A stretch of 64,000 nucleotides of DNA from Brooklawnia propionicigenes (GTDB taxonomy: Bacteria; Actinomycetota; Actinomycetes; Propionibacteriales; Propionibacteriaceae): assembly GCF_030297015.1 (NCBI RefSeq), contig NZ_AP028056.1:630939-694938 (forward strand), read 5' to 3'. Both the position numbers and the translations under genes were made by a program. This document shows, piece after piece, positions 1-64,000 of this stretch (positions within the stretch are counted from its first letter, which is position 1; every line of letters starts with the position of its first letter). The notes beneath the pieces were generated by a model. It was not told where the DNA came from. It worked only from the letters and a program-made list of their open reading frames with translations, and searched no databases.

Positions 1-63
1 CGGCGCATGTGCCCACGTCATATCCGGTATTTCCGCTCCGAGACAAGAATTTGAGGGACTGTC

Positions 64-984
64 ATGGCTGTCTTGCCTGAAGGTGTCAGCTGGCGCAAGG
101 TCACTATCTGGTCGGTCGCCGCTGTGGCCGCCCTTGCGCTTGCGGTGCTGCTCGCCCGCTTCTTGATCAGCCTGCCCACGGTTGCAGCGTTCATCGAGCG
201 CTATCCGGGGGTCGCCACTGCTCCGGAGTCTTCTCCGGTAGGCCTGCCCGGATGGCTGCGATGGCAGCACTTCCTGAACATGTTCTTCATGATCATGATC
301 ATCCGGGCGGGGTGGCTGGTCCGCACGACTCAGCGTCCCAAGGCGTTTTGGACCCGCGACAACACGAAGTTCATCAAGACCGCGGGAGAGCCGACGAAGA
401 TCAGCTTCAACCTGTGGATTCACCTCGCCTTCGATGTCTTCTGGGTGCTGAATGGGGTTATCTTCATCATCTTGCTGTTCGTCACCGGCCAGTGGATGAG
501 GGTGGTGCCGACCAACTGGGATGTCTTCCCCAACGCGGTGTCCGTAGGCCTGCAGTACCTGTCGCTCGACTGGCCCACCGAACACAGCTGGGCCCACTAC
601 AACGCGCTGCAGCTGCTGACCTACTTCATCACGATCTTCATCGCCGCACCGTTGAGCCTCATCAGCGGCTTCCGGATGTCGCCATCGTGGTCAACGCGTT
701 GGACCCGGGCAGGAAAGCTCCTGCCGCTCGAGGTGACCCGGAAGATCCACGTCGGTGTAATGGTGTATTACCTCTTGTTCATCGTGGTGCACGTGACGCT
801 GGTCATGGCTACCGGCGCGCTGCGCAACCTGAATCACATGTATACCGGGACCGACGACGTCAGCTGGACGGGATTCTGGTACTTCGCAGCATCCATGGTG
901 GTCGTTGTGATCGGCTGGGTGCTCGCCCGTCCGATGTTCCTGCAACCGATCGCCTCGATCGGCGGAAAGGTCACCGCACGCTGA
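64..984 (+). CDS. cytochrome b561-like membrane subunit
   Basis: The 306-residue protein has about five hydrophobic segments (near residues 15-35, 68-82, 122-142, 185-205, 230-255 and 270-290) separated by short charged loops. Histidines lie in or next to several of them, including HFLN near 71, IHL near 117, IHVG near 229 and VVHV near 240. This is the layout of di-heme cytochrome b subunits that pass electrons between quinone and a soluble oxidoreductase. A GAGGGA Shine-Dalgarno stands before the ATG, so it probably continues an operon entering from the left. The partner enzyme is outside the window, or is the flavoprotein at 2764-4812. Family assignment is fairly sure; the specific complex is not. 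Confidence 0.75.
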   Translation: MAVLPEGVSWRKVTIWSVAAVAALALAVLLARFLISLPTVAAFIERYPGVATAPESSPVGLPGWLRWQHFLNMFFMIMIIRAGWLVRTTQRPKAFWTRDNTKFIKTAGEPTKISFNLWIHLAFDVFWVLNGVIFIILLFVTGQWMRVVPTNWDVFPNAVSVGLQYLSLDWPTEHSWAHYNALQLLTYFITIFIAAPLSLISGFRMSPSWSTRWTRAGKLLPLEVTRKIHVGVMVYYLLFIVVHVTLVMATGALRNLNHMYTGTDDVSWTGFWYFAASMVVVVIGWVLARPMFLQPIASIGGKVTAR

Positions 985-1118
985 CCCACACCCCGCCGAC
1001 CACAGGCCACGCCGCCTGGCCCAGACGTCGTCCGACCGGACCGGCTGGAGCCAAGGCAGCGTGGCCTGTCCTGCTGCCGGACGACGCTGTCAATCTCAGC
1101 AAGACAAAGGAGTAGTAC

Positions 1119-2681
1119 ATGGTGCAGTTCCTCAGTGGCCCGCAGGCCGCCGAGTACATCAAGGACGGCGATTCCATCGCCCTGCTCGGAAACGGCGGAG
1201 CGGTATTGGAACCCCGGATGGTCTACCGCTGCATCGAAGAGCGCTTCCTGGCCACCGGCTCTCCTCGCGATCTCAGCCTGTCGCATTCCACCGGGATCGG
1301 GGACAAGGCCGTCGAGGGCATGTCCCGATTCGCCCATGAGGGCATGGTCAAACGCGTCATCGGAGGCCATTGGGGATGGTCCCCCCGGATGCAGCAGCTG
1401 GCGGCCGAAGGCAAGATTCAGGCGTATAACCTGCCTCTGGGCGTGATCGTCTCCCAGTATCGTGAGATCGCCGCCAAACGTCCGGGATTGATCACCAAGA
1501 CCGGCTTGGGCACCTACGCCGATCCGCGCATCGACGGCGGACGGCTCAACCTGGCCACGCCCAACGATCTCGTCCGCCTGATCGAGATCGACGGCCAAAC
1601 CTGGCTGCATTACCGGCCGTGGCAGGTGGATGTCGGCATCGTGCGGGGCACGACCGCCGATGAGGACGGCAACATCACATTCGAAGAAGAAGTCGCATTC
1701 CTCGAGGCCCAAGCCATCGCCCAGGCCGCTCACAATTGCGGGGGCATCGTGATCGCTCAGGTGCACCATGTCGCCGAGCGCGGGTCGCTGGATCCGCAGC
1801 TGGTCAAGATTCCCGGCATGCTCGTCGATATCGTGGTCGTCGATCCCGATCAATGGCAGACGAGCGAGGGCCGCTACGATCCCGCCCTGTGCGGTCGGCA
1901 ACGAAAGCCGATAGGTTCGCTGCCGGCCATGCCGCTGACCCAGCGCAAGGTCATCGCGCGGCGCGCCGCGATGGAGGTCAAGCCGGGGATGATCTTCAAT
2001 CTCGGCTACGGGATGCCCGATGGAGTCGCCTCGGTGTGCTCCGAGGAGGGCATCACGAATACGCTCACGGCCACTATCGAGCAGGGTTTGGTGGGCGGGA
2101 CCCCGGCATCGGGCGACATCTTCGGTGCCGCCTACAACGCCAGCGCCTTTGTCGATTCTCCTAGTCAGTTCGATTTCTATTCCGGTGGTGGATTGGATCT
2201 CACCTGCCTGGGGCTGGCTCAGGTCGACGAGCGAGGCAATGTCAACGTGTCCCGATTCGGCACCACGATCGCAGGCTGCGGCGGCTTCATCGACATCTCG
2301 CAATCGGCGGGCACCTGCATCTTCTGCGGCACCTTCACCGCCGGCGGCCTCAAGACGAGCATCGTCGACGGTGAACTGCGAATCCTTCACGAAGGTCATT
2401 CACGCAAGTTCGTCAAACGCGTCGAGCATGTGACCTTCTCCGGACAACACGCCCTCGACGAAGAACAGACAGTGTGGTACGTCACCGAACGCTGCGTCTT
2501 CCGGCTGGGCAGTACCGGATTGGAACTGGCGGAGATTGCTCCGGGCGTCGACCTGCAGACCGACATTCTCGACCAGATGGGCTTCCTCCCGCTCATCCGA
2601 GCCGACCTCAAGCTTATGGACCCGCGGATCTTCGACGAAGGGCTCATGGGCCTGGCTCACCAAGCCGAGGCCCTTCGCTGA
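1119..2681 (+). CDS. acyl-CoA:acetate/3-ketoacid CoA-transferase family protein
   Basis: At 520 residues this has the fused alpha-beta layout of family I CoA-transferases such as propionate CoA-transferase, which move CoA between acyl-CoA and a carboxylate. An N-terminal CoA-binding half is followed by a C-terminal half with the catalytic glutamate in TIEQGLVGG (Glu321 by codon count), a slight variant of the usual ESG-hydrophobic-GG motif. A strong AAAGGAG site precedes the ATG. The 134-bp gap from the cytochrome b gene contains an 11-bp inverted repeat (1002-1012 with 1059-1069), so the two may be transcribed separately. It could activate the acid made or used by the nearby flavoprotein. 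Family is clear; substrate is unknown. Confidence 0.88.
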   Translation: MVQFLSGPQAAEYIKDGDSIALLGNGGAVLEPRMVYRCIEERFLATGSPRDLSLSHSTGIGDKAVEGMSRFAHEGMVKRVIGGHWGWSPRMQQLAAEGKIQAYNLPLGVIVSQYREIAAKRPGLITKTGLGTYADPRIDGGRLNLATPNDLVRLIEIDGQTWLHYRPWQVDVGIVRGTTADEDGNITFEEEVAFLEAQAIAQAAHNCGGIVIAQVHHVAERGSLDPQLVKIPGMLVDIVVVDPDQWQTSEGRYDPALCGRQRKPIGSLPAMPLTQRKVIARRAAMEVKPGMIFNLGYGMPDGVASVCSEEGITNTLTATIEQGLVGGTPASGDIFGAAYNASAFVDSPSQFDFYSGGGLDLTCLGLAQVDERGNVNVSRFGTTIAGCGGFIDISQSAGTCIFCGTFTAGGLKTSIVDGELRILHEGHSRKFVKRVEHVTFSGQHALDEEQTVWYVTERCVFRLGSTGLELAEIAPGVDLQTDILDQMGFLPLIRADLKLMDPRIFDEGLMGLAHQAEALR

Positions 2682-2698
2682 TCGGCCTGCAAAAAAGC

Positions 2699-2731
2699 GG
2701 GACCGGCACCTTCCCTCCAGGTGCCGGTCCC
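2699..2731. terminator. Rho-independent terminator between convergent genes
   Basis: A perfect 13-bp GC-rich stem (2699-2711 with 2719-2731) closes a 7-nt loop. The A-run at 2691-2696 becomes a U-tract when read leftward, so it is a full intrinsic terminator for the flavoprotein gene. It may also stop rightward transcripts from the CoA-transferase gene. Confidence 0.9.
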
Positions 2732-2763
2732 GCGCCGACGTTCAGCTCATTCGAACGCCGGAG

Positions 2764-4812
2764 TCAGCTCACTCCCCCGGTCTCCCGGTAGCGCCGCCAG
2801 ACGTTCTCGAAGAAGTCGTCATCGGCCGGTATGGGCCGCACATCGCGCCAGCTGATCTCCACCTCGGGCGATTCGCCGGACCCCGCCAGGCGCACCTCTT
2901 GCGTGGTGGAGTCCAAGTCCGTGCCCGACAACCGGAATCTGAACAGCTCGGAATCATCGGCGGCAGAAACCACCTGGTCCAGATCTCCCTCGACCGGGAA
3001 GGCACCGGCAGGATCGGAGTAGAGCACCGAACCGCGCGAGCCCGCGTCCTTGTGGACGAAGTCGCTCATCGCCGAGGTGTAGACGAATGCCGTTGTCAGG
3101 GCATCGCGGAGGAGGAAGAGCCGGTCGACCAGCCGGCGGGAATCCGGATCAGCGGAGACGATCCGCGGCAGATCGGCCAACCATTGCCCGATCGTGACGC
3201 TCGCCTGGTCGATGGAGGTAGCAGAGCGCACCGGACCCGCGTCGGCACTCATGAGTTCGGCAAGCTGCTGCAGCAGATCCAGGGAGGTGAGCTCCACGCC
3301 CTCGGCCGCATTGACGGCAGCGGCATTGACCAGGCCGAGCGCCTCGCCGACCGGGCCGCGGGCGGCGTTCACGAAGGACGCCGAGTCCTCCGAAGGGGCC
3401 TGCGCACGACGCTTGGCGATGTACTCGGCCGCGCGGGTGGCGCCCACCTGGCCACTGTTCAGCGCCGAGCCGCCGGGCCGGTAGACGCCGTGAGAACCGG
3501 CGGCCTCACCGACCGGGAAGAAACCTTCCAGATTGGAACGCCACCACGAGTCGACCGCGAATCCGCCGTTGTTGTGCTGGGCGCAGACGTCCACCTCCAG
3601 CAGCTCGGTGGCCAGATCGACCCTGGGGCCCTTCTCCAAGTAGAAGTCATAGGCCGGCCGGTTCATGTGGATCAGCCGCTCGATCGGGCTGTTCTGCAGG
3701 GCGCCGGCGCGCTCCAGGTAGGTGCGTGCTTCCGGCTCCAGCTGATCGGGGTCGAAGGGCTCGTCCGCAATGTTGTACATGAAGTCCAAATAGACCCGGC
3801 GACCACGCAGCTGAGTCTCGCGGTAGACCAGCAGATCGATGACCGATGAGCCGTCACGAGCCTTGCGGATGTCGAAGGGCCACTGGTACCCCTTCAGGAA
3901 GATCAGCGAAGCGAGCCGCCCCCGATCGGGGATCGCGTCCAGCAAGAACTCCCGCGGGTCGCTGCCGTCCGGCTCGGTGGAGATGAACCGGGGCACGACC
4001 TGCATATAGGTGCCCGACACATTCCATCTCGGACGCAGGGAAGCCAGGCCGAACTGCCACTCGGTGACGTTCTTGCCGACCACACCCGCCCGGTAGCCCG
4101 CGCCCGAGGCACCCCACTGGCCATGCGGGAAGACGCTGTTTGCGTAGAGCATCGCCGGGCCGCCGGTGGCGTAAACCACATTCGTGCAACGGATGAGAAG
4201 CAGCGGGGGGTTTGCAGCGTCCCAGTCGCGATCGCGCCTGAGCACCAGGAGGCCGATCACCTTGTCATCGTCCACGATCAGATCGACCACGCGGCATTCC
4301 GAGATGACCGGGATGCCCTGCTCCTGCGCCTTCTTCTCCAGCGCTTCGACCATGGAACGCGAGGTATACGGGCCCACGGAGGTGGCCCGCTGCCGCGGAT
4401 CATGATCGGTCTTGTAACCTACGAACTCGCCGTACTCATTGCGAGGGAATGGGACGCCGATATCGCACAGGTGCAAGAAGGTCCTTGCCGACAGCGCCGC
4501 CTCGGCAAGCGCGTTGTCACCGTCCATCGCACCGCCGGCGAACAGCGTGCTGGCCATCTCGCGCACCGAGTCCGGCTCCGAGCCCGCCAGCGTCAGCTTG
4601 TAATAGGTCTGCTTGTCCGAGCCCGCGTTACGAGAGGTACCCGCCTTGGTCTTGTCGGTCACGATGACGACATCGTCCTGACCGAATTCGACAAGCCGGG
4701 TGGCGGCGCAGAAGCCTGCCGAACCTGTTCCGACAACGACCGTATTGGTCGTGAGGACATCGAGTTCGAGCCTCTCGAGAACCTCGAGAATATGTGTTTC
4801 GATATTCGCCAC
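2764..4812 (-). CDS. FAD-dependent oxidoreductase of the fumarate reductase/succinate dehydrogenase flavoprotein superfamily
   Basis: A 682-residue flavoprotein with an N-terminal Rossmann dinucleotide site (VVGTGSAG, residues 26-33), the SRNAGSDKQTYYK stretch near 60, and a C-terminal FAD-closing block QHNNGG...GEAAGSHG...RPGGSALNSGQVG (about residues 430-475). The QHNNGG motif stands where fumarate reductases and L-aspartate oxidase have their His-x-x-x-Gly-Gly substrate loop. A helical domain follows, and the last 80 residues form a tail I do not recognise. No signal peptide is visible, so it should be cytosolic or bound to a membrane partner, perhaps the cytochrome b at 64-984. A LacI-type palindrome lies 159 bp upstream. 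It reduces or oxidises an organic acid, but the substrate cannot be read from sequence. Confidence 0.8.
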   Translation of the reverse strand: MANIETHILEVLERLELDVLTTNTVVVGTGSAGFCAATRLVEFGQDDVVIVTDKTKAGTSRNAGSDKQTYYKLTLAGSEPDSVREMASTLFAGGAMDGDNALAEAALSARTFLHLCDIGVPFPRNEYGEFVGYKTDHDPRQRATSVGPYTSRSMVEALEKKAQEQGIPVISECRVVDLIVDDDKVIGLLVLRRDRDWDAANPPLLLIRCTNVVYATGGPAMLYANSVFPHGQWGASGAGYRAGVVGKNVTEWQFGLASLRPRWNVSGTYMQVVPRFISTEPDGSDPREFLLDAIPDRGRLASLIFLKGYQWPFDIRKARDGSSVIDLLVYRETQLRGRRVYLDFMYNIADEPFDPDQLEPEARTYLERAGALQNSPIERLIHMNRPAYDFYLEKGPRVDLATELLEVDVCAQHNNGGFAVDSWWRSNLEGFFPVGEAAGSHGVYRPGGSALNSGQVGATRAAEYIAKRRAQAPSEDSASFVNAARGPVGEALGLVNAAAVNAAEGVELTSLDLLQQLAELMSADAGPVRSATSIDQASVTIGQWLADLPRIVSADPDSRRLVDRLFLLRDALTTAFVYTSAMSDFVHKDAGSRGSVLYSDPAGAFPVEGDLDQVVSAADDSELFRFRLSGTDLDSTTQEVRLAGSGESPEVEISWRDVRPIPADDDFFENVWRRYRETGGVS

Positions 4813-4970
4813 AGTCTCACTTCCTCCAACGCTGGCCAGTTGAACACGCGCAAGATACCATCCTGGCCCTCCTGGAGGGCCCTGTCAGGAATGCCGTGGC
4901 TCTCCATGGCCACGACTCGCCATACGACATCTGGCGACGTACTGTGCATCCTACCGTAGCTGCATCTTTG

Positions 4971-4982
4971 CAGCAATTGCTG
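4971..4982. promoter_or_regulatory. palindrome CAGCAATTGCTG, candidate LacI-family operator
   Basis: A perfect 12-bp palindrome lies in the 291-bp gap upstream of the leftward flavoprotein gene. An 11/12 match (CAACAATTGCTG) lies at 9395-9406, just before the LacI-family gene. The shared site suggests one regulator acts on both, which is inference. Confidence 0.45.
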
Positions 4983-5103
4983 TCGACGTGTCATCACTGC
5001 TCATCCATCAGCCCTCTGCCACGCGCCTGCCCCATGCCTGACGCCGCACCGTTGGACGAGGCAACCCAGCGGAGACGTCTGGACAAGCATTGACGTGCTC
5101 GCC

Positions 5104-6261
5104 TCACAGCCCGATACCGCGGAAATAGCCAGTGGCGCGATCCACCGCCAGTTCGGGGTCGGGGAACAGTCCGATGCCTGCCGCCTCCGCGAACAGGTCG
5201 GCCAGATGCAAGACGGTACGACCACTCTCGAGCCCGGCGAGCATCCGGAAGTGCGACTGGTCCCCCATGAGGAAGCTGAGCCACGCGACTCCGGTCTTAT
5301 AGAACTGCGTGGGCGCCTCGAACAGCAACCTGCTGAGCGCAACGGTGGGATCGAGAATTGTGTGAAACCCCGCGGTGTCTGCGGCGTCCAGCCTCAGGAG
5401 CGCAGCGGACGCGTACCGAGGTATGACCGCGAATGCGCCCAGAAGCGCGTCGCAATGACCGCTCTCGTCGCCGGCGATGAGCTCGGCATAGTTGAAATCA
5501 TCGCCGGCGAACACCCGCACCCCCTCGGGAAGCCGACGGCGCAGCACGCCCTCGCGTCCTGCGTCAAGAAGGGAGACCTTGATTCCGACGACGGCTTCGG
5601 CGTGGGCGTTGACGAGGGTCACCACGGTGTCGACAGCGGCGTCGAGGTCATCACTGCCCCAGTAACCGGCCAGCTGCGGGTCGAAAATCGCACCTAGCCA
5701 GTGCAGAATGACGGGACGGCTGGCTGCCTCGATCACGCGACCATAGATGGCGAGGTAGTCGTCCACGGAAGCCGCGCTCAGGGCGAGCTGCCTGCTGGCC
5801 ATGACAACCACACAGCCGCCGGCGGACTCGATCTGTTCGAGTTGCTCAAGATAGGCATCACCTATCGCGGTAAGCGTCGCCGGACCGGCAGGAAGCTGAT
5901 CGGTTGCGATACCGACGACCACCTGCCCACCGCAAGAAGCCGCTTCCCGCACGGTGCGTCGGCCCAGTTCGAGGGCAGTCGCAGCGTCCAGACCCATGCC
6001 ACGCTGGGCGGTGTCCATGCTCTCTGCAACACCGAGCCCCAGGGCCCACAACCTGTGGCGTACCGCCATGGTGGCGTCCCAGTCAATGGTCGCGGATACC
6101 GAGGCGGCGGCGCGTAGTGGATCGGCCACGACGTGACCGGCGGCGTAGACGAGTCTGCTCAATGGCGGAGTCCTGGCAGTGATCAGCGCGGGCGGGGCGA
6201 GCAACTCAACGGTGCGTGCCCCGCTGGGCCCGGGGATTCGGACCGTGGCGGGCGTAGTCAT
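5104..6261 (-). CDS. DUF993 family protein, dihydrodipicolinate synthase-like TIM barrel
   Basis: A 385-residue protein resembling the DUF993 family, which is distantly related to DapA/KDG aldolase TIM barrels and usually sits in sugar or polyol catabolic clusters. The start is placed at the ATG at 6261 because AGAAGGA lies just before it and because it overlaps the TGA of a leftward reading frame (ATGA) at 6258-6260. The longer in-frame extension upstream belongs to no visible domain. Features seen include GVAESMDTAQRGMGLD near residue 75, VIGIKVSLL near 215 and FAGDDFNY near 235. A lyase or aldolase role on a sugar-acid intermediate is plausible but unproven. Confidence 0.75.
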   Translation of the reverse strand: MTTPATVRIPGPSGARTVELLAPPALITARTPPLSRLVYAAGHVVADPLRAAASVSATIDWDATMAVRHRLWALGLGVAESMDTAQRGMGLDAATALELGRRTVREAASCGGQVVVGIATDQLPAGPATLTAIGDAYLEQLEQIESAGGCVVVMASRQLALSAASVDDYLAIYGRVIEAASRPVILHWLGAIFDPQLAGYWGSDDLDAAVDTVVTLVNAHAEAVVGIKVSLLDAGREGVLRRRLPEGVRVFAGDDFNYAELIAGDESGHCDALLGAFAVIPRYASAALLRLDAADTAGFHTILDPTVALSRLLFEAPTQFYKTGVAWLSFLMGDQSHFRMLAGLESGRTVLHLADLFAEAAGIGLFPDPELAVDRATGYFRGIGL

Positions 6262-6398
6262 GCGGATTCCTTCTGCGCGGAGGTGATGAGATGACGGGCT
6301 ACTGCATCCCATATGTCCTCAATGGTCACCTGGTGTTTCCGAAGACTCCGCCAGCGTACAGGCGGCCATGGGCGAGTCTTCGGCAGCGGGACTCTTCG
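6258..6398 (-). pseudogene. 3' remnant of a gene once upstream of the DUF993 gene
   Basis: On the minus strand the residues ending VTIEDIWDAVARHLITSAQ and a short tail run into a TGA that overlaps the DUF993 start codon by 4 bp, with the DUF993 Shine-Dalgarno inside the last codons. That is how translationally coupled genes in an operon look. Yet the frame becomes Arg/Pro-rich nonsense within 20-25 codons upstream and then runs antisense to dctP. The simplest reading is that only the last 25-45 codons of a coupled gene survive. The gene family cannot be told from so short a piece; the left limit given here is approximate. Confidence 0.5.
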
Positions 6399-7394
6399 AC
6401 AGCGAAACTTCTGGCAGCACGCCGCAGCCAGCAGCACAAGCTCTCTGGTGGTGGCACCAAGACGGTCTTCAAGCTGGCGTTCAACCAGACCGAGGATCAC
6501 CCGCAGTACGTGGCGGGCGTCGAGTTGGGCAAGAAGCTCGAGGAGGCGACCGACGGCCGGTACTCGATCCGGGTCTACCCGAACGAGCAGTTGGGCGGCC
6601 AGGCCGATGTCGTTCAGAATCTGTCGAACGGCACCGTCGAAATGATGTGGATCGCGGCCAGCATCCTGGAGGGATACAACCCGGACTTCGTGGTGTTCAA
6701 CCTGCCGTACATGTTCGACTCCACCGAGGCACAGACCCAGGTGTTGTCGGACACTGATCTGCTGAGCGATCTGTACACCTCGCTCGAGGCGAGCAAGTCG
6801 ATCACGGTCCTCACCGGTGTGAACGCCGGCACCCGTAACGTCTACAACAGCAAGCGCCCGATCCGGACTCCTGCTGACATGCAGGGTCTGAAGGTCCGGG
6901 TGCAGCAGTCGGATTCGCAGGTAGCGATGATCGAAGCCATGGGCGCGACCGCGTCCCCGATGAACTTCGGCGATGTCTACTCGGCGATGCAGACCGGCGT
7001 CCTGGACGGTGCTGAGAACAACGAAGCCGTCTACCACTCGATGAAGCACGACGAGGTCGCGAAGTACTACTCGTACACTCGGCATCTGCTCATGCCCGAC
7101 TACCTGTTGATCAACTCGAAGACGCTGGCAGGCATGGACGAGGCGGACCGCGAAGCACTCCTGGGACTGCTGCCCGAGGTCCAGACGGCGGCCAATGACG
7201 GCATGGTCGAATTCGCCAACAAGTCGATAGCCCAGTCGGAGGCGATCGGCGCTCAGTTCAACGACGACGTCGACGTCGCCGCCTTCAAGGCTCTCGTCGC
7301 GCCTCAGAACCTGGCTTCGGTCAATCAGAATGATGCACGCATCAAGCTCTACGAGGGCGTGCAGGCCGCCAATCAGGCTCACCCGGCCAAGTGA
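6291..7394 (+). CDS. dctP: TRAP transporter solute-binding protein DctP with a replaced N-terminus
   Basis: From residue 53 on (SGGGTKTVFKLAFNQTEDHP) this is a typical DctP/TeaA-family periplasmic-type binding protein, with GKKLEEATDGRYSIRVYPNEQLGG, the Arg-containing NAGTRNVYNS region, GLKVRVQQSD, and GVLDGAENN near residue 240. It would capture an organic or sugar acid for the DctQM permease. The first 52 residues are basic and not hydrophobic: there is no signal peptide or lipobox in this frame, and none appears in the other two. An ORF start with a good GGAGGTGA site exists at 6291, but the product would stay in the cytosol. A deletion removing the native promoter and signal sequence is the likely cause. 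Confidence 0.8.
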   Translation: MTGYCIPYVLNGHLVFPKTPPAYRRPWASLRQRDSSTAKLLAARRSQQHKLSGGGTKTVFKLAFNQTEDHPQYVAGVELGKKLEEATDGRYSIRVYPNEQLGGQADVVQNLSNGTVEMMWIAASILEGYNPDFVVFNLPYMFDSTEAQTQVLSDTDLLSDLYTSLEASKSITVLTGVNAGTRNVYNSKRPIRTPADMQGLKVRVQQSDSQVAMIEAMGATASPMNFGDVYSAMQTGVLDGAENNEAVYHSMKHDEVAKYYSYTRHLLMPDYLLINSKTLAGMDEADREALLGLLPEVQTAANDGMVEFANKSIAQSEAIGAQFNDDVDVAAFKALVAPQNLASVNQNDARIKLYEGVQAANQAHPAK

Positions 7395-7401
7395 CAGCAC
7401 T

Positions 7402-7445
7402 CCGCCGGTTCTTCGCCACAGATCTCCATGGGGAAGAACCGGCGG
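7402..7445 (+). terminator. intercistronic stem-loop between dctP and dctQ
   Basis: A perfect 13-bp stem (7402-7414 with 7433-7445) follows the dctP stop by 7 nt and has a pyrimidine-rich 3' flank without a true U-tract. Such hairpins after binding-protein genes commonly give partial termination or protect the 5' mRNA, so that more binding protein than permease is made. Confidence 0.65.
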
Positions 7446-7505
7446 TCCTTCCCTCCCGAAGCGGGTACTGGAAACCCGTTGACACACACAAAAAAGGCTC
7501 AGTGC

Positions 7506-8039
7506 ATGAAAGCTTTTAGCGTATTTCAGCGCGTGGTCGATGCGATTTTGAGATGGGTTTGTATCGTATTGTTCGCGTTGCTGGTCATTCTGGTCGTGTA
7601 CCAGGTAGTCATTCGTTCGTTCGGTGGTGGTAACGCGTGGACCGAGGCGATGGCGCGGATCATTTTCATTTGGCAGGGCATTATTGGTGCCGCGTATGTC
7701 ATTGGTGAGAATGATGATGTCGCGATCGATTTCTTGGTTCGGAAGTTCCCGGCCGCGGTCGTGAAGTTCTTCGAGATCTTGGCGCACTCGATCGTGGGGT
7801 TCTTCGCGGTCTGGATCATGATCATGGGCGGGTGGGAACTCGCGTCGTCGGCGTTCGATCAGACGGTGGAGTTGTTGCCGTTCTCCCAGGGCCAGATCTA
7901 CATGATCTTGCCTCTCGCGGGTGCTCTTATCGCGATCTACTGCGTCTTGCACATCATCAAGACGGTCACTTCGGATGTGAAGGAACTCCTTCCGGAAGAA
8001 GACATTGATATTGCATCCCTGCAGGAAGAGGGCATCTGA
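7506..8039 (+). CDS. dctQ: TRAP transporter small permease DctQ
   Basis: A 177-residue protein with four hydrophobic segments (about residues 13-35, 50-68, 88-112, 132-155), the normal size and topology of the small TRAP subunit that joins binding protein delivery to DctM. The ATG at 7506 is chosen over an upstream in-frame ATG at 7428 because MKAFSVFQRVVDAIL starts a typical DctQ; the 26 residues before it are charged and lie next to the intercistronic hairpin. The first 250 bases are richer in T-ending codons than the neighbouring genes, which may indicate foreign origin. It is followed by dctM after 2 bp. Confidence 0.88.
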   Translation: MKAFSVFQRVVDAILRWVCIVLFALLVILVVYQVVIRSFGGGNAWTEAMARIIFIWQGIIGAAYVIGENDDVAIDFLVRKFPAAVVKFFEILAHSIVGFFAVWIMIMGGWELASSAFDQTVELLPFSQGQIYMILPLAGALIAIYCVLHIIKTVTSDVKELLPEEDIDIASLQEEGI

Positions 8040-8041
8040 TT

Positions 8042-9355
8042 ATGAGTGACGCAGCACTTGTCGCCATCATCTTGGTGGTGGGCATGTTCGGGCTGATGGC
8101 GATCGGCGTGTCGGTGTCGGTATCGATCGGTCTGCCCTCGGCGATCTGTCTGGTCATCTTGATGGGCCACGATTCGGGTATTTTCACCTCGGCTCAAAAG
8201 ATCTACAACGGTGTCGACTCGTTCGCGCTGCTGGCGATCCCCCTGTTCGTGTTGGCTGGGGCGATCATGAACCAAGGCGGTATCGCGTCTCGGCTCATCG
8301 AGTTCGCGAAAGCCCTGGTCGGGCCGATGCCCGGAGCGCTGGCTCAAACCAACTGTGTGACGAACATGTTGTTCTCCACGATCTCGGGATCCTCCCTGGC
8401 GTGCGCGTCGGCGGTCGGGGCGATCATGAGCCCCGAAATGGAAAAAGACGGCTACGACATGAGCTGGGCTGCCGCGGTCAACATCGCGTCCGCGCCGGCC
8501 GGGATGATGATCCCCCCGTCGAACACCGTGATCGTGTACGCGCTGGTCTCCCAGGCCTCGGTCGGCGCACTGTTCCTGGCCGGCTACATTCCCGGAATCT
8601 TGTGGATCGCGACCTGCATGGTGCTGGTCTTCTTGTACGCGCGGAAACGTCCCGAACTCAAAGGTAAAGGCTTCCCGCCCTTCAAAGACGGCATGCGCGC
8701 GTTCTTGCGGGCCCTGCCCAGCCTCGGCCTGATCGTGGTCGTCATCGGCGGTATCATCACCGGTATCTTCACCGCGACCGAAGGCGCGGCCGTGGCCGTG
8801 TCCTACGCGCTGATCTTGTCCCTGGTCTACCGCACCGTGAAAATCCGCGACATTCCCCGCATCTTGCTGACCGCGACCCGTACCGCGTCGGTGGTCATCT
8901 TCTTGATCGGATTGTCGTCCATCATGAGCTACGCCATGGTCTTCGCGAACATCCCGAACCTGATCGCCGACTGGCTGACCTCGTTCACCGACTCATCCGT
9001 GGTGTTCCTCCTCATCATGGCCGTCATCTTGCTGATCATCGGTATCCCCCTGGACGCCACCCCGGCAGTGCTGATCTTCACCCCGATCTTCCTACCGATC
9101 GCCGTCCAATACGGAGTCCACCCGGTCCACCTCGGCATGATGATGATGTTCAACATGGGCCTAGCCATCATCTCCCCACCATCAGCACCCGTCTTGTTCG
9201 TCGGCGCCCGCGTCGCCGGCAAGAAAGTCGAAGACGTCATCGGCCCCCTCATGCCCTTCTTCGGAGCCCTGATCGTCATGCTGCTCATCGTCCAATACGT
9301 GCCCGCCCTATCACTGTGGCTACCCACCGCAGCCGGCATGATCACACCGGCATAA
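8042..9355 (+). CDS. dctM: TRAP transporter large permease DctM
   Basis: A 437-residue membrane protein with about 12 hydrophobic segments, matching the usual size of the DctM ion-transporter subunit. It shows the family pattern of a nested repeat, LLAIPLFVLAGAIMNQGGIASRLIEF near residue 65, NIASAPAGMMIPPSN near 145, and IGIPLDATPAVLIFTPIFLP near 340. GGAAGAGG at the end of dctQ acts as ribosome-binding site. With DctP and DctQ it should import an organic acid by sodium or proton symport. The substrate is unknown; the neighbouring aldolase-like and dehydrogenase genes suggest a sugar acid. Confidence 0.92.
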   Translation: MSDAALVAIILVVGMFGLMAIGVSVSVSIGLPSAICLVILMGHDSGIFTSAQKIYNGVDSFALLAIPLFVLAGAIMNQGGIASRLIEFAKALVGPMPGALAQTNCVTNMLFSTISGSSLACASAVGAIMSPEMEKDGYDMSWAAAVNIASAPAGMMIPPSNTVIVYALVSQASVGALFLAGYIPGILWIATCMVLVFLYARKRPELKGKGFPPFKDGMRAFLRALPSLGLIVVVIGGIITGIFTATEGAAVAVSYALILSLVYRTVKIRDIPRILLTATRTASVVIFLIGLSSIMSYAMVFANIPNLIADWLTSFTDSSVVFLLIMAVILLIIGIPLDATPAVLIFTPIFLPIAVQYGVHPVHLGMMMMFNMGLAIISPPSAPVLFVGARVAGKKVEDVIGPLMPFFGALIVMLLIVQYVPALSLWLPTAAGMITPA

Positions 9356-9387
9356 CACGGCAGAGGAGATCGCAAGATGCAACCGCA

Positions 9388-9410
9388 TTTGCAGCAACAA
9401 TTGCTGCCAA
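9388..9410. promoter_or_regulatory. inverted repeat before the lacI-type gene, candidate operator
   Basis: The arms TTTGCAGCAA and TTGCTGCCAA flank a CAA spacer (9 of 10 arm positions pair). Inside lies CAACAATTGCTG (9395-9406), which matches the palindrome at 4971-4982 in 11 of 12 positions. Its place 70 bp before the regulator start suggests autoregulation. Confidence 0.45.
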
Positions 9411-9481
9411 GGTGGGGGTACGCTACGCTGACGACGAGAACATCCGCCCCTCTACGCTCGGTACATGGAAGAGTCCGCCTC

Positions 9482-10492
9482 ATGACATCGACAGCTCGAC
9501 TAGTTGCGCAGCGCGCGGGGGTTTCAGTATCTACAGTGTCGCGGGCGTACACGCATCCTGACAAACTCTCCCCTGCCACGCTCAGCCGGGTTCGAGAGGC
9601 CGCACAGGCCCTCGACTACGAGCCGGTGCAGGTACGACGTCCGTACGGAATTGGCACCAGTCATCCGACGATAGCTTTCATCGCTCCTGACATTGCCAAC
9701 CCGTACTTCGCTGCGATTGCGAAGGCCGCCCAGCAGCGTGCGCACATGCGTTCGTTCAACATGATGGTCGCGAACACCAGTGAAGACATCGAACAGGAAT
9801 CCGAGTTGCTCAACGGATTGCCGCCGAGCGTGCAGGGCGTGATCTCATGCTCCAGCCGCTCGACGGATTCCCAGATCCTCGAGATGTCGGCACGCGCACC
9901 CATGGTGCTCATCAACCATTCGGTCCCGTCGGTGAATTCGGTGCGGGTGGACGAGACCGATGCCATGCGGCAGATCGTGAATCATCTCACCGCGCTCGGG
10001 CATCGCCGGATTGCCTACGCCGGCGGGTCGGCGGCATCACCGTCCGAAGTCGCGCGCAGCTCGGCACTGATCCAGATCGATGCAGAGCACGATGAACTCG
10101 AGATCATGCATCTGGGCAACTTCGCCGCCTTCGCACATGGCGGCATGGCCGCAGCAGATCTGGTCATCTCGTCGGGGGCTACCGCGGTCATCGCCTTCAA
10201 CGACTTGGCGGCGATCGGCATCTTGTCCCGTCTTCACCAACGCGGCCTTCGAGTGCCCGAAGATATCAGCGTGGTCGGCACCGACGACGTCCTGATTTCC
10301 GAGGCCACCTATCCGCCGTTGACCACCATGGCGATGCCACTCGAGCGACTGGGCAGCGCCGCCGTGGAACTACTGGAGAAGGCGATCTCCGGACAAAGCA
10401 TCATGCGAGAAGAAGTCGTGCTGCTCGCAAGTCTCGTAATACGGCAATCCACCGGCCCAGCGCCATCGAATCACGACGCATCAGCCAGCTGA
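9482..10492 (+). CDS. LacI family transcriptional regulator
   Basis: A 336-residue regulator with an N-terminal helix-turn-helix (ARLVAQRAGVSVSTVSRAYT, residues 5-24), the hinge region, and a sugar-binding domain of the periplasmic-binding-protein type (PTIAFIAPDIANPYFAAIAK near 60, HRRIAYAGGS near 175, AVIAFNDLAAIGIL near 235, VVGTDDV near 265). The ATG at 9482 is chosen because the LacI fold begins three residues later; the longer in-frame extension to 9377 covers the palindrome at 9388-9410. It follows the TRAP genes by 126 bp and probably controls them and the flavoprotein according to a pathway metabolite. Confidence 0.92.
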   Translation: MTSTARLVAQRAGVSVSTVSRAYTHPDKLSPATLSRVREAAQALDYEPVQVRRPYGIGTSHPTIAFIAPDIANPYFAAIAKAAQQRAHMRSFNMMVANTSEDIEQESELLNGLPPSVQGVISCSSRSTDSQILEMSARAPMVLINHSVPSVNSVRVDETDAMRQIVNHLTALGHRRIAYAGGSAASPSEVARSSALIQIDAEHDELEIMHLGNFAAFAHGGMAAADLVISSGATAVIAFNDLAAIGILSRLHQRGLRVPEDISVVGTDDVLISEATYPPLTTMAMPLERLGSAAVELLEKAISGQSIMREEVVLLASLVIRQSTGPAPSNHDASAS

Positions 10493-10576
10493 ATTGCGCG
10501 ATTTCGCGGCGGCCCGCTCGCCGCACAGCGATATTGCGCGCCTATTTTTGTTCGACCCTACGCAAAGGAGCAAGAC

Positions 10577-11347
10577 ATGAATCAGCCAACCGCCCTCGTC
10601 ACCGGAGGATCCCGGGGCATCGGTTTGGCCATCGTCAAGAAGTTGATCGCTGCCGGTTACAACGTCAGCACGATCGCTCGCAATGAGTCCACCGATGACG
10701 AATTCCACCAGCTCGTGGACAGCGGCAAGGTGTTGTTCCTGTTGGGTGACATCACGGATGCTGCCACACGTGAGACTCTGGTGAACACCACCTTGGACAA
10801 GTTCGGCCAGATCGACCTGCTGTGCAACAACGTCGGAACCGGCCCCGAAAAGCGCCTCGACATCCTCGATATGCCGCTGGAGAGCTACGACCGAGTCATG
10901 GACGTGAATCTCCGCAGCCCGCTGCTGCTCACCCAGGTGGTGGCTGCCCTCATGATCAAGAACACTCCTCGCAACCCGGGCGGTCAGCCTGGGGTCATCG
11001 TGAACACCGGCTCGGCCTCTGCCACCATGGTGTCCACCAACCGTGGCGAGTACTGCATCTCCAAGGCCGGGGTCTCGATGATGACCAAGCTCCTCGCGAT
11101 CCGCCTGGCCGAGCACGGCATTCCCGTCTACGAAGTGAGCCCCGGAATCATCCGCACCGAGATGACCAAGGTTGTCACGGCCAAGTACGACAAGTACATC
11201 CTCGAGGACGGCAACTGCCCGATTGCTCGCTGGGGTGAACCAGAGGACGTCGCCGAGGCGGTCATTGTGCTGGCCGAAGGTCGGCTCAAGTACTCGACCG
11301 GTGACATCATCTACGTCGATGGCGGCATGCGGATCCCGGTGCTGTGA
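10577..11347 (+). CDS. SDR family NAD(P)-dependent oxidoreductase
   Basis: A 256-residue classical short-chain dehydrogenase: TGGSRGIG nucleotide-binding loop (residues 9-16), NNVGTG near 85, a catalytic Ser in NTGSAS near 142, and YCISK (Tyr-x-x-x-Lys) near 158. The C-terminus GDIIYVDGG is usual for the family. AAAGGAG precedes the ATG. It sits between the LacI regulator and the sugar isomerase-like gene, so a polyol or sugar-acid dehydrogenase is the natural guess, though 3-oxoacyl reductases look alike. The 84-bp gap before it is AT-rich near 10552-10558 but holds no clear promoter. Confidence 0.88.
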   Translation: MNQPTALVTGGSRGIGLAIVKKLIAAGYNVSTIARNESTDDEFHQLVDSGKVLFLLGDITDAATRETLVNTTLDKFGQIDLLCNNVGTGPEKRLDILDMPLESYDRVMDVNLRSPLLLTQVVAALMIKNTPRNPGGQPGVIVNTGSASATMVSTNRGEYCISKAGVSMMTKLLAIRLAEHGIPVYEVSPGIIRTEMTKVVTAKYDKYILEDGNCPIARWGEPEDVAEAVIVLAEGRLKYSTGDIIYVDGGMRIPVL

Positions 11348-11384
11348 TGATCGCCACGGTAGCGGCCGGACTCCTGGAGCAGTG

Positions 11385-12257
11385 ATGTCAATCAATCGCC
11401 TTTCCCTCAATACAGCAACCGCCAAGAACCTCGATCTGCCGACGGCACTGGCCGCGGCCGCCGAGCATGGCTACGAAGCGGTAGGGCTGTGGCGCGACCG
11501 CGTCGCCGAGACCGGTGTCGAACGCACGGCCCAACTCGTCAAGCAGGCAGGGCTGCGAGTGTCGGCGCTGTGCCGCGGAGGTTTCATGACCGCCTCCGAG
11601 CCTGATGCCATCGCGTGGGCGCTGTCCGACAACAAGGCCGCGATCGACGAAGCAGCCGGGCTCGGCACCTCGGAACTGGTGATGGTGGTCGGCGGTCTGC
11701 CGGCCGCCAGCGACTTCGGAGGACCTGCAATTCCCGATGGCGATCGGGATCTCGGCGCAGCGCGGCAGCGGGTCATCGACCGCGTCGGCGACCTCGTCGG
11801 CTATGCGCAGTCTCGCGGGGTGCGTCTGGCGCTCGAGCCGATGCACCCGATCTTCGCCGCCGACCGCGGCGTGCTGTCCACTCTGGGCCAGTGCCTCGAT
11901 ATCGCCGATGCATTCGATCAGGGGGCTGTCGGGGTGGTCGTGGACACCTACCACGTCTGGTGGGATCCCCAGCTGGCCTCGCAGGTCGAACGCGCCGGAC
12001 GAGCCGGACAGATTTCGTCCTACCAGGTGAGCGACTGGGTTCTTCCGTTGGACCTCGACACTCTCAACTCCCGCGGATTCATGGGCGATGGCTACATCGA
12101 CTTCGCCACGATCACCTCGCTGGTCGAGCAGACCGGCTACACCGGCGACATCGAGGTCGAGATCTTCAACCGAAAGATCTGGGATCTGCCCACCGACGAA
12201 CTGCTCAGCACTGTTGCCGAGCGCTACAGCGCGCTCGTTCTGCCGTATCTGCGCTGA
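11385..12257 (+). CDS. sugar phosphate isomerase/epimerase family TIM barrel protein
   Basis: A 290-residue AP-endonuclease-2-like TIM barrel. Likely metal ligands are visible in LALEPMHP (near residue 148), VVDTYHVWWDP (near 186) and EVEIFNR (near 262). The ATG at 11385 follows TGGAG and begins directly with the first strand (INRLSLNTAT). It lies 37 bp after the SDR gene, so the two are probably cotranscribed, and it ends at a strong bidirectional terminator. The family includes xylose isomerase-like enzymes, inosose dehydratases and hydroxypyruvate isomerases, so no single reaction is assigned. Confidence 0.85.
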   Translation: MSINRLSLNTATAKNLDLPTALAAAAEHGYEAVGLWRDRVAETGVERTAQLVKQAGLRVSALCRGGFMTASEPDAIAWALSDNKAAIDEAAGLGTSELVMVVGGLPAASDFGGPAIPDGDRDLGAARQRVIDRVGDLVGYAQSRGVRLALEPMHPIFAADRGVLSTLGQCLDIADAFDQGAVGVVVDTYHVWWDPQLASQVERAGRAGQISSYQVSDWVLPLDLDTLNSRGFMGDGYIDFATITSLVEQTGYTGDIEVEIFNRKIWDLPTDELLSTVAERYSALVLPYLR

Positions 12258-12267
12258 GACGATGCCT

Positions 12268-12310
12268 GGTGTTTCCTTATGCCCCTGCTGCCGGGGCATA
12301 AGGAAACACC
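12268..12310. terminator. bidirectional terminator hairpin
   Basis: A perfect 18-bp stem (12268-12285 with 12293-12310) has a 7-nt loop. It lies between the stops of the convergent isomerase and HAD genes. There is no long U-tract on either side, but the arms contain A/T-rich steps (TTTCCTTAT). Confidence 0.85.
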
Positions 12311-12341
12311 TCCTCAGTGCCGGATCTCGCGATGCCGGCCT

Positions 12342-13127
12342 TCAGCCCTGCCGCGACTCCAGCACCTTGTTCAGCACGCCGAGATCCACATACTCCCCCA
12401 CCTGCACGCCCCACGGATCTGCCAGCACGGTTGCGGCAGCTCCAGGTTCCCCCAAATCGGAAAGCACCATGGCGGCACCGGTGAAATCGTCCCCGCCGGT
12501 GTATGCCGATACCGTGATCACAGTCGCCAGGCCGGCGCCGACCGCGGCCCGACAGCCGATGCCGCTGTCCTCGACCACCACCGCGTTGTGCGGCCCGAAC
12601 CCGAGACTGTCCAACGCGTACAGATAGATATCGGGAGCCGGCTTCTTGCGCGCGACGATGTCTCCGGCGAAGATGTGCACGCGTGTGGCGAGTTCGGGCC
12701 CGATCACATGCTGTAGGACCGCCAGGACGGATTCGCGGGCAGAGGTCGAGCACACCGCGACCGTCCAGCCGCTGCGATCGGCTTCACCGATCAGGCGCTT
12801 GACACCCGGCCGGCCTGGCAGCGCACCGGCGGTCACCAGCTCGGTGTAGCGGCGGGTCTTCACCCGATGCCAACGAGCCACCTCCTGCTTAAGTACTTCT
12901 TCGTCCTCGGGCAGCCCCAACTGTTCACGCAAGGCGGGAGTCAGCACGCTGGCGAGGCGTTCCTTGCCCCCGCCGATGCTCACCAGCGCGGCGTACTCGT
13001 CGTTGCTCCAGTGCAGCGGGATCGACAGTTCGTCGAACATCTGGTTGAACGCCACCCGGTGGCCATCGCGCTCGGTGTCGGCCAGAACGCCATCGCAGTC
13101 GAAGATGAGCAGCGCCGGGGTCATCAT
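12342..13127 (-). CDS. HAD superfamily hydrolase, beta-phosphoglucomutase/CbbY-like
   Basis: A 261-residue haloacid-dehalogenase-type phosphatase: motif I FDCDGVLADTE (residues 9-19), motif II CSTS near 135, motif III Lys in ARKKPAPDIYL near 170, and motif IV VVEDSGIG near 190. The insert after motif I is a helical cap as in phosphoglycolate phosphatase and beta-phosphoglucomutase. Its start (ATGATG) overlaps the TGA of the aldolase gene, so both are translated from one message. A role in dephosphorylating a sugar phosphate from the same pathway is likely. Confidence 0.87.
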   Translation of the reverse strand: MMTPALLIFDCDGVLADTERDGHRVAFNQMFDELSIPLHWSNDEYAALVSIGGGKERLASVLTPALREQLGLPEDEEVLKQEVARWHRVKTRRYTELVTAGALPGRPGVKRLIGEADRSGWTVAVCSTSARESVLAVLQHVIGPELATRVHIFAGDIVARKKPAPDIYLYALDSLGFGPHNAVVVEDSGIGCRAAVGAGLATVITVSAYTGGDDFTGAAMVLSDLGEPGAAATVLADPWGVQVGEYVDLGVLNKVLESRQG

Positions 13128-13981
13128 GCCCTGCCTGCCGAGCCGAAGATCTCGAAGAAGCCGACCGCCATGGTCTCGACCGCTCCACCGATCTCATTGA
13201 ACAACGTTGGCGGATCCCATTCCTGGGTCTGCTCGCATCGCCGCAGCGATGCGAGCGCAGACTTCATATACGTCATCTTGAGCTCCGTCGAGATATTGAT
13301 CTTCGAGACTCCGGCTTCAATGAACGCCTGGAATTCCTGCGTGGTCAATCCGGTGCCCCCGTGCAGGACGATCGGCTTGTCCGACAATGCCCTGAACTCC
13401 CGTGCTCGCTCCGGAAGCAGTTTCGGACGACCATGGTAAACCCCGTGGGCAGTGCCCAGCTGCGGGGCGATCAAGTCGATGCCACTCGCCTGGGCCGCCT
13501 CGACGACCTGCTGCGCGCTGTAGGCGTGCGCAATCACATCGGAGCCGACACCGTCTTCAACGCCGACGATGTTCTCGATCTCGGACTCGACGCCGATGCC
13601 GTGAGCATGTGCCAACTCGGCTACCTCCCGCGATTCGCGGATCGCCGTCTCCAGATCGCGGTTCGACGCATCGAACAACACGGACGACCAGCCCGCCGCA
13701 ACCACGTCCTCGATGACACGACGATCCGGGCAGTGATCCAGATGCAAGGCGACCGGTACCCGCGAATCGGATACCGCGGCGTCGAACATGGCTGTCAGCA
13801 ACCCCACTCCGATCGACTTCGCCGTCTTCACCGACGCCTGAATGATCACCGGTGAGCTCGCACGGTTCGCCGCGGCAACGATCGCGCGCAGACTCACGTC
13901 GTCCACAACATTGAAGGCAGCCACCGCATACCCACCCGCCTGAGCGGCTTTCAACAACTCAACTGTTGATGTCGGCTTCAT
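13124..13981 (-). CDS. class II fructose-bisphosphate aldolase family protein
   Basis: A 285-residue zinc-dependent ketose-bisphosphate aldolase. The metal and catalytic signature is present: HLDHC near residue 82, ESEIENIVG near 130, GTAHGVYHGRPK near 175 and HGGTGL near 205. AAGGGA stands 8 nt before the ATG at 13981; the much longer in-frame extension upstream crosses the regulatory palindrome and is not coding. Family members split fructose, tagatose or other ketose (bis)phosphates into triose units. With the HAD gene and a divergent HutC-type regulator it forms a small catabolic unit. Substrate not determined. Confidence 0.9.
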   Translation of the reverse strand: MKPTSTVELLKAAQAGGYAVAAFNVVDDVSLRAIVAAANRASSPVIIQASVKTAKSIGVGLLTAMFDAAVSDSRVPVALHLDHCPDRRVIEDVVAAGWSSVLFDASNRDLETAIRESREVAELAHAHGIGVESEIENIVGVEDGVGSDVIAHAYSAQQVVEAAQASGIDLIAPQLGTAHGVYHGRPKLLPERAREFRALSDKPIVLHGGTGLTTQEFQAFIEAGVSKINISTELKMTYMKSALASLRRCEQTQEWDPPTLFNEIGGAVETMAVGFFEIFGSAGRA

Positions 13982-14081
13982 CGTCACATCCCTTTCGGCA
14001 GTCTCAGATCTCGCTCTGGTCTTCACGGGCTCCGAACCAGGAACCGTTCCCTCAGCCTCGGCGCCTCCATAGACGTGACTA

Positions 14082-14101
14082 TACAGGTATGTACCAGTAT
14101 T
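14082..14101. promoter_or_regulatory. 20-bp palindrome, candidate HutC/GntR operator
   Basis: The sequence ATACAGGTATGTACCAGTAT reads the same on both strands in 16 of 20 positions. Its GGT-n4-ACC core resembles operators of HutC-subfamily regulators such as DasR and NagR. It lies between the aldolase gene and the divergent HutC-type regulator, 101 bp from the aldolase start. Confidence 0.6.
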
Positions 14102-14278
14102 TGCCACCGATTCCCTCGGCCGGTGCCGCCCACACCCCATTCGCGCATCGGACAACTCGCCGTCGCGGGTAGGGTGTAGTCGTCGAGCCTCCACCCGTGG
14201 AGACGACGCGCTGCTCGCACAACCGGCCGGCCACGGCGCCTGCAGCGACCCTGCCAACTCGGCCTCACAGGAGATGCA

Positions 14279-15034
14279 GTGACAACCGATATCGAGCCGA
14301 TGGCGACAGGCCTCGCGCGCGATTCGGCTGTGCCGCTGTACGCGCAACTGGAAGAGATCTTCCGAGCCCAAATCGCCGGCGGTCAGTGGGCACCCGGCGA
14401 CCGGATCCCCTCAGAGAACGAACTCAACCGCATTTTCAACGTCTCGCGGATGACGGTGCGGGGCGTGCTCACCAGACTCGTCGAGGACGGACTGCTCGTC
14501 CGCGTGGCAGGCAAGGGCACCTTCGTCGCCAAGAAGAAGATCGAGACCAGCTCCCCCGCCTACCGAGGCGTGCGCGAGCAGCTCGAAAGCCTCGGCTACC
14601 AGACCACGACACGACTCATCCGCAGCACCAGGACGACTCCCAGTCCGTCCGTGCAAGAACATCTGCGCCTCGCCGACGGCGAAGATGTCTTCACCGTCGA
14701 ACGGGTGCGCAGCGCCGATGGCCTACCGATCTCGCTGCACCATTCCTTTGTTCCGTATCGGCTCGCGCCGACCCTCGACCAGCACGATCTGACCTCCCAC
14801 CAGCTGTGCGTCATCCTCGATGAGCACTACAACCTGGCGATGAAACACGTCGACGAGAAGCTGGAATCGGTATCTGCCACGACTGAGGTCGCACGGCAGC
14901 TCAAGCTGAGTCGTGGCGACCCGGTCCTGCTTCTCGAGGACCTCATCTTCGACGCTTCAGGGACTCCGTACGAGTACTCGAAGATTCTGTTCCGCGGTGA
15001 CAAGGTGCAGATCAGCTTCAGCTTCGATCTGTGA
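14279..15034 (+). CDS. GntR family transcriptional regulator, HutC subfamily
   Basis: A 251-residue regulator with an N-terminal winged helix (PLYAQLEEIFRAQIAGGQW, IPSENELNRIFNVSRMTVRG; residues 18-70) and a C-terminal UTRA effector-binding domain (from about residue 95). It ends in FRGDKVQISF, the usual UTRA end. GTG start at 14279 preceded by CAGGAGA. It is divergent from the aldolase-HAD pair, with a well-formed palindrome between them, so it probably represses that pair in the absence of a sugar-phosphate effector. glnA downstream has its own GlnR-type promoter region. Confidence 0.92.
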   Translation: MTTDIEPMATGLARDSAVPLYAQLEEIFRAQIAGGQWAPGDRIPSENELNRIFNVSRMTVRGVLTRLVEDGLLVRVAGKGTFVAKKKIETSSPAYRGVREQLESLGYQTTTRLIRSTRTTPSPSVQEHLRLADGEDVFTVERVRSADGLPISLHHSFVPYRLAPTLDQHDLTSHQLCVILDEHYNLAMKHVDEKLESVSATTEVARQLKLSRGDPVLLLEDLIFDASGTPYEYSKILFRGDKVQISFSFDL

Positions 15035-15044
15035 CGGCCCAGAC

Positions 15045-15060
15045 GTTACATGGCTGAAAC
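15045..15060 (+). promoter_or_regulatory. GlnR box
   Basis: GTTAC-ATGGCT-GAAAC fits the actinobacterial GlnR consensus gTnAC-n6-GaAAC at every conserved position. It lies 99 bp before the glnA start. This predicts nitrogen-dependent control of glnA by GlnR. Confidence 0.8.
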
Positions 15061-15158
15061 ACTCGCGCAACACCTCCGCTAGATTGGCTGGATAGCGTGA
15101 ACCCGTTCACTGATTCAGCGGGCCGGGAAAGCCCGGTCGTCGAGTTGAAGGAGACCTC

Positions 15159-16580
15159 ATGTTCCAAGGCGCCGATGATCTCTTGGCGTATTTGAAGGAC
15201 GAGAACGTCGAGAACGTCGACGTCCGTTTCTGCGATCTGCCAGGAGTGATGCAGCACTTCACTGTGCCTGTGGGTTCGTTTGGTCCCGAAGTTTTCGAGG
15301 AGGGCCTGGCATTCGACGGCTCGTCCGTGACTGGCTTCCAGGCGATCAACGAGTCGGACATGGCCCTGATGCCCGACCCCACCTCGGCTTACCTGGATGC
15401 GTTCCGTAAGTCGAAGACGCTGGTGGTCAACTTCTTCGTGCATGACCCGCTGACGAAGGAGCCCTACAGCCGCGACCCCCGCAACATCGCGCGGAAGGCT
15501 CAGGCATACCTCGGCACCACCGGCATCGGCGACACCGCGTACTTCGCTCCCGAGGCCGAGTTCTACGTTTTCGATGACGTGCGTTACGAGACCAACGGGC
15601 ACAGCGCGTTCTACTCGGTGGACGCGGAGTCGGCCGGCTGGAACAGCGCCCGCGAAGAAGAGCGTGGCAACCTCGGCTACAAGGTCAAGACCAAGGGCGG
15701 CTACTTCCCGGTGGCTCCCGCCGATCACTACGGTGATCTGCGCGACGAAATCGTCAAGCACTGTGAAGATGCCGGTCTGATCATTGAGCGCGCTCACCAC
15801 GAGGTCGGCGCTGCCGGCCAGGCCGAGATCAACTGGCGTTTCGACGAGCTGCTGACCAGCGCCGACAACGTCATGAAGTTCAAGTACCTGGTCAAGAACA
15901 CTGCATTCGTCAACGGCAAGACCGCGACCTTCATGCCGAAGCCCGTCTTCGGTGACAACGGCTCGGGCATGCACTGCCACCAGTCGATCTGGAACGACGG
16001 CAAGCCGCTGTTCTACGACGAGAACGGTTACGCTCAGCTGTCCGACGTGGCCCGTTGGTACATCGGTGGCCTCCTCAAGCACGCTCCGGCGCTGCTGGCC
16101 TTCACCAACCCGACCATCAACAGCTTCCACCGTCTGGTGCCGGGCTTCGAAGCCCCGGTGAACCTGGTCTACTCGGCTCGTAACCGCTCGGCCTGCATCC
16201 GCATTCCGATCACCGGTTCGAACCCGAAGGCCAAGCGCATCGAGTTCCGCTGCCCCGATCCGTCGGCCAACCCGTACCTGGCCTTCTCCGCACTGCTGCT
16301 CGCCGGCATCGACGGCATTCAGAACCGCATCGAGCCGCCGGCTCCGGTCGACAAGGACCTCTACGAACTGCCGCCCGAAGAGCACGCTCAGGTCACCCAG
16401 GTTCCGTCCTCGCTGGATGAGGTGCTGGCCGCCCTCGAAGCCGACAAGGACTTCCTGCTGGCCGGAGACGTCTTCACTCCTGACCTCCTGCAGACCTGGA
16501 TCGATCTGAAGAACGACGAGATCGACGCACTGCGTCAGCGTCCGCATCCCTACGAGTTCGATCTGTACTACCAGATCTGA
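15159..16580 (+). CDS. glnA: type I glutamine synthetase
   Basis: A 473-residue GSI-beta enzyme that makes glutamine from glutamate, ammonia and ATP. Visible blocks include FDGSSVTGF near residue 52, the PEAEFYVFD metal site near 132, the HHEVG region near 212, HCHQS near 271, and [10 protein letters not shown] near 345. The adenylylation tyrosine is present in [10 protein letters not shown] (Tyr402), so activity should be switched off by GlnE, which is encoded at 29731-32694. GAAGGAG precedes the ATG, and a GlnR box lies upstream. It is the usual housekeeping GlnA1 and the longer of two glutamine synthetases in the window. Confidence 0.98.
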
Positions 16581-16605
16581 TCATTTGGGCTTGTCACCCC
16601 AAGCC

Positions 16606-16654
16606 GAAATGAACCGGGTCAGTACCTCTTGGAGGTACTGACCCGGTTCATTTC
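16606..16654. terminator. bidirectional terminator after glnA
   Basis: A perfect 23-bp stem (16606-16628 with 16632-16654) closes on a TTG loop. It separates glnA from the convergent mannonate-dehydratase-like gene. The bases of the stem are A/T-rich (GAAATG/CATTTC), giving a short U-tract on either strand. Confidence 0.92.
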
Positions 16655-16673
16655 TTCGGTGCGGATCGATCGC

Positions 16674-17888
16674 TCACCAGTCGTGCATCGATCCGTCGCG
16701 GTCACGAGCGACAGGGAGATAGGCCGACTCGAAAGGGAATCCTGCGGCGGCCTGTTCGTCGAATTCGACGCCCAGCCCCGGGGCCTCTCCCGGCACCAGG
16801 TATCCGTCGACGAGTTCGTAGGACACATGGAAGACCTCGCTCACCTCGCGGGGGTATCCCATGTACTCCTGGATCGCGCCAGCCGGATTCGAGATGCCCA
16901 GGTGAACCGACGCAGCCATGGTCAGCGGCGAGACATCGGATGGGCCGTGCGGAGCACCCTTCACCTGGTAGAGATTCGCCAGGTCGAAGATGCGTCGCAC
17001 ATGCGAGATACCCCCCGCATGCATGACACAGGTGCGGACATAGTCGATCTTCTGCCCGATGATCAGGTCCTTGCAGTCCCATATCGTGTTGAAGACTTCG
17101 CCGATCGCCAGTGGCGTCGTCGTGTGCTGACGCACCAGGTCGAGTGCCTGCTGGTTCTCGGCCGGGGTGACGTCCTCCAACCAGAACAGCCGCAACGGCT
17201 CCAGTTCCTTGCCCAGCCGCGCGGCTTCGATCGGCGTCAACCGGTGATGAGCATCGTGCAGCAGCTTCAGCTCGGGCCCGACATGGTCGCGGACCTCGGC
17301 GAGCATGACCGGCGCATGCCGCAGATAGGCCTCCGTGTCCCAGACTTCGACGACCGGCTTCGCTCCCCTGGATGCAGGTTCGTAGGCGTCGCGATGGCGC
17401 TGCACCCCGTATACCGAATCCAGCCCGGGGACGCCTGATTGCGCACGGATGGCTGTGAAGCCACGCTCCCGGATGGCGTCCACGGATTCCAGCAGTTCGG
17501 GAGTCGACCATCCGGTGGCATGGGTGTAGGCGAGGAGCCGGTCTCGTACCTTGCCTCCGAGCAGTTGATAGACCGGCTGGTTGAGCGCCTTGCCTTTGAT
17601 GTCCCACAGGGCGAGGTCCACCGCGCCGATGGCAGCCATCGTGATCGGCCCCCGGCGCCAGTAGACGCCACGGTAGAGGTACTGCCAGGTGTCCTCGATC
17701 CGGTCCGCGTCCAAGCCGACCAGCAGCGGCGCGATGTGATCTCGCAGATACGACGCCACCGCCAATTCGCGTCCGTTGACCGTAGCATCGCCCCACCCGA
17801 CGATCCCATCATCGGTGGTGACCTTGAGGGTCACGTAGTTGCGGCCCGGGCTGGTAAGCAAAACCTCGGCGCTTCTGATTGTCCTCAC
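16674..17888 (-). CDS. manD: enolase-superfamily sugar acid dehydratase, ManD/RspA type
   Basis: A 404-residue member of the mandelate racemase/enolase superfamily closest to the ManD/RspA group, which dehydrates D-mannonate (and in some members D-gluconate) to 2-keto-3-deoxygluconate. Seen are [10 protein letters not shown] near residue 32, the substrate loop [10 protein letters not shown] near 75, a metal-site region LLHDAHHRL near 225, [10 protein letters not shown] near 250, IGEVFN near 278, HAGGI near 308, and the typical C-terminal [19 protein letters not shown] start preceded by GGAG is used. The GntR regulator and MFS transporter upstream support a hexuronate/aldonate pathway. Activity on mannonate itself is inference. 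Confidence 0.85.
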
Positions 17889-18047
17889 TGATCAGCACTC
17901 CATCATTCGTGGACGTGCTCGCGGCCACAACGCTCGCGATGCCCGTCGTCCGAATTGCAATAGTAATACCTTAAGCATTCAGACCTCGACGTGGGGGGTC
18001 TCAATCCAAGGTCCTGCCCGGGCCACCGATCACCGGTCGGCCGCCCG

Positions 18048-18083
18048 CCGACGGCCGGCAGGTGACCGACGGCCGGCAGGTGA
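18048..18083 (+). repeat. tandem 18-bp direct repeat
   Basis: Two exact copies of an 18-bp unit (18048-18065, 18066-18083) lie just past the 3' end of the leftward GntR gene, in the 216-bp gap before the ManD gene. No function is evident. Confidence 0.7.
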
Positions 18084-18104
18084 ATGGCCCGGAGCCGCGA
18101 CGTG

Positions 18105-18791
18105 CTACTGCCCCAACTCCCGGCGCAGGCCGCCGAGCATGGCAACCGTCGCGTGGAAGGCCGCTTCCCGATCGCCGCCGGCAACCAGCCAGGCCACATG
18201 GGCGTGGCCGGTGATCGCCATCAGGGCAGCCTCCCGCGGCATCAGCCCCCAGGCGACGCGTCCGCGCAGTGTTTCGGCCAGCGCGCCCTTCAACGAGACG
18301 AAGATCGGATTGCCGCTCGCCTCGAGCAGCAGCGCATGGAATCTGATGTCAGCCTCGAGAAAGTCCTGCGAATCGGCCCGGTCGGCAAGCTGATACAACC
18401 GTCTGGCCAGGGCCTTCAGTTCTTCTCGTTGCTCACTGGTGGCCAGGGTAGCCGCGGCCGATGCGGCGACCGGTTCGACGGCGAGCCGCAATTCGGTCAA
18501 TGCTCGCAGCTCCGCGAGATGACCACCGCCCTGCATCATCCACCGCACCATGCGCGGGTGGAGCGCACTCCATTCGCTCTGCGGCCGGACGACCAGCCCC
18601 ACCTTGCGGCGGGCTTCCAGCAGTCCGACCGACTCGAGCACCCGCGCGGTCTCCCGCGCCACGGTACGAGAGACGCCGTATTCCTCTTGGATCCAGGTCA
18701 AAGTGAGCACCTCGCCGGGCTGAATCTCACCACTCAGAATGTGCTGCGCCACGGATTCAACGATCGCTTGGTGCAGCGTCGGGGCTCCCAT
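18105..18791 (-). CDS. GntR family transcriptional regulator, FadR/FCD subfamily
   Basis: A 228-residue regulator with an N-terminal winged helix (HQAIVESVAQHILSGEIQPGE, YGVSRTVARETARVLES; residues 7-55) and an all-helical FCD ligand domain (about 75-220) with RHxxD-like and HxxxH-like metal positions (DIRFHALLLEASGNP near 148, ITGHAHVAWLVAGGD near 190). A strong GGAGGA site precedes the ATG. This subfamily contains UxuR/ExuR, regulators of hexuronate genes, which fits the neighbouring ManD gene and MFS transporter. A GACAA-G-TTGTC palindrome lies 72 bp upstream. Confidence 0.9.
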   Translation of the reverse strand: MGAPTLHQAIVESVAQHILSGEIQPGEVLTLTWIQEEYGVSRTVARETARVLESVGLLEARRKVGLVVRPQSEWSALHPRMVRWMMQGGGHLAELRALTELRLAVEPVAASAAATLATSEQREELKALARRLYQLADRADSQDFLEADIRFHALLLEASGNPIFVSLKGALAETLRGRVAWGLMPREAALMAITGHAHVAWLVAGGDREAAFHATVAMLGGLRRELGQ

Positions 18792-19140
18792 ACCGTCCTC
18801 CTGTCATCACGGCCACGGCGATGCAATACACCACTCAGCCTCTATCACTGGTCATAAGTTCTGACAAGTTGTCTCGCATTTGGTCGCATCAATCGACAGG
18901 CCGTCTCCAGAAAATTACCGTTCTCGTGAAGCAACCACCAGTCTGGTCGGGCGCCGGCTGACGAAGCCACTTTCGGCAGCGACACGCTGACGCCCTCCTG
19001 TTCACGGCGGTCTTACCCGCGCGGCACTGGTCCAGGCCAAGCGGGCTTGCCGAACCGGCACACCTGGCGCGAGACACCCCATGATGCCTCCTCCACCTCG
19101 GGCGACTGATCCGGCGTACCCGAACCCCAAAGGAGGGAAT
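18792..19140. other. divergent intergenic region, no gene seen
   Basis: This 349-bp stretch separates the FCD regulator from the MFS transporter. It holds the palindrome at 18863-18873 and should contain both promoters. No conserved coding frame, RNA fold or clear -35/-10 pair is recognisable. Confidence 0.6.
18863..18873. promoter_or_regulatory. palindrome GACAAGTTGTC, candidate FCD-GntR operator
   Basis: A perfect 11-bp palindrome in the divergent region between the regulator and transporter. It resembles the TTGT...ACAA-type sites bound by FadR-subfamily regulators. A related half-site, CTGACAA, overlaps it on the left. Confidence 0.45.
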
Positions 19141-20601
19141 ATGGATCAAGAGACGATCCGACGCCTGTCGGATCAGGCAACCCATGTGTTGCTCAACAAG
19201 CCCCAGACCATCTCGAGCCGCAAGGGCGGCTGGATGATGATCTCCACGATCCTCATCGAAGCGTGGGATCTCTATGCGATCGCCTTTGTGCTGATCTTCA
19301 TCAAGAACGAGTTTCAGCCAAATGCCGTTGAGCTGTCCTTGGTTGCCGCGGCGGTCCAGGGCGGCGCGCTGATCGGCGCGCTGATCGGTGGCGTGGTCGC
19401 CGATCGACTCGGACGCAAGAAGGTCTTCATCCTGACGATGGTGCTGTTCATCATCCTGGCCATCGCGCAGGGATTCTCCCAGAACATCATCGACCTGATC
19501 ATCATCAGGCTGCTGATCGGTATTCCGCTGGGCTCGGATATCTCGAACGGCTACGCCTACATCATGGAGTCGATGTCGAAGGGCACCCGCGAGCAGATGG
19601 GCTCCCGCTGGCAGTTCATGTTCGGTCTGGGCGAGGTCTTCTCCATCATCGTCATCACGATCCTGTTCGCCACCAACATCTTTAGCGATACCATCCTGTG
19701 GCGCGTAGCACTGGCCCTGGGTGCCGTGCCGGCCCTGTTGCTGCTGATCATGCGGCTGGATCTGCCCGAAACACCGCTGTCGCTCATTCAGCGCGGCAAG
19801 TTCGTCCAGGCGAAGGCGACCAGCAAGCTGCTGTTCGATGACGACCTCGATATGCTGCCCGACCAGGACGTCAAGATCGAGAAGCCGAAGCTGCACGACT
19901 TCTTGAGTGTCATCTGGAGAGATCCGATCAAGAAGCGCGCATCGATCTTCGGCTGGATCTCGAATGCCTGCCAGGGCGCCGAGTTCACCGCCTGGGGCTT
20001 CTACCTGCCGTTCATCCTGACCGTCGCCGGCGTTGCGGGAGCCGGCAACATCATCGGATCCAACCTGGTGACCGCGCTGGTCTTCTGCCTGGCGACAGTC
20101 TCCGGCTTCGTGGCCCCGCTGATGCTTCCGAAGATCGGCCATCGCGGCCTGTCGATGTGGGGCTTCGGGTTGTCGTTCATCGGTCTGATGATCGGAGCTA
20201 TCTCGCTGGCCAAGATCGCCCCCTTCGAGGCGCTCAACCAGACTCCGCCGGTGGCCTGGGGGAGCCTGCTCGTGGTCGGTGCCTGCATTTTGATGTGGGG
20301 CCACTACTGGGACGCCTCCAACGGCATGACGATCGTCTCAATGGCCGCCCCGGCGCGCTTCAAGGCGACCGCGTCCGGCTTCGGATACGTCTTCGTCAAG
20401 GCGGCCTCGTTCTTCGGCGCCTTCGTCTTCCCGGTCCTCACCCAGTACGCAGGCAAGGCCTGGGCCACTGCGGCCGTCGGCATCTTGTCGCTCATCGGCT
20501 TCTTCTCGGCGAAGTACATCCTGCCGGAGATGTGGGGCTACGTGGAGACCGAGGAGGTCGGCGGAATCGCTCCTCAGAGCGAAGCCTCGGCAGTCGTGTA
20601 A
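19141..20601 (+). CDS. MFS transporter, sugar porter type
   Basis: A 486-residue protein with 12 predicted membrane helices. Between helices 2 and 3 stands the MFS signature GGVVADRLGRKK (residues 81-92), and PETP near residue 220 is typical of sugar porters. AAAGGAGG precedes the ATG at 19141; an in-frame ATG 60 bp earlier lacks a ribosome-binding site and adds only a Pro-rich leader. Its position beside the ManD gene and FCD regulator suggests uptake of a hexuronate or aldonate by proton symport. A hairpin terminator follows. Confidence 0.9.
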   Translation: MDQETIRRLSDQATHVLLNKPQTISSRKGGWMMISTILIEAWDLYAIAFVLIFIKNEFQPNAVELSLVAAAVQGGALIGALIGGVVADRLGRKKVFILTMVLFIILAIAQGFSQNIIDLIIIRLLIGIPLGSDISNGYAYIMESMSKGTREQMGSRWQFMFGLGEVFSIIVITILFATNIFSDTILWRVALALGAVPALLLLIMRLDLPETPLSLIQRGKFVQAKATSKLLFDDDLDMLPDQDVKIEKPKLHDFLSVIWRDPIKKRASIFGWISNACQGAEFTAWGFYLPFILTVAGVAGAGNIIGSNLVTALVFCLATVSGFVAPLMLPKIGHRGLSMWGFGLSFIGLMIGAISLAKIAPFEALNQTPPVAWGSLLVVGACILMWGHYWDASNGMTIVSMAAPARFKATASGFGYVFVKAASFFGAFVFPVLTQYAGKAWATAAVGILSLIGFFSAKYILPEMWGYVETEEVGGIAPQSEASAVV

Positions 20602-20626
20602 CTCTGCCATCTGATCAGTCCGTAGC

Positions 20627-20664
20627 CAGTGGCGGGCGGCTCCAACCGGGGCTGCCCGCCACTG
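20627..20664 (+). terminator. terminator after MFS gene
   Basis: An 11-bp GC-rich stem (20627-20637 with 20654-20664) with a 16-nt loop is followed by TATTTCT. It lies 26 bp after the transporter stop and 58 bp before the convergent phosphatase gene end. Confidence 0.75.
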
Positions 20665-20721
20665 TATTTCTCCTGAGCCGCGTGTTCTCCCGGGCCGCCC
20701 AGCTGATCCGCAGCAAACCGG

Positions 20722-21342
20722 TCAACCAACCTCACAGCCGGCTCCAGGCGACACCCCGTCCCCGCATTCGTCCGCCAACCCGGCGGCGCTGATCTCGCGC
20801 ACCTCGGCGGGTGCCAGCGAGTCATGCTCCCAGTCGACATCCCGGTGCCCCCTGCCCGCCAGCACCGTCTGAAGCACGCACAGCGCGTCGCCGTGTCCGA
20901 CCAGCACGACCGTGCCGCGAGCATCGATGCGTGTTCTCAGCCACGCCAGCAACCGCCGCATGCGTTCATGGACCTGGACGATGGACTCCCCACCGCCCCA
21001 CGCGACCTCGGAGACATCCAAGCCGGCGGGGGTCGGCAGAGCCCGCAACTCACTGACGGGGCGTCCTTCGAGTTCGCCCAGGCACTGTTCGCGCAGCAGC
21101 GGGGTGACGTTGAGCCGAGCCCCCAACCGATCTGCGATTGCCTGTGCTGTCGATGCCGCCCGCACCGCGTCCGAACTGAATAGCTGAACGGGCCCGTCGG
21201 CGACCAGGCCCGCCACCGTGGCAGCCGCCGCCTCGGCTTGCAGCCGTCCGAGCTCGGTGAGCGGCGCCGGCAACGACTGCCCCAATACCAGATGGTCTCG
21301 GTTGGCGGTCGATTCCCCATGCCGCACGATCAGCAAGCGCAT
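20722..21342 (-). CDS. histidine phosphatase family protein
   Basis: A 206-residue protein of the phosphoglycerate mutase-like branch. The catalytic RHGES box is at residues 7-11, the second conserved histidine in VLVGHGDAL near 150, and LxExxLGxLEG is seen as REQCLGELEGR near 85. Members include CobC alpha-ribazole phosphatase, and cob genes lie 5 kb to the right, but nothing in the sequence singles out that substrate. The start is probably leaderless: TAGGGT lies 6 nt before the ATG (21349-21354) and there is no Shine-Dalgarno. Confidence 0.85.
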   Translation of the reverse strand: MRLLIVRHGESTANRDHLVLGQSLPAPLTELGRLQAEAAAATVAGLVADGPVQLFSSDAVRAASTAQAIADRLGARLNVTPLLREQCLGELEGRPVSELRALPTPAGLDVSEVAWGGGESIVQVHERMRRLLAWLRTRIDARGTVVLVGHGDALCVLQTVLAGRGHRDVDWEHDSLAPAEVREISAAGLADECGDGVSPGAGCEVG

Positions 21343-21486
21343 GTGCCCACCCTAGTGATCCTCGCGTCTTCCGAGCCCGATCGGCACAACAGGCTCATAG
21401 GCAACACACAGATGCGTCATCGATGGAACCAAACTTCGCCTGACTGAATGGTTAACACAAGATGACATGACCCGAAAGGTCCCACC

Positions 21487-22131
21487 ATGAATCCGTATCT
21501 GATGCTCGCCGATATCGTGGCCATCACCTTGCTGATGCTCGTCTTCTACGTGCCTCGCAAGGGTCGCCGTGAACTGGTCTCCAGCTTCCTGGTCACCAAC
21601 GTCGGCGTCCTCGCCCTCGCAACCGCGATGTCGGTCGGGACGATTGCAGCGGGTCTTGGCCTCGGTCTGTTCGGTGTGCTGTCCATCATTCGGCTCCGCT
21701 CCGAAGAGCTGAGCCACCGCGAAATCGCCTACTATTTCGCTGCCTTGAGCCTGGGCTTGCTGGGCGGCCTTGAGGGGCTGCCGTTGTTGTGGAGCATCGG
21801 CCTGATGGCCCTGGTGCTGCTGGCCATCGCGATCGGCGACCATCCTCGTGTCACCGCGCATACCAGGAGCGCAGAACTGATCATCGACCAGGCCATCACC
21901 GACCCCGCCGCTCTCGAACGGCGGACCTCGGAGTTGCTCGGCGGCGTCGTCACCGACCTCGTCATCCGCCGCGTGGACTTGATCAACGACTCCACCACGG
22001 TCCAGGTTCGCTACCGTCTGCTCACCACGAATGACACCACTGCGGGCAACCAGCTCGACAAGCCGAATACCTATCAAGGCCCTTTCGAGCCCGCCATGCG
22101 GGCCACCGGAAACCGTGAGCCGCTGCGATGA
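21487..22131 (+). CDS. DUF4956 membrane protein
   Basis: A 214-residue protein whose first 115 residues hold about four membrane segments (5-21, 33-50, 52-70, 82-112) with a conserved basic stretch IIRLRSEELSHREIAYYF near 77. A soluble C-terminal domain of about 100 residues follows. This is the DUF4956 family, of unknown biochemical function. In genomes it often neighbours VTC-domain genes, as here. AAAGG precedes the ATG. The last four bases overlap the next start (ATGA), so it is the first gene of a translationally coupled operon. It could be a membrane anchor or channel for the polymer handled by the VTC protein. Confidence 0.85.
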   Translation: MNPYLMLADIVAITLLMLVFYVPRKGRRELVSSFLVTNVGVLALATAMSVGTIAAGLGLGLFGVLSIIRLRSEELSHREIAYYFAALSLGLLGGLEGLPLLWSIGLMALVLLAIAIGDHPRVTAHTRSAELIIDQAITDPAALERRTSELLGGVVTDLVIRRVDLINDSTTVQVRYRLLTTNDTTAGNQLDKPNTYQGPFEPAMRATGNREPLR

Positions 22132-22877
22132 CCGCGACGATCAGCCTCGAAGAACTCAACGAGCAAAGCGCCCTGCTCGACCGGGTGGATCGCAAGTACC
22201 TCATCAAGACCTCCGATCTGCCGGTGATCTGGAACAACCTCGATGATTGCTCCCGGGTTCTGGACATCAACGGGCTCACCTGGTTCGGCTACCACTCGGT
22301 CTACTACGACACTCCCGAGTTGGACTGCTATGCCGATGCCGGCATCGGACGACGCCGCCGCCTCAAGGTCCGCACCCGTGCTTATCTGTCCAGCGACGAG
22401 CACTGGCTCGAAGTCAAGACTCGCGGGCCACGCGGCACCACCATCAAGGACCGGCTGGCCCGCACCGGCGACTCCGGCTCGCTCTCCAGCGCCGAACGGC
22501 ACTGGATCGGTCAAACGCTCTTGTTCCGCGGCATCACCCATGCCCCCGTCGAGACCCTGCAACCAACCGTGACCACGGACTACTCACGCCGCACGATACA
22601 GATCTGTCCCGCGGATGCACCCGTCTCGCGGCTCACCATCGATGTCGGACTGACCTGTTCAACTCCGGACGACAACGCCGAATCGGTCAGTTTCGACGAG
22701 TACACCATCGTCGAAACCAAGGGCTCGCCGCGGCCATCACGGGCCGACCGGCAGCTGTGGACGATGGGTCACCGACCCCTTCGGGTCAGCAAATTCGGAA
22801 TCGGGGTCGCACTGCTCAACCCGGAACTGCCCGACTACAAGTGGCACCGCATCATCAAGCACGAGTTCGCCGCCTAA
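22128..22877 (+). CDS. VTC domain protein, polyphosphate-polymerase-like
   Basis: A 249-residue triphosphate-tunnel protein of the VTC family, named after the yeast polyphosphate polymerase Vtc4. The alternating charged tunnel strands are visible: RVDRKYLI (18-25), VYYDTPEL near 60, RRRRLKVRTRAYL near 77, WLEVKTRGPRGTTIKDR near 94, TTDYSRRTI near 148, LTIDVGL near 166, TIVETKGSPRPSRAD near 189 and VSKFGIG near 220. No membrane segment is seen. Bacterial members have little experimental work behind them; polymerising or cleaving phosphate chains is inferred from the fold. It is coupled to the DUF4956 gene by a 4-bp overlap. Confidence 0.88.
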   Translation: MTATISLEELNEQSALLDRVDRKYLIKTSDLPVIWNNLDDCSRVLDINGLTWFGYHSVYYDTPELDCYADAGIGRRRRLKVRTRAYLSSDEHWLEVKTRGPRGTTIKDRLARTGDSGSLSSAERHWIGQTLLFRGITHAPVETLQPTVTTDYSRRTIQICPADAPVSRLTIDVGLTCSTPDDNAESVSFDEYTIVETKGSPRPSRADRQLWTMGHRPLRVSKFGIGVALLNPELPDYKWHRIIKHEFAA

Positions 22878-22903
22878 ACCCACCCGATCGTCAGGACAAC
22901 ACA

Positions 22904-24493
22904 ATGAATCATTCGAAGATCACCACATCGATTGTCGGCTTCGCCTTGGCCGGGCTCACCCTGGCCGGCTGCGGTTCGTCCGATCTCACCGCGACTGGCT
23001 CCAGCGCCAGTTCGGTCAACAGCTCGAGCTCGACCTCGTCCAGCACCGCGACCACCGTCGACTACACCCAATACGCTGACGTGCTCTCCGATAACAAGGA
23101 ATCGCACGCCGACTCCAACGATGCCGACTACGACGCCTCCAAGGCGACGACGATCACGCTGGCCGATGACGACGTCACCATCAGCGAGCCCGGCACCTAC
23201 ATCCTCAGCGGCACCCTGACCGATCACAGTGTCACGATCGACTCGTCGGCAGACGGCAAAGTCAAGCTCGTGCTCGACAACGTCACCATGACGTCGTCGG
23301 TGAACTCGCCGATCATCGTGACTGCCGCCGACGAGGTCGTGATCATCCTGGCCGACGGATCCACCAATACCGTCACCGACACCTCGGCGCACAGTGCTGC
23401 CGAATCCGACTCCGATGCGCCGAACGCTGCGATCTTCTCGATGGACGATCTCACCATCGGCGGCAACGGTGCCCTCACGGTCACCTCCACCGCCAGCGGG
23501 GTCGACGGCATCGCCAGCAAGGATGGCCTGGTCATCCTCGCCGGTGACATCACCGTGGACGCAGCAGATGACGGTATCCGCGGCAAGGACTACCTCATCG
23601 TCGAAGGCGGCACCATCAGCGTGAAGTCCGCCCAGGACGGCCTGAAATCCACGAATGAGGACGACGACACCGTCGGTTACGTCTACGTGAGCGGTGGCAC
23701 CGTCACCATCGATGCCGGAGACGACGGCGCACACGCGGAAGGTGACCTGCTGGTCTCCGGCGGGAACCTGACGATCACCAACTCCTACGAAGGCCTCGAG
23801 GGAGCAAACATCGTCATCGCGGGCGGGGTCGTGGATGTGACCTCCAGCGATGATGGCCTCAACGCCACGCAGGGCACATCCAACGATTCGGCGCAGCCGG
23901 CTGACCAAGCCGGTGACACTGGTCCTGCCCAGGGCGGCGCGATGCCTCAGGGTGGCCCGATGGCCGATGGCCAGGCCCAGGGCGGCACGGCGGGTGGCAT
24001 GGGTGAGTCCAGCGACGGCTCCCAACTGATCATCACCGGCGGCGAGATCACCGTCAACGCCGAGGGCGATGGCATCGACTCCAATGGCACCGTCACGATG
24101 AGCGGCGGCACGGCGATCGTCCACGGCCCCACCAAGAGCGGCAACGGCGCTCTCGACACCACGTCCTTCGATATCTCGGGTGGCACACTGATCGCGGCCG
24201 GCAGCACCGGCATGGTGGTCACTCCCACGACCACAAGTGCCCAGGGCTGGGTGAGCGTGAATCAGACGTTGACCAGTGGACAAACCGTCGAGCTACTCGA
24301 TGGTGACACTGTGCTGGCCACATTCACCGCGGTCAAGGACGCCGGCAACATCGTCATCTCGGTGCCGGGAATCGTCAGCGGTTCGTCCTACACGGTTCGG
24401 GTCGACGATTCTGACGCGGGCAGCGTCACTGCGGACCAAGCGTCCGCCGGCGGCGGAATGGGTCGGGCCGGCGACCAGTCCTGGCAGCGATGA
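22904..24493 (+). CDS. carbohydrate-binding domain lipoprotein with beta-helix-like repeats
   Basis: A 529-residue secreted lipoprotein. The signal peptide ends in the lipobox LAGC (Cys at about residue 23), and a Ser/Thr-rich linker follows. The body consists of short repeating units of the type G-G-x-hydrophobic-T-V/I with many Asp and Ser, for instance DGIASKDGLVILAGDITV and SGGTVTIDAGDDGAH, as in the right-handed beta-helix proteins annotated as carbohydrate-binding domain (DUF4353). A Gly/Gln/Met/Pro-rich insert lies near residues 325-375. It is probably fixed to the outer face of the membrane and binds a glycan or phosphate polymer. Its stop overlaps the next start (ATGA). Confidence 0.85.
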   Translation: MNHSKITTSIVGFALAGLTLAGCGSSDLTATGSSASSVNSSSSTSSSTATTVDYTQYADVLSDNKESHADSNDADYDASKATTITLADDDVTISEPGTYILSGTLTDHSVTIDSSADGKVKLVLDNVTMTSSVNSPIIVTAADEVVIILADGSTNTVTDTSAHSAAESDSDAPNAAIFSMDDLTIGGNGALTVTSTASGVDGIASKDGLVILAGDITVDAADDGIRGKDYLIVEGGTISVKSAQDGLKSTNEDDDTVGYVYVSGGTVTIDAGDDGAHAEGDLLVSGGNLTITNSYEGLEGANIVIAGGVVDVTSSDDGLNATQGTSNDSAQPADQAGDTGPAQGGAMPQGGPMADGQAQGGTAGGMGESSDGSQLIITGGEITVNAEGDGIDSNGTVTMSGGTAIVHGPTKSGNGALDTTSFDISGGTLIAAGSTGMVVTPTTTSAQGWVSVNQTLTSGQTVELLDGDTVLATFTAVKDAGNIVISVPGIVSGSSYTVRVDDSDAGSVTADQASAGGGMGRAGDQSWQR

Positions 24494-25395
24494 CCGACGG
24501 CCGGCCCAAGGTATCGCGGCGAGCCGTGCTGCTCGGCGGGCTGACGGCGCTGGCCGCTACCGGCACCGCCAGCGCCTGGGCGCTCGATCGGTTCGTGATC
24601 GAGCATGCCCAGGTCACCGGGGTCTCGCAACTGGACTCCTCGGCCTCTCCCGACGACAACGCGTTGGCAGACCCGAAGGTCACCATCACCACCTGGACGA
24701 CAGGCGCCGACGACGACCTGGTCACCGGCTACATCGCCGACATCAGCACGGCGGACGCTCGCCAGATCCGAACCGCATTCGCCGACGACACCTACGGCGA
24801 GAACATCATCGAAAACCCCTCGGTGATCGCCGCCCGCGTCGGGGCGGCCCTGGCCATCAACGGCGACTACTACGGATTCCGCAGCGAAGGCATCGTCATC
24901 CGCGACGGCATCGCCTTCCGCGACAAGGGCACCCGCGATGGACTGGCGCTATATTCCGACGGGCAACTGAGGGTGTACGACGAAACCACGATCAGCGCTC
25001 AGGAGCTCGTCGATGCCGGCGTCTGGCAGACCTGGTCGTTCGGTCCCGGGTTGATCATCGACGGACAGATCCAAGCCGGCATCGACGACGTGGAGATCGA
25101 CACAAACGTCGGCAACCACTCGATCCAGGGCGAACAGCCGCGCACCGCGATCGCGATGATCGAACCGAACCACTACCTGTTCGCCGTGATCGATGGACGC
25201 TCGCCGGGCTACAGCCGCGGGGTCACCATGACCGGACTCGCTCAGCTTCTCGCCGGTCTGGGTGCTCAGGTGGCCTACAACCTGGACGGCGGCGGCTCAT
25301 CGACGATGGTCCATGACGGCCAGCTGGTCAACAACCCCCTCGGCCAGGGCAAGGAACGCGGCACCAGCGACATCATCTGGACCACCGGAGGCTAG
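24490..25395 (+). CDS. phosphodiester glycosidase family protein (NAGPA domain)
   Basis: A 301-residue exported protein. The N-terminus has a twin-arginine motif (VSRRAVLLGG, residues 8-17) before a hydrophobic stretch, suggesting Tat export or a membrane anchor. The rest is the NAGPA fold, named after the human enzyme that removes GlcNAc from a phosphodiester. Key blocks are AAINGDYYGFRSEGIVI near 120, FGPGLIIDGQ near 185, PRTAIAMIE near 217 and the hallmark NLDGGGSSTMV near 263. It may trim or transfer sugar-phosphodiester units on an envelope polymer. It is coupled to the lipoprotein gene and to the glycosyltransferase gene 6 bp later. Confidence 0.88.
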   Translation: MTDGRPKVSRRAVLLGGLTALAATGTASAWALDRFVIEHAQVTGVSQLDSSASPDDNALADPKVTITTWTTGADDDLVTGYIADISTADARQIRTAFADDTYGENIIENPSVIAARVGAALAINGDYYGFRSEGIVIRDGIAFRDKGTRDGLALYSDGQLRVYDETTISAQELVDAGVWQTWSFGPGLIIDGQIQAGIDDVEIDTNVGNHSIQGEQPRTAIAMIEPNHYLFAVIDGRSPGYSRGVTMTGLAQLLAGLGAQVAYNLDGGGSSTMVHDGQLVNNPLGQGKERGTSDIIWTTGG

Positions 25396-25400
25396 CAGCC

Positions 25401-26483
25401 GTGGCCATGGTCATCCTCATACCCAGCTACGAGCCCGATCGCAGACTACTGACCCTCCTGACCCACCTGTCCGGTCAGCAGATCGTCATCGTGGACGACG
25501 GCTCGAGCCAGCGCTACGCCCACTGGTTCGCCGCAGCCGAACGTCTCGGTTGCACCGTCATCCATCACCGGATCAACCGAGGTAAAGGCAAGGCACTGCG
25601 TACCGGGTTCGAGTACATCGCCCGGCACTTTCCGGGCGAGCCGGTGGTCTGCGCCGACGGCGATGGTCAACACACACCGGCCGACATAACCAAGGTCGCC
25701 GATGCCCTCGACGACGGCGACCCCAACATGGTGCTGGGTGTGCGGGAATTCTCCGGCAAGGTCCCGCTGCGGTCACGGATCGGCAATGCCGCAACGAGAT
25801 CGCTCTTCCGGGCAGCAACCGGACTGGCGATCAGCGACACCCAGACAGGGCTGCGCGCCTATCCCGCACGAATGCTCAGCTGGCTGTGCACGATCGACGG
25901 CGACCGGTTCGACTATGAGCTCATCCTCCTGGTGAGGGCGAGCCAGCAGGGGATGCGCGTCCGGCAGGTACCCATCAAGACCGTCTACGAGGACGGCAAC
26001 GCGTCCAGCCATTTCCGGCCGGTCCGAGATTCCTGGCTCATCTACCGCCCCTTGCTGGGATTCATCGGCAGTTCGCTGCTGGGCTTCGGCATCGACTGCG
26101 CGATGCTCGCGCTGCTGCTGGCCGGCACCGGTGTGCTGACCCTGTCGGTGATCGGCGCCCGGCTGGTCAGCGCGACAGTCAACTACACGGTCAACCGCCG
26201 CTACGTCTTCGCCGCTCAAGCGCCCCTTGCGGTGCGCCAGACACTCCCCGGCTATGCCGCGCTGGCCGTCGTCGTCCTGATCGGCAACCTCGTCCTGATG
26301 TGGACGCTCACCCCGCTCACCGGCGCAGCAGTCGCGAAGATCGTTACTGAGGTGTCCTTACTTACTGTCAGCTATGTCGTCCAATCCACCCGGGTATTCG
26401 CGCATCGCCACCGAGCCCAGCACGAGGACACCGCACCGGCGCCCGACGATTCCGACGCTGTGCAAAAATTAGGCGTCCGCTGA
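25401..26483 (+). CDS. GT2 glycosyltransferase fused to a GtrA-like membrane domain
   Basis: A 360-residue fusion. Residues 1-215 are a family 2 glycosyltransferase: IPSYEPD near 7, VDDGSS near 33, NRGKGKALRTGFEYI near 60, the DXD-like ADGDGQH near 88, and SDTQTGLRAYP near 145, as in polyprenyl-phosphate glycosyltransferases (GtrB, DPM1-like). Residues 225-335 hold four membrane helices of the GtrA family (SLLGFGIDCAML, VSATVNYTVNRRYVF), proposed to flip the lipid-linked sugar. It ends the five-gene operon and could supply the sugar for the extracellular polymer. GTG at 25401 or ATG at 25407 may be the start. Confidence 0.88.
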   Translation: MAMVILIPSYEPDRRLLTLLTHLSGQQIVIVDDGSSQRYAHWFAAAERLGCTVIHHRINRGKGKALRTGFEYIARHFPGEPVVCADGDGQHTPADITKVADALDDGDPNMVLGVREFSGKVPLRSRIGNAATRSLFRAATGLAISDTQTGLRAYPARMLSWLCTIDGDRFDYELILLVRASQQGMRVRQVPIKTVYEDGNASSHFRPVRDSWLIYRPLLGFIGSSLLGFGIDCAMLALLLAGTGVLTLSVIGARLVSATVNYTVNRRYVFAAQAPLAVRQTLPGYAALAVVVLIGNLVLMWTLTPLTGAAVAKIVTEVSLLTVSYVVQSTRVFAHRHRAQHEDTAPAPDDSDAVQKLGVR

Positions 26484-26502
26484 CAAGACCCCTGGAAGGA
26501 CG

Positions 26503-27585
26503 ATGATGACCATCGATCCTGGTTCGCTGCTGGGCAGAACCATTTCATCCATCACCCCCACCGACTCCAAAGCGCTCGCAGCCGCCGAGGACCGACAGTG
26601 TCAGTTGACCAAGCCACCGGGATCCCTGGGACTGCTGGAAGTCATCGGCTGCCAGCTGAGTGCGATCTGTGGCCAGGTACCGCCACCGGTACCCACTCAT
26701 CCGGTATTGGCAGTCTTCGCGGGCGACCACGGAGTCTACGAGCAGAACATCACCTGCTGGCCGCAAGAGGTCACCGTGCAGATGCTCATCAACATGTGCT
26801 ACGGCGGCGCGTCCATCAATGCGTTGGCGCCCGAGACCGGCACCCAGATCTGGCCGGTCGACATCGGGTTGGCCAACGGTGTGCCGGATGCTCCGGGGCT
26901 GCGCCGCCTGCGGGTGCGCAGCGGTACCGCTGACTTCACCCAGACCTCCGCGATGACTCGGGAGGAAGCTCAGCGCGCGATCGAGGTGGGCATTGCCCTG
27001 GCCGACCAGGCCGTCGCCGGCGGCGCAGACGTGCTGTTGACCGGCGAAGTCGGGCTCGGAAACACCACCTCGGCGTCGGCACTGATCGCGGCGATGACCG
27101 GTACCGACCCCCAGCTGACCACCGGACGCGGCGCCGGCTCCGATGACGTCATGCTGCAGCGCAAGGTCGATGTCGTTCGCCGCGGCATCGCCCTGCACGA
27201 TCCCGATCCGTCCGATCCGCTCGGCGTGCTGGCCGCGCTGGGCGGCCTCGAGCTGGCGGGCATGGCCGGCTTCATGCTCGGGGGCGCGGCCCACCGAGTC
27301 CCGGTGATTCTCGACGGCGTGCTCAGCTGCTCCGCGGCGCTGGTGGCCACCGGTCTGCAGCCCGATCTCATCGGTTATCTGTTCGCAGGTCACCTCGGTG
27401 ACGAGCCGGGCATCAAGGTAGCGCTCGAGGCGCTGGGGCTGCCGGCTCTGTGCGATCTCGAGCTGCGGCTCGGTGAAGGTAGCGGCGCCCTGATGGCGCT
27501 GCCGATCATCCGCGGTGCCGCCCGGGTGCTGCGCGACATGGCCACCTTCGCCGACGCCGGGGTGTCCGGCAAGGTGGACGAGTGA
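26503..27585 (+). CDS. cobT: nicotinate-nucleotide--dimethylbenzimidazole phosphoribosyltransferase
   Basis: At 360 residues it has the usual CobT length. It makes alpha-ribazole phosphate for the lower ligand of cobalamin. Typical blocks are KPPGSLGLLE near residue 38, VFAGDHGV near 73, GEVGLGNTTSAS near 180, TGRGAG near 208 and the catalytic-site Glu in DLELRLGEGSGALMALPII near 322. GGAAGGA precedes the start. It follows the GT2-GtrA gene by 19 bp, so it may be read through from that operon. No cobalamin riboswitch could be recognised in the gap, which is too short for one. Confidence 0.95.
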   Translation: MMTIDPGSLLGRTISSITPTDSKALAAAEDRQCQLTKPPGSLGLLEVIGCQLSAICGQVPPPVPTHPVLAVFAGDHGVYEQNITCWPQEVTVQMLINMCYGGASINALAPETGTQIWPVDIGLANGVPDAPGLRRLRVRSGTADFTQTSAMTREEAQRAIEVGIALADQAVAGGADVLLTGEVGLGNTTSASALIAAMTGTDPQLTTGRGAGSDDVMLQRKVDVVRRGIALHDPDPSDPLGVLAALGGLELAGMAGFMLGGAAHRVPVILDGVLSCSAALVATGLQPDLIGYLFAGHLGDEPGIKVALEALGLPALCDLELRLGEGSGALMALPIIRGAARVLRDMATFADAGVSGKVDE

Positions 27586-28127
27586 GCGAGCCTCGGATCG
27601 CGCGACTGCTGGTGCTGGGCGGTGCCCGCTCGGGCAAGTCGACCTTCGCCGAACAGCACTTCGCGCATGCCCCGGCCGTCGACTACCTTGCCACGTCGCA
27701 GGTGCCCGACGACGATCCCGAATGGGTCGAACGCGTCCGCGTGCACCGGCGGCGGCGCCCCTCGCACTGGACGACCATCGAGACCCTTGAGCTCGCCGGC
27801 GAACTGTCGCGGGAGACCACCACACCGTTGCTCATCGACTGCATGACCGTTTGGCTGACTCGCCAGATGGATCTGGCGGGAATCTGGGATGAACGGCCGG
27901 GTTGCGATGAGGCCCTGAAGGCCGCCGTCGAGGAGGCCGTCGGGGCGTTCGCTCGCGCGACCAGGCCCGTGGTCGCGGTCAGCAACGAGGTCGGGCAGGG
28001 CCTGGTGCCTGCTGAGGCGGGCAGCCGGCGCTTCCGCGACGAAATGGGCGTGCTCAACATGCGCCTGGCCGAGGTCGTGGACGAGGTCTGGTTCTGCACC
28101 GCCGGTATTCCGGCCAGGCTGAAGTGA
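27582..28127 (+). CDS. cobU: adenosylcobinamide kinase/adenosylcobinamide-phosphate guanylyltransferase
   Basis: A 181-residue bifunctional CobU (CobP) that phosphorylates adenosylcobinamide and then transfers GMP to it. The P-loop GGARSGKST is at residues 12-20, followed by YLATSQVPDDD near 32 and VHRRRRPSHWTTIE near 49. A second conserved block, DCMTVWLT, lies near 86 and SNEVGQGLVP near 132. GTG start overlapping the cobT stop (GTGA), and its own stop overlaps the cobS start in the same way. The three genes are thus translationally coupled and cover nucleotide-loop assembly. Confidence 0.94.
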   Translation: MSEPRIARLLVLGGARSGKSTFAEQHFAHAPAVDYLATSQVPDDDPEWVERVRVHRRRRPSHWTTIETLELAGELSRETTTPLLIDCMTVWLTRQMDLAGIWDERPGCDEALKAAVEEAVGAFARATRPVVAVSNEVGQGLVPAEAGSRRFRDEMGVLNMRLAEVVDEVWFCTAGIPARLK

Positions 28128-28966
28128 GCGGCGCCACAGGTGCGGCACCCCGCCGGTCCGGTCTGGTACTGGCGGCGGGATTCTTCAGCATCATCCCGAT
28201 GCCGGCATTCACTGAGATCGGCGAGAACGAAACCCGCCGGGCTTTGCGCTGGTTTCCCACCCTGGGCGCGCTTTTCGGATTGGCGGCAGGTCTGGCCGGT
28301 GCCGCGACGCTGCTAGTGAGTGGGGCTCACTTACTGGCAGCCGTCATCGTGCTCCTTATCTGGCAGGCATTGGCCGGCGCGATGCATCTGGACGGCCTGG
28401 CCGACTGCTTCGACGGGCTGGCTGCCTTGGGCAGCCGCAAAGAAGGACGTGACGCCGCCCGCGCGCTGGAGATCATGCGCACCCCCGACACCGGTGCCAT
28501 GGGTGTCGCAGCAATCGTCCTGGTCTTGTTGGTGCAGGTCGGCGCCTTGTCGGCAGCCCCCGATGCACGCACCCTGCTCGTGCTGGCGATTCTCGCTCCG
28601 GCCGTCGGGCGGGCCGCGATCCTGATCGCCTCCCGCCCCGGTGTGCCCGCTGCCCGCAAAGGTGGCTTCGGGGCGCTGTTCCACGAGGTGACGCCGCCCA
28701 CCCAGATCGCCATCCAGATGCTGCTGATCGCCGCAGTCGCTGTCGGCTTGGGCTGGTGGGCAGCCGGATGGGTCGGCGCCATCGGGCTGGGCTGCTCACT
28801 GGCGATCGCCGTGCTGGTCTCATTGGTCTGGGTGCACCGGCTGGTCGGCGCCTTCGGCGGGCTGAGCGGTGACATGTTCGGCGCCATCATCGAGGTCACC
28901 ACGGCAGTCTGCGCACTGGCCGGTTCGCTCGCGCTGTCCGCCGCCTTCCGAGTCGCCGCATTCTGA
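28124..28966 (+). CDS. cobS: adenosylcobinamide-GDP ribazoletransferase
   Basis: A 280-residue integral membrane cobalamin synthase that joins adenosylcobinamide-GDP and alpha-ribazole. Six or seven membrane segments are visible, with the family signature WQALAGAMHLDGLADCFDGLAA near residue 85 holding the Asp-rich active site, and GRAAILIASRPG near 162. It begins with GTG at 28124 overlapping the cobU stop and ends the cobTUS unit. Start choice is supported by the 4-bp overlap. Confidence 0.93.
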   Translation: MSGATGAAPRRSGLVLAAGFFSIIPMPAFTEIGENETRRALRWFPTLGALFGLAAGLAGAATLLVSGAHLLAAVIVLLIWQALAGAMHLDGLADCFDGLAALGSRKEGRDAARALEIMRTPDTGAMGVAAIVLVLLVQVGALSAAPDARTLLVLAILAPAVGRAAILIASRPGVPAARKGGFGALFHEVTPPTQIAIQMLLIAAVAVGLGWWAAGWVGAIGLGCSLAIAVLVSLVWVHRLVGAFGGLSGDMFGAIIEVTTAVCALAGSLALSAAFRVAAF

Positions 28967-29005
28967 TGCGCCGCGACACCGGATCGTCCCTGCGGAGCGG
29001 TGTGG

Positions 29006-29734
29006 TCAGAACAAGCGGCTGGCCAGGCCCGCGGGAAGATTGCGGTAGACCGCCATCAGCGGCCCGAAACCGGCGGGCACACGGATCATCGCCTTGCCCC
29101 GTCGCATCGCCTCCACGGTGGCCCGCGCCACCTGCTGCGGAGTGACCGACATCGGCACCCGCCTGCGGCCGGCGGTCATGCGTCCATTCACTGCCCCTGG
29201 ACGAACCACCAGCACGTTCACCCCGGAGTCCTTGAGGGCCACCCCAAGCTGCAGATAGTAGCCGTCCATGCCCGCCTTCGACGAGCCGTAGACGAAGTTC
29301 GAGCGCCGGGTGCGCTCCCCCGCCACCGAGCTCAATGCGATGATCTGGCCGTGGCCCTGCGCACGCATCTGCTGAGCGAGCAGGGCGCCCACACTGAGTG
29401 CACCGACGTAGTTGGTCTGGGCGAGCCGCACCGTCGCCGCATGATCGAGCCAGGTCGTGGGGTCGTCCAGCACGCCGAAAGCCACGATCGCCACGTCCAC
29501 CGGCTGGTCGAAGGCCGCCTGAATGACCGCCGGGTGCCCGGCGGGATCGGCAGCATCGAAGTCCAGCCATCGCACCGAGGCCGCGCCGGCTTCCCGGATG
29601 GATTCGATGGCTGCTTCCCGATGCCGGGAGCCGGGACGGCCGGCCAGCACGACATCTGCAGGCTGGTCGGCCATCAGTTCGCCGACGATTGCCAAGCCGA
29701 GCTCGCTGGCCCCGCCGAGCAACAGGATTCTCAT
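29006..29734 (-). CDS. SDR family oxidoreductase, DprE2-like
   Basis: A 242-residue short-chain dehydrogenase with LLLGGASELG at residues 4-13, DFDAADP near 58, VAFGVLDD near 85, SSVAGERTRRSNFVYGSSKAG near 135 (catalytic Ser, Tyr-x-x-x-Lys), and PGAVNGRM near 180. The pattern matches decaprenylphosphoryl-ribose 2'-epimerase subunit DprE2 and its relatives. A DprE1 partner is not in the window, so a role in arabinan precursor synthesis is uncertain. Its ATG overlaps the glnE stop by 4 bp. Confidence 0.8.
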   Translation of the reverse strand: MRILLLGGASELGLAIVGELMADQPADVVLAGRPGSRHREAAIESIREAGAASVRWLDFDAADPAGHPAVIQAAFDQPVDVAIVAFGVLDDPTTWLDHAATVRLAQTNYVGALSVGALLAQQMRAQGHGQIIALSSVAGERTRRSNFVYGSSKAGMDGYYLQLGVALKDSGVNVLVVRPGAVNGRMTAGRRRVPMSVTPQQVARATVEAMRRGKAMIRVPAGFGPLMAVYRNLPAGLASRLF

Positions 29735-32694
29735 CGATTCAGGCCCCAGAAAAGGCGCCCCACTACCTGAGATGCGTGCCTGGCAGCCTTCGCCCAGGCA
29801 TCCATGAGCTGTGACGCCTGGGCGTGCTCGTAGCCGAGCAGGGTCGCCACCGAGGCTGTCTCCCGCGGATCGGAGGGCAACAGATCAGAGGGTCGTCCCC
29901 GCACCAGCATGGCCTTGTTTCGCAGCTGGCTGGCCAACTGCCAGGCCACCGACAGCGCCTCGGCATCGGTGTCGCTGATCAGCATCGTCTTCCGGGCGAC
30001 CTCCAGTGCGTCCTGGGTCCCGGGCACCCGCAGCTTCGGCATCTGGCCCGCATGCTGCAACTGCAGCAACTGCACGGTCCACTCGATGTCGCTCAACCCA
30101 CCCGGCCCGAGCTTGAGATTCTCGGTCGCGGCGCCGCGGCGGGTCCGCTCGCGCTCCATGCGTCCCTTGAGCTGGCGGATCGCGGCGACCTGGGTGGGAT
30201 TGATGCCGTCGGCGGGGTATCGGCGGAAGGTGATGCCCTCCAGCAGCCGATCGACCAGCTCGCGATCGCCCGCCCCGAAGCTCGCGCGCAGCAGAGCCTG
30301 AGACTCCCAGGTGTCGCTCCAGCGCCGGTAGTAGCTCAGATAGCTGCCGAGCCGGCGGACCATCGGGCCGTTGCGTCCGTCCGGGCGAAGATCGGCGTCG
30401 ATGACCAGCGCGGGTTCGGGACCGGGACCCCACAGCAGCGCCCGCATCCGGGCGATGACTTTCTCGGCCCAGGCCAGGTCGTCGGGCTCGCACTCGTCAC
30501 CGACGACGAACATCGCATCACCGTCGGATGAGTAGCCCATCTCGCCGCCGCCCCAGCTGCCCATGGCCACGATGCCGATCGGTACCCGCGGTCCGTCTGC
30601 GCCCATCGCGATGCGCAGGGCGGCGTCCACGCTCGCCCCCGTGAGATCGCTGAGGCCACGCCCGACATCGGCGAGTTCCATGGTGCCGAGCACATCGCCG
30701 GCTGCGAGCCGGAACAGCTCCCGCAGTCGCAAGGACCGGACCGCGTTGATCGCCGGTTCGGGTGATTCGCTGTGCCGTTCGACGATCTTGAGCATCGAAT
30801 CGTTGAGATCCTCGCGGCTTCGCGGCTTACTGATCTCGTCGCTGACCAGAAGTTGAGCAACCGCCGGATCGCGGCGCAGCAGATCGCTGATGTACCGGCT
30901 GGTCGACAAGATCTTCGCCAGCCGCTCGGCCATCCACCCTTCATCGCGCAGCGCCCGCATGTACCACGAGGTGGAGCTCATCTCTTCGGACAGTCTGCGG
31001 AAGCTGAGCAGTCCGAGGTCGGGGTTGGGGCCGTCGCTGAACCAGCCGAGCATCGCGGGCATCAGCTGCCGCTGAATCTCCGCGGTCCGGTTGAGACCGG
31101 TGGTGAGCGCCTCGATATGGCGCAGCGCCGCGCGTGGATCGCTGAAGCCGAGCGCCCGCAGCCGGTCGGAGGCCGCTTCGGGGGAAAGCTTCAGCTCATC
31201 GCTCGACAGCTTGCTGACCGCCTCGAGCAGCGGTGAATAGAAGACCCGCTGCTGCAGCCGCTTGACGTGCCGGGCCACGTGACGCCACAGATCCCACAGT
31301 TTCTCGCCGTCATCGAGGCCCATCTGGCGGGCCAACCGCCGCAAGTCCGTGGGATCGTCGGGCATCAGGTGGGTGCGACGCAGCCGGAAGAGCTGTTCGC
31401 GGTGCTCCAGGACCCGCATGAAACGGTAGGACTCGTCCAGGTTGGTGCCGTCGGCGCGCCCGATATACCCGTGTTCGACCAGGCGTGCCAGCGACGGCAG
31501 GGTCGCGGTGGTGCGTAGCCGCTCGTCGGCGCGTCCATGCACCAACTGCAGCACCTGGACGCTGAACTCCACATCGCGCAGGCCGCCCGCCCCCAGCTTG
31601 ATCTCGCGGTCGCGTTCGCGGGCCGGGATCAGGTTGACCACCCGCTGGCGCATCGCCTGAGTCTCGGTCATGTAGTTCGGCTGGCCGCCGACCTGCCAGA
31701 CCATCGGCGAGACCATGTCGACGAAGTCCTGCGCGAGTTGCAGATCACCGGCCATCGGCCGGGCCTTGAGCATCGCCTGGAACTCCCAGTTCTTCGCCCA
31801 TTTCTCGTAGTAGAACCGGTGCGAAGCGAGAGTCCGGACGAGCGGTCCGGCGTTCCCGTCGGGACGCAGGGCCGCGTCCACCTGCCAGATCGTGCCCGCC
31901 CCGGAATGTGCCGAACACACGCGAGTCATCGCGGCTGCCAGTTTCGTGCCGATCTGCATGGCGTCCTCGACGCCGAGCTGGTCGTCAGCCGGCTCGGCGA
32001 CATAGAGCACATCGATATCGGACAGGTAGTTCAACTCGCGTGCGCCGCATTTGCCCAGCCCCACCACCCCGAGCCGGGTCTTCTCCTGGCCGGGCACCTG
32101 AGAACGGGCGCACGCCAGCGCCAGACCCATGACCGCGTCGGCCAGATCAGCCAGCTCGCCGGCCACATCGTCCACGATCTCGACAGGTCGTGGATGGCAG
32201 AGATCGCGAGTGGCGATCCGCAGCAGCTGGTACTTGTTCGCCAGCCGCAGCCGATCGGGGGCCGCCGGGTCGTCCACGATCAGATCGTCCGCCCAACTGC
32301 CCGCGCCCACGACAGCCTCCAGCATCGCGGCCCGAAGGTCGGCGGCCTTGAGCCGGCGCGGAGGAGTCCGGATGACCTGCGTAGCGCCGGGATGAGCTCG
32401 GACGAACTGATTGAGGGCCTGGCTGCCGCCCAGCACGGTTACCAGGCGCACCAGCCAGTCTTCGTCGATGAAGATCTCGCCGGCCAGATCAGTGGCAGAC
32501 TCGTCGAGCGCGGAGATGCCTTGCAGTGCCAGATCGGGATCGGCGGCGCCGGCCAAGATGTCGAGCAGTCCATCGGGATCGGTGCACGCCGGATGCCGGG
32601 CGACGATGGCGTCCACCATCTGCTGCGCGCGGCTTGCGTCGCTGAAGCCGCGCCGGGCGAGGTCACCGACCGCGGTGCTGGTGCGTCCGCTCAT
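29731..32694 (-). CDS. glnE: bifunctional glutamine synthetase adenylyltransferase/deadenylylase
   Basis: A 987-residue GlnE with two nucleotidyltransferase halves. The N-terminal, deadenylating half has GLGKCGARELNYLSDIDVLYV near residue 215 and RPDGNAGPLVRT near 280. The C-terminal, adenylylating half has MGSWGGGEMGYSSDGDAMFVV near 710 and LRPDGRNGPMVR near 765. Each half carries the paired aspartates of the GS/D-x-D site. It modifies Tyr402 of the glnA product at 15159-16580. TAGGCT lies 8 nt before the ATG (32703-32708) without a Shine-Dalgarno, so the message is probably leaderless. It is divergent from the next gene and coupled to the DprE2-like gene. Confidence 0.96.
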   Translation of the reverse strand: MSGRTSTAVGDLARRGFSDASRAQQMVDAIVARHPACTDPDGLLDILAGAADPDLALQGISALDESATDLAGEIFIDEDWLVRLVTVLGGSQALNQFVRAHPGATQVIRTPPRRLKAADLRAAMLEAVVGAGSWADDLIVDDPAAPDRLRLANKYQLLRIATRDLCHPRPVEIVDDVAGELADLADAVMGLALACARSQVPGQEKTRLGVVGLGKCGARELNYLSDIDVLYVAEPADDQLGVEDAMQIGTKLAAAMTRVCSAHSGAGTIWQVDAALRPDGNAGPLVRTLASHRFYYEKWAKNWEFQAMLKARPMAGDLQLAQDFVDMVSPMVWQVGGQPNYMTETQAMRQRVVNLIPARERDREIKLGAGGLRDVEFSVQVLQLVHGRADERLRTTATLPSLARLVEHGYIGRADGTNLDESYRFMRVLEHREQLFRLRRTHLMPDDPTDLRRLARQMGLDDGEKLWDLWRHVARHVKRLQQRVFYSPLLEAVSKLSSDELKLSPEAASDRLRALGFSDPRAALRHIEALTTGLNRTAEIQRQLMPAMLGWFSDGPNPDLGLLSFRRLSEEMSSTSWYMRALRDEGWMAERLAKILSTSRYISDLLRRDPAVAQLLVSDEISKPRSREDLNDSMLKIVERHSESPEPAINAVRSLRLRELFRLAAGDVLGTMELADVGRGLSDLTGASVDAALRIAMGADGPRVPIGIVAMGSWGGGEMGYSSDGDAMFVVGDECEPDDLAWAEKVIARMRALLWGPGPEPALVIDADLRPDGRNGPMVRRLGSYLSYYRRWSDTWESQALLRASFGAGDRELVDRLLEGITFRRYPADGINPTQVAAIRQLKGRMERERTRRGAATENLKLGPGGLSDIEWTVQLLQLQHAGQMPKLRVPGTQDALEVARKTMLISDTDAEALSVAWQLASQLRNKAMLVRGRPSDLLPSDPRETASVATLLGYEHAQASQLMDAWAKAARHASQVVGRLFWGLNR

Positions 32695-32702
32695 GGTTCA
32701 TC

Positions 32703-32785
32703 AGCCTAGTCGCTAGTATCAGCAATGAGTGGTCATCTGTTCGTCACTGGCACGTCACCTGAGGATCGAATTCGATGCCTACGCT
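32703..32785. promoter_or_regulatory. divergent leaderless-type promoters for glnE and the SCP-like gene
   Basis: On the minus strand TAGGCT (32703-32708) lies 8 nt before the glnE ATG. On the plus strand TACGCT (32780-32785) lies 7 nt before the GTG at 32793. Both spacings put the transcription start at or next to the start codon. Confidence 0.55.
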
Positions 32786-32792
32786 GTGAGGG

Positions 32793-33542
32793 GTGGAGGA
32801 CTTGGTAGAGCGTGCTCATCGCTCGATGGCTCGGATCTACGCTGCCCTCCTGTCGCAATTGGACGCACTGGTCGCCCCGCCCGGCCAGCTCTCGCGATAT
32901 GGCCTCGGGCGCCTGATGCACCTGGTGAACGACACCTTGGTGACCTTGGATTCGCCGGCTGTCAGCACGCCGATGTCGTTGAGCGATCACCTGCTGGAGC
33001 GATCGCGTGCTGCCGACGATGTCGCCGAGAAGGTGAGCGGCATCATGGGCGATGAGACCGCTGCCACACTGGCACGCCAACTGGAACCGCTGACCTGCGA
33101 ACTGTCCGACGCATTGAGCCGCCTGCCGCTGCCGGACACCGTGGCTAGCCGCTTCGGCACGGTTCGACTGACCGACTATCTGCGCGCGAATGTCATCATG
33201 GTGGTCGACCTGGCGCTGGAGGAACTCGCCACAGCCGAACGGGCCGCGATGACCGAATCGGTGCGAGCACTCACCCAGGTGCTGACCGAGCGCTATCCGG
33301 GACGCACTATCGAGGTCCGCATTCCGCCCTACGCGGCGGTCCAGGTGGGAGCGCTGAGCGCGGGGCCATCACACACTCGCGGCACACCACCGAATGTGGT
33401 GGAGTTCGCGCCCGAGACCTTCTGGGAACTGGCGACCGGACGACAGAGCTGGCAACGCGCCGCGGCCAGTGGCACCCTGACCTTCTCCGGCGTGCACGCC
33501 GGAGAGACGGCCAGGATGTTCCCGATCGTCAAGATCCGCTGA
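32793..33542 (+). CDS. sterol carrier family / maleylpyruvate isomerase N-like protein
   Basis: A 249-residue soluble protein. The first 160 residues are helical and resemble the DinB/mycothiol-dependent maleylpyruvate isomerase N-terminal fold. The last 90 (VEVRIPPYAAVQVG..., PNVVEFAPETFWELATGRQSW) resemble the small sterol-carrier-like domain that follows it in actinobacterial proteins. No enzymatic residues can be assigned with confidence. It is divergent from glnE and ends 2 bp before the convergent glnA2 stop. A similar hypothetical gene beside glnE/glnA2 in related genomes would be expected if it belongs to the backbone. Confidence 0.6.
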   Translation: MEDLVERAHRSMARIYAALLSQLDALVAPPGQLSRYGLGRLMHLVNDTLVTLDSPAVSTPMSLSDHLLERSRAADDVAEKVSGIMGDETAATLARQLEPLTCELSDALSRLPLPDTVASRFGTVRLTDYLRANVIMVVDLALEELATAERAAMTESVRALTQVLTERYPGRTIEVRIPPYAAVQVGALSAGPSHTRGTPPNVVEFAPETFWELATGRQSWQRAAASGTLTFSGVHAGETARMFPIVKIR

Positions 33543-33544
33543 AC

Positions 33545-34879
33545 TCACAGCTTCGGCAGCAGCGTCCTCAGTTCCCAGGGAGTGACCTCGCGGCGGTAGG
33601 AGTCGAATTCGGCCCGCTTGTTGCGCAAGAAGAAGTCGAAGACGTGTTCGCCGAGGGTCTCGGCGACCAGTTCGCTGGACTCCATGAGCTCGACAGCACC
33701 CTCCAGATTGCGTGGCAGAGAGGCGATGCCCAGCGCAGCGTGCTCACGCTCGGAGAGCGACCAGACATCGTCCTCGGCCTCGCGTGGCAGCGGCAACTCC
33801 TTCTCGATTCCGTCCAGACCGGCGTTCAGCAGCAGCGCGTAGGCGAGATAGGGATTGCAGGCCGAGTCCATGGCCCGGTACTCGACACGGGCGGAGCTGG
33901 CCTTGTCGGGCTTGAACAGCGGGACCCGGACCAGCGCCGACCGGTTGTTGCGTCCCCAGCACACATAGCTGGGAGCCTCACCGCCCCAGGCGAGCCGCTT
34001 GTAGGAGTTCACCCACTGATTGGTCACCGCGGTGATCTCGGCCGCGTGCGCCAGCAGTCCGGCGATGAAGTGCTTGCCGATCTTGCTCATCCGGAGTTCG
34101 TCGGTGGCGTCGTAGAAGGCGTTCTGGTCGCCTTCGAACAGGCTCATATGGGTGTGCATGCCCGAACCCGCATGGTCGGTGAACGGCTTCGGCATGAAGG
34201 ACGCCCGGATGCCCTGGGCGATGGCGACCTCTTTCAGCACCACCTTGAAGGTCATGATGTTGTCGGCCATCGCCAGCGCGTCCGCGTACCGCAGATCGAT
34301 TTCGTGCTGACCGGGGGCCGCCTCGTGATGGCTGAACTCGACCGAGATACCCATCTGCTCGAGGATGTTGATGGCATCGCGACGGAAGTCGGTGCCCTCG
34401 TCCATGGTGTTGTGGTCGAAGTAGCCGCCGGTGTCCAAAGCGATCGGCTCGACACCGGGCTGCAGCGGGGTGCGGAGCAGGAAGAACTCAATCTCGGGGT
34501 GGGTGTAGAACGTGAAGCCCATGTCGGCGGCGCGCTTGAGCGCGCGCTTGAGGACGTGCCGAGGATCGGCCATCGCCGGGGATCCGTCGGGCATCGAGAT
34601 GTCGCAGAACATCCGGGCAGTACCCGCCTGGGTGCGCCACGGCAGCAACTGGAAGGTTCCCGGGTCGGGATGGGCGATCATGTCCGCTTCGTAGATGCGG
34701 GCATAGCCCTCGATCGCCGAGCCGTCGAAGCCGATGCCTTCCACCAAGGCGCCTTCGAGTTCGGCAGGGGCGATGGCGACTGACTTGAGGTAACCGAGCA
34801 CGTCGGTGAACCAGAGGCGGATGAACTTGACGTTGCGCTCCTCGACAGCGCGCAGAACGAACTCGGTCTGACGATCCAT
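33545..34879 (-). CDS. glnA2: glutamine synthetase, GlnA2 type
   Basis: A 444-residue type I glutamine synthetase of the short class. It has GFDGSAIEGYARI near residue 48, the HPEIEFFLL metal site near 128, FSHHEAAPGQHEIDLRY near 178, SGMHTHMSLF near 238 and WGRNNRSALVRVP near 308. At the place of the adenylylation tyrosine it reads EDDVWSLSEREH near 378, so the target tyrosine is missing and GlnE should not regulate it. GlnA2 proteins in mycobacteria and streptomycetes have been linked to D-glutamine, polyamine or auxiliary glutamine metabolism; which applies here is unknown. Confidence 0.93.
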   Translation of the reverse strand: MDRQTEFVLRAVEERNVKFIRLWFTDVLGYLKSVAIAPAELEGALVEGIGFDGSAIEGYARIYEADMIAHPDPGTFQLLPWRTQAGTARMFCDISMPDGSPAMADPRHVLKRALKRAADMGFTFYTHPEIEFFLLRTPLQPGVEPIALDTGGYFDHNTMDEGTDFRRDAINILEQMGISVEFSHHEAAPGQHEIDLRYADALAMADNIMTFKVVLKEVAIAQGIRASFMPKPFTDHAGSGMHTHMSLFEGDQNAFYDATDELRMSKIGKHFIAGLLAHAAEITAVTNQWVNSYKRLAWGGEAPSYVCWGRNNRSALVRVPLFKPDKASSARVEYRAMDSACNPYLAYALLLNAGLDGIEKELPLPREAEDDVWSLSEREHAALGIASLPRNLEGAVELMESSELVAETLGEHVFDFFLRNKRAEFDSYRREVTPWELRTLLPKL

Positions 34880-34982
34880 AGCCTTAAGTCTGCCAGCATC
34901 CGTGCCAGATCGCGCGAGGAGCCGACTGGAGACGGCAACACGATCGTGCGGTTGTCACGACAATCACGTTCCGAGATCCACA

Positions 34983-34988
34983 TAGACT
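34983..34988 (+). promoter_or_regulatory. -10 hexamer TAGACT, leaderless-type
   Basis: The hexamer ends 7 nt before the ATG of the DUF2510 gene, and no Shine-Dalgarno is seen. Confidence 0.5.
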
Positions 34989-34995
34989 GCATGGC

Positions 34996-35868
34996 ATGTC
35001 TATGCCTGGTTGGTACCCCGATCCCGCTGGCGGTCAGGGCCGCTTCCGCTACTGGAACGGCTCGGCTTGGTCCAACGAGACGACGGCCAATCCTTCCGAC
35101 CCGGCTCCGAGCACCGGCGGGGGCGGCGGACGCTCCTCGGGTCGTGACCGGACATTCCTGATCATCGGCGCAATCGCGGTGGTCACGGTGCTGATCATCG
35201 CCTGGTTCGTCTTCGGCAACCGGACCGGCGGATTCGGGGGCAACGTGCCGGAGGACACCAACTCGTCCACCCCGACGGTCAGTGGCTGGGATGAGACCTC
35301 ATCGCCGACACCGCCGCCAACCACGGCCGCGAGCACCATCGACTGCCCGATCACGGCGAACAAGGACCAGACCAGGCAGAGCAATGACGGCCGGCTGCGC
35401 GGGGGCGGCATCTCGGTGCAACGAATCGCCGGGTGGGACGACTACTCCATGTATCTGCAGTGGGTCTCCGATCTGCATACCCAGGAAGATTTCGTGCGCA
35501 CCGGCTGGATGAGCAATGTCGCAGTCGGTCAATTGAATTACGAGGATGGCTTCGACAGCCCTCAGATCTCTGCCCGGCAATCGATGGAATGCTACGCATC
35601 GTCGGGCTACTACCTGAACTTCACCGAACGAATCGACCTAGTCGACGAAGCGACGACCATCAGCGGACACTCCGCCTGGCATATGCGCTCCGAGGTACGT
35701 ATCGCATCACCGGATATGCCCGAGATCGAGGGCGATGTGGTCGACATCTATGTCGTGGACATCGGCCAGGCCAACCGGATGGGCATTTTCTTCTCCTCGG
35801 TGACCATCGGTGACGATGCCCGCCAGCGACTCGTGGACGACTGCATCGCCTCGCTCAGGGTCGACTGA
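34996..35868 (+). CDS. DUF2510 domain membrane protein
   Basis: A 290-residue protein. Residues 4-36 (GWYPDPAGGQGRFRYWNGSAW) form a DUF2510 domain, a short cytoplasmic Trp/Tyr-rich motif of actinobacteria. A Gly/Ser linker, one membrane helix (about 54-73) and a Thr/Pro-rich linker follow. The outer domain (from about 115) has three cysteines and no family I recognise; its last part, DDARQRLVDDCIASLRVD, recalls lipoprotein-like solute-binding folds. Function unknown. Confidence 0.75.
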   Translation: MSMPGWYPDPAGGQGRFRYWNGSAWSNETTANPSDPAPSTGGGGGRSSGRDRTFLIIGAIAVVTVLIIAWFVFGNRTGGFGGNVPEDTNSSTPTVSGWDETSSPTPPPTTAASTIDCPITANKDQTRQSNDGRLRGGGISVQRIAGWDDYSMYLQWVSDLHTQEDFVRTGWMSNVAVGQLNYEDGFDSPQISARQSMECYASSGYYLNFTERIDLVDEATTISGHSAWHMRSEVRIASPDMPEIEGDVVDIYVVDIGQANRMGIFFSSVTIGDDARQRLVDDCIASLRVD

Positions 35869-35890
35869 GCCGGGTAGTTACCGGGGCGCC

Positions 35891-35896
35891 TAGAAT
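35891..35896 (+). promoter_or_regulatory. -10 hexamer TAGAAT, leaderless-type
   Basis: The hexamer ends 7 nt before the GTG start of map. No Shine-Dalgarno lies between them. Confidence 0.55.
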
Positions 35897-35903
35897 CGGC
35901 TAG

Positions 35904-36806
35904 GTGAGTCAACCAATCAGACCGTACCCGATCAGCCCGATGCGTCACGTTCCTGCCAGCGTGCCGAAACCCCCGTATGCCGGGGTGATGGCGGCTGAGC
36001 AGTACCACGGTTCTCACGTGCAGACCCCGGAGGTCATCGAAGCGATGCGGCTCGCCGGCCGGATCGCCGCCGATTCGATCCTGGTCGCCGCCGCGGAGAT
36101 CCGTCCCGGGGTGACCACTGATCATCTGGATGCGGTCGCCCATGAGTACCTGTGCGACCACGGCGCCTACCCGGCGTCCCTGAACTACCGCGGATATCCG
36201 AAGAGCATCTGCACTTCGGTCAACGAGGTCATCTGCCACGGCATCCCGGACGGCCGGCCGCTCGAGGAGGGCGATCTGGTCAAGATCGACTCGACCTCTT
36301 ATATCAATGGCGTGCACGGCGACAACTGCGCAACATTCTTCGTGGGCGAGGTCTCCGACGAGGCCCGGCTGCTCACCGAACGCACCCGGGAGGCGATGTA
36401 CCGGGGCATCAAGGCGGTCAAGCCCGGGCGTCCGCTGTCGGTGATCGGCCGAGTCATTCAGGCCTACGCCAAGCGTTTCGGGTACGGAGTGGTGCGCGAG
36501 TACACCGGTCATGGTGTGCACACCGCATTTCATTCGGGGCTGATCGTGCTGCACTACGACGAGCCGATGCTGAACACGATCATGGAGCCCGGGATGACCT
36601 TCACGATCGAGCCGATGCTAACACTGGGCAGCGCCCGCACCAAGCAGTGGGACGACGGCTGGACCGTGGTGACTCAGGACGGCTCCTGGTGCGCACAGTT
36701 CGAGCAGACCCTGGTGGTCACCGACACCGGCACGGAGATCCTCACCGTGCCGAGCAGCGGCGAGCTGATCCTCGGCGGCAAGGTTCCGCAGAGCGTCACC
36801 AACTGA
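35904..36806 (+). CDS. map: type I methionine aminopeptidase
   Basis: A 300-residue MetAP that removes the first methionine from new proteins. Both metal aspartates ([16 protein letters not shown] near residue 130), the metal histidine ([11 protein letters not shown] near 198), the two glutamates (FTIEPM near 234 and QFEQT near 268), and [16 protein letters not shown] near 102 are present. An N-terminal extension of about 40 residues carries Pro-rich sequence ([11 protein letters not shown]), as in the long MapB form of mycobacteria, where it may touch the ribosome. GTG start, probably leaderless. Confidence 0.95.
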
Positions 36807-36830
36807 TTCCGAGCACCCCGGGCGATCGAG

Positions 36831-37640
36831 ATGAGCCCCCAGCGGCCACCACGCCGTCGGCGCCGCCGATGGCTGGTGGCCGTTGCTGTTGTGCTGGTGC
36901 TGCTGGCCAATCTGGCATTCAACCCGTGGTTTGCCCGCTGGCGATCGCTGGCGCTGATGGCTGGCTACGACCAGGTCTACGAGCGCGATTCGGTGCCTCA
37001 CGATGCCGGGGTCCGAGCCGAGATGCCGCTGGCCGGCACCGGCCTGTATCCCCGGATGATCACCTTCAACGCGGATTCGGCAATGTCTGCCTGGCTGGGC
37101 TCCGACGTGCGGTTCACGGTCGATTTCACCTTCGCCGATTTCGAACCGTGGCGCGGATACAGCGCGATCTTCGATCCGGACGATCCGTTGCACGGCGCCT
37201 ATGTCGGCGCCTATTACGTGCAGGGTCTGGGGCGGGAGCTGACCGATGCCGAGGTCACGCGGGTCGCGGAGTTCGATCAGCGCGGGTTTGCGCTGCCCGC
37301 GCTGGGCCTGGGTTTTGCCGAGAGCCAGTTCGATGTACTGAGCTCGGACGCCGCGTCGGTGTCGTTCGCCGGCCGTGATTGGACGAGCTACCAGGCAGCG
37401 GTGTTGACGAACTGCCCCGAGCACACCCCCGACGGGTTCTTGGCCTCGTATCTGCAGTTCGGGACACCCCCGGCCACCGACCAGCAGTATCCGGCCTGTC
37501 GGATGGCTGCGCAGATCGATGTCACCTATCTGCCCGCCGAAGACCTGACGATCGGGCTGTATGTGATGACGACCAGCGAGCAAGAGACGGCCGCGCTACG
37601 TGATCAGGTGAGTTTGCGGACCGAGATCATTCAGCACTGA
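36831..37640 (+). CDS. hypothetical membrane-anchored protein
   Basis: A 269-residue protein not matched to any family I know. A run of arginines (residues 6-13) precedes one hydrophobic segment (14-30), so it is either an anchored or a secreted protein with most of its mass outside. Two cysteines near 200 and 222 could pair. Sequence such as FADFEPWRGYSAIFDPDDPLHGAYVGAYY is acidic and aromatic. It starts 24 bp after map. Its last 14 bp overlap the 3' end of the convergent TIGR01906 gene, an unusual end-to-end overlap. Confidence 0.65.
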   Translation: MSPQRPPRRRRRRWLVAVAVVLVLLANLAFNPWFARWRSLALMAGYDQVYERDSVPHDAGVRAEMPLAGTGLYPRMITFNADSAMSAWLGSDVRFTVDFTFADFEPWRGYSAIFDPDDPLHGAYVGAYYVQGLGRELTDAEVTRVAEFDQRGFALPALGLGFAESQFDVLSSDAASVSFAGRDWTSYQAAVLTNCPEHTPDGFLASYLQFGTPPATDQQYPACRMAAQIDVTYLPAEDLTIGLYVMTTSEQETAALRDQVSLRTEIIQH

Positions 37641-38277
37641 GCCGGGCCCGCGCCGCGCGGCGGCCGGCCCATCGTCCCCAGATGATCACGGCGACGCTGA
37701 GCACGATCATGAGCACCAGAATCGCGAACGCGTTGCGCATGAACAGTGATTCCGGCAGGTAATTGATGATGGGGTCGGTGCGCGGGTCGAAAATCCACAG
37801 ATCGTTGTCGAAGAACAGTTCGTGAAAGACCACGAACGACCGGTCGAAATTGATCATCAGAGGAATCGCTATCAGCAGCGGCGAGGCCAGCGTGATGATG
37901 CCGCCGGCGATCAAGAACCCGGACGAACGATGCCTGCGCCACAGCCAGATGCCCAGGACCAGCGCGATGACAAGGCAGATCAGCCCCGCCTGCACGAAGA
38001 CCTGGAAGAGGTCTTTGGCATCGGCGAAGTGCTGGCGTCCGGAATCGGACATCGGCAAGGTGTCGAGCCGGAGTTCGCTCACCCAGGGGAAGAGGCTGTA
38101 GTGCACCACCCGGTCGTAGTTGGCCTGCATCTGGGCCGCAGTGAGGTCGTAGTTGTTGACCAGGCCCGCCGAGAACCAGGGATAGGTAAACGTCGCGGCG
38201 AGGACTGCGGTCACCGAATTGCCCAAGATGGCTCCCGCAACGGCCACCGATGCCAGCACGCTGGCTGCTCGTTTCAT
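37627..38277 (-). CDS. TIGR01906 family (DUF1461) integral membrane protein
   Basis: A 216-residue protein with four membrane segments (about 7-28, 92-110, 120-140, 180-200). The first outer loop has the family pattern NYDRVVHYSLFPW, and HELFFDNDLWIFDPRTDPIINYLPESLF lies near 152. Lactobacillales and actinobacteria have this family, and its function is not known. TAGTCT (38285-38290) ends 7 nt before the ATG and there is no Shine-Dalgarno, so it is probably leaderless. Confidence 0.85.
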   Translation of the reverse strand: MKRAASVLASVAVAGAILGNSVTAVLAATFTYPWFSAGLVNNYDLTAAQMQANYDRVVHYSLFPWVSELRLDTLPMSDSGRQHFADAKDLFQVFVQAGLICLVIALVLGIWLWRRHRSSGFLIAGGIITLASPLLIAIPLMINFDRSFVVFHELFFDNDLWIFDPRTDPIINYLPESLFMRNAFAILVLMIVLSVAVIIWGRWAGRRAARARLSAE

Positions 38278-38284
38278 GGAGGCG

Positions 38285-38290
38285 AGACTA
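38285..38290 (-). promoter_or_regulatory. -10 hexamer TAGTCT, leaderless-type
   Basis: The hexamer lies 7 nt upstream of the TIGR01906 start on the minus strand. CAGGCT at 38315-38320 lies at the same distance from the divergent YbaK gene on the plus strand. Confidence 0.5.
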
Positions 38291-38327
38291 GCGCGACTGC
38301 GTGAGTGGGCGTGGCAGGCTGGAATCC

Positions 38328-38879
38328 ATGCACAACCCTGTTTTCGGTCAACTCGATCCCTTGCCCGCCATTGAGCACCCGGAACTGCTGGCGCCTGCCA
38401 CGTTTCGCGCGGTGCAGCAGTACCTGCCCGAGGCGCTGGTGGCTCCGATTGATCCGGCCGTCAGCGACACCGAGGCGATGTGCGCCCGCTATGACGTGCC
38501 GTTGGGGATTTCGGCCAATGTCGTGTTGATCACGGGCAAGCGCTCCGGTGAGGTGCGTAAGGTGGCCTGCCAGGTGCTGGCGACCCACCGGGTGGACGTC
38601 AACCATTTCGTCAAGCAGGCCCTCGATGTGCGCAAGTGCTCGTTCGCTCCGATGGACGAGGCCGTCGAGGCGTCCGCCATGGCCTACGGCGGCATCACCC
38701 CGGTCGGGCTGCCGGAGGATTGGCCGGTCTGGGTCGATGGCGCGGTCGCCGACTGCGAGTGGATCTGCCTGGGCGCGGGGGTGCGCGAGGCCAAGCTGTT
38801 CATGCCCGGCGCGGACCTGCTGACGTTGCCCACCGCGGTGCGTCAAGATGGTCTGGCGCACCCGGTGCCGACCGCCTGA
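38328..38879 (+). CDS. YbaK/EbsC family aminoacyl-tRNA deacylase
   Basis: A 183-residue single-domain YbaK/ProX-like protein. Members hydrolyse wrongly charged Cys- or Ala-tRNA(Pro). Seen are VLITGKRSGEVRKVACQVLATHRVD near residue 65, the DVNHFVKQALDVRKCSFAP segment near 90 with the conserved lysine and serine region, and GGITPVGLP near 115. The ATG at 38328 is preferred to an in-frame GTG 27 bp upstream because the fold starts at HNPVFG and because a -10-like CAGGCT precedes it by 7 nt. Confidence 0.85.
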   Translation: MHNPVFGQLDPLPAIEHPELLAPATFRAVQQYLPEALVAPIDPAVSDTEAMCARYDVPLGISANVVLITGKRSGEVRKVACQVLATHRVDVNHFVKQALDVRKCSFAPMDEAVEASAMAYGGITPVGLPEDWPVWVDGAVADCEWICLGAGVREAKLFMPGADLLTLPTAVRQDGLAHPVPTA

Positions 38880-38982
38880 GGGGCTGATCAGAGACCGATC
38901 GAGGACGAACCGCGGGTCGGGATCTGGGGCGGCGATGGTCGACTAGGCTCCTGCCTGGGCATGCAATGAGGCAGGGGACGAC

Positions 38983-40266
38983 GTGAAGCTCGACGATTTG
39001 AAGACTCGGCTCTCCGGAGGAGAACTCGACACCGAGATCCGGCGGATCTATGCGGCCGACAGCGTGGAGATCGCATCGACGCGCGAGCGGTTGGCGGCGC
39101 TGATCGAGCGTTTCGCGGCCGATTTCGGCGAGGCGGACGCCGGGCTCTTCTCGGCCCCGGGACGCACCGAGATGGGCGGCAATCACACCGACCATCAGCG
39201 CGGCCATGTGCTGGCCGGATCGGTGAATCTCGACATGGTCGCCTGCGCGGCGCCGAACGGGTCCACCACCATCAGGATCATCTCGGACGGCTACCCCGCA
39301 CTTGAGCTGGATACGGCAGCCCTGGAGCCGGATCCCGCTGAGGTGGGCACGTCCGCGGCGCTGGTACGCGGGGTGTGCCGGGCCGTGACCGACCGCGGAT
39401 ATGCGGTAGGAGGGATCGATGCCTGCATCACCTCACAGGTGCCCGGCGGGTCGGGGCTGTCGTCCTCGGCAGCCTACGAGGTCCTTGTCGGCGTGATCGT
39501 CAACCACCTGTTCTGCAACGACGAACTCTCCCCCGTCGAGCTCGCCCAGATCGGGCAGTACGCGGAGAACACCTTCTTCGGCAAGCCATCCGGCCTGATG
39601 GATCAGATGGCCAGCTCACTCGGCGGGGTTGTGCATATCGACTTCGCCGACCCCGCGAATCCGCTCGTCGAGCCGATCGCGTTCGACATGGCCGCCTCCG
39701 GGCATGTGCTGTGCATCGTGGACTCCGGGGCCGACCATGCCGACCTGACCAGCGAATACGCTGCGATCACCGACGAGATGCGCGCGGTGTCCCAGCACTT
39801 CGGTAAGCAGTATCTGAGCGAGGTTCGCGAAGCCGACTTCTGGGCCGAGCTGCAGGCGGTGCGGGCGGCGACCGGTGACCGTGCGGTGCTGCGGGCCGCC
39901 CACTTCTTCGGCGACAATGCTCGCGTGCCCAAGCAGGCGGCAGCGCTAGTCGAGGGACGCTTCCCCGACTTCCTGGAGCTGGTCCGGGCCTCGGGTGTCT
40001 CGTCCGCGATGCAGCTGCAGAATCTGTTCAGCACCGCTGACCCGCATCAGCAGGCCGTCGGCGTGACGCTGGCGCTGGCCGACCACCTGCTGGCTGGACG
40101 CGGCGCGGTCCGCGTGCACGGCGGAGGGTTCGCCGGCACGATCCAGGCCTACGTGCCAGTTGATCGAGCCGAGGACTTCCGTGCCGGTATGGACGCCGTG
40201 CTCGGTGCGGGCAGCTGCGCGATCCTGCACATCCGCCCCGCCGGTGGCGTCGTCATCGCTGACTGA
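38983..40266 (+). CDS. galK: galactokinase
   Basis: A 427-residue GHMP kinase. The galactokinase signature GRTEMGGNHTDHQRG (near residue 60) is complete, and the ATP loop PGGSGLSSSAAYE lies near 150 and HGGGFAGTIQAYVP near 385. It phosphorylates galactose to start the Leloir pathway. No galT or galE is next to it, so the other Leloir genes must be elsewhere. GTG start at 38983. The N-terminus is about 35 residues longer than E. coli GalK. Confidence 0.93.
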   Translation: MKLDDLKTRLSGGELDTEIRRIYAADSVEIASTRERLAALIERFAADFGEADAGLFSAPGRTEMGGNHTDHQRGHVLAGSVNLDMVACAAPNGSTTIRIISDGYPALELDTAALEPDPAEVGTSAALVRGVCRAVTDRGYAVGGIDACITSQVPGGSGLSSSAAYEVLVGVIVNHLFCNDELSPVELAQIGQYAENTFFGKPSGLMDQMASSLGGVVHIDFADPANPLVEPIAFDMAASGHVLCIVDSGADHADLTSEYAAITDEMRAVSQHFGKQYLSEVREADFWAELQAVRAATGDRAVLRAAHFFGDNARVPKQAAALVEGRFPDFLELVRASGVSSAMQLQNLFSTADPHQQAVGVTLALADHLLAGRGAVRVHGGGFAGTIQAYVPVDRAEDFRAGMDAVLGAGSCAILHIRPAGGVVIAD

Positions 40267-40375
40267 GCAGGCCGCACTCAGTCCCGCTGCTTACGAACTC
40301 CACAACGGTTGCTAGTTTGTCCGATCTGGAGCAACCACCATTCGGGGGCCTGGTAGTCAAACCAGTGAAACTGAG

Positions 40376-40786
40376 GGACGAGCCGGCCTGTAAGCCGGGT
40401 TCTGTGCCCCATGGGGGCGGTGATCATCCATCTGCGACCGCCATTGCTGGCGGCCTTCCGCTGGGCCTTGCGACCCAGCCGTGCGACCTACCCGGAAGCT
40501 CGGGCGGGCAGCCCTCAGTTACTTCCGCAGACGCCCGCAGGCGTCCTCTTGGTCTTGCTCCAGGTGGGGTTTGCCGTGCCGCGACTGTCACCAATCGCGC
40601 GGTGGTCTCTTACACCGCCGTTTCACCCTTACCCGGACCGGGATCCCCGAGGGGAACGGTATCCGGGCGGTTTGTTTTCTGTGGCACTGTCCCGCGGGTC
40701 ACCCCGGGTGGGCGTTACCCACCACCTCGCCCTGTGGAGCCCGGACTTTCCTCAGCTTGCGCCGCGATCACCCAGCCGACTCGTCC
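40376..40786 (-). ncRNA. rnpB: RNase P RNA
   Basis: A bacterial type A RNase P RNA of about 411 nt on the minus strand. The 5' end GGACGAGTCGG pairs with the 3' end CCGGCTCGTCC to form P1 (one G-U pair). Conserved core elements read on the minus strand are GAGGAAAGTCCGGGCTCC (P4 5' strand and J), CCACAGAAAACA, and the 3' ACCCGGCTTACAGG. It is the catalytic RNA that matures tRNA 5' ends. It begins 12 bp after the stop of the ABC transporter gene on the same strand, so its promoter must lie inside that gene. Confidence 0.95.
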
Positions 40787-40797
40787 AATCGACCATT

Positions 40798-42624
40798 CTA
40801 TGCCGCGTTCACCCCAACCGCGTACCCGCCGTCCAGTTCGGCGTAGCGTCCACCGAGAGCCAGCAACTCCTCATGAGTGCCACGCTCGGCGATCCGTCCG
40901 TGGTCGAGCACCACGATCTGGTCAGCCTCACGGATCGTGCTGAGCCGGTGCGCGATGGTCAAGGTGGTGCGACCGCTGGCGAGGTGGTCGAGCGCCGCCT
41001 GCAGCTCGTGCTCGGTATTGGTGTCCAGGGCGCTGGTCGCCTCGTCCAAGATCAGCACGCGAGGGTTGCGTAGCAGCGTCCGGGCCACCGCGATACGTTG
41101 GCGCTCTCCCCCGCTGAACCGGTGACCGCGGGCGCCCACCACCGTGTCCAGCCCATCAGGAAGACTGCGCACCACGTCGGCGATCCGGGCGGCCTCGAGT
41201 GCGCCCCACAGCTCGGCCTGAGTGGCCTCCGGCTTGGCCAGCAGCAGATTCCCCCGCAGGCTGTCGTGCACCAGATAGGTCTCCTGGGTGACCACCCCGA
41301 CGATGGACGCCAAGGTGGTGGGATCGAAGTCGCGAAGGTCGATGCCGTCGATCGTGATGCGACCTTCGGTCGGATCGGCAAGTCGCGACAGCAGGGACGC
41401 AGCAGTCGACTTGCCCGACCCGGTCGAGCCGGCCAGGCCGACCGAACTGCCCGCGGGGATCGTCAGATCGATGTCGTCCAGGGCGGGCCGGTCGGCATCC
41501 GGGTAGACGTAGCTCACGTGTTCGTAGCGGATCTCCCCGCGCAGCCGATCCGGGTCCACTCGTACCGGATCGGCGGGCGCAGCAACCTGCGGCACCAGAT
41601 CCAGATACTGGAAGATCCGGCTGAGCAGGGCCATCGAGGCCACCCACTGGGCTCCGATATTGAGCAGCCCCATGATTGGGCGGAAGATCTGGGATTGCAG
41701 GGCAGTGAACGCCACCACCGTGCCGATCGTGAGACGACCGTCGACCGGCCCGAAACCCGCCGCCAAATAGATGATCGCCGGCAGCGCAGCGAAGATGATG
41801 CTCATCGTCGCCATCCGCCAGCGTCCGGCCAATTGGGAGCGCATGTCGAGATCGATCAGGGTGGCTGAGACAGCCGAGAACGACTCGGTCCGCCGATCGG
41901 CGATACCGAGGGTCTTCGACAACAGCGCACCACTGACGCTGAGTGATTCGTCCACCTCGTTGTGCAGCCGCGACATGGCCTGCTGCCGGGCCCGCGTGAG
42001 ATCGCGGCGTACCAGGGCGACCTTGCGGGTGCCCCAGATCGCGGGCGGCAGGATGATCAAAGAGATCAACGAGAGCCGCCAATCGAGGGCGACCATCGCG
42101 ATGGCCGTGGCGACCGCGGTGGTCAGATTGGACGCTACCGAGGTGGCGGTCGTGGTGAGCACAGACTGCAAGCCGGCCACATCGTTGACCAGTCGTGACT
42201 GAATCTCACCGGCGCGGGTGCGCTTGAAGAAGTCGATCGATTGACGCTGGATGTTCGCGAAGACATCGACACGCAGATTGTGCATGACGCGCTCGCCGAT
42301 GGCGCTCGCCAGCCAGGTCTGCCACACTCCACCGATCGCAGTGACCACCGCGATCCCGATCATCGCCGCCACCAGCACAACAAGCAGATGCGTGTCGCGG
42401 TTGGGTAGCGCATCGTCGATCACTGCGCGCAGCAGGAAGGGCTGCCCCATGCCGACGGCCGAGATCACGACGATGATGCCCAGCAGGAGCAGTAGTCGCC
42501 AGCGCTGAGGGGCGAACAACCGGGCGATCCGCTGCCAGCGCACCGGGGATTCCGCAAGCTGTGCCTTGTCGGCGGGATCGATGCGCTGCGGTCCGTAGGC
42601 GCTCATGCGACTCTGATCTGCCAT
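40798..42624 (-). CDS. ABC transporter, fused permease and ATP-binding protein
   Basis: A 608-residue half-size exporter. Six membrane helices (about 45-330) are followed by a nucleotide-binding domain with Walker A GSTGSGKST near 400, Q-loop VTQETYLV near 442, signature FSGGERQR near 508, Walker B VLILDEATSAL near 528 and the switch histidine AHRLS near 562. It works as a dimer, exporting a drug or lipid. A MarR-type regulator is divergent from it with an obvious palindrome between, the arrangement of a drug-induced exporter. Confidence 0.92.
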   Translation of the reverse strand: MADQSRMSAYGPQRIDPADKAQLAESPVRWQRIARLFAPQRWRLLLLLGIIVVISAVGMGQPFLLRAVIDDALPNRDTHLLVVLVAAMIGIAVVTAIGGVWQTWLASAIGERVMHNLRVDVFANIQRQSIDFFKRTRAGEIQSRLVNDVAGLQSVLTTTATSVASNLTTAVATAIAMVALDWRLSLISLIILPPAIWGTRKVALVRRDLTRARQQAMSRLHNEVDESLSVSGALLSKTLGIADRRTESFSAVSATLIDLDMRSQLAGRWRMATMSIIFAALPAIIYLAAGFGPVDGRLTIGTVVAFTALQSQIFRPIMGLLNIGAQWVASMALLSRIFQYLDLVPQVAAPADPVRVDPDRLRGEIRYEHVSYVYPDADRPALDDIDLTIPAGSSVGLAGSTGSGKSTAASLLSRLADPTEGRITIDGIDLRDFDPTTLASIVGVVTQETYLVHDSLRGNLLLAKPEATQAELWGALEAARIADVVRSLPDGLDTVVGARGHRFSGGERQRIAVARTLLRNPRVLILDEATSALDTNTEHELQAALDHLASGRTTLTIAHRLSTIREADQIVVLDHGRIAERGTHEELLALGGRYAELDGGYAVGVNAA

Positions 42625-42648
42625 GGAGAATCACCTTCATCCACGATA

Positions 42649-42683
42649 TGCTGAGGTAGAACAATTAAGAGGTTACCTCAGCA
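42649..42683. promoter_or_regulatory. nested inverted repeats, candidate MarR operator
   Basis: Perfect 10-bp arms TGCTGAGGTA (42649-42658) and TACCTCAGCA (42674-42683) are 15 bp apart. A second perfect palindrome, GAGGTTACCTC (42669-42679), overlaps the right arm. Both lie in the 109-bp gap between the ABC exporter and marR-type genes. Confidence 0.7.
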
Positions 42684-42733
42684 AAATAGCCGGAACAAGC
42701 CTCGACAGGCGACGCGGGTAGAAGGACAGTGCC

Positions 42734-43177
42734 GTGAGCGAACAGGCAGATGATCATCAGGGCACCAGCGACGACTTGGGCGAACTCTTCGCGCGAGTGG
42801 CCCGCCAGCAGCGGCGCGCGACGCTGAGCGCATTGGAACCCTACGGCGTCAGCCCGCATCAGGCCAGGGCATTGCGTCAGATCATCAAGCTCGGGCCCCT
42901 TCGCCCGAGCAAGCTTGCCGAGCAGCTGCACATCAGTCTGCGGTCAGCAACCGATGTGGTGGACGCGCTGGTCGGTGCAGGTCTGCTGATCCGCGAGCCC
43001 GACCCCGGCGACCGGCGCGCGATCCTGGTCAGCGCGACCCCGGCAGGCATCCAACGCTCCGAACAGATCGGCAAAGTGCGCGCCGAGCAGGGCGAAGCCT
43101 TCCTTTCCGCCCTGGACGCAGCCGACCGCGCACAATTGCGCCGCATCCTTCAGGTGCTGGATCGCCAACCCGACTAG
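42734..43177 (+). CDS. MarR family transcriptional regulator
   Basis: A 147-residue winged-helix protein. The recognition helix region LRPSKLAEQLHISLRSATDVVDAL lies near residues 56-79, followed by the wing REPDPGDRRAILVSATPAG near 88. GTG start preceded by GAAGGAC. It probably represses the divergent exporter and itself through the palindromes at 42649-42683 until a ligand, perhaps the exported drug, is bound. Confidence 0.92.
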   Translation: MSEQADDHQGTSDDLGELFARVARQQRRATLSALEPYGVSPHQARALRQIIKLGPLRPSKLAEQLHISLRSATDVVDALVGAGLLIREPDPGDRRAILVSATPAGIQRSEQIGKVRAEQGEAFLSALDAADRAQLRRILQVLDRQPD

Positions 43178-43190
43178 CGAACCGAGCAGT

Positions 43191-43931
43191 TCACAGCCCA
43201 GAGCTCTCGGTGCGGACCAGGATCCGGCCGCACTCCTCACAGCGCAGCACCTGATCGGGAGCCGCCGTCGCCTGCCGTTTGAGTTCGCTGACATCCAACT
43301 CCAGGCCGCAGCCGCCGCAGCGACGGGCTCGTAGTTCGGCGGCTCCGGTGCCACCGGCGCGCTGAGCGATCTTGTCGTACAGCGCGATCAACTCTGCGGG
43401 CAACCGTCCAGCCAGCGTCTTGCGCTGCTCACCGAAGCCTTCGATCTGTTGATCGAGTTCGCGCGCGGCCTTGTCGCGTTGCACCAGCAGGTCGCGCATC
43501 GCGGTCTCGATCCCCTTGCGCTCGGCGGCCAGCTTGTCGCTGGTCGCGGTCTCGTCCTCGACCTGCTGCATGATGTCGAGTTGGGTGTCCTCCAACGTGG
43601 CGATGCGTCCGCGCAGGTGTTCGATCTCGTCGAGCATCGGCTGCAGCGCCTTGGCCGCGATCATTCCCGCATCGATCTTCTGCTGATTGCGCACCAAACG
43701 GGCGCGCGCCGGAGCCAGATCGATCTCAACCCGCTCCTGCTCGGCCTCGGCGTCTCCCCTGCGGGTCTGAGCGGCAACGATCTGCTCGCTCAGTTTGGTG
43801 CGGGTAGCCTGCAATTCGGCGAGCTTGGCGTTTTCGGGAAGGGTCGAGCGGCGGTGGCGCAACCTGGCGACCTTGGTATCCAGTTCGGCGACCTGCAGCA
43901 GTGCGCGCTGCGCACCGGGATCAGCTTGCAT
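43191..43931 (-). CDS. C4-type zinc ribbon coiled-coil protein (DUF164)
   Basis: A 246-residue protein. Residues 1-175 form a long antiparallel coiled coil rich in Glu, Ala, Arg and Leu, and the C-terminus holds a zinc ribbon with CGGCG (near 204) and CEEC (near 232). This is the family of Rv2229c in mycobacteria, of uncertain role, perhaps binding nucleic acid. The ATG at 43931 preceded by GAAAGG is chosen over the ORF start 30 codons earlier. In mycobacteria the homologue lies close to glnE/glnA2, in agreement with the local order here. Confidence 0.87.
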   Translation of the reverse strand: MQADPGAQRALLQVAELDTKVARLRHRRSTLPENAKLAELQATRTKLSEQIVAAQTRRGDAEAEQERVEIDLAPARARLVRNQQKIDAGMIAAKALQPMLDEIEHLRGRIATLEDTQLDIMQQVEDETATSDKLAAERKGIETAMRDLLVQRDKAARELDQQIEGFGEQRKTLAGRLPAELIALYDKIAQRAGGTGAAELRARRCGGCGLELDVSELKRQATAAPDQVLRCEECGRILVRTESSGL

Positions 43932-44054
43932 CGATGAAACCTTTCGTTGCCCCGAGCTTAGAGCTTCGGCCCAGCGCCCAGCCAGCAGTAGGGGAAAACG
44001 CGCGCGAGTAGGATCGAACACGAATCACCGCCCAGATGTGTTTCGGAGGACTTC

Positions 44055-45512
44055 ATGGCTAACGGCGAGAAAGCGACCCTGACCAACCGACAGTCGCCCT
44101 TCTCGGACGCCTTCAAGCAGTTCATCTGCGAGGGTTGGGCGCCCTACAGCAGTGAGCCGCCCGCTCCACTGCCGGGCGCGGTGGCAGCGGCCGCGCATCG
44201 CAAGAAGCTCTCCGCGATCTATCCGGGCGAACGCCTGATCATTCCGGCCGGCAGTCTCAAGCCGCGCAGCAACGACTGCGACTACCCCTTCCGCCCGCAT
44301 TCGGCCTTCACCTGGCTGACGGGTCTGGGCACCGACCGTGAGCCCGACGCCGTCTTGGTGATGGAGCCGGCCGCCGGTGGTCATACCTCGACGCTCTACT
44401 TCCACCCTCGCGTGCCGCGCACCGATGAGGAGTTCTACGGCAACCCGCGCTACGGCGAGATGTGGGTCGGCCAGCGCGAATCGCTGGATGAGATGGCCGC
44501 TTTGGGCCAACTGCGAACGGCGAACATCGATGAGCTGGAGCCCGCCCTGCAGAAGATGGCCTCGCAGACCCCCACGCGAATGCTGCGCGAGACCGACCCG
44601 AGCCTGGCAAACAAGCTCGACGCCTGGCGAGGACGTGGCGATCGCGAGGATGCCGAGTTGGTCGTCACCCTCAGCGAGCTGCGCCTGATCAAGGACGACT
44701 TCGAGGTCGCCCAGCTACGTCAGGCCTGCCAGGCGACCGCCGTCGGTTTCGAGGCCGTGGTGCGCGAACTGCCGAACGCGCTCGCCAAACCGCGCGGTGA
44801 GCGTTGGGTCGAGGGTGTCTTCGGTCTGCACGCCCGCCATCAGGGAAACGCAGTCGGCTACGACACGATCGCCGCGTCCGGCGACCACGCCAACACCCTG
44901 CACTGGATCCGCAACGATGGCGACCTGCACGACGGTGATCTGCTGCTGATGGACGCCGGAGTCGAACTCGACAGCCTGTTCACCGCCGACGTCACCCGCA
45001 CGATGCCGGTGAACGGACGATTCACCGATGCCCAGCGCAAGGTCTACGATGCCGTGCGCGCCGCCCAACAGGCGGGTTTCGAAGCCGCCAAGCCGGGCGC
45101 ACTGTTCTCCGACGTCCATCAGGCGGCCATCGCGGTCATCGCCGAACGGCTCGCGGACTGGGGCGTCCTGCCGGTGAGCGCCGAGCAGGCCCTCGACCCG
45201 GTCGAGGGCGGGCAATACCGTCGCTGGATGGTGCACGGCACCAGCCACCACCTGGGCCTGGATGTACACGACTGTGCGCAAGCGCTCCGCGAGGAGTACC
45301 GGGGGCCGCTGAAGCCGGGCATGGTGATCACCGTCGAGCCGGGCATCTACTTCAAGTCGACCGACCTGTTGCTGCCCGAAGAACTGCGCGGCATCGGCGT
45401 GCGCATCGAGGACGACATCCTCATCACCGCCGACGGCTACGAGATCCTCAGCGATCAACTGCCCCGTGAATCAGCCGACGTCGAAGCCTGGATGGCCGGC
45501 CTGCTGGCCTGA
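44055..45512 (+). CDS. pepP: aminopeptidase P family protein (Xaa-Pro aminopeptidase)
   Basis: A 485-residue M24B metallopeptidase. It has an N-terminal creatinase-like domain (residues 40-190) and a C-terminal pita-bread domain with all five metal ligands: LLMDAGVELDSLFTADVTRT near 300 (two Asp), HGTSHHLGLDVHD near 395 (His), VEPGIY near 428 (Glu), and GVRIEDDILIT near 448 (Glu). It removes an N-terminal residue ahead of proline. CGGAGGA precedes the ATG, and TAGGAT near 44010 could be its -10. Confidence 0.93.
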   Translation: MANGEKATLTNRQSPFSDAFKQFICEGWAPYSSEPPAPLPGAVAAAAHRKKLSAIYPGERLIIPAGSLKPRSNDCDYPFRPHSAFTWLTGLGTDREPDAVLVMEPAAGGHTSTLYFHPRVPRTDEEFYGNPRYGEMWVGQRESLDEMAALGQLRTANIDELEPALQKMASQTPTRMLRETDPSLANKLDAWRGRGDREDAELVVTLSELRLIKDDFEVAQLRQACQATAVGFEAVVRELPNALAKPRGERWVEGVFGLHARHQGNAVGYDTIAASGDHANTLHWIRNDGDLHDGDLLLMDAGVELDSLFTADVTRTMPVNGRFTDAQRKVYDAVRAAQQAGFEAAKPGALFSDVHQAAIAVIAERLADWGVLPVSAEQALDPVEGGQYRRWMVHGTSHHLGLDVHDCAQALREEYRGPLKPGMVITVEPGIYFKSTDLLLPEELRGIGVRIEDDILITADGYEILSDQLPRESADVEAWMAGLLA

Positions 45513-45555
45513 TTCAGGTTGGCCGACCTGAGCCAGTCCGCCGAGGACGCCTGAT

Positions 45556-46551
45556 TCAGTCTCCCGAGGGACCGGCCGAATCGCCTCGGCGCGGGGGCTG
45601 GGCCGAGCCTTGCTCGGGGCCTTGGTGTTTCTCGGACTCTTCGGGTTGGGCTGCGCCACCGACACGTTTGGGCGCGTCGCCTTGGTCTGCTTGGTCTGCG
45701 CCTTCCGGTTTCTGGTCTGCGCTTTCCGGCTTGTGGTCTGCGCCTTCCGGCTTCTCGGAGACCGCGGGTTGGGCTGGTCCGCCGAAACGCTTCGGCACAT
45801 CGCCGATGCCGGGCGCGTCGCCTTCGCTCCAGTACTGGCCGTAGGACATATTGGACGCGCCTGGAGACGATGCTGCCGGCTGTTGCGCAGGGGCCGCTGC
45901 GGCCTGGCCGGATGCAGGGGCCTGCCCCGGCCCGGCGGTCTGCCCGGGAGCGGCCGGCGAAGCACTCGTCGGCCAGGCCGGCGGTGGCAGCTTGTTCAGA
46001 TCGACTTGCTGCGGCGGTGTCACCGACTGGGCCTGCGGCTGCGGCTGGACCTCGCGGGTCTGCGCCGAGCCGCCACTCAGCAGGCTGCGTGCCTTGTCGA
46101 CGTATTCGGCCTCCGCGAGCACCTCGTAGTGGGTCGCGATGATCGCCGTGGTGGACGTGTAGTCACGATCTCGTCCACGCATCCGGTATTGCAGGGCCGA
46201 CATCGCCATGCCGACCAGACCGAAACCGAGCAGGCCCATGGCCAGCAGGTTGAGCAGGCTCATGCCGGGCTGCAGGAGCCACATCAAGATGGCGAACATG
46301 CCTGCCCAGGTCGACCCCTGCAGGAAGCCGGACAGCAGCACCTTGCCCCAGGTCATGCTGCCGGTGACCCTCTCGACGCTCTTCAGGTCGGTACCCACGA
46401 TGGCCAGGGTCGCCACCGGGAACTGCCGGTCGGCAAGATAATCGACGGCGTGCGCAGCGTCGACGTAGTCGTCGTAGACGGCGACCGACCTGGGTCGCTT
46501 CAGCTTGATGATTTCTTGCGCCGACTTGGGTGGTTGCTGGTTCATGGACAC
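45556..46551 (-). CDS. general stress protein 17M-like membrane protein with repetitive C-terminus
   Basis: A 331-residue protein. Residues 20-75 form a YflT/general stress protein 17M domain (SVAVYDDYVDAAHAVDYLADRQFPV), followed by two membrane helices (about 73-120) and a short conserved tail to residue 155. The last 170 residues are low-complexity, rich in Pro, Ala, Gln and Glu, and include three 7-residue repeats of the form x-K-P-E-G/S-A-D and two copies of a GDAP...KR.GG.AQP unit. That tail is probably disordered and cytoplasmic. It may act in stress tolerance at the membrane. Confidence 0.8.
   Translation of the reverse strand: MSMNQQPPKSAQEIIKLKRPRSVAVYDDYVDAAHAVDYLADRQFPVATLAIVGTDLKSVERVTGSMTWGKVLLSGFLQGSTWAGMFAILMWLLQPGMSLLNLLAMGLLGFGLVGMAMSALQYRMRGRDRDYTSTTAIIATHYEVLAEAEYVDKARSLLSGGSAQTREVQPQPQAQSVTPPQQVDLNKLPPPAWPTSASPAAPGQTAGPGQAPASGQAAAAPAQQPAASSPGASNMSYGQYWSEGDAPGIGDVPKRFGGPAQPAVSEKPEGADHKPESADQKPEGADQADQGDAPKRVGGAAQPEESEKHQGPEQGSAQPPRRGDSAGPSGD
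45693..45755 (-). repeat. three tandem 21-bp coding repeats
   Basis: Three near-identical 21-bp units (45693-45713, 45714-45734, 45735-45755) lie in frame in the stress-protein gene, each encoding x-K-P-E-G/S-A-D. The multiple of three means copy changes would keep the frame. Confidence 0.85.
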
Positions 46552-46588
46552 TGCGATCGACCTCCGTTATCCAGCCTATCGGCCCTTC

Positions 46589-47530
46589 CTACACCCGGTC
46601 GCTGTGGCCCGTCTTTGCGAGCAGCGCCTGGGCCACCTTGTATCCGGCCTCGTCGACCATCTCGTCGTCCACCACGATCGCACCGACGGCGCCGGCGGCG
46701 CGTTCACCGGCCGCGGCATAGGCCGCCACGATGCGCTCGGCGCGCTCGATCTGAGCGGCGTCCGGGGTGAAGATCTCGTTGCCGGCCTCGACCTGGCTGG
46801 GATGGACCACCCATTTGCCGTCGTAGCCGAGCGCGGCCGCCTTGGCTGCCGAGACCTTGAAGCCGGGCAGGTCGCGGATCGAGACATAGGGGCCATCGAG
46901 AGCCTGCAGGCCGTTGGCCCGGGCCGCGATGAGAATCCGGGTCAGCGCGTAGTGAAAGGCGTCCGCCTGATAACCGACGATCTGGCTGCCGACCGACAGT
47001 CCACGCATACCCATCGACGCCATGTAGTCGCCCGGCCCGAAGACCAACGTCTCGGTGCGCGCGCTGGCGGCAGCGATTTCATCGACATGCTGCAACCCGA
47101 GCGCCTCCTCGATCTGCAGTTCGAACCCGATTCGTCCGACTTCCAGACCAGCGGACGCCTCCACCTGGCTCACCACCAGATCGAGAGCGACCACCTGCTC
47201 CGCCGACGTCACCTTCGGCAACACCAGTGCGTCAATATGAGCACCTCCCCCACTGACCACCTGCATGACGTCGCCGGTGGTCCACGGCGTATCCCACGAG
47301 TTCACGCGCACCGTGACGGTCGGGGCCTTCCAGGTGCCCCCGTTCAGCGCAGCAACGATCGTGTCACGGGCGGCAATCTTGGCCGCAGGCGCCACCGCAT
47401 CTTCAAGATCAAGGAACAAGCAGTCAACACCGAGGTCACGCGACTTTGCGATGAACCGCTCGGAGCTACCAGGAACGGCCAATACCGTGCGGCGGGCACG
47501 GAATGGCCGTGGCTGTTGCGTCTTCGTCAT
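46589..47530 (-). CDS. HpcH/HpaI aldolase/citrate lyase family protein (CoA-ester lyase)
   Basis: A 313-residue CitE-like TIM barrel. It has RRTVLAVPGSSERF at residues 13-26, FLDLEDAV near 40, RVNSWDTPWTTGD near 74, LPKVTSAEQV near 105, the metal Glu in FELQIEEALGL near 137, and GPGDYMASMG near 164. ALGYDGKWVVHPSQV lies near 235. The family includes citryl-CoA lyase, malyl-CoA lyase and (S)-citramalyl-CoA lyase; no other citrate lyase subunit is here, so a stand-alone malyl- or methylmalyl-CoA lyase is more likely. The start has TAGACT 6 nt upstream and no Shine-Dalgarno. Confidence 0.88.
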   Translation of the reverse strand: MTKTQQPRPFRARRTVLAVPGSSERFIAKSRDLGVDCLFLDLEDAVAPAAKIAARDTIVAALNGGTWKAPTVTVRVNSWDTPWTTGDVMQVVSGGGAHIDALVLPKVTSAEQVVALDLVVSQVEASAGLEVGRIGFELQIEEALGLQHVDEIAAASARTETLVFGPGDYMASMGMRGLSVGSQIVGYQADAFHYALTRILIAARANGLQALDGPYVSIRDLPGFKVSAAKAAALGYDGKWVVHPSQVEAGNEIFTPDAAQIERAERIVAAYAAAGERAAGAVGAIVVDDEMVDEAGYKVAQALLAKTGHSDRV

Positions 47531-47536
47531 GGGGTC

Positions 47537-47546
47537 AGTCTAGGCT
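47537..47546. promoter_or_regulatory. overlapping divergent -10 elements in a 22-bp gap
   Basis: AGTCTAGGCT contains TAGGCT on the plus strand (47541-47546), 6 nt before the GTG at 47553, and TAGACT on the minus strand (47537-47542), 6 nt before the ATG at 47530. The two hexamers share the TA at 47541-47542. Both genes should be leaderless, and the two promoters cannot both be occupied by RNA polymerase at once. Confidence 0.6.
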
Positions 47547-47552
47547 TTGCGA

Positions 47553-48851
47553 GTGACCAATCCTTCCTCGGTTTTCATCAGCCGCCTGCAGGGATTGCAG
47601 GTCATGGACGCCGCTGGCGATCAGGTCGGCAAAGTCCGCGATGTCGTCGTGCAGGCGCGACTGGCCGGTCGTCCCAGAGTGCGCGGGCTGGTGGTCGAAC
47701 TGTTCGCGCGGCGGCGGATCTTCGTGCCCATGACCCGGGTGCACGCCATCAACCCCACCCAGGTCTCGATCGTCGGTGTCATCGACACCCGCCGATTCAT
47801 CAGGCGCGCCTCCGAGATCCTGGTGATGGACGATCTGTTCGATCGCACCATCACCCTGGAAGCCAAACCGTCACAGATCTTCGACGTGGCGATGATCGAA
47901 GTCCGCAACCGGGAATGGGAACTCAGCGAGGTCGCTCTGCGTGAGGTCACCACCACCCGGCGATTCGGTTTGCCCACCACCGCCAAGGGCCCTATGACGA
48001 TCGAGCCATGGTCTTTGGTGGCCTCGCAGGTGATGAACGCCGAGCAGACCACCGACACCAAGCTCGCCCAACTGGCCGACATGAAGCCCGCCGACGTGGC
48101 GCGCGAGCTTTACGACATGGACCCGGAGCGGCGGGCCGAGATCGCCAGCGCGCTGGACGACGAACAGTTGGCCGACGCCTTCCAGGAGCTTCCCGAGAAC
48201 GAACAGGTTGAGCTGCTGCAGTCGTTGACCATCGAGCGGGCAGCCGATGTGCTCGACGAGATGGACCCCGACGATGCCGCCGACCTCATCAATGACCTAC
48301 CGGACGATATGGCCGAGGAGCTGCTCGACCGGATGGAACCGGAGGAGGCCGCCGACGTCCGCAGCCTGCTGAAATACGAGGACCTCACCGCGGGTGGCAT
48401 GATGACCCCCGAACCGGTGGTGCTGGGCGCCGACAATACGGTGGCCGAGGCGCTGGCCCGGGTACGCAACGAGGAACTGACTCCGGCGCTGGCGTCCATG
48501 GTGTTCATCACCAGACAGCCGCATGACACCCCATCGGGACGATACCTGGGCGCGGTGCACGTGCAGCGGCTGCTGCGAGAACCTCCCAGCCTGCAGATCG
48601 GCCAGATGATCGACTCCGTCTTGGAGCCACTGGTCACCTCCGCGGATATCTCGCAGGTGAGCCGGTACTTTGCCACCTACAACCTGGTGGTCGCCCCCGT
48701 GATCAACAAGGATCACCAGCTGGTGGGTGCGGTCACCGTCGACGACCTGCTCGACCACATGCTGCCCCCCGACTGGCGCGGCGATCAGATGGAGGGTAAC
48801 GAATCCGAAGTGAAGGAGGACGAGCATGGCCGAGAACTCCCGCCACGATGA
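47553..48851 (+). CDS. PRC-barrel, MgtE-N and CBS domain protein without channel domain
   Basis: A 432-residue soluble protein. Residues 5-80 look like a PRC-barrel (LQVMDAAGDQVGKVRDVVV). A second, related stretch covers residues 85-140. The MgtE N-terminal superhelix runs from about 165 to 265 (PADVARELYDMDPERRAEI, EMDPDDAADLINDLPDDMAEELLD). Two CBS motifs follow (290-410). The magnesium-channel membrane domain of MgtE is absent. It is probably a magnesium- or nucleotide-sensing partner of another transporter. GTG at 47553 is preferred to TTG at 47547. The end overlaps the DUF1003 gene by 26 bp. Confidence 0.85.
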   Translation: MTNPSSVFISRLQGLQVMDAAGDQVGKVRDVVVQARLAGRPRVRGLVVELFARRRIFVPMTRVHAINPTQVSIVGVIDTRRFIRRASEILVMDDLFDRTITLEAKPSQIFDVAMIEVRNREWELSEVALREVTTTRRFGLPTTAKGPMTIEPWSLVASQVMNAEQTTDTKLAQLADMKPADVARELYDMDPERRAEIASALDDEQLADAFQELPENEQVELLQSLTIERAADVLDEMDPDDAADLINDLPDDMAEELLDRMEPEEAADVRSLLKYEDLTAGGMMTPEPVVLGADNTVAEALARVRNEELTPALASMVFITRQPHDTPSGRYLGAVHVQRLLREPPSLQIGQMIDSVLEPLVTSADISQVSRYFATYNLVVAPVINKDHQLVGAVTVDDLLDHMLPPDWRGDQMEGNESEVKEDEHGRELPPR

Positions 48852-49377
48852 GGACCGTCTGAATACCCCGGGCCGTCGTTCGTCCATCAGCTGGCCGCGC
48901 CGGCTGCGCCTGAACGAGGACTGGTTCGGACGCCTCGCCGAGTGGATCGCCCGGAGGATGGGCAGCCCCGGATTTCTCATGGGCATGACCGTCTTCGTCA
49001 CCGCCTGGATCGCGTTCAATGTGGTCGGGATCTTCGGCTGGCAGTGGGACCCGTATCCCTTCATCCTGCTGAACCTGGCGTTCTCGACCCAAGCCTCGTA
49101 TTCGGCACCACTGATCCTGCTCGCCCAGAACCGGCAGGAGGACCGCGACCGCCTGAGTCTGAACGAAGACCGCCGGGTCGCCGCGCAGAGCCGGGCCGAT
49201 ATGGACTTCCTGGCCCGCGAGATCGCCGCGCTGCGCAGCAGCATGGGCGAGCTGTCGACCCGCGACTTCGTCCGTGGTGAACTGCGCGACCAATTGCGCG
49301 AGTTGCTCACCGATCTCGAATCCGACGACCCCCGCGCTGCGGACGAGATAAGTCCAGGCCAAGGCGATCCGGCTTGA
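48826..49377 (+). CDS. DUF1003 membrane protein
   Basis: A 183-residue protein with DUF1003 features: LAEWIARRMGSPGFLMGMTVFVTAWIAFN (two membrane helices about residues 45-70 and 80-102), a strongly charged stretch NRQEDRDRL...DR near 108, and a coiled C-terminus. GAAGGAGGA precedes the ATG inside the previous gene. The pair with an MgtE-N/CBS protein is common in actinobacteria and suggests a joint role, perhaps in ion transport; there is no direct evidence. Confidence 0.87.
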   Translation: MAENSRHDEDRLNTPGRRSSISWPRRLRLNEDWFGRLAEWIARRMGSPGFLMGMTVFVTAWIAFNVVGIFGWQWDPYPFILLNLAFSTQASYSAPLILLAQNRQEDRDRLSLNEDRRVAAQSRADMDFLAREIAALRSSMGELSTRDFVRGELRDQLRELLTDLESDDPRAADEISPGQGDPA

Positions 49378-49409
49378 AACTGACCGGGCGTTCGCGTAGT
49401 CATGAACCC

Positions 49410-50594
49410 GTGAGCAAATCCAACCCGGTACTGGCCAACGTGCGCGAAGCGCTGTCGACGGTGATTGACCCGGAAATCAGGCGGCCGATCACCGATCTGG
49501 GCATGGTCGACGATCTGACCATCGACGCCAACGGCGTCCTGCATGTCACGGTCCTACTGACGGTTGCCGGCTGCCCGCTGCGCAACACCATCGAACAAGA
49601 CGTCACCAACGCCGTCACCAAGGTTCCTGGGGTGACCGGACTTCAGCTGACGATCGGAGCGATGAACGCCGAACAGCGAGCGGCGCTCACCTCGAAACTG
49701 CGCGGCGGAGCCCCCGCCCCGGTGATCCCGTTCGCCCAGCCGGGCTCGCTTACGCGGGTGATCGCGGTCGCCTCCGGCAAGGGCGGCGTCGGCAAGAGCT
49801 CCATGACCGTCAATCTCGCCCTGGCCCTCGCCAAGCAGGGGTACCACGTCGGCCTGCTGGACGCCGACATCTATGGCCACTCGGTCCCCGATCTGCTGGG
49901 CATCCCCGAGGACGCCCGCCCGACCATGGTCGACTCGATGATCATGCCGGTGCCGGTTGAGTACGTCAGCGCCGACGGCAAGAAGGCGGTGCTGAAGGTC
50001 ATCAGCATGGGCATGCTCAAGGAGTCCCGTGACCAGGTGATCGCCTGGCGCGGACCGATCCTCGACCGGGCCCTCACCCAGCTGCTCGCCGAGGTGTTCT
50101 GGGGCGATCTCGATTTCTTCCTCATCGATCTGCCGCCCGGCACCGGAGATGTGGCGATGTCGATCGGCCAGAAGCTGCCCGGCAGCGACATGATCGTGGT
50201 CACGACCCCCCAGCCCAGCGTGGCCTGGGTCAGCGAGCGCGCAGGGACCATGGGCTCGATGCTGCACCAGAACGTGATCGGCGTCATCGAGAACATGAGC
50301 TGGTTCGAGACCGTCTGCCCGCATTGCGACCAACCGCACCGGGTGGAGATCTTCGGGAGCGGCGGCGGTCAGCAGACCGCGGACGCACTGACTGACCGCT
50401 TGGCACATGACGTGCCGCTACTCGCCCAGATCCCGATGGTCTACGCCCTGGGAGCCGGCGCCGAGATCAACGCTCCCATCGTCATCGCGTACCCCGACTC
50501 CCCCGCCGCGGAAGCCATCAATGACGTCGCCGAACATCTGGTTACGACGAAAACGTCCCTGGCAGGCAAGCCGCTGGGCCTGATCACCAACTGA
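49410..50594 (+). CDS. mrp: Mrp/NBP35 family ATPase, iron-sulfur cluster carrier
   Basis: A 394-residue Mrp protein. The N-terminal MIP18/DUF59 domain (residues 5-85) has the DPEI and TVAGCPLRNTIE motifs. The deviant Walker A GKGGVGKSS lies near residue 125, the Mrp signature SIGQKLPGSDMIVVTTPQPS near 258, and the CxxC pair CPHC near 303 that may hold a bridging cluster. It carries Fe-S clusters to target proteins. GTG at 49410 is chosen over an upstream in-frame TTG because the domain starts at SKSNPVLANVREAL. Confidence 0.93.
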   Translation: MSKSNPVLANVREALSTVIDPEIRRPITDLGMVDDLTIDANGVLHVTVLLTVAGCPLRNTIEQDVTNAVTKVPGVTGLQLTIGAMNAEQRAALTSKLRGGAPAPVIPFAQPGSLTRVIAVASGKGGVGKSSMTVNLALALAKQGYHVGLLDADIYGHSVPDLLGIPEDARPTMVDSMIMPVPVEYVSADGKKAVLKVISMGMLKESRDQVIAWRGPILDRALTQLLAEVFWGDLDFFLIDLPPGTGDVAMSIGQKLPGSDMIVVTTPQPSVAWVSERAGTMGSMLHQNVIGVIENMSWFETVCPHCDQPHRVEIFGSGGGQQTADALTDRLAHDVPLLAQIPMVYALGAGAEINAPIVIAYPDSPAAEAINDVAEHLVTTKTSLAGKPLGLITN

Positions 50595-50849
50595 GGCCCT
50601 CGCGCTGCTGCCTGGCAACGCCCGGTGTGCAGACAGGCCGGGTCGCGAGGCCCGTGCGCATCGGCGGTTGCCGGCCGCCGGTCACAACGATTCGGTCTGC
50701 GATTTGGTCTTGTGAGAGACTGGACGACAGGGCGCGGACATCGCGGCCCGACATCGCACCACTTCTGCGCACCGCGCCGTCGGCTCGACCGGCGAAGACG
50801 CGAGCCGACTTGGACCGTGGTGATTCATCGTTCTTGAAAGCAGTCTTCC

Positions 50850-52325
50850 TTGTCCCAACCTGATTCCGCGCCTGCGTCCTTTGCGACGTTGGGCGTCTGT
50901 GCACAGCTGATCGGCCCGCTCAAGCAGCAGGGCGCCAGCACTCCATTCCCGATCCAGACCGCCACGCTCCCCGACACCCTCAGTGGCCGCGACGTTTTGG
51001 GCCGCGGCCGTACCGGCTCCGGAAAAACCCTCGCATTCTCAATTCCGCTGGTTTCCCGGCTCGCCGGCCTGACTCCGTCCGGCAACAAGATCTCCCGGCA
51101 CAGCTCACCCGGGGCTCCCCGCGGCCTGGTCCTCGCCCCGACCCGCGAGCTGGCCAGCCAGATCGTCGCCACCATCCAACCGCTCGCGGACGCGGCCAAG
51201 CTGCGCGTGACGACCGTCGTCGGCGGCGTCAGCAAAGTCAACCAAGTACGCCAGCTGCGCCGCGGCGTCGACATCGTGGTGGCAACACCCGGCCGGCTGG
51301 AAGACCTGAAATCGGACGGCGAGTTGCGGCTGGACGATGTCGCCGTCACCGTGCTCGACGAGGCCGATCACATGGCCGATCTCGGATTCCTGCCCTCTGT
51401 CACGCGGATTCTGGCGGCCACCCCCTCGGGCGGACAGCGGATGCTGTTCTCGGCGACGCTGGACTCCGCCATCGACAAGCTCGTGAAGCGTTTCCTGGTG
51501 CGGCCGTTGACCCACAGCGTGGATGCGGAGTCGTCACCGGTCAGCGAGATGACCCATCACGCGTTGCTGGTCGCCGACACGGGCGAGAAGCGGAAGATCA
51601 TCGAGGACCTCGCGTCCGGCACCGGACGGCGGCTGCTGTTCACCCGTACCAAGCATCAGGCCCGCAAGTTGGCCCGGGAGCTGACCGCCGCCGGGATACC
51701 GGCTGTCGAACTGCACGGCAATCTGTCGCAGAACGCCCGCGAGCGAGGCCTGAAGGCTTTCTCGGACGGTCAGGTGCGCGTGATGGTGGCCACCGACATC
51801 GCTGCCCGCGGCATCCACGTCGACGGCATTGAGCTGGTCGTCCATGTGGATCCGCCGGCCGAGCACAAGTCCTATCTGCATCGCTCCGGGCGGACCGCGC
51901 GGGCAGGTCACAGCGGCGACGTCGTCACGCTGATCCTCCCCGAACAGCGCAGGGATTTCCAGTCGCTGGTCCGCGCTGCGCGGATCTCGACCACGCCGAA
52001 GCAGGTCCACCCGGGCGATCCGGTGCTGGCGAAGCTCAGGGGTCCCCTCGCTGAGTCGATACCACCAGAACTGGCACCCGCCGCGGCATCCCGGCGTGTT
52101 CCCCAGGCCACGTCAACCGCCCAGCCGCGTCAATCCGCTGCATCCCGTCAGCGTGAGACCGCACCCCGCCAGCGGGAGCTCAGGCGGGACGGGCAGGCTC
52201 ATCCCGGGAAGGCCCGGGGCGCTCACAAGGGGACGCGGCAGTCAGCCTCAACCCAGTCCTCGTCAGGTGTCGTCGGCTTCTCCCGGCAGGCCAATCGGCG
52301 CAGCGGTTCTCGGCGGGCCGCCTGA
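50850..52325 (+). CDS. DEAD/DEAH box RNA helicase
   Basis: A 491-residue superfamily 2 helicase. The Q motif (FPIQTATLP), motif I GRTGSGKT near residue 52, Ia PTRELA near 95, DEAD near 170, SAT near 201, and motifs IV-VI (LHGNLSQNARERGLKAF, TDIAARGIHVDG, HRSGRTARAG) are complete. The C-terminal 90 residues are basic and low in complexity, which is typical of RNA-binding tails. A TTG start is used in this call; no ATG or GTG with a good Shine-Dalgarno lies close by, so the true start is uncertain. The 255 bp before it hold no recognisable gene. Confidence 0.9.
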   Translation: MSQPDSAPASFATLGVCAQLIGPLKQQGASTPFPIQTATLPDTLSGRDVLGRGRTGSGKTLAFSIPLVSRLAGLTPSGNKISRHSSPGAPRGLVLAPTRELASQIVATIQPLADAAKLRVTTVVGGVSKVNQVRQLRRGVDIVVATPGRLEDLKSDGELRLDDVAVTVLDEADHMADLGFLPSVTRILAATPSGGQRMLFSATLDSAIDKLVKRFLVRPLTHSVDAESSPVSEMTHHALLVADTGEKRKIIEDLASGTGRRLLFTRTKHQARKLARELTAAGIPAVELHGNLSQNARERGLKAFSDGQVRVMVATDIAARGIHVDGIELVVHVDPPAEHKSYLHRSGRTARAGHSGDVVTLILPEQRRDFQSLVRAARISTTPKQVHPGDPVLAKLRGPLAESIPPELAPAAASRRVPQATSTAQPRQSAASRQRETAPRQRELRRDGQAHPGKARGAHKGTRQSASTQSSSGVVGFSRQANRRSGSRRAA

Positions 52326-52360
52326 CCTGTCAGCCCGGCGGCGCCTTGATCAGGGTCTGA

Positions 52361-52819
52361 CTAGGTGGCTTCGTCGTCCCACGGCACGACCATCTGGTGA
52401 GGTTCCGGATGCGCTGCCGCGGCGGCGACCGCCCCCGTGCCGGACGACGACCCGGCCGTGGGACTGTTCTTCGCGCCGAGTTCGTGATTCACGTCGGAGG
52501 CGGCACCGGTCAGATCGGCGCGTACGCCATCCAGCTCGCGTTTGATGTCCTCGATGTCGTCCTCGATGTCGGCGAGCAGTGTCTTGCGGACCAGTGTCTT
52601 GGGATTGAGGTCGGCCAGCTGGAGGTCCTTGTACTCGGGCCCCAGCTCCTCGCGCAGCGAACCCATCGCCTGATTCGCCAGAACCCGTACCACATGGACG
52701 ACGCGGGCGGCCTTGCGGCTGATCTCGGGCAGCTTCTCCGGCCCGAACATGATCACGCCGAGAACGAGCAACAGCACCAGTTCACTTGCGCCGATGCCGA
52801 ATATCTCGTGCGGAATCAC
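52361..52819 (-). CDS. tatB: Sec-independent protein translocase TatB
   Basis: A 152-residue TatB. The N-terminal membrane helix (residues 8-22, ASELVLLLVLGVIMFGPEKLPE) with the conserved Glu, Gly-Pro hinge and amphipathic helix is clear. A long charged C-terminus ends in an Ala/Pro/Ser-rich tail. With TatA and TatC it exports folded proteins, possibly including the Tat-signal glycosidase at 24490-25395. GTG start 10 bp after the dapA stop, so it may be cotranscribed with dapA. Its usual neighbours sigE, rseA and htrA are not here. Confidence 0.93.
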   Translation of the reverse strand: MIPHEIFGIGASELVLLLVLGVIMFGPEKLPEISRKAARVVHVVRVLANQAMGSLREELGPEYKDLQLADLNPKTLVRKTLLADIEDDIEDIKRELDGVRADLTGAASDVNHELGAKNSPTAGSSSGTGAVAAAAAHPEPHQMVVPWDDEAT

Positions 52820-52828
52820 CTGCTGGAC

Positions 52829-53710
52829 CTAGAGATCCGTCTGATCCAGGATCGCCGCGAAGTGCTCCGCCTGATCAGCGGAGGCAGGCAGCAGCGGGGC
52901 GCGCACGCTGCCGGCATCGAAGCCCAGGTGCGCCAGCCCAGCCTTCACCATCATGACGCCCTGGGTGGCGAACACTCCGGTATAGACCGGCAGCAGTTCC
53001 CGATAGATGCGCAGGGCCTCGTCCGGGTTGCCCGCAAGCCAGGCATCGATCAACTCAGCGGTGCGGCGCCCGGTGAAAACCGTCGAGGTCCCGATGACAC
53101 CGACACCACCGATGGCCAACAGCGGCAGCACCTTGGCGTCGTCGCCGGCGAAGTAGTCCAGATCGGTCGCGGCCAGCACCTGGGCCGAGCCCGTGATGTC
53201 GTTCTTCGCGTCCTTGACCGCCACGATATTGGGATGCCCGGCCAGGCGCATCAGTGAGTCCGCCTCAATAGGACGCCCGGCGCGGTGCGGAATGTCGTAG
53301 AGAATCATCGGCAGATCGGTGGCGCCGGCCAGGGTCTCGAAGTGGGCGATGATCGCGTCCTGCGGGGGCAGCGAGTAATACGGGGTGACCGCGAGCAGTC
53401 CGTCGGCGCCGGCCGACGCCGCCTGCAGGCACAGTTCCACCGAGTGCGCGGTGACGTTCGTGCCGACTCCCGCGACCACCTTGGCGCGATCGCCGACCGC
53501 CTCCTTCACCGCATGAACGAGCTGCCATTTCTCATCATCGGTAGTAGTCGGAGCCTCGCCGGTGGTCCCGTTGACCAGCACGATGTCATTGCGCTGCTCA
53601 TCCACCAGGCGGCACGCCAACTCCTGCGCCTTCGCCAGATCAACCGCGCCCTCAGCATTGAAAGGGGTCACCATGGCAGTCGCGAGCCGGCCGAGCACTG
53701 GTTGAGTCAT
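52829..53710 (-). CDS. dapA: 4-hydroxy-tetrahydrodipicolinate synthase
   Basis: A 293-residue TIM barrel that condenses pyruvate with aspartate semialdehyde, the first committed step to lysine and diaminopimelate. Seen are VNGTTGEAPTTTDDEK near residue 42, VVAGVGTN near 75, TPYYSLPPQ near 106, the catalytic Tyr in ILYDIPHRAGRPI near 132, and the Schiff-base lysine in VAVKDAKND near 159. The ATG at 53710 is preferred; TATCAT ends 6 nt upstream of it. Other lysine genes (dapE, dapD, dapC) are 4-8 kb away in the window. Confidence 0.95.
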   Translation of the reverse strand: MTQPVLGRLATAMVTPFNAEGAVDLAKAQELACRLVDEQRNDIVLVNGTTGEAPTTTDDEKWQLVHAVKEAVGDRAKVVAGVGTNVTAHSVELCLQAASAGADGLLAVTPYYSLPPQDAIIAHFETLAGATDLPMILYDIPHRAGRPIEADSLMRLAGHPNIVAVKDAKNDITGSAQVLAATDLDYFAGDDAKVLPLLAIGGVGVIGTSTVFTGRRTAELIDAWLAGNPDEALRIYRELLPVYTGVFATQGVMMVKAGLAHLGFDAGSVRAPLLPASADQAEHFAAILDQTDL

Positions 53711-53716
53711 GGCACC

Positions 53717-53770
53717 ATGATAGACGTGCCCGGCTGTTGAGAGGTTTTCGGTCAGCGGAGCCAGTAGGCT
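53717..53770. promoter_or_regulatory. divergent leaderless-type promoters for dapA and the O-methyltransferase
   Basis: On the minus strand TATCAT (53717-53722) ends 6 nt before the dapA ATG. On the plus strand TAGGCT (53765-53770) ends 6 nt before the GTG at 53777. Neither start has a Shine-Dalgarno. Confidence 0.55.
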
Positions 53771-53776
53771 GGCGGG

Positions 53777-54418
53777 GTGAGTGAGAATTTCCTGCTCGAC
53801 CAGCGTTCGGTTGCCTTTGCCGAAGACTACGTGCCCGCGCCCGAAGATGTCACCACTGCGCGGCGCAACGCCATCGCCAGCGACGCCCCGGCCCCCTCCA
53901 ACGGGGTGACGACTGCCCTGACCTTCCTGGCTCGGGTGCTGGATGCGACGGCCGTGGTCGAGATCGGCACCGGCACTGGGACAACAGGGTTGGCGCTGTT
54001 CGAGGGCATGAACCCCAAGGGCGTGCTCACCAGCATTGATTCGGAGGTCGACTGGCAGCTGGAGGCCAAGCAGGCCTTCCGCGACCGGAAGATCCCCACG
54101 CAGCGTTTCCGGCTGATCTCCGGGCATCCGCTGGACGTGCTGAACAACCTGCGGGACGCCGCCTACGACCTGGTGCTGATCAACGCCGACAAGCTCGAAT
54201 ACGTCGAGTACGTGGCACAGGCGGAGCGGCTGCTGCGTTCCGGCGGCATCGCCGTGATCAATGACGCCCTGTGGCAGGGGCTGGTCGCCGATCCGTCCGA
54301 CGAGTCCGACGAATCGGTCATCATCCGCGAGGCGCTGACCGCGGTGCAGGAGTCGGAGATGTTCACCTCCGTATTGATCCCGCTGGGCGAAGGCCTGCTC
54401 GCCGCCATCAAGAACTGA
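53777..54418 (+). CDS. O-methyltransferase family protein
   Basis: A 213-residue class I methyltransferase like the CCoAOMT-related proteins found near sigE in mycobacteria (Rv1220c type). The SAM-binding motif VVEIGTGTGTTGLAL lies near residue 60, LTSIDSEVDW near 85, YDLVLINADKLEYVEYV near 133 and LRSGGIAVINDALWQG near 155. The natural substrate is not known. GTG start, probably leaderless. A terminator hairpin follows. Confidence 0.88.
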   Translation: MSENFLLDQRSVAFAEDYVPAPEDVTTARRNAIASDAPAPSNGVTTALTFLARVLDATAVVEIGTGTGTTGLALFEGMNPKGVLTSIDSEVDWQLEAKQAFRDRKIPTQRFRLISGHPLDVLNNLRDAAYDLVLINADKLEYVEYVAQAERLLRSGGIAVINDALWQGLVADPSDESDESVIIREALTAVQESEMFTSVLIPLGEGLLAAIKN

Positions 54419-54440
54419 GCCCCACCGACAGCACAAACCA

Positions 54441-54482
54441 CAGACGGCGCCGTCCCCCACCAACGGGAGCCGGCGCCGTCTG
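54441..54482. terminator. terminator hairpin between convergent genes
   Basis: A perfect 12-bp stem (54441-54452 with 54471-54482) with an 18-nt loop lies between the O-methyltransferase and glgC ends. No U-tract is present on either strand. Confidence 0.75.
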
Positions 54483-54503
54483 CGCGTCCGAGATCAACAG
54501 CCC

Positions 54504-55727
54504 CTAAACGGGGGTGACTTCGACATTCTTCGGCACCACCGTGATGCCGTTGTCCGAAACGGTGAATCCGCGAGCCTCATCAGCCTCATGATCGACACCG
54601 ATCTGCACGCCGTCGGGCACCACGACATTCTTGTCGAGGATGACATTGTGCAAGGTACAGTTCTGGCCGACGCGGGAATTGTTCATGACCACGCAACCGT
54701 CCACCACGGAGTGATTCTCGATGCGCACGCCCGGGCTGAGCACCGAATGGTCGACGTCGCCGCCGGAGATGATGCAGCCGTTGGTGACGATGGAGCTTTC
54801 GGCGGTGCCGTGCAGGGTGAACTTCGCACCGGGCAGTTGGGTCTGCCTGGTCAGGATCGGCCACTGCGTGTTGTAGAGGTTGAACTCCGGCACGACCGAG
54901 ATCAGATCCATGTGCGCGTCGAAGAAAGCATCGATGGTGCCCACGTCACGCCAGTAGTTGCGGTCGAGTTCGGTCGATCCCGGAACGTCGTTGGAGGTGA
55001 AGTCGTAGACCGAGCAGTCGTGCGAGTCCACGAACGACGGGATGATGTCGCCGCCCATGTCGTGCTTGGAATCCTTGGCCTGGCCGTCGGCATTGAGCCG
55101 CTCGACGAATTCCTTGCGGCTGAAGATGTAGTTGCCCATGGAGGCGAACGACATATCGGGGGCGTCGGGCAGCCCTGGCGGATCCTTCGGCTTTTCGAGG
55201 AAGCGATCGATGACCCGGTCTTTGCCCGCGTCGATGATGCCGAATGCGGACGCTTCGGATCGCGGCACCCGGATGGCCGCGACAGAAGCCGGCAGGCCGG
55301 AGTCGATATGGGCGTCCAGCATCTGGGCCACATCCATCCGGTAGATGTTGTCGGCGCCGAAGACGATGACGTAGTCGGGATCCTCGTCGTTGATGAGGTT
55401 CATGGATTGGTAGATGGCGTCGGCGCTGCCCTGGTACCAGTGCGGGCCGCGGCGTTGCTGGGCGGGGACGGGAGTGATGTGGTCGTTGAGCATGCTCGAC
55501 AACCGCCACGCCAACGTGATGTGGCGGTCAAGGGAGTGGGACTTGTACTGGGTCAGCACAGCGACCTTCGTGAAGCCTGAGTTCACCATGTTCGACAGCG
55601 CGAAATCGATGAGACGGTAAGTGCCACCGAACGGAACCGCAGGCTTTGCCCGGTCGGCTGTGAGGGGCATGAGCCGTTTGCCCTCGCCTCCGGCGAGGAC
55701 AATGGAGAGGACTTTGGGTTGTGCCAT
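54504..55727 (-). CDS. glgC: glucose-1-phosphate adenylyltransferase
   Basis: A 407-residue ADP-glucose pyrophosphorylase. The nucleotide loop [13 protein letters not shown] is at residues 12-24, the glucose-1-phosphate region [19 protein letters not shown] near 33, [11 protein letters not shown] near 97, the [15 protein letters not shown] block near 116 and [12 protein letters not shown] near 175. The C-terminal beta-helix has [21 protein letters not shown] near 318. It makes ADP-glucose for the divergent glgM product. The promoter region of both is in the 160-bp gap. Confidence 0.96.
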
Positions 55728-55887
55728 GGTACGAACTTAAGGTCTTCACGAAGGGTTGGCAACCGATTTAGCGAATTCCGTGTGGCTTCGAATGTCCGGA
55801 CGCATCTACCGCGGAGCATTCCTTTTGGCGCCAAGTTTTTTCCGGTTCGGCAGCACCCCGGCACGGTCGATGTGACACCATCAGGGC

Positions 55888-57081
55888 ATGCGCGTTTCGA
55901 TACTCACCCGAGAATACCCCCCTTACATCTACGGCGGCGCTGGCGTACATGTGGGTCAGCTGGTTCCGCAGCTGCGCAAATTCTGTGACAGCGTCGATGT
56001 CCAGTGCATGGGCGAGCCCCGTGAAGGTGCCACCGCCCACGCCGAGGACTACCCCGCCGGCGCCAACGGCGCCATCCGGACGCTGGGTGCCGATGTGGCG
56101 ATGGCCGCGGCCGTACCCCCAGTCGACGTCATCCACTCGCACACCTGGTATGCGCAGTTCGCGGGCATCATCGCCGGGCTGTTCCAAGACGTCGCGACTG
56201 TGGTCACGGCGCACTCCCTGGAACCGGATCGTCCGTGGAAGGTCGAACAGCTGGGTGGCGGCTACCGTGTCTCGAGCTGGATCGAGAAGACAGCCTACCA
56301 GAATGCGGATGCCGTGATCGCGGTCTCGGCTGCCATGATCGAGAACATCCAGAATGCCTACCCGTTCGTCGAACGCGAGCGTATCCATGTGGTGAAGAAC
56401 GGCATCGATCCCGACGAGTTCAAACCCGATCCCAATACCGACGTGATCGAAGGCCTGGGCGTCGATCTGACCAAGCCAATCGTGACCTTCGTCGGACGAA
56501 TCACCCGCCAGAAGGGCCTGGTCCACCTGGTGCGGGCGGCGAGGCTGCTGGATCCGGACACCCAAGTGCTACTGCTGGCCGGCGCCCCCGACACCCCGGA
56601 GATCGCTGCGGAGTTCGACAAGGCGTTCGCCGACCTCAACGCCTCGCGCAGCGGCGTGAAATGGGTCCAGGAGATGCTGCCACGCGCCTCGGTGCGCCAG
56701 GTGCTCACCCACTCAACGGTGTTCGCCTGCCCGTCGATCTACGAGCCGCTGGGCATCGTGAATCTGGAGGCGATGGCTTGCGAAATCCCGGTGGTCGCTT
56801 CGGCGGTGGGCGGCATTCCCGAGGTTGTCGTGGACGGCGAGACCGGGCTGCTGGTGCCCTACGATCCTGGCAAGGCAGGCCACGCGTCCTACATCAAGGC
56901 GTTCGAGTCCGACTTCGCCGACAAGCTGAATCAGATCACTCGCGATCCCGCACGCGCTCGCGAAATGGGACTGGCCGGACGCCAGCGCTGCATTGACGAA
57001 TTCAGCTGGGAGAAGATCGCTCAGGAGACCGTCGAGGTGTACAAGGCTGCGATCGCCCACCATCAGGCCAAGAAGGGCTGA
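55888..57081 (+). CDS. glgM: glycogen synthase / maltose-1-phosphate synthase, GlgM type
   Basis: A 397-residue GT4-family transferase of the actinobacterial kind. It has the N-terminal glycine-rich loop REYPPYIYGGAGVHVGQL (residues 7-24), VIHSHTWYAQFAG near 82, ITRQKGLVHLVRAA near 207, and the E-x7-E motif CPSIYEPLGIVNLEAMAC near 290. In mycobacteria the GlgC/GlgM pair makes alpha-maltose-1-phosphate for the GlgE route. It was earlier annotated as glgA. No GlgE gene is in the window, so plain glycogen synthesis cannot be excluded. Confidence 0.92.
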   Translation: MRVSILTREYPPYIYGGAGVHVGQLVPQLRKFCDSVDVQCMGEPREGATAHAEDYPAGANGAIRTLGADVAMAAAVPPVDVIHSHTWYAQFAGIIAGLFQDVATVVTAHSLEPDRPWKVEQLGGGYRVSSWIEKTAYQNADAVIAVSAAMIENIQNAYPFVERERIHVVKNGIDPDEFKPDPNTDVIEGLGVDLTKPIVTFVGRITRQKGLVHLVRAARLLDPDTQVLLLAGAPDTPEIAAEFDKAFADLNASRSGVKWVQEMLPRASVRQVLTHSTVFACPSIYEPLGIVNLEAMACEIPVVASAVGGIPEVVVDGETGLLVPYDPGKAGHASYIKAFESDFADKLNQITRDPARAREMGLAGRQRCIDEFSWEKIAQETVEVYKAAIAHHQAKKG

Positions 57082-57109
57082 TCGTCCAGATCGATTCCAA
57101 CAAACGAAA

Positions 57110-57151
57110 AGTCGGCTGGGTACGAACTGTCATCGTCGTACCCAGCCGACT
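57110..57151. terminator. terminator after glgM
   Basis: A perfect 16-bp stem (57110-57125 with 57136-57151) with a 10-nt loop. The A-run before it (57107-57110) gives a short U-tract in the leftward direction, so it may also terminate transcription from the DUF3117 gene. Confidence 0.85.
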
Positions 57152-57180
57152 CGAAACTGACGGGAGTTGCGGATCCGGGA

Positions 57181-57348
57181 TCACCCAACAACTGTTTTCA
57201 GGCACTCCAGCAGCGAGGACGCCTCTTCAGCGTTCAACTCGACCACCAAGCGACCACCGCCGTCAACCGGAACTCGCATCACGATGCCACGGCCCTCTTT
57301 GGCGACCTCCATCGGACCGTCACCCGTACGCGGTTTCATCGCTGCCAT
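57181..57348 (-). CDS. DUF3117 small conserved protein
   Basis: A 55-residue protein, too short for a typical ORF cutoff, with the full DUF3117 pattern: AAMKPRTGDGPMEV at the start, KEGRGIVMRVPVDGGGRLVVE in the middle and EASSLLECLKTVVG at the end. This is a nearly invariant small actinobacterial protein (Rv1211 type) of unknown function, often beside glgM/glgC as here. GAGGG stands before the ATG. Its size and the conserved neighbours make the call firm. Confidence 0.93.
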   Translation of the reverse strand: MAAMKPRTGDGPMEVAKEGRGIVMRVPVDGGGRLVVELNAEEASSLLECLKTVVG

Positions 57349-57432
57349 TAGACCCTCATTTCTGTTCGTCCGCTGAGCTACCGCTTTCTATTATTCCGCA
57401 TTGATCATTGCGGCGGGCCGGTTGGGAGCGGC

Positions 57433-57777
57433 TCACAGAATGGCGGGCCATCCGATCGGCACCTGGCCGATGCGTTCGGGATCGACCGGGGAGGCTTTCG
57501 CGGGATGCCCGGATACCGAGTTCGTGCCATCCAATTGGGCCGATATCCGATCCAGAACAGCATCGACCTGTTCCATCGAATAGCCACGCGTCACCACGGC
57601 GAACGACAGCGCGTCGAGATCGGCCGCCGACAGCGGTTGCCCGGGGTCCGGCAGCTGAGGCACGGGCCGGTCGTCGATCTGCGGGGCCATCTCGCCGCCG
57701 CGCCCTACCGCGACGAAGAAGACGAACCCGACGATGACCACCATCAGTGCGGCGAAGAACCAACCCATGATTGACAT
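57433..57777 (-). CDS. DivIVA domain-containing membrane protein
   Basis: A 114-residue protein with one N-terminal membrane helix (residues 4-25) and a short DivIVA-like motif (LSAADLDALSFAVVTRGYSMEQVDAVLDRI, residues 49-78) that normally binds curved membranes and recruits cell-pole proteins. The C-terminal tail is Pro-rich. An equivalent gene (Rv1209 type) stands by DUF3117 in mycobacteria. It ends the leftward group after dapE with a 9-bp gap. Confidence 0.85.
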   Translation of the reverse strand: MSIMGWFFAALMVVIVGFVFFVAVGRGGEMAPQIDDRPVPQLPDPGQPLSAADLDALSFAVVTRGYSMEQVDAVLDRISAQLDGTNSVSGHPAKASPVDPERIGQVPIGWPAIL

Positions 57778-57786
57778 GCTGTCACA

Positions 57787-58854
57787 TCAAGAAGACAACC
57801 AGCGCTCCAGCGCGTCCACGCAGGCGTCCAGGTCGGCCAGCGGGCACTGCTCGTCGATTGCATGGGCCTTGCCGGCATCGCCGGGCCCGTAGTTGACTGC
57901 AGGCATGCCCAGCGAGGCGAATCGGGCGACATCGGTCCAGCCGTATTTCGGTCGCGGCTCACCGCCGACCGCCGCCACGAATGCTGCGGCAGCAGGCTGA
58001 TCCAGGCCCGGACGCGCGCCCGGCGACAGGTCGCGCAACTGCAGCGTCCATTCTTCGAACAGTTCGGTCATCAAGGCCAGGGCCTGCTCACCGGACTTGT
58101 CCGGCGCGAAGCGGTAGTTGATCTGCACGGTGCAACTGGGCGGCACCACATTGGACGCCAGTCCCCCGCTGATCAGGGTGGCATTCAGTCCCTCGCGGTA
58201 GACCAGTCCGTCGACCTCGATCTGCCGCGCGTCGAAGCCGCGAGCCCGCTCCAGGACGTCGGCGATGTCGTGAATCGCGTTGTGGCCCAGCCAACTGCGG
58301 GCGCTGTGCGCCGCGACGCCGGTGGTGGTGATGTCGAAACGCGTGGTGCCCTGGCAGCCGCCCTCGATGCGCGCGCTGGTGGGCTCCATTAACACTGCCA
58401 GATCGGCTTCCAGCCAGTCGGGGTGGTCGGCCGCCAGCCGCCGCAGCCCGTTGGCGGTGTCCTCGATCTCTTCGCAGTCGTAGAAGACCCAGGTGATGTC
58501 GCGGTTCGGTGCAGCCAACCGCTGGGCCAGCCACACCATGACCGCGATGCCGCCCTTCATGTCGCAGGTGCCACGGCCGTGGACGATGATCTGGTCGCCG
58601 GTCCCTGTGGTGGTGGATGGCAGATTGCCGTCCACCGGAACCGTGTCGAGATGACCGGCGATGATGACCCGCTCGCCGCGTCCGAGATCGGTGCGGGCCA
58701 TCACGGCGTCGCCGTCTCGGATGAGTTCCAGATGCGCGCATCCGCGAAGCGTGGTCTCGATGGCGTCGGCCAGCTCTCGTTCGTGGTGGCTGACCGATTC
58801 GATGTCGACGATGGACCGGAACAGCGCGAGCAGATTGTCGGTGGGCAAGGCCAT
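57787..58854 (-). CDS. dapE: succinyl-diaminopimelate desuccinylase
   Basis: A 355-residue M20 zinc peptidase-like enzyme that removes succinate from N-succinyl-diaminopimelate. Metal and catalytic sites visible are [14 protein letters not shown] near residue 70 (His, Asp), [16 protein letters not shown] near 102 (Asp), and [13 protein letters not shown] near 132 (Glu pair). A dimerisation domain covers about 175-280. The ATG at 58854 starts the fold; the long upstream extension covers the dapD gene region. TAGGCT (58862-58867) ends 7 nt before it, without a Shine-Dalgarno. Confidence 0.93.
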
Positions 58855-58861
58855 GAACGCC

Positions 58862-58920
58862 AGCCTATGCATTCTCGGCCGCATTGGGGGCAGCTGGCAT
58901 TGTCGGCGTCCTACTAGAGT
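58862..58920. promoter_or_regulatory. divergent leaderless-type promoters for dapE and dapD
   Basis: On the minus strand TAGGCT (58862-58867) lies 7 nt before the dapE ATG. On the plus strand TAGAGT (58915-58920) lies 7 nt before the dapD ATG. Both dap genes would share one control region of 73 bp. Confidence 0.55.
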
Positions 58921-58927
58921 TGCCTGC

Positions 58928-59899
58928 ATGACCGCGCATGACGACTCCCGCGACTTCGACCCGACGACCGCCCCCGGCCTGACGGCATGGGGATGGGGTC
59001 TACGAACCGTCCATTCCTCGGGCCAGGTACTCGACACCTGGTATCCCGAACCGAAGATCGGCGAGCCGGAGCCGGGCGTCCAACCCCCGGTAGCGCTGCG
59101 GGCGCACCGGGTGCACAGCGAAGCTCGTCAGACCACCACCGAAATCGTCCGCACCGTCATCGAAGTGGATGCGCCCCCGGTGACCACCGAGGACGCCTAC
59201 CTGCGGCTGCATCTGCTGAGCCACCGGCTGCGCAAGCCGCGCACGGTCAACGTCGACGGCATCTTCTCCGTCTTGCCCAATGTCGTGTGGACGACATCCG
59301 GGCCTTGTCATGTCGAGACCTTCGATCAGATCCGGGCCGACCTGCGGGGCCACCGCGGCGGCCTGTCCGTGCTCTCGCTGGACAAGTTCCCGCGGATGCT
59401 CGACTATGTCGTCCCCACCGGAGTGCGGGTTGCCGATGCCGCCCGGGTGCGGCTGGGCGCGCACCTGGCCGAAGGCACCACGGTCATGCATGAGGGCTTC
59501 GTCAACTTCAACGCAGGCACCCTCGGCACGTCGATGGTCGAAGGGCGTATCAGCCAGGGTGTCGTCGTGGAGGACGGATCCGACATCGGCGGCGGCGCGT
59601 CCATCATGGGCACCCTGTCCGGTGGCGGGCAGGAGATGATCAGCATCGGGAAGGGCTGCCTGCTGGGAGCCGAGTCCGGGCTGGGCATCTCGCTGGGTGA
59701 CAATTGCGTGATCGAGGCGGGCCTCTACGTGACCGCCGGCACCAAGGTGCTGCTGCCGTCCGGCGAGGTCGCCAAGGCGCGCGAATTGAGCGGCGCCAGC
59801 GACCTGCTGTTCCTGCGCAATTCCCAGACCGGAGCCGTGATCGTGAAGCCCAGGGCCGGGCAGCGCATCGAGCTGAACGCGGCCCTGCACGCCAACTGA
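58928..59899 (+). CDS. dapD: tetrahydrodipicolinate N-succinyltransferase
   Basis: A 323-residue enzyme of the actinobacterial DapD class. The left-handed beta-helix hexapeptide repeats run from about 165 to 285 ([64 protein letters not shown]). The region [13 protein letters not shown] precedes them. It uses succinyl-CoA to acylate tetrahydrodipicolinate, the second step of the succinylase route to diaminopimelate. The ATG at 58928 has no Shine-Dalgarno but a TAGAGT hexamer 7 nt upstream. Confidence 0.94.
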
Positions 59900-59901
59900 C
59901 G

Positions 59902-60786
59902 ATGGCGTACGGTCCCCGGTCAGCCCCTCCCGATCCGCAGCGCCGCACCGGTGCGCTGATCGGAGTGGCGATCATCGCGGCGCTGGCGATCGCGATCGCC
60001 TCGATCGTGACCTTCATCGCCACCCACTCCGAGAGACTGGAGGTGCCGGTAGGGCCTGCTCAGGGCTGCCTGGTCACGATGGACGACTACACCACCACAC
60101 TGACCTGGGAGCAGTCGATCAACGCGTCGATCATCGTCGGCGAATCAATCAGGCGCGGGCTGCCGGCACGCGCCGCAACGATCGCGCTGGTCACGGCCTA
60201 TCAGGAGTCCGACCTGCGCAACCTCGACTACGGCGACGCCGACTCGGTCGGGCTCTTTCAGCAGCGCCCCTCCCAGGGTTGGGGAACCGTCGAGCAGATC
60301 ATGGACCCCTGGTATTCGGCCGGCAAGTTCTATGAGGCGCTGGCCAAGGTCGACGGCTGGGAGACCGGCGTGATCAACGATGTCGCGCAGGCGGTGCAGC
60401 GCTCGGCGCATCCCGAGAAGTACGCGCAGCATGAGCAGAAGGGACGCGCGTGGGCCAGCGCCCTGACCGGCTACTCCCCCGCGGCCATCAGCTGCATCGA
60501 CCGCGTGGAGAATCCGGCCAATGCCGCGTTCCTGACCGATTTCGTGGCGACCGTGTGGCCCGACACCGTGTCGGTGACCACATCGGAGACCGGCGGCCTG
60601 CTGCTCAGCACCGATTCGGAGACGACCTCCTGGGCCGTCGCCCAGCTGGCCCAGATACGCGGCCAGGAGATGGGGCTGGTGAGTCTGCAGGCCATCGATC
60701 AGACCTGGGCCGTGTCCAGTAACGAGTATGCGCACTGGCAGCCCGCAGCCGCAGCCGCAGCTCCGGTCGTCGTGACGCTGCGCTGA
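59902..60786 (+). CDS. hypothetical membrane-anchored protein, possibly lysozyme-like
   Basis: A 294-residue protein with one N-terminal membrane helix (residues 21-43) and an outside domain. The stretch ALVTAYQESDLRNLDYGDADSVGLFQQRPSQGWGTVEQIMDP (near 95-135) resembles the E-S...GLFQ-x-R core of lysozyme-like transglycosylases, with Glu in QESD as the candidate catalytic acid. The rest (from about 190) has no match I know. It starts 2 bp after dapD stop, so it is cotranscribed with dapD, which links it to wall precursor synthesis. Cell-wall cleavage is an inference from motif and context. Confidence 0.6.
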   Translation: MAYGPRSAPPDPQRRTGALIGVAIIAALAIAIASIVTFIATHSERLEVPVGPAQGCLVTMDDYTTTLTWEQSINASIIVGESIRRGLPARAATIALVTAYQESDLRNLDYGDADSVGLFQQRPSQGWGTVEQIMDPWYSAGKFYEALAKVDGWETGVINDVAQAVQRSAHPEKYAQHEQKGRAWASALTGYSPAAISCIDRVENPANAAFLTDFVATVWPDTVSVTTSETGGLLLSTDSETTSWAVAQLAQIRGQEMGLVSLQAIDQTWAVSSNEYAHWQPAAAAAAPVVVTLR

Positions 60787-60846
60787 GCCCTGCTCACCGG
60801 CGCAGCGGCCCGGACGAAGGCGGCCCGCTTCGCACCGGCCGGCGGT

Positions 60847-61947
60847 TCAGGCCAGCAGTCTCTCCGCCGCAGCCTGGACGCGCTCGTCGAGTGCGGTCAG
60901 CGCCACCCGGACGTGCTCGTCATCGCCGTAGAAGTCGCCGGGCGCGGCCAGAATGCCCCGCTGGGCGAGCCAATCGATGGTGGTCCGGCAATTCTCACCA
61001 CGGGTCGCCCACAGGTAGATCGATCCCTGCGAATGATCGATCCGGAAGCCGGCAGCGAGCAGCGCCTGCTTCAGCAGCCCACGACGACGGCCGTAGCGTT
61101 CCCGCTGAACCTCGACGTGATCCTGGTCACCCAGGGCAGCGACCATCGCGGCCTGAATCGGGGTGGGCACCATCATGCCGGAATGCTTGCGCACCTCCAG
61201 CAGTTCGGTGATCAGACCGGCATCGCCGGCCAGGTAACCGGCCCGGTAGCCGGCCATGTTCGACCGCTTCGATAACGAGTTGACCAGCAGAATGTTGTCC
61301 AGCGAACCCTCGCACAGGTCCGGACGAACCACCGAGGCGGGCTCGGCGTCCCAGCCGAACTCGCCGTAGCATTCGTCGCTGGCCAGCACCGCGCCGTGTT
61401 CGCGGGCGGTGGTGATCCAGCGATGCAGTAGATCGTCCGAGGCGACCGCGCCGCTCGGATTCGCCGGGTAGTTGATCCAGATCAGGGACGCACGGCCGTC
61501 GATCTCGTCCGGGTCATCGCACAGCTGCAGCCGGCAGCCGGCCAACCGCGCGCCGACATCGTAGGTCGGGTACGCGGTGGCCGGAATCACCACCAGATCG
61601 TCGGGTCCCAGGCCCATCTGGGTGGGCAGCCAGGCGACGATCTCCTTGGTGCCGATGACCGGCAGCACGTTGGGGTCGTCGAGCCCCTCCGCCTGCCAGC
61701 GCACCGTCAGGTAGTCGATGATCGCCGCGCGCAGGGCGGCGGTCCCCCAGGTCGTGGGATAGCCATGGGCGTCACTGGCACCGGCCAGCGCCTCGCGCAC
61801 GATCTCGGGCGTCGGGTCGACGGGCGTGCCGACCGACAGATCGACCAGGCCACCAGGATGAGCGGCAGCGGTAGCCTTGGCTTCGGCCAAGGTGTCCCAC
61901 GGAAAAACCGGCAGCTTCGCGGAGACCCGCGTCCAACGGCTGACCAC
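60847..61947 (-). CDS. dapC: succinyldiaminopimelate transaminase
   Basis: A 366-residue class I/II PLP aminotransferase of the actinobacterial DapC type. Seen are LSVGTPVDPTPEIV near residue 34, YPTTWGTAALRAAI near 57, WINYPANPSGAV near 157, SDECYGEFGW near 192 and the Schiff-base lysine in LVNSLSKRSNMAGYRAGY near 225. GTG at 61947 is placed 11 nt after the ferredoxin stop; the order fdxA-dapC is typical of actinobacteria. It aminates N-succinyl-2-amino-6-ketopimelate between DapD and DapE. Confidence 0.93.
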   Translation of the reverse strand: MVSRWTRVSAKLPVFPWDTLAEAKATAAAHPGGLVDLSVGTPVDPTPEIVREALAGASDAHGYPTTWGTAALRAAIIDYLTVRWQAEGLDDPNVLPVIGTKEIVAWLPTQMGLGPDDLVVIPATAYPTYDVGARLAGCRLQLCDDPDEIDGRASLIWINYPANPSGAVASDDLLHRWITTAREHGAVLASDECYGEFGWDAEPASVVRPDLCEGSLDNILLVNSLSKRSNMAGYRAGYLAGDAGLITELLEVRKHSGMMVPTPIQAAMVAALGDQDHVEVQRERYGRRRGLLKQALLAAGFRIDHSQGSIYLWATRGENCRTTIDWLAQRGILAAPGDFYGDDEHVRVALTALDERVQAAAERLLA

Positions 61948-61958
61948 CGTCGGCGATC

Positions 61959-62276
61959 TCAGGCCTGCGGCGGCAGCGCGGCCACCCGCGGCTCGTCCTT
62001 GTCGTAGACGCCCACCCGGGCGGCGCCACCGGGCGAACCGATGTCGTCGAAGAAGCGGGTATTGATGTCCAGCCATTCCTGCTGGTCATCGGGCAGGTCG
62101 TCTTCGTAGTAGATGGCCTCGGTCGGGCAGACCGGCTCACAGGCACCGCAGTCGACGCATTCGTCCGGGTGGATGTACAGGGAACGGGGACCCTCGTAGA
62201 TGCATTGAACAGGACATTCGTCAACGCAGGCGCGGTCTTTGACATCAACGCACGGCAGAGCAATGACGTATGTCAT
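61959..62276 (-). CDS. fdxA: ferredoxin, 7Fe type
   Basis: A 105-residue ferredoxin. The N-terminus MTYVIALPCVDVKDRACVDECPVQCIYEG holds the cysteines for a [3Fe-4S] cluster and the last cysteine of a [4Fe-4S] cluster. The second motif CVDCGACEPVCPTEAIYY (near 40-57) completes the pair. It transfers electrons at low potential; the redox partner is not encoded here. GGAGAT precedes the ATG. TATAGAAT on the minus strand near 62332-62339 is a good -10 for a message with a short leader. Confidence 0.95.
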   Translation of the reverse strand: MTYVIALPCVDVKDRACVDECPVQCIYEGPRSLYIHPDECVDCGACEPVCPTEAIYYEDDLPDDQQEWLDINTRFFDDIGSPGGAARVGVYDKDEPRVAALPPQA

Positions 62277-62397
62277 TCATGATCTCCTGTCAGGTGTGCC
62301 CGGTGACGGGCCGAGTCCGTTACCTCGCAGATTCTATACCCCCGGAATTAACAACCCCCAGGGTCGCGCGGTGAGCATGGCCTTAGGACATCGCCGC

Positions 62398-64000
62398 TCA
62401 GGGCTCGGCGGGCTCCTCCGTCGCCGGCTCACTCGTGGTGGGTTCCGGAGCCGGCGCAGGGGTGGGAGCCGGCTCCGGCTGCTTGCACTGGATGCGATCC
62501 ACCGGCGAATACCGCCAGAAGTAGTCCTGAGTGGTCGACTGCCCATTCAGAACCAGAATCCGTTGATAGCTGACATCGAACCCCTGGGCGGGACTCTGGG
62601 CGACGCAACTGGGGCTGGTGGAGACCCGGTCGCGCCCGTAGGTGTAGTTGGACAAGACCGGCTCAGTCGCGGTGACCGAGTCGAAGTACTGCGTCGACCA
62701 AACCCGCACGGTGAGCGAGCCTCTGCCTGCCGGTGACGAGGGGACGATATAGGCCTCCATCAGCACGCCATAAGGGGTGTCGTTGCGGAACTGCAGGTCG
62801 AGCACCCCCTCGTAGACGGTAGCTTCGCGTCCGGGCGGGTACTGGCTGAAGTACTGGGTATGGGGATGATGCTCGATGTCGGTCATGCCCGCGAAGAAGG
62901 CCGCGTTGTAGGTGGTGGTCGCCGATTGCGAGACTCCCCCGCCCACGATGTACTCGATGTGATCGCCGACCAGCACGCCCCCTGCGACATACCCGGTGGA
63001 CGCATTCCTCGGGCCGGTGGCCTTGGCCAGGCTGAACGTTTCGCCGGGTTTGACCAGTTCGTTGTTGATGCCGGCAGCGGCCAATCCGAGGTTGGTGTTG
63101 TGGTAGCCGGTGTTCGGGAAATAGGTGGTGAACTCGCCGACGACCTGTGTGATGCCGAGCGCCTCGGCGTCGGCGGTGGTGAACGTGGCCGGCACGTCGA
63201 CGATGTCCAGGTCGATGCCGCGTGGGGCGGGTTGGTCGATCACCGTTGCGAGCGCGGTGGCGAACTCGTCCTTGCCGATGCCCCGGCCGTCGACCGAGGG
63301 GACGACCACGGGCCGGCCGTCCTGCATCTCGACAGTGGCGTCTCTGCCCGCGACGATCGCCAGCGGGTCGCGGACCTCGGTGGCGATGTCATAGAGCTTC
63401 GGATAGTCGATCGTCATGGTGATGGTGCTGTCTGCTGCAACAAAGCTGATCGCTTGCGCGATGCGCTCGGCGCCGAGTTCGGCCTGGGCGTCCGGGGTGC
63501 GGACGGTGACCGGCTGCAAGACCAGTTCCAGCTGGTCGATGACCGGCTGCACCTCGGCGTCGGTGATTTCGGGCTCGGTGATCGTCAGGTCGGCTGCGAC
63601 GTCGAAGGGCTGATCGCGTCCATCGATTGGACGCTGCGCCGCCTGGTGGTAGGCGTTCGACACCGCCGAGACGGTCTTGCCGATATTCAGGCTGGTGCCC
63701 ACCACCATGGGTTCGTGGTGGATCGTGGCTTGGTCCAGGCTCAGCCCGGCGTCCACCGGATCGCGTTCGAAGTCGGTGGCGAGCCCACTAACGACGCTTG
63801 TCAACGCGGCTTTGTCGACATCGACGACGGTGCTGGTGCGGCCGCCTCCGGTGATCACCCGGACCAGCACCCGCGGATCCCAGGTGGAGCCGCCACCCGC
63901 CTGGTGCACGGTCGCCCGATAGTCGACCTGCAGTCCGGCGTCGGCCGGCAGGATCGCGACCGCCTGCCCGGCCTGTCCGGTGAGCGTGAACTCAGCCCGG
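62398..64000 (-). CDS. VanW family protein with putative peptidoglycan-binding domain, 5' end beyond window
   Basis: The reading frame runs to the right edge without a stop, so the start lies outside. The visible 534 residues hold putative peptidoglycan-binding segments (PG_binding_4-like, e.g. VDAGLSLDQATIHHEPMVVG near the right and YDIATEVRDPLAIVAGRD further in) and a VanW domain (NTNLGLAAAGINNELVKPGETFSLAKATG, GGVSQSATTTYNAAFFAG). The C-terminal 40 residues are Pro/Ala/Glu/Thr-rich. Such proteins are wall-associated in actinobacteria; their function is poorly known. It follows fdxA on the same strand in the leftward order. Confidence 0.88.
   Translation of the reverse strand, partial: RAEFTLTGQAGQAVAILPADAGLQVDYRATVHQAGGGSTWDPRVLVRVITGGGRTSTVVDVDKAALTSVVSGLATDFERDPVDAGLSLDQATIHHEPMVVGTSLNIGKTVSAVSNAYHQAAQRPIDGRDQPFDVAADLTITEPEITDAEVQPVIDQLELVLQPVTVRTPDAQAELGAERIAQAISFVAADSTITMTIDYPKLYDIATEVRDPLAIVAGRDATVEMQDGRPVVVPSVDGRGIGKDEFATALATVIDQPAPRGIDLDIVDVPATFTTADAEALGITQVVGEFTTYFPNTGYHNTNLGLAAAGINNELVKPGETFSLAKATGPRNASTGYVAGGVLVGDHIEYIVGGGVSQSATTTYNAAFFAGMTDIEHHPHTQYFSQYPPGREATVYEGVLDLQFRNDTPYGVLMEAYIVPSSPAGRGSLTVRVWSTQYFDSVTATEPVLSNYTYGRDRVSTSPSCVAQSPAQGFDVSYQRILVLNGQSTTQDYFWRYSPVDRIQCKQPEPAPTPAPAPEPTTSEPATEEPAEP

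Follow-up and report, generated by a model that had tools for sequence, protein, structure and literature searches.

Several described systems contain parts of the five-gene operon reported here. The yeast VTC complex (Vtc4) shares with it a VTC tunnel domain with aligned charged positions, and the VTC gene of the operon adjoins one for a membrane partner. The Cthe_2159 beta-helix protein (4peu, 4phb), from a family for which carbohydrate-binding data exist, has the same domain as the lipoprotein that the operon encodes. The Gram-positive Pel accessory group cotH-PPP-DUF4956-DUF4832 offers a further likeness, the combination of a polyphosphate polymerase (PPP) and DUF4956 with a link to surface polysaccharide (PMC7112168). 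Three-component glycosylation, represented by GtrA-GtrB-GtrX and CsbB-YfhO, resembles the operon in combining a GT2 synthase and a membrane domain of the GtrA type with a partner that acts outside the cytoplasm (PMC7117936, PMC11127046). Finally, genes 241-242 (GtrA-GtrB) of L. johnsonii EPS1 form a pair needed for glucan, and a further glycosyltransferase was not found in their immediate vicinity, as at our locus (PMC7117936). Our literature search found no description of the five-gene set or of the NAGPA-GT2 pair within it, in agreement with the original prediction, which knew of no described pathway with this set.

The operon lies on the plus strand of the window, the 64,000-nucleotide stretch of Brooklawnia propionicigenes DNA that was analysed, and its neighbouring genes overlap by 4 bp or lie at most 26 bp apart (Table 1). 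The DUF4956 and VTC reading frames overlap by 4 bp, as do those of the lipoprotein and NAGPA; VTC is separated from the lipoprotein by 26 bp and NAGPA from GT2-GtrA by 5 bp, the latter gene starting with GTG. Rechecking the open reading frames reproduced the predicted coordinates and tight one-strand spacing, and all five proposed families (DUF4956, VTC, beta-helix lipoprotein, NAGPA and GT2-GtrA) exceeded the curated Pfam cut-offs, which for the beta-helix domain of the lipoprotein, scanned with its reading frame taken from 22895, is 25.8 bits. NCBIfam at an E-value of 0.001 gave no family for the first four proteins, and for GT2-GtrA it gave only matches far under the equivalog cut-offs.

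Table 1. Genes of the operon, with positions in the window and Pfam matches
Feature	Position	Strand	Pfam match
DUF4956 membrane protein	21487..22131	+	PF16316 167.5 bits, E 2.9e-49
VTC-domain triphosphate-tunnel protein, predicted polyphosphate polymerase type	22128..22877	+	PF09359 74.1 bits, E 1.6e-20
Lipoprotein with Cthe_2159-type beta-helix	22904..24493	+	PF14262 235 bits, E 1.2e-69
NAGPA-family phosphodiester glycosidase, membrane-anchored or Tat-exported	24490..25395	+	PF09992 120.6 bits, E 1.1e-34
GT2 fused to GtrA/DPMS membrane domain, predicted polyprenyl-phosphate sugar synthase	25401..26483	+	PF00535 56 bits, PF04138 38.7 bits

The VTC protein comprises 249 amino acids, and by Pfam it contains the VTC domain alone. 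A profile of 16 relatives matched yeast Vtc4 (3g3q) with an E-value of 1.2e-13, and R78, K80, R82, R84, E95, K97, K107, R109, R154, R168, D172, E196, K198 and K222 are invariant in the 16 sequences. These charged residues fall in stretches aligned with the Vtc4 tunnel, where we take their counterparts to have tunnel roles; the tunnel-aligned residues expected of the proposed triphosphate-tunnel protein are thus present and invariant, and the protein is predicted to be of the polyphosphate polymerase type. Bulk polyphosphate would not require the VTC protein, since the organism carries a PPK1-family gene as well. A single scan of viral contigs with this protein gave zero confirmed copies; VTC and DUF4956 proteins were found in several bacterial phyla and in one archaeal control genome. 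The AF2 model of DUF4956 (mean pLDDT 78.3, pTM 0.62) exhibits five long N-terminal helices followed by a C-terminal beta-alpha-beta-beta domain, and five membrane helices replace the four that had been claimed. Literature passages on the DUF4956 family give it no function.

The lipoprotein begins with a lipobox-like LTLAGC, identified by eye from the translation, and its residues 76-290 match the Cthe_2159 structures (E 5.3e-35); the signal and the PF14262 domain agree with the lipid-anchored beta-helix protein that had been proposed. The NAGPA profile matches 3ohg and 6pkg, its AF2 model resembles solved NAGPA catalytic domains (6pki and others; Foldseek best E 1e-13, TM about 0.6), and the signature NGDYY, DGR and N-x-DGGGS is invariant in 30 sequences. 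The family, fold and motifs of the predicted Tat-signal phosphodiester glycosidase therefore hold; its signal is a Tat-like SRR-x-x-L seen by eye in the translation, and a membrane anchor is an alternative, the model having one helix at residues 10-36. The GT2-GtrA protein matches the solved synthase DPMS (5mlz), with 13.8 bits for the second domain, and both aspartates of its CADGDGQH motif are invariant in an alignment of six sequences, which points to a polyprenyl-phosphate sugar synthase. Its fused domain had been called flippase-like, an unsafe label for a GtrA/DPMS membrane domain whose stretch is matched within that synthase. Six homologues in plasmid records (L170-L175; 32-40% identity) have no NAGPA match in their flanks, and in two Lactobacillaceae plasmids with such homologues a PilZ-bearing synthase takes the place of NAGPA.

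A survey of 117 genomes of the family was performed to follow these genes beyond the window. All 25 genomes with the NAGPA subfamily carry DUF4956 and VTC, and 24 of them carry Cthe_2159; in four of the 25 (G249, G208, G225 and G013) NAGPA is more divergent, at about 225-245 bits. The nine NAGPA genera all fall inside the 11 DUF4956 genera among 29 (p = 5e-6), a genus-level count that is the exception among p-values that otherwise ignore the species tree. By contrast, the negative control, MgtC versus DUF4956, overlapped in 4 of 12 (p = 0.36). Consistent with the claimed neighbourhood of the two families, DUF4956 adjoins VTC in 34 of the 36 genomes that have both, and it lies less than 3 kb from Cthe_2159 in 30 of 35. 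This core occurs without the NAGPA/GT2 pair in 15 of the 40 DUF4956 genomes of the family, among them G269, from the species of the window, in which the end of a contig truncates DUF4956 and searches for VTC, Cthe_2159 and NAGPA found none. A phosphate-related setting was seen in the three alphaproteobacterial plasmids examined, where the core is followed by a phytase-like gene, in one case with an inorganic phosphate transporter between them. The pair itself hardly ever occurs in the absence of the core. In 13 family genomes, NAGPA and DUF4956 are separated by more than 5 kb or sit on different contigs; GT2 adjoins NAGPA in 12 of these 13, and the order of the two is swapped in three. In 5 of the 25 genomes, NAGPA and DUF4956 share a contig but have more than 20 kb between them.

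NAGPA loci were also profiled directly, using the best 80 of at least 556 confirmed relatives, every one from Actinomycetota; this survey shares at least three genomes with the first (L039/G004, L048/G233 and L076/G213), and the two are not independent. GT2-GtrA lies less than 200 bp after NAGPA in 79 of these best 80 loci. In one of the 79 (L061), a truncated GT2 abuts a truncated lipoprotein end to end, which looks like a single deletion or an assembly fault across the intervening stretch, and the locus was dropped as support for a lipoprotein-only arrangement. In the eightieth (L115), the GT2 match is split across two reading frames, which rules out a true NAGPA-GT2 fusion. Within the same best 80, the DUF4956-VTC-lipoprotein trio is present in the examined flanks of 45 loci, as trio then pair (9), pair then trio (29) or with the trio on the opposite strand (7). 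Of the 35 genomes whose pair showed no full trio nearby, 33 have DUF4956, and in seven of these 33 NAGPA and DUF4956 share a contig with more than 20 kb between them; DUF4956 was not found in the other two, one being the L061 genome. Protein distances correlate across 44 of the 45 trio-bearing loci (L080, with its lipoprotein split in two reading frames, was left out), a correlation also expected from the shared species tree. Among 149 genomes sampled evenly across the phylum, the NAGPA subfamily was found in the window's own genome alone. Outside Actinomycetota, Paenibacillus cellulosilyticus, of the Bacillota, carries the two modules on separate records (L036 and L037).

Because co-occurrence persists without adjacency and in several arrangements, the five genes appear to be functionally linked. 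These results strongly support the original prediction that their products act together, and the side-by-side search that it had proposed found near-obligate co-occurrence; the chemistry that it sketched, a phosphate polymer with sugar transport and decoration or trimming outside, stands as a hypothesis. In all likelihood the genes make up a single cell-envelope system that has not been described before, which is better read as two modules: a DUF4956-VTC core, usually with the lipoprotein, and a removable pair of NAGPA and GT2-GtrA.

Families and linkage are observed; the chemistry that we infer from them, in which NAGPA draws sugar from a GT2-made lipid donor beside a VTC-DUF4956 polymer, is put forward as a tentative preference. 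DUF4956, with its five helices and small cytosolic domain, would hold the VTC protein at the inner face of the membrane, where the latter would make a phosphate polymer that DUF4956 might control or pass outward. GT2-GtrA would place a sugar on polyprenyl phosphate, and NAGPA, anchored at the outer face, would draw the sugar from this lipid and pass it to a surface acceptor, replacing the GT-C of ordinary three-component glycosylation. The lipoprotein may retain the polymer, as the carbohydrate-binding name of its family suggests. NAGPA could act on a polyprenyl-phosphate sugar because that lipid is a sugar-1-phosphodiester, the class of bond that the family cleaves. However, the name of the solved animal enzymes refers to alpha-GlcNAc phosphodiesters, whereas polyprenyl-phosphate sugars from GT2 enzymes are usually beta-linked, and NAGPA may therefore not accept such a lipid. 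In favour of a pathway that needs no GT-C, neither the 12 other families recurring in at least six of the loci from L035 onwards (one example each) nor the nine window proteins on the flanks of the operon include a glycosyltransferase by Pfam, and no linked GT-C was found among them; against it, a GT-C gene might lie at an unlinked site. A bolder form of this reading, in which the phosphodiester glycosidase, in place of a GT-C, is the transferase that takes sugar from a polyprenyl-phosphate donor and works on a phosphate polymer made by the VTC protein and exported by an MgtC-like DUF4956, would be a new class of surface glycosylation; we consider it improbable.

Glycosyl-1-phosphate polymers occur in actinobacterial walls, and NAGPA might instead trim such a polymer while an unlinked GT-C uses the lipid sugar of GT2-GtrA, both genes serving the same polymer. 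This reading, unlikely but deserving of weight, is in line with the activity of animal NAGPA, which takes GlcNAc off a phosphodiester on mannose and can also hydrolyse UDP-GlcNAc (PMC12024695). However, strict NAGPA/GT2 adjacency, kept away from the core or in swapped order, is better explained by a shared intermediate, and families for polymer synthesis do not recur next to the pair in the surveyed loci (best 80 of at least 556).

It is less likely still that the core is regulatory, with DUF4956 as an MgtC-like sensor, the VTC protein making or breaking a small phosphate signal, and exopolysaccharide and the pair switched by phosphate or ATP status. The domain after the DUF4956 helices would suit such a role, as would a possible MgtC relationship: hhalign of 18 diverse DUF4956 sequences against 10 MgtC sequences gave a probability of 75.5 (best control 4.5) and, for one pair, an E-value of 2.4e-5. 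The MgtC profile used 10 of 13 loci, leaving out two without the frame-picking motif and one weak hit. With narrower sequence sets, however, the probability fell to 0.2 and 21.7. Pfam MgtC gave one homologue an E-value of 1.7. Comparison of the model with the PDB was not decisive: Foldseek returned nothing with an E-value of 0.001 or lower, and the best VIA-align Z was 6.2, to SecDF, over 101 residues. Because the score varies with the alignment, we call DUF4956 a possible distant relative of MgtC. The regulatory reading also draws on two Bacillota plasmids in which genes for DUF4956 and a polyphosphate polymerase lie close to those for glycosyltransferases and, in Gram-positive bacteria, on their position with CotH beside pel genes (PMC7112168). 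Against it, the VTC protein retains the charged positions that align with the polymerase tunnel of Vtc4.

More doubtful again is a rescue role, in which NAGPA merely hydrolyses surplus polyprenyl-phosphate sugar outside the cell to free the lipid carrier and no polymer is decorated. UshA of B. subtilis, which has another fold, offers a precedent as a cytoplasmic UndP-sugar hydrolase proposed from genetics, an activity that the authors state they did not demonstrate (PMC11898649); yet, with no acceptor, a cell would gain nothing by making a lipid-linked sugar only to destroy it outside, and the association with DUF4956-VTC and the lipoprotein would have no explanation. Chance neighbourhood, which gains a little from the sister genomes G005 and G001, where DUF4956-VTC stands alone with a phosphatase-like gene on one side and cob genes on the other and the block is thus not fixed, is effectively ruled out by genome-wide co-occurrence that holds at more than 20 kb and by the three gene arrangements.

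The tie between DUF4956-VTC and a sugar module of two genes, for which an intermediate can be predicted, opens the role of these proteins to tests in soil actinobacteria. One such organism is Paenarthrobacter aurescens TC1 (L043), which has all five genes in one cluster. Were NAGPA to use a polyprenyl-phosphate sugar, a family of sugar-removing enzymes would gain a synthetic role.

The locus differs from each of the described systems. The yeast VTC complex carries its own Vtc membrane domain, whereas the neighbour in the window is DUF4956 and the putative polymerase, at 249 amino acids, has just the VTC domain by Pfam. Unlike the Cthe_2159 protein, the lipoprotein adds a lipobox-like signal and an extra C-terminal part, and it is linked to DUF4956-VTC. 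The Gram-positive Pel arrangement, with CotH beside VTC/DUF4956 next to pelDEADAFG, was not found at the operon: by Pfam, CotH and Pel are absent from the five operon proteins, the nine flanking proteins and the recurring locus families, and the operon has instead the Cthe_2159 lipoprotein, NAGPA and GT2-GtrA. In L. johnsonii EPS1, GtrA and GtrB are two genes, and the part of the account on them names neither NAGPA nor VTC (PMC7117936). In contrast to three-component glycosylation, no GT-C recurs beside the pair in the surveyed loci, and the conserved partner of the synthase is NAGPA.

The five genes of the operon (DUF4956, VTC, a Cthe_2159-type lipoprotein, NAGPA and GT2-GtrA) very probably encode a real five-protein system of two modules: a core of DUF4956–VTC, usually with the lipoprotein to form a trio, and a NAGPA–GT2 pair. 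As originally noted, the genes are tightly spaced on one strand, either overlapping by 4 bp or separated by 26 bp and 5 bp. All five proteins match Pfam families above curated cut-offs; NCBIfam, at E 0.001, assigned none of the first four. The host genome, a single 3.21 Mb contig, contains one DUF4956, one VTC and one PPK1-family match. Three cobalamin-type genes (cob) start 19 bp downstream; given this spacing and the presence of cob genes after DUF4956–VTC in two sister genomes, they may be co-transcribed with the operon. ARAGORN found no tRNA in the window, and a class A RNase P RNA is its sole Rfam match above gathering score.

Coordinates of the features (window-relative unless another record is named)
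Feature	Record	Position	Strand	Remark
Five-gene operon: DUF4956, VTC, Cthe_2159, NAGPA, GT2 + GtrA/DPMS_TM	window	21487-26483	+	Pfam
His_Phos_1 gene	window	20722-21342		upstream of operon, divergent
DBI_PRT (CobT-type), CobU, CobS genes	window	26503-28966		downstream of operon
RNase P RNA class A	window	40375-40783	-	Rfam
DUF4956 helices	DUF4956 protein	residues 3-25, 28-47, 53-71, 77-94, 100-117		AF2 model
DUF4956 beta-alpha-beta-beta domain	DUF4956 protein	residues 127-178		AF2 model, after helices
DUF4956–VTC + phytase-like gene	L033	7944-10256
DUF4956–VTC + phytase-like gene	L151	6944-9270
DUF4956–VTC + phytase-like gene	L152	6953-10993
Response-regulator/histidine-kinase families near pair	L111	2984-4078
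Response-regulator/histidine-kinase families near pair	L093	4404-6458
GT2-GtrA, then GT2–PilZ synthase	L170	4007-8919
GT2-GtrA, then GT2–PilZ synthase	L171	3986-8910

Linkage was surveyed in 117 genomes of the host's family, Propionibacteriaceae, where the NAGPA subfamily (E at most 1e-30) occurs in 25, DUF4956 in 40, VTC in 37 and Cthe_2159 in 39. Rare co-occurrence, which would tell against the predicted joint action, is not what we found: the 25 NAGPA-subfamily genomes contain DUF4956 and VTC in 25/25 cases each and Cthe_2159 in 24/25, and DUF4956 occurs without the NAGPA subfamily in 15 of its 40 genomes. DUF4956 adjoins VTC in 34 of the 36 genomes having both, which bears out their expected neighbourhood. 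NAGPA lies within 5 kb of DUF4956 in 12/25 genomes and within 20 kb in 14/25; in the other 11, the two share a contig in five and lie on different contigs in six. Where the distance exceeds 5 kb (13 genomes), GT2 is still beside NAGPA in 12, with the order swapped in three. Co-occurrence thus persists when the genes are apart, and the link does not rest on neighbourhood alone; with this genome-wide linkage, the predicted joint action of the five products is very probable. As a negative control, MgtC against DUF4956 in 47 genomes gave an overlap of 4/12 (p 0.36, one weak MgtC match included). When 149 genomes were sampled evenly across the phylum, the NAGPA subfamily appeared only in the window's own genome; the pair is therefore not universal. 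In genome G276, DUF4956 and VTC are each matched three times, in close pairs, and the NAGPA subfamily is not matched; multiplication of the core does not require the pair.

The NAGPA alignment, scanned against genome contigs, found at least 556 confirmed relatives, of which the best 80, all from Actinomycetota, were analysed. GT2-GtrA follows NAGPA in the same orientation, starting no more than 200 bp after it, in 79/80 (truncated in L061), and at the 80th locus, L115, it is present and split across two frames. The pair also occurs in plasmid records of Actinomyces oris and Paenibacillus cellulosilyticus. Three genomes of genus g8 (L186, L187, L188) carry its two genes in the opposite order, and their NAGPA, at about 225 bits, is more divergent. 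The full trio lies within the pair's flanks (up to 10 kb) at 45 of these best 80 loci: the trio comes first in 9 and the pair in 29, and in 7 the trio is on the opposite strand. Of the remaining 35, three show the lipoprotein only, two show VTC plus lipoprotein at the end of the locus, and 30 show none of the trio, eight of these having a flank shorter than 5 kb. DUF4956 was nevertheless found in 33 of these 35 genomes, above cut-off in 32; genome-wide search did not find it in G296 (L069) or G319 (L061). At L076 and L102 it sits beside VTC just beyond the locus end, which puts the trio some 10 kb from the pair. At L048, L083, L089, L095, L106, L108 and L115, DUF4956 and the pair share a contig, identified by its length, at a distance of more than 20 kb; in the rest, DUF4956 is on another contig. 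DUF4956-bearing genomes thus stand behind 78 of the best 80 loci.

ORFs from these 80 loci and four plasmid loci were clustered, and besides the five, 12 families recur, each in 6 to 13 loci. Typed from one scanned example each, they are a histidine kinase, response regulator, GAF-ANTAR, ABC-type, epimerase, hydrolase, desaturase, adenylate kinase, oxidoreductase, luciferase-like protein, another ABC transporter and an antisense frame without family; none of these examples was GT-C, CotH or Pel. The response-regulator and histidine-kinase families lie near the pair in 12 and 13 loci; such genes are common anyway, and they possibly provide two-component control. On two Lactobacillaceae plasmids (L170, L171), the gene after GT2-GtrA encodes a GT2 synthase carrying a PilZ domain of the c-di-GMP type, which suggests a regulated exopolysaccharide drawing on lipid-linked sugar.

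Within the genus, the full set occurs in G000, G002, G003 and G004. G005 and G001 have DUF4956–VTC alone at the same site ahead of the cob genes, G006 has the trio together with NAGPA–GT2 far off on the same contig, and in G269, labelled as the window's species, all that was found is a fragment of DUF4956 at the end of a contig. The operon is therefore a core plus a movable block. Elsewhere, the three alphaproteobacterial plasmids viewed carry DUF4956–VTC and then a phytase-like gene, with an inorganic phosphate transporter between them in the Nitratireductor plasmid, a phosphate-centred version of the core. The two Bacillota plasmids viewed have VTC–DUF4956 together with CotH and glycosyltransferases; in P. 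cellulosilyticus, VTC, a divergent DUF4956 and the lipoprotein family are adjacent, and the pair is on another record. PMC7112168 describes the DUF4956–polyphosphate-polymerase neighbourhood, along with cotH and DUF4832, next to the pel genes of Gram-positive bacteria, and PMC2879425 reports VTC, CotH and glycosyltransferase genes at one Clostridium perfringens locus. Surface-polysaccharide or phosphate genes are thus recurrent companions of the core.

The VTC profile matches yeast Vtc4 (3g3q) at 1.2e-13. Tunnel residues, whose loss would count against the predicted function, are retained: charged residues corresponding to the Vtc4 tunnel lining are invariant in 16 sequences. The lipoprotein matches the solved Cthe_2159 structure. 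NAGPA has a single N-terminal helix followed by its domain, with animal uncovering enzymes and 3ohg as best solved matches. GT2-GtrA matches the DPMS structure and, weakly, a second time in its membrane region; six sequences all keep the aspartates of A-D-x-D-G-Q-H. The DUF4956 model (AF2, 35 sequences; mean pLDDT 78.3, pTM 0.62) has five helices, not the four predicted; the longest conserved stretch lies around GLGLGLFGVLSIIRLRS. An alignment of 18 diverse DUF4956 members against 10 MgtC sequences gave probability 75.5 and score 41.7, against 25.1 for reversed MgtC, at most 18.2 for 19 shuffles and at most 19.3 for four alignments from three other families. The probability depends on the set (0.2 with 35 actinobacterial members, 21.7 with a 16-member set), and a relationship to MgtC is possible from these sequence comparisons.

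Families, motifs, linkage and module structure are direct observations, to which we add a concrete mechanism. GT2-GtrA would make a polyprenyl-P-sugar, which NAGPA, predicted to be anchored outside, would use; VTC would make a phosphate polymer that DUF4956 would control or pass on, and the lipoprotein would bind the product. The openly licensed papers searched contain no description of the five-gene set or of the NAGPA–GT2 pair, and the system appears new as a combination. In ordinary three-component systems, the last step is performed by a further glycosyltransferase (PMC7117936, sections 8 and 13), of GT-C type in PMC11127046, whereas none recurs alongside the present pair; NAGPA is placed in the last step for this reason. 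PMC11898649 proposes a UndP-sugar hydrolase of another fold in B. subtilis, and cleavage of such lipids therefore has a proposed precedent.
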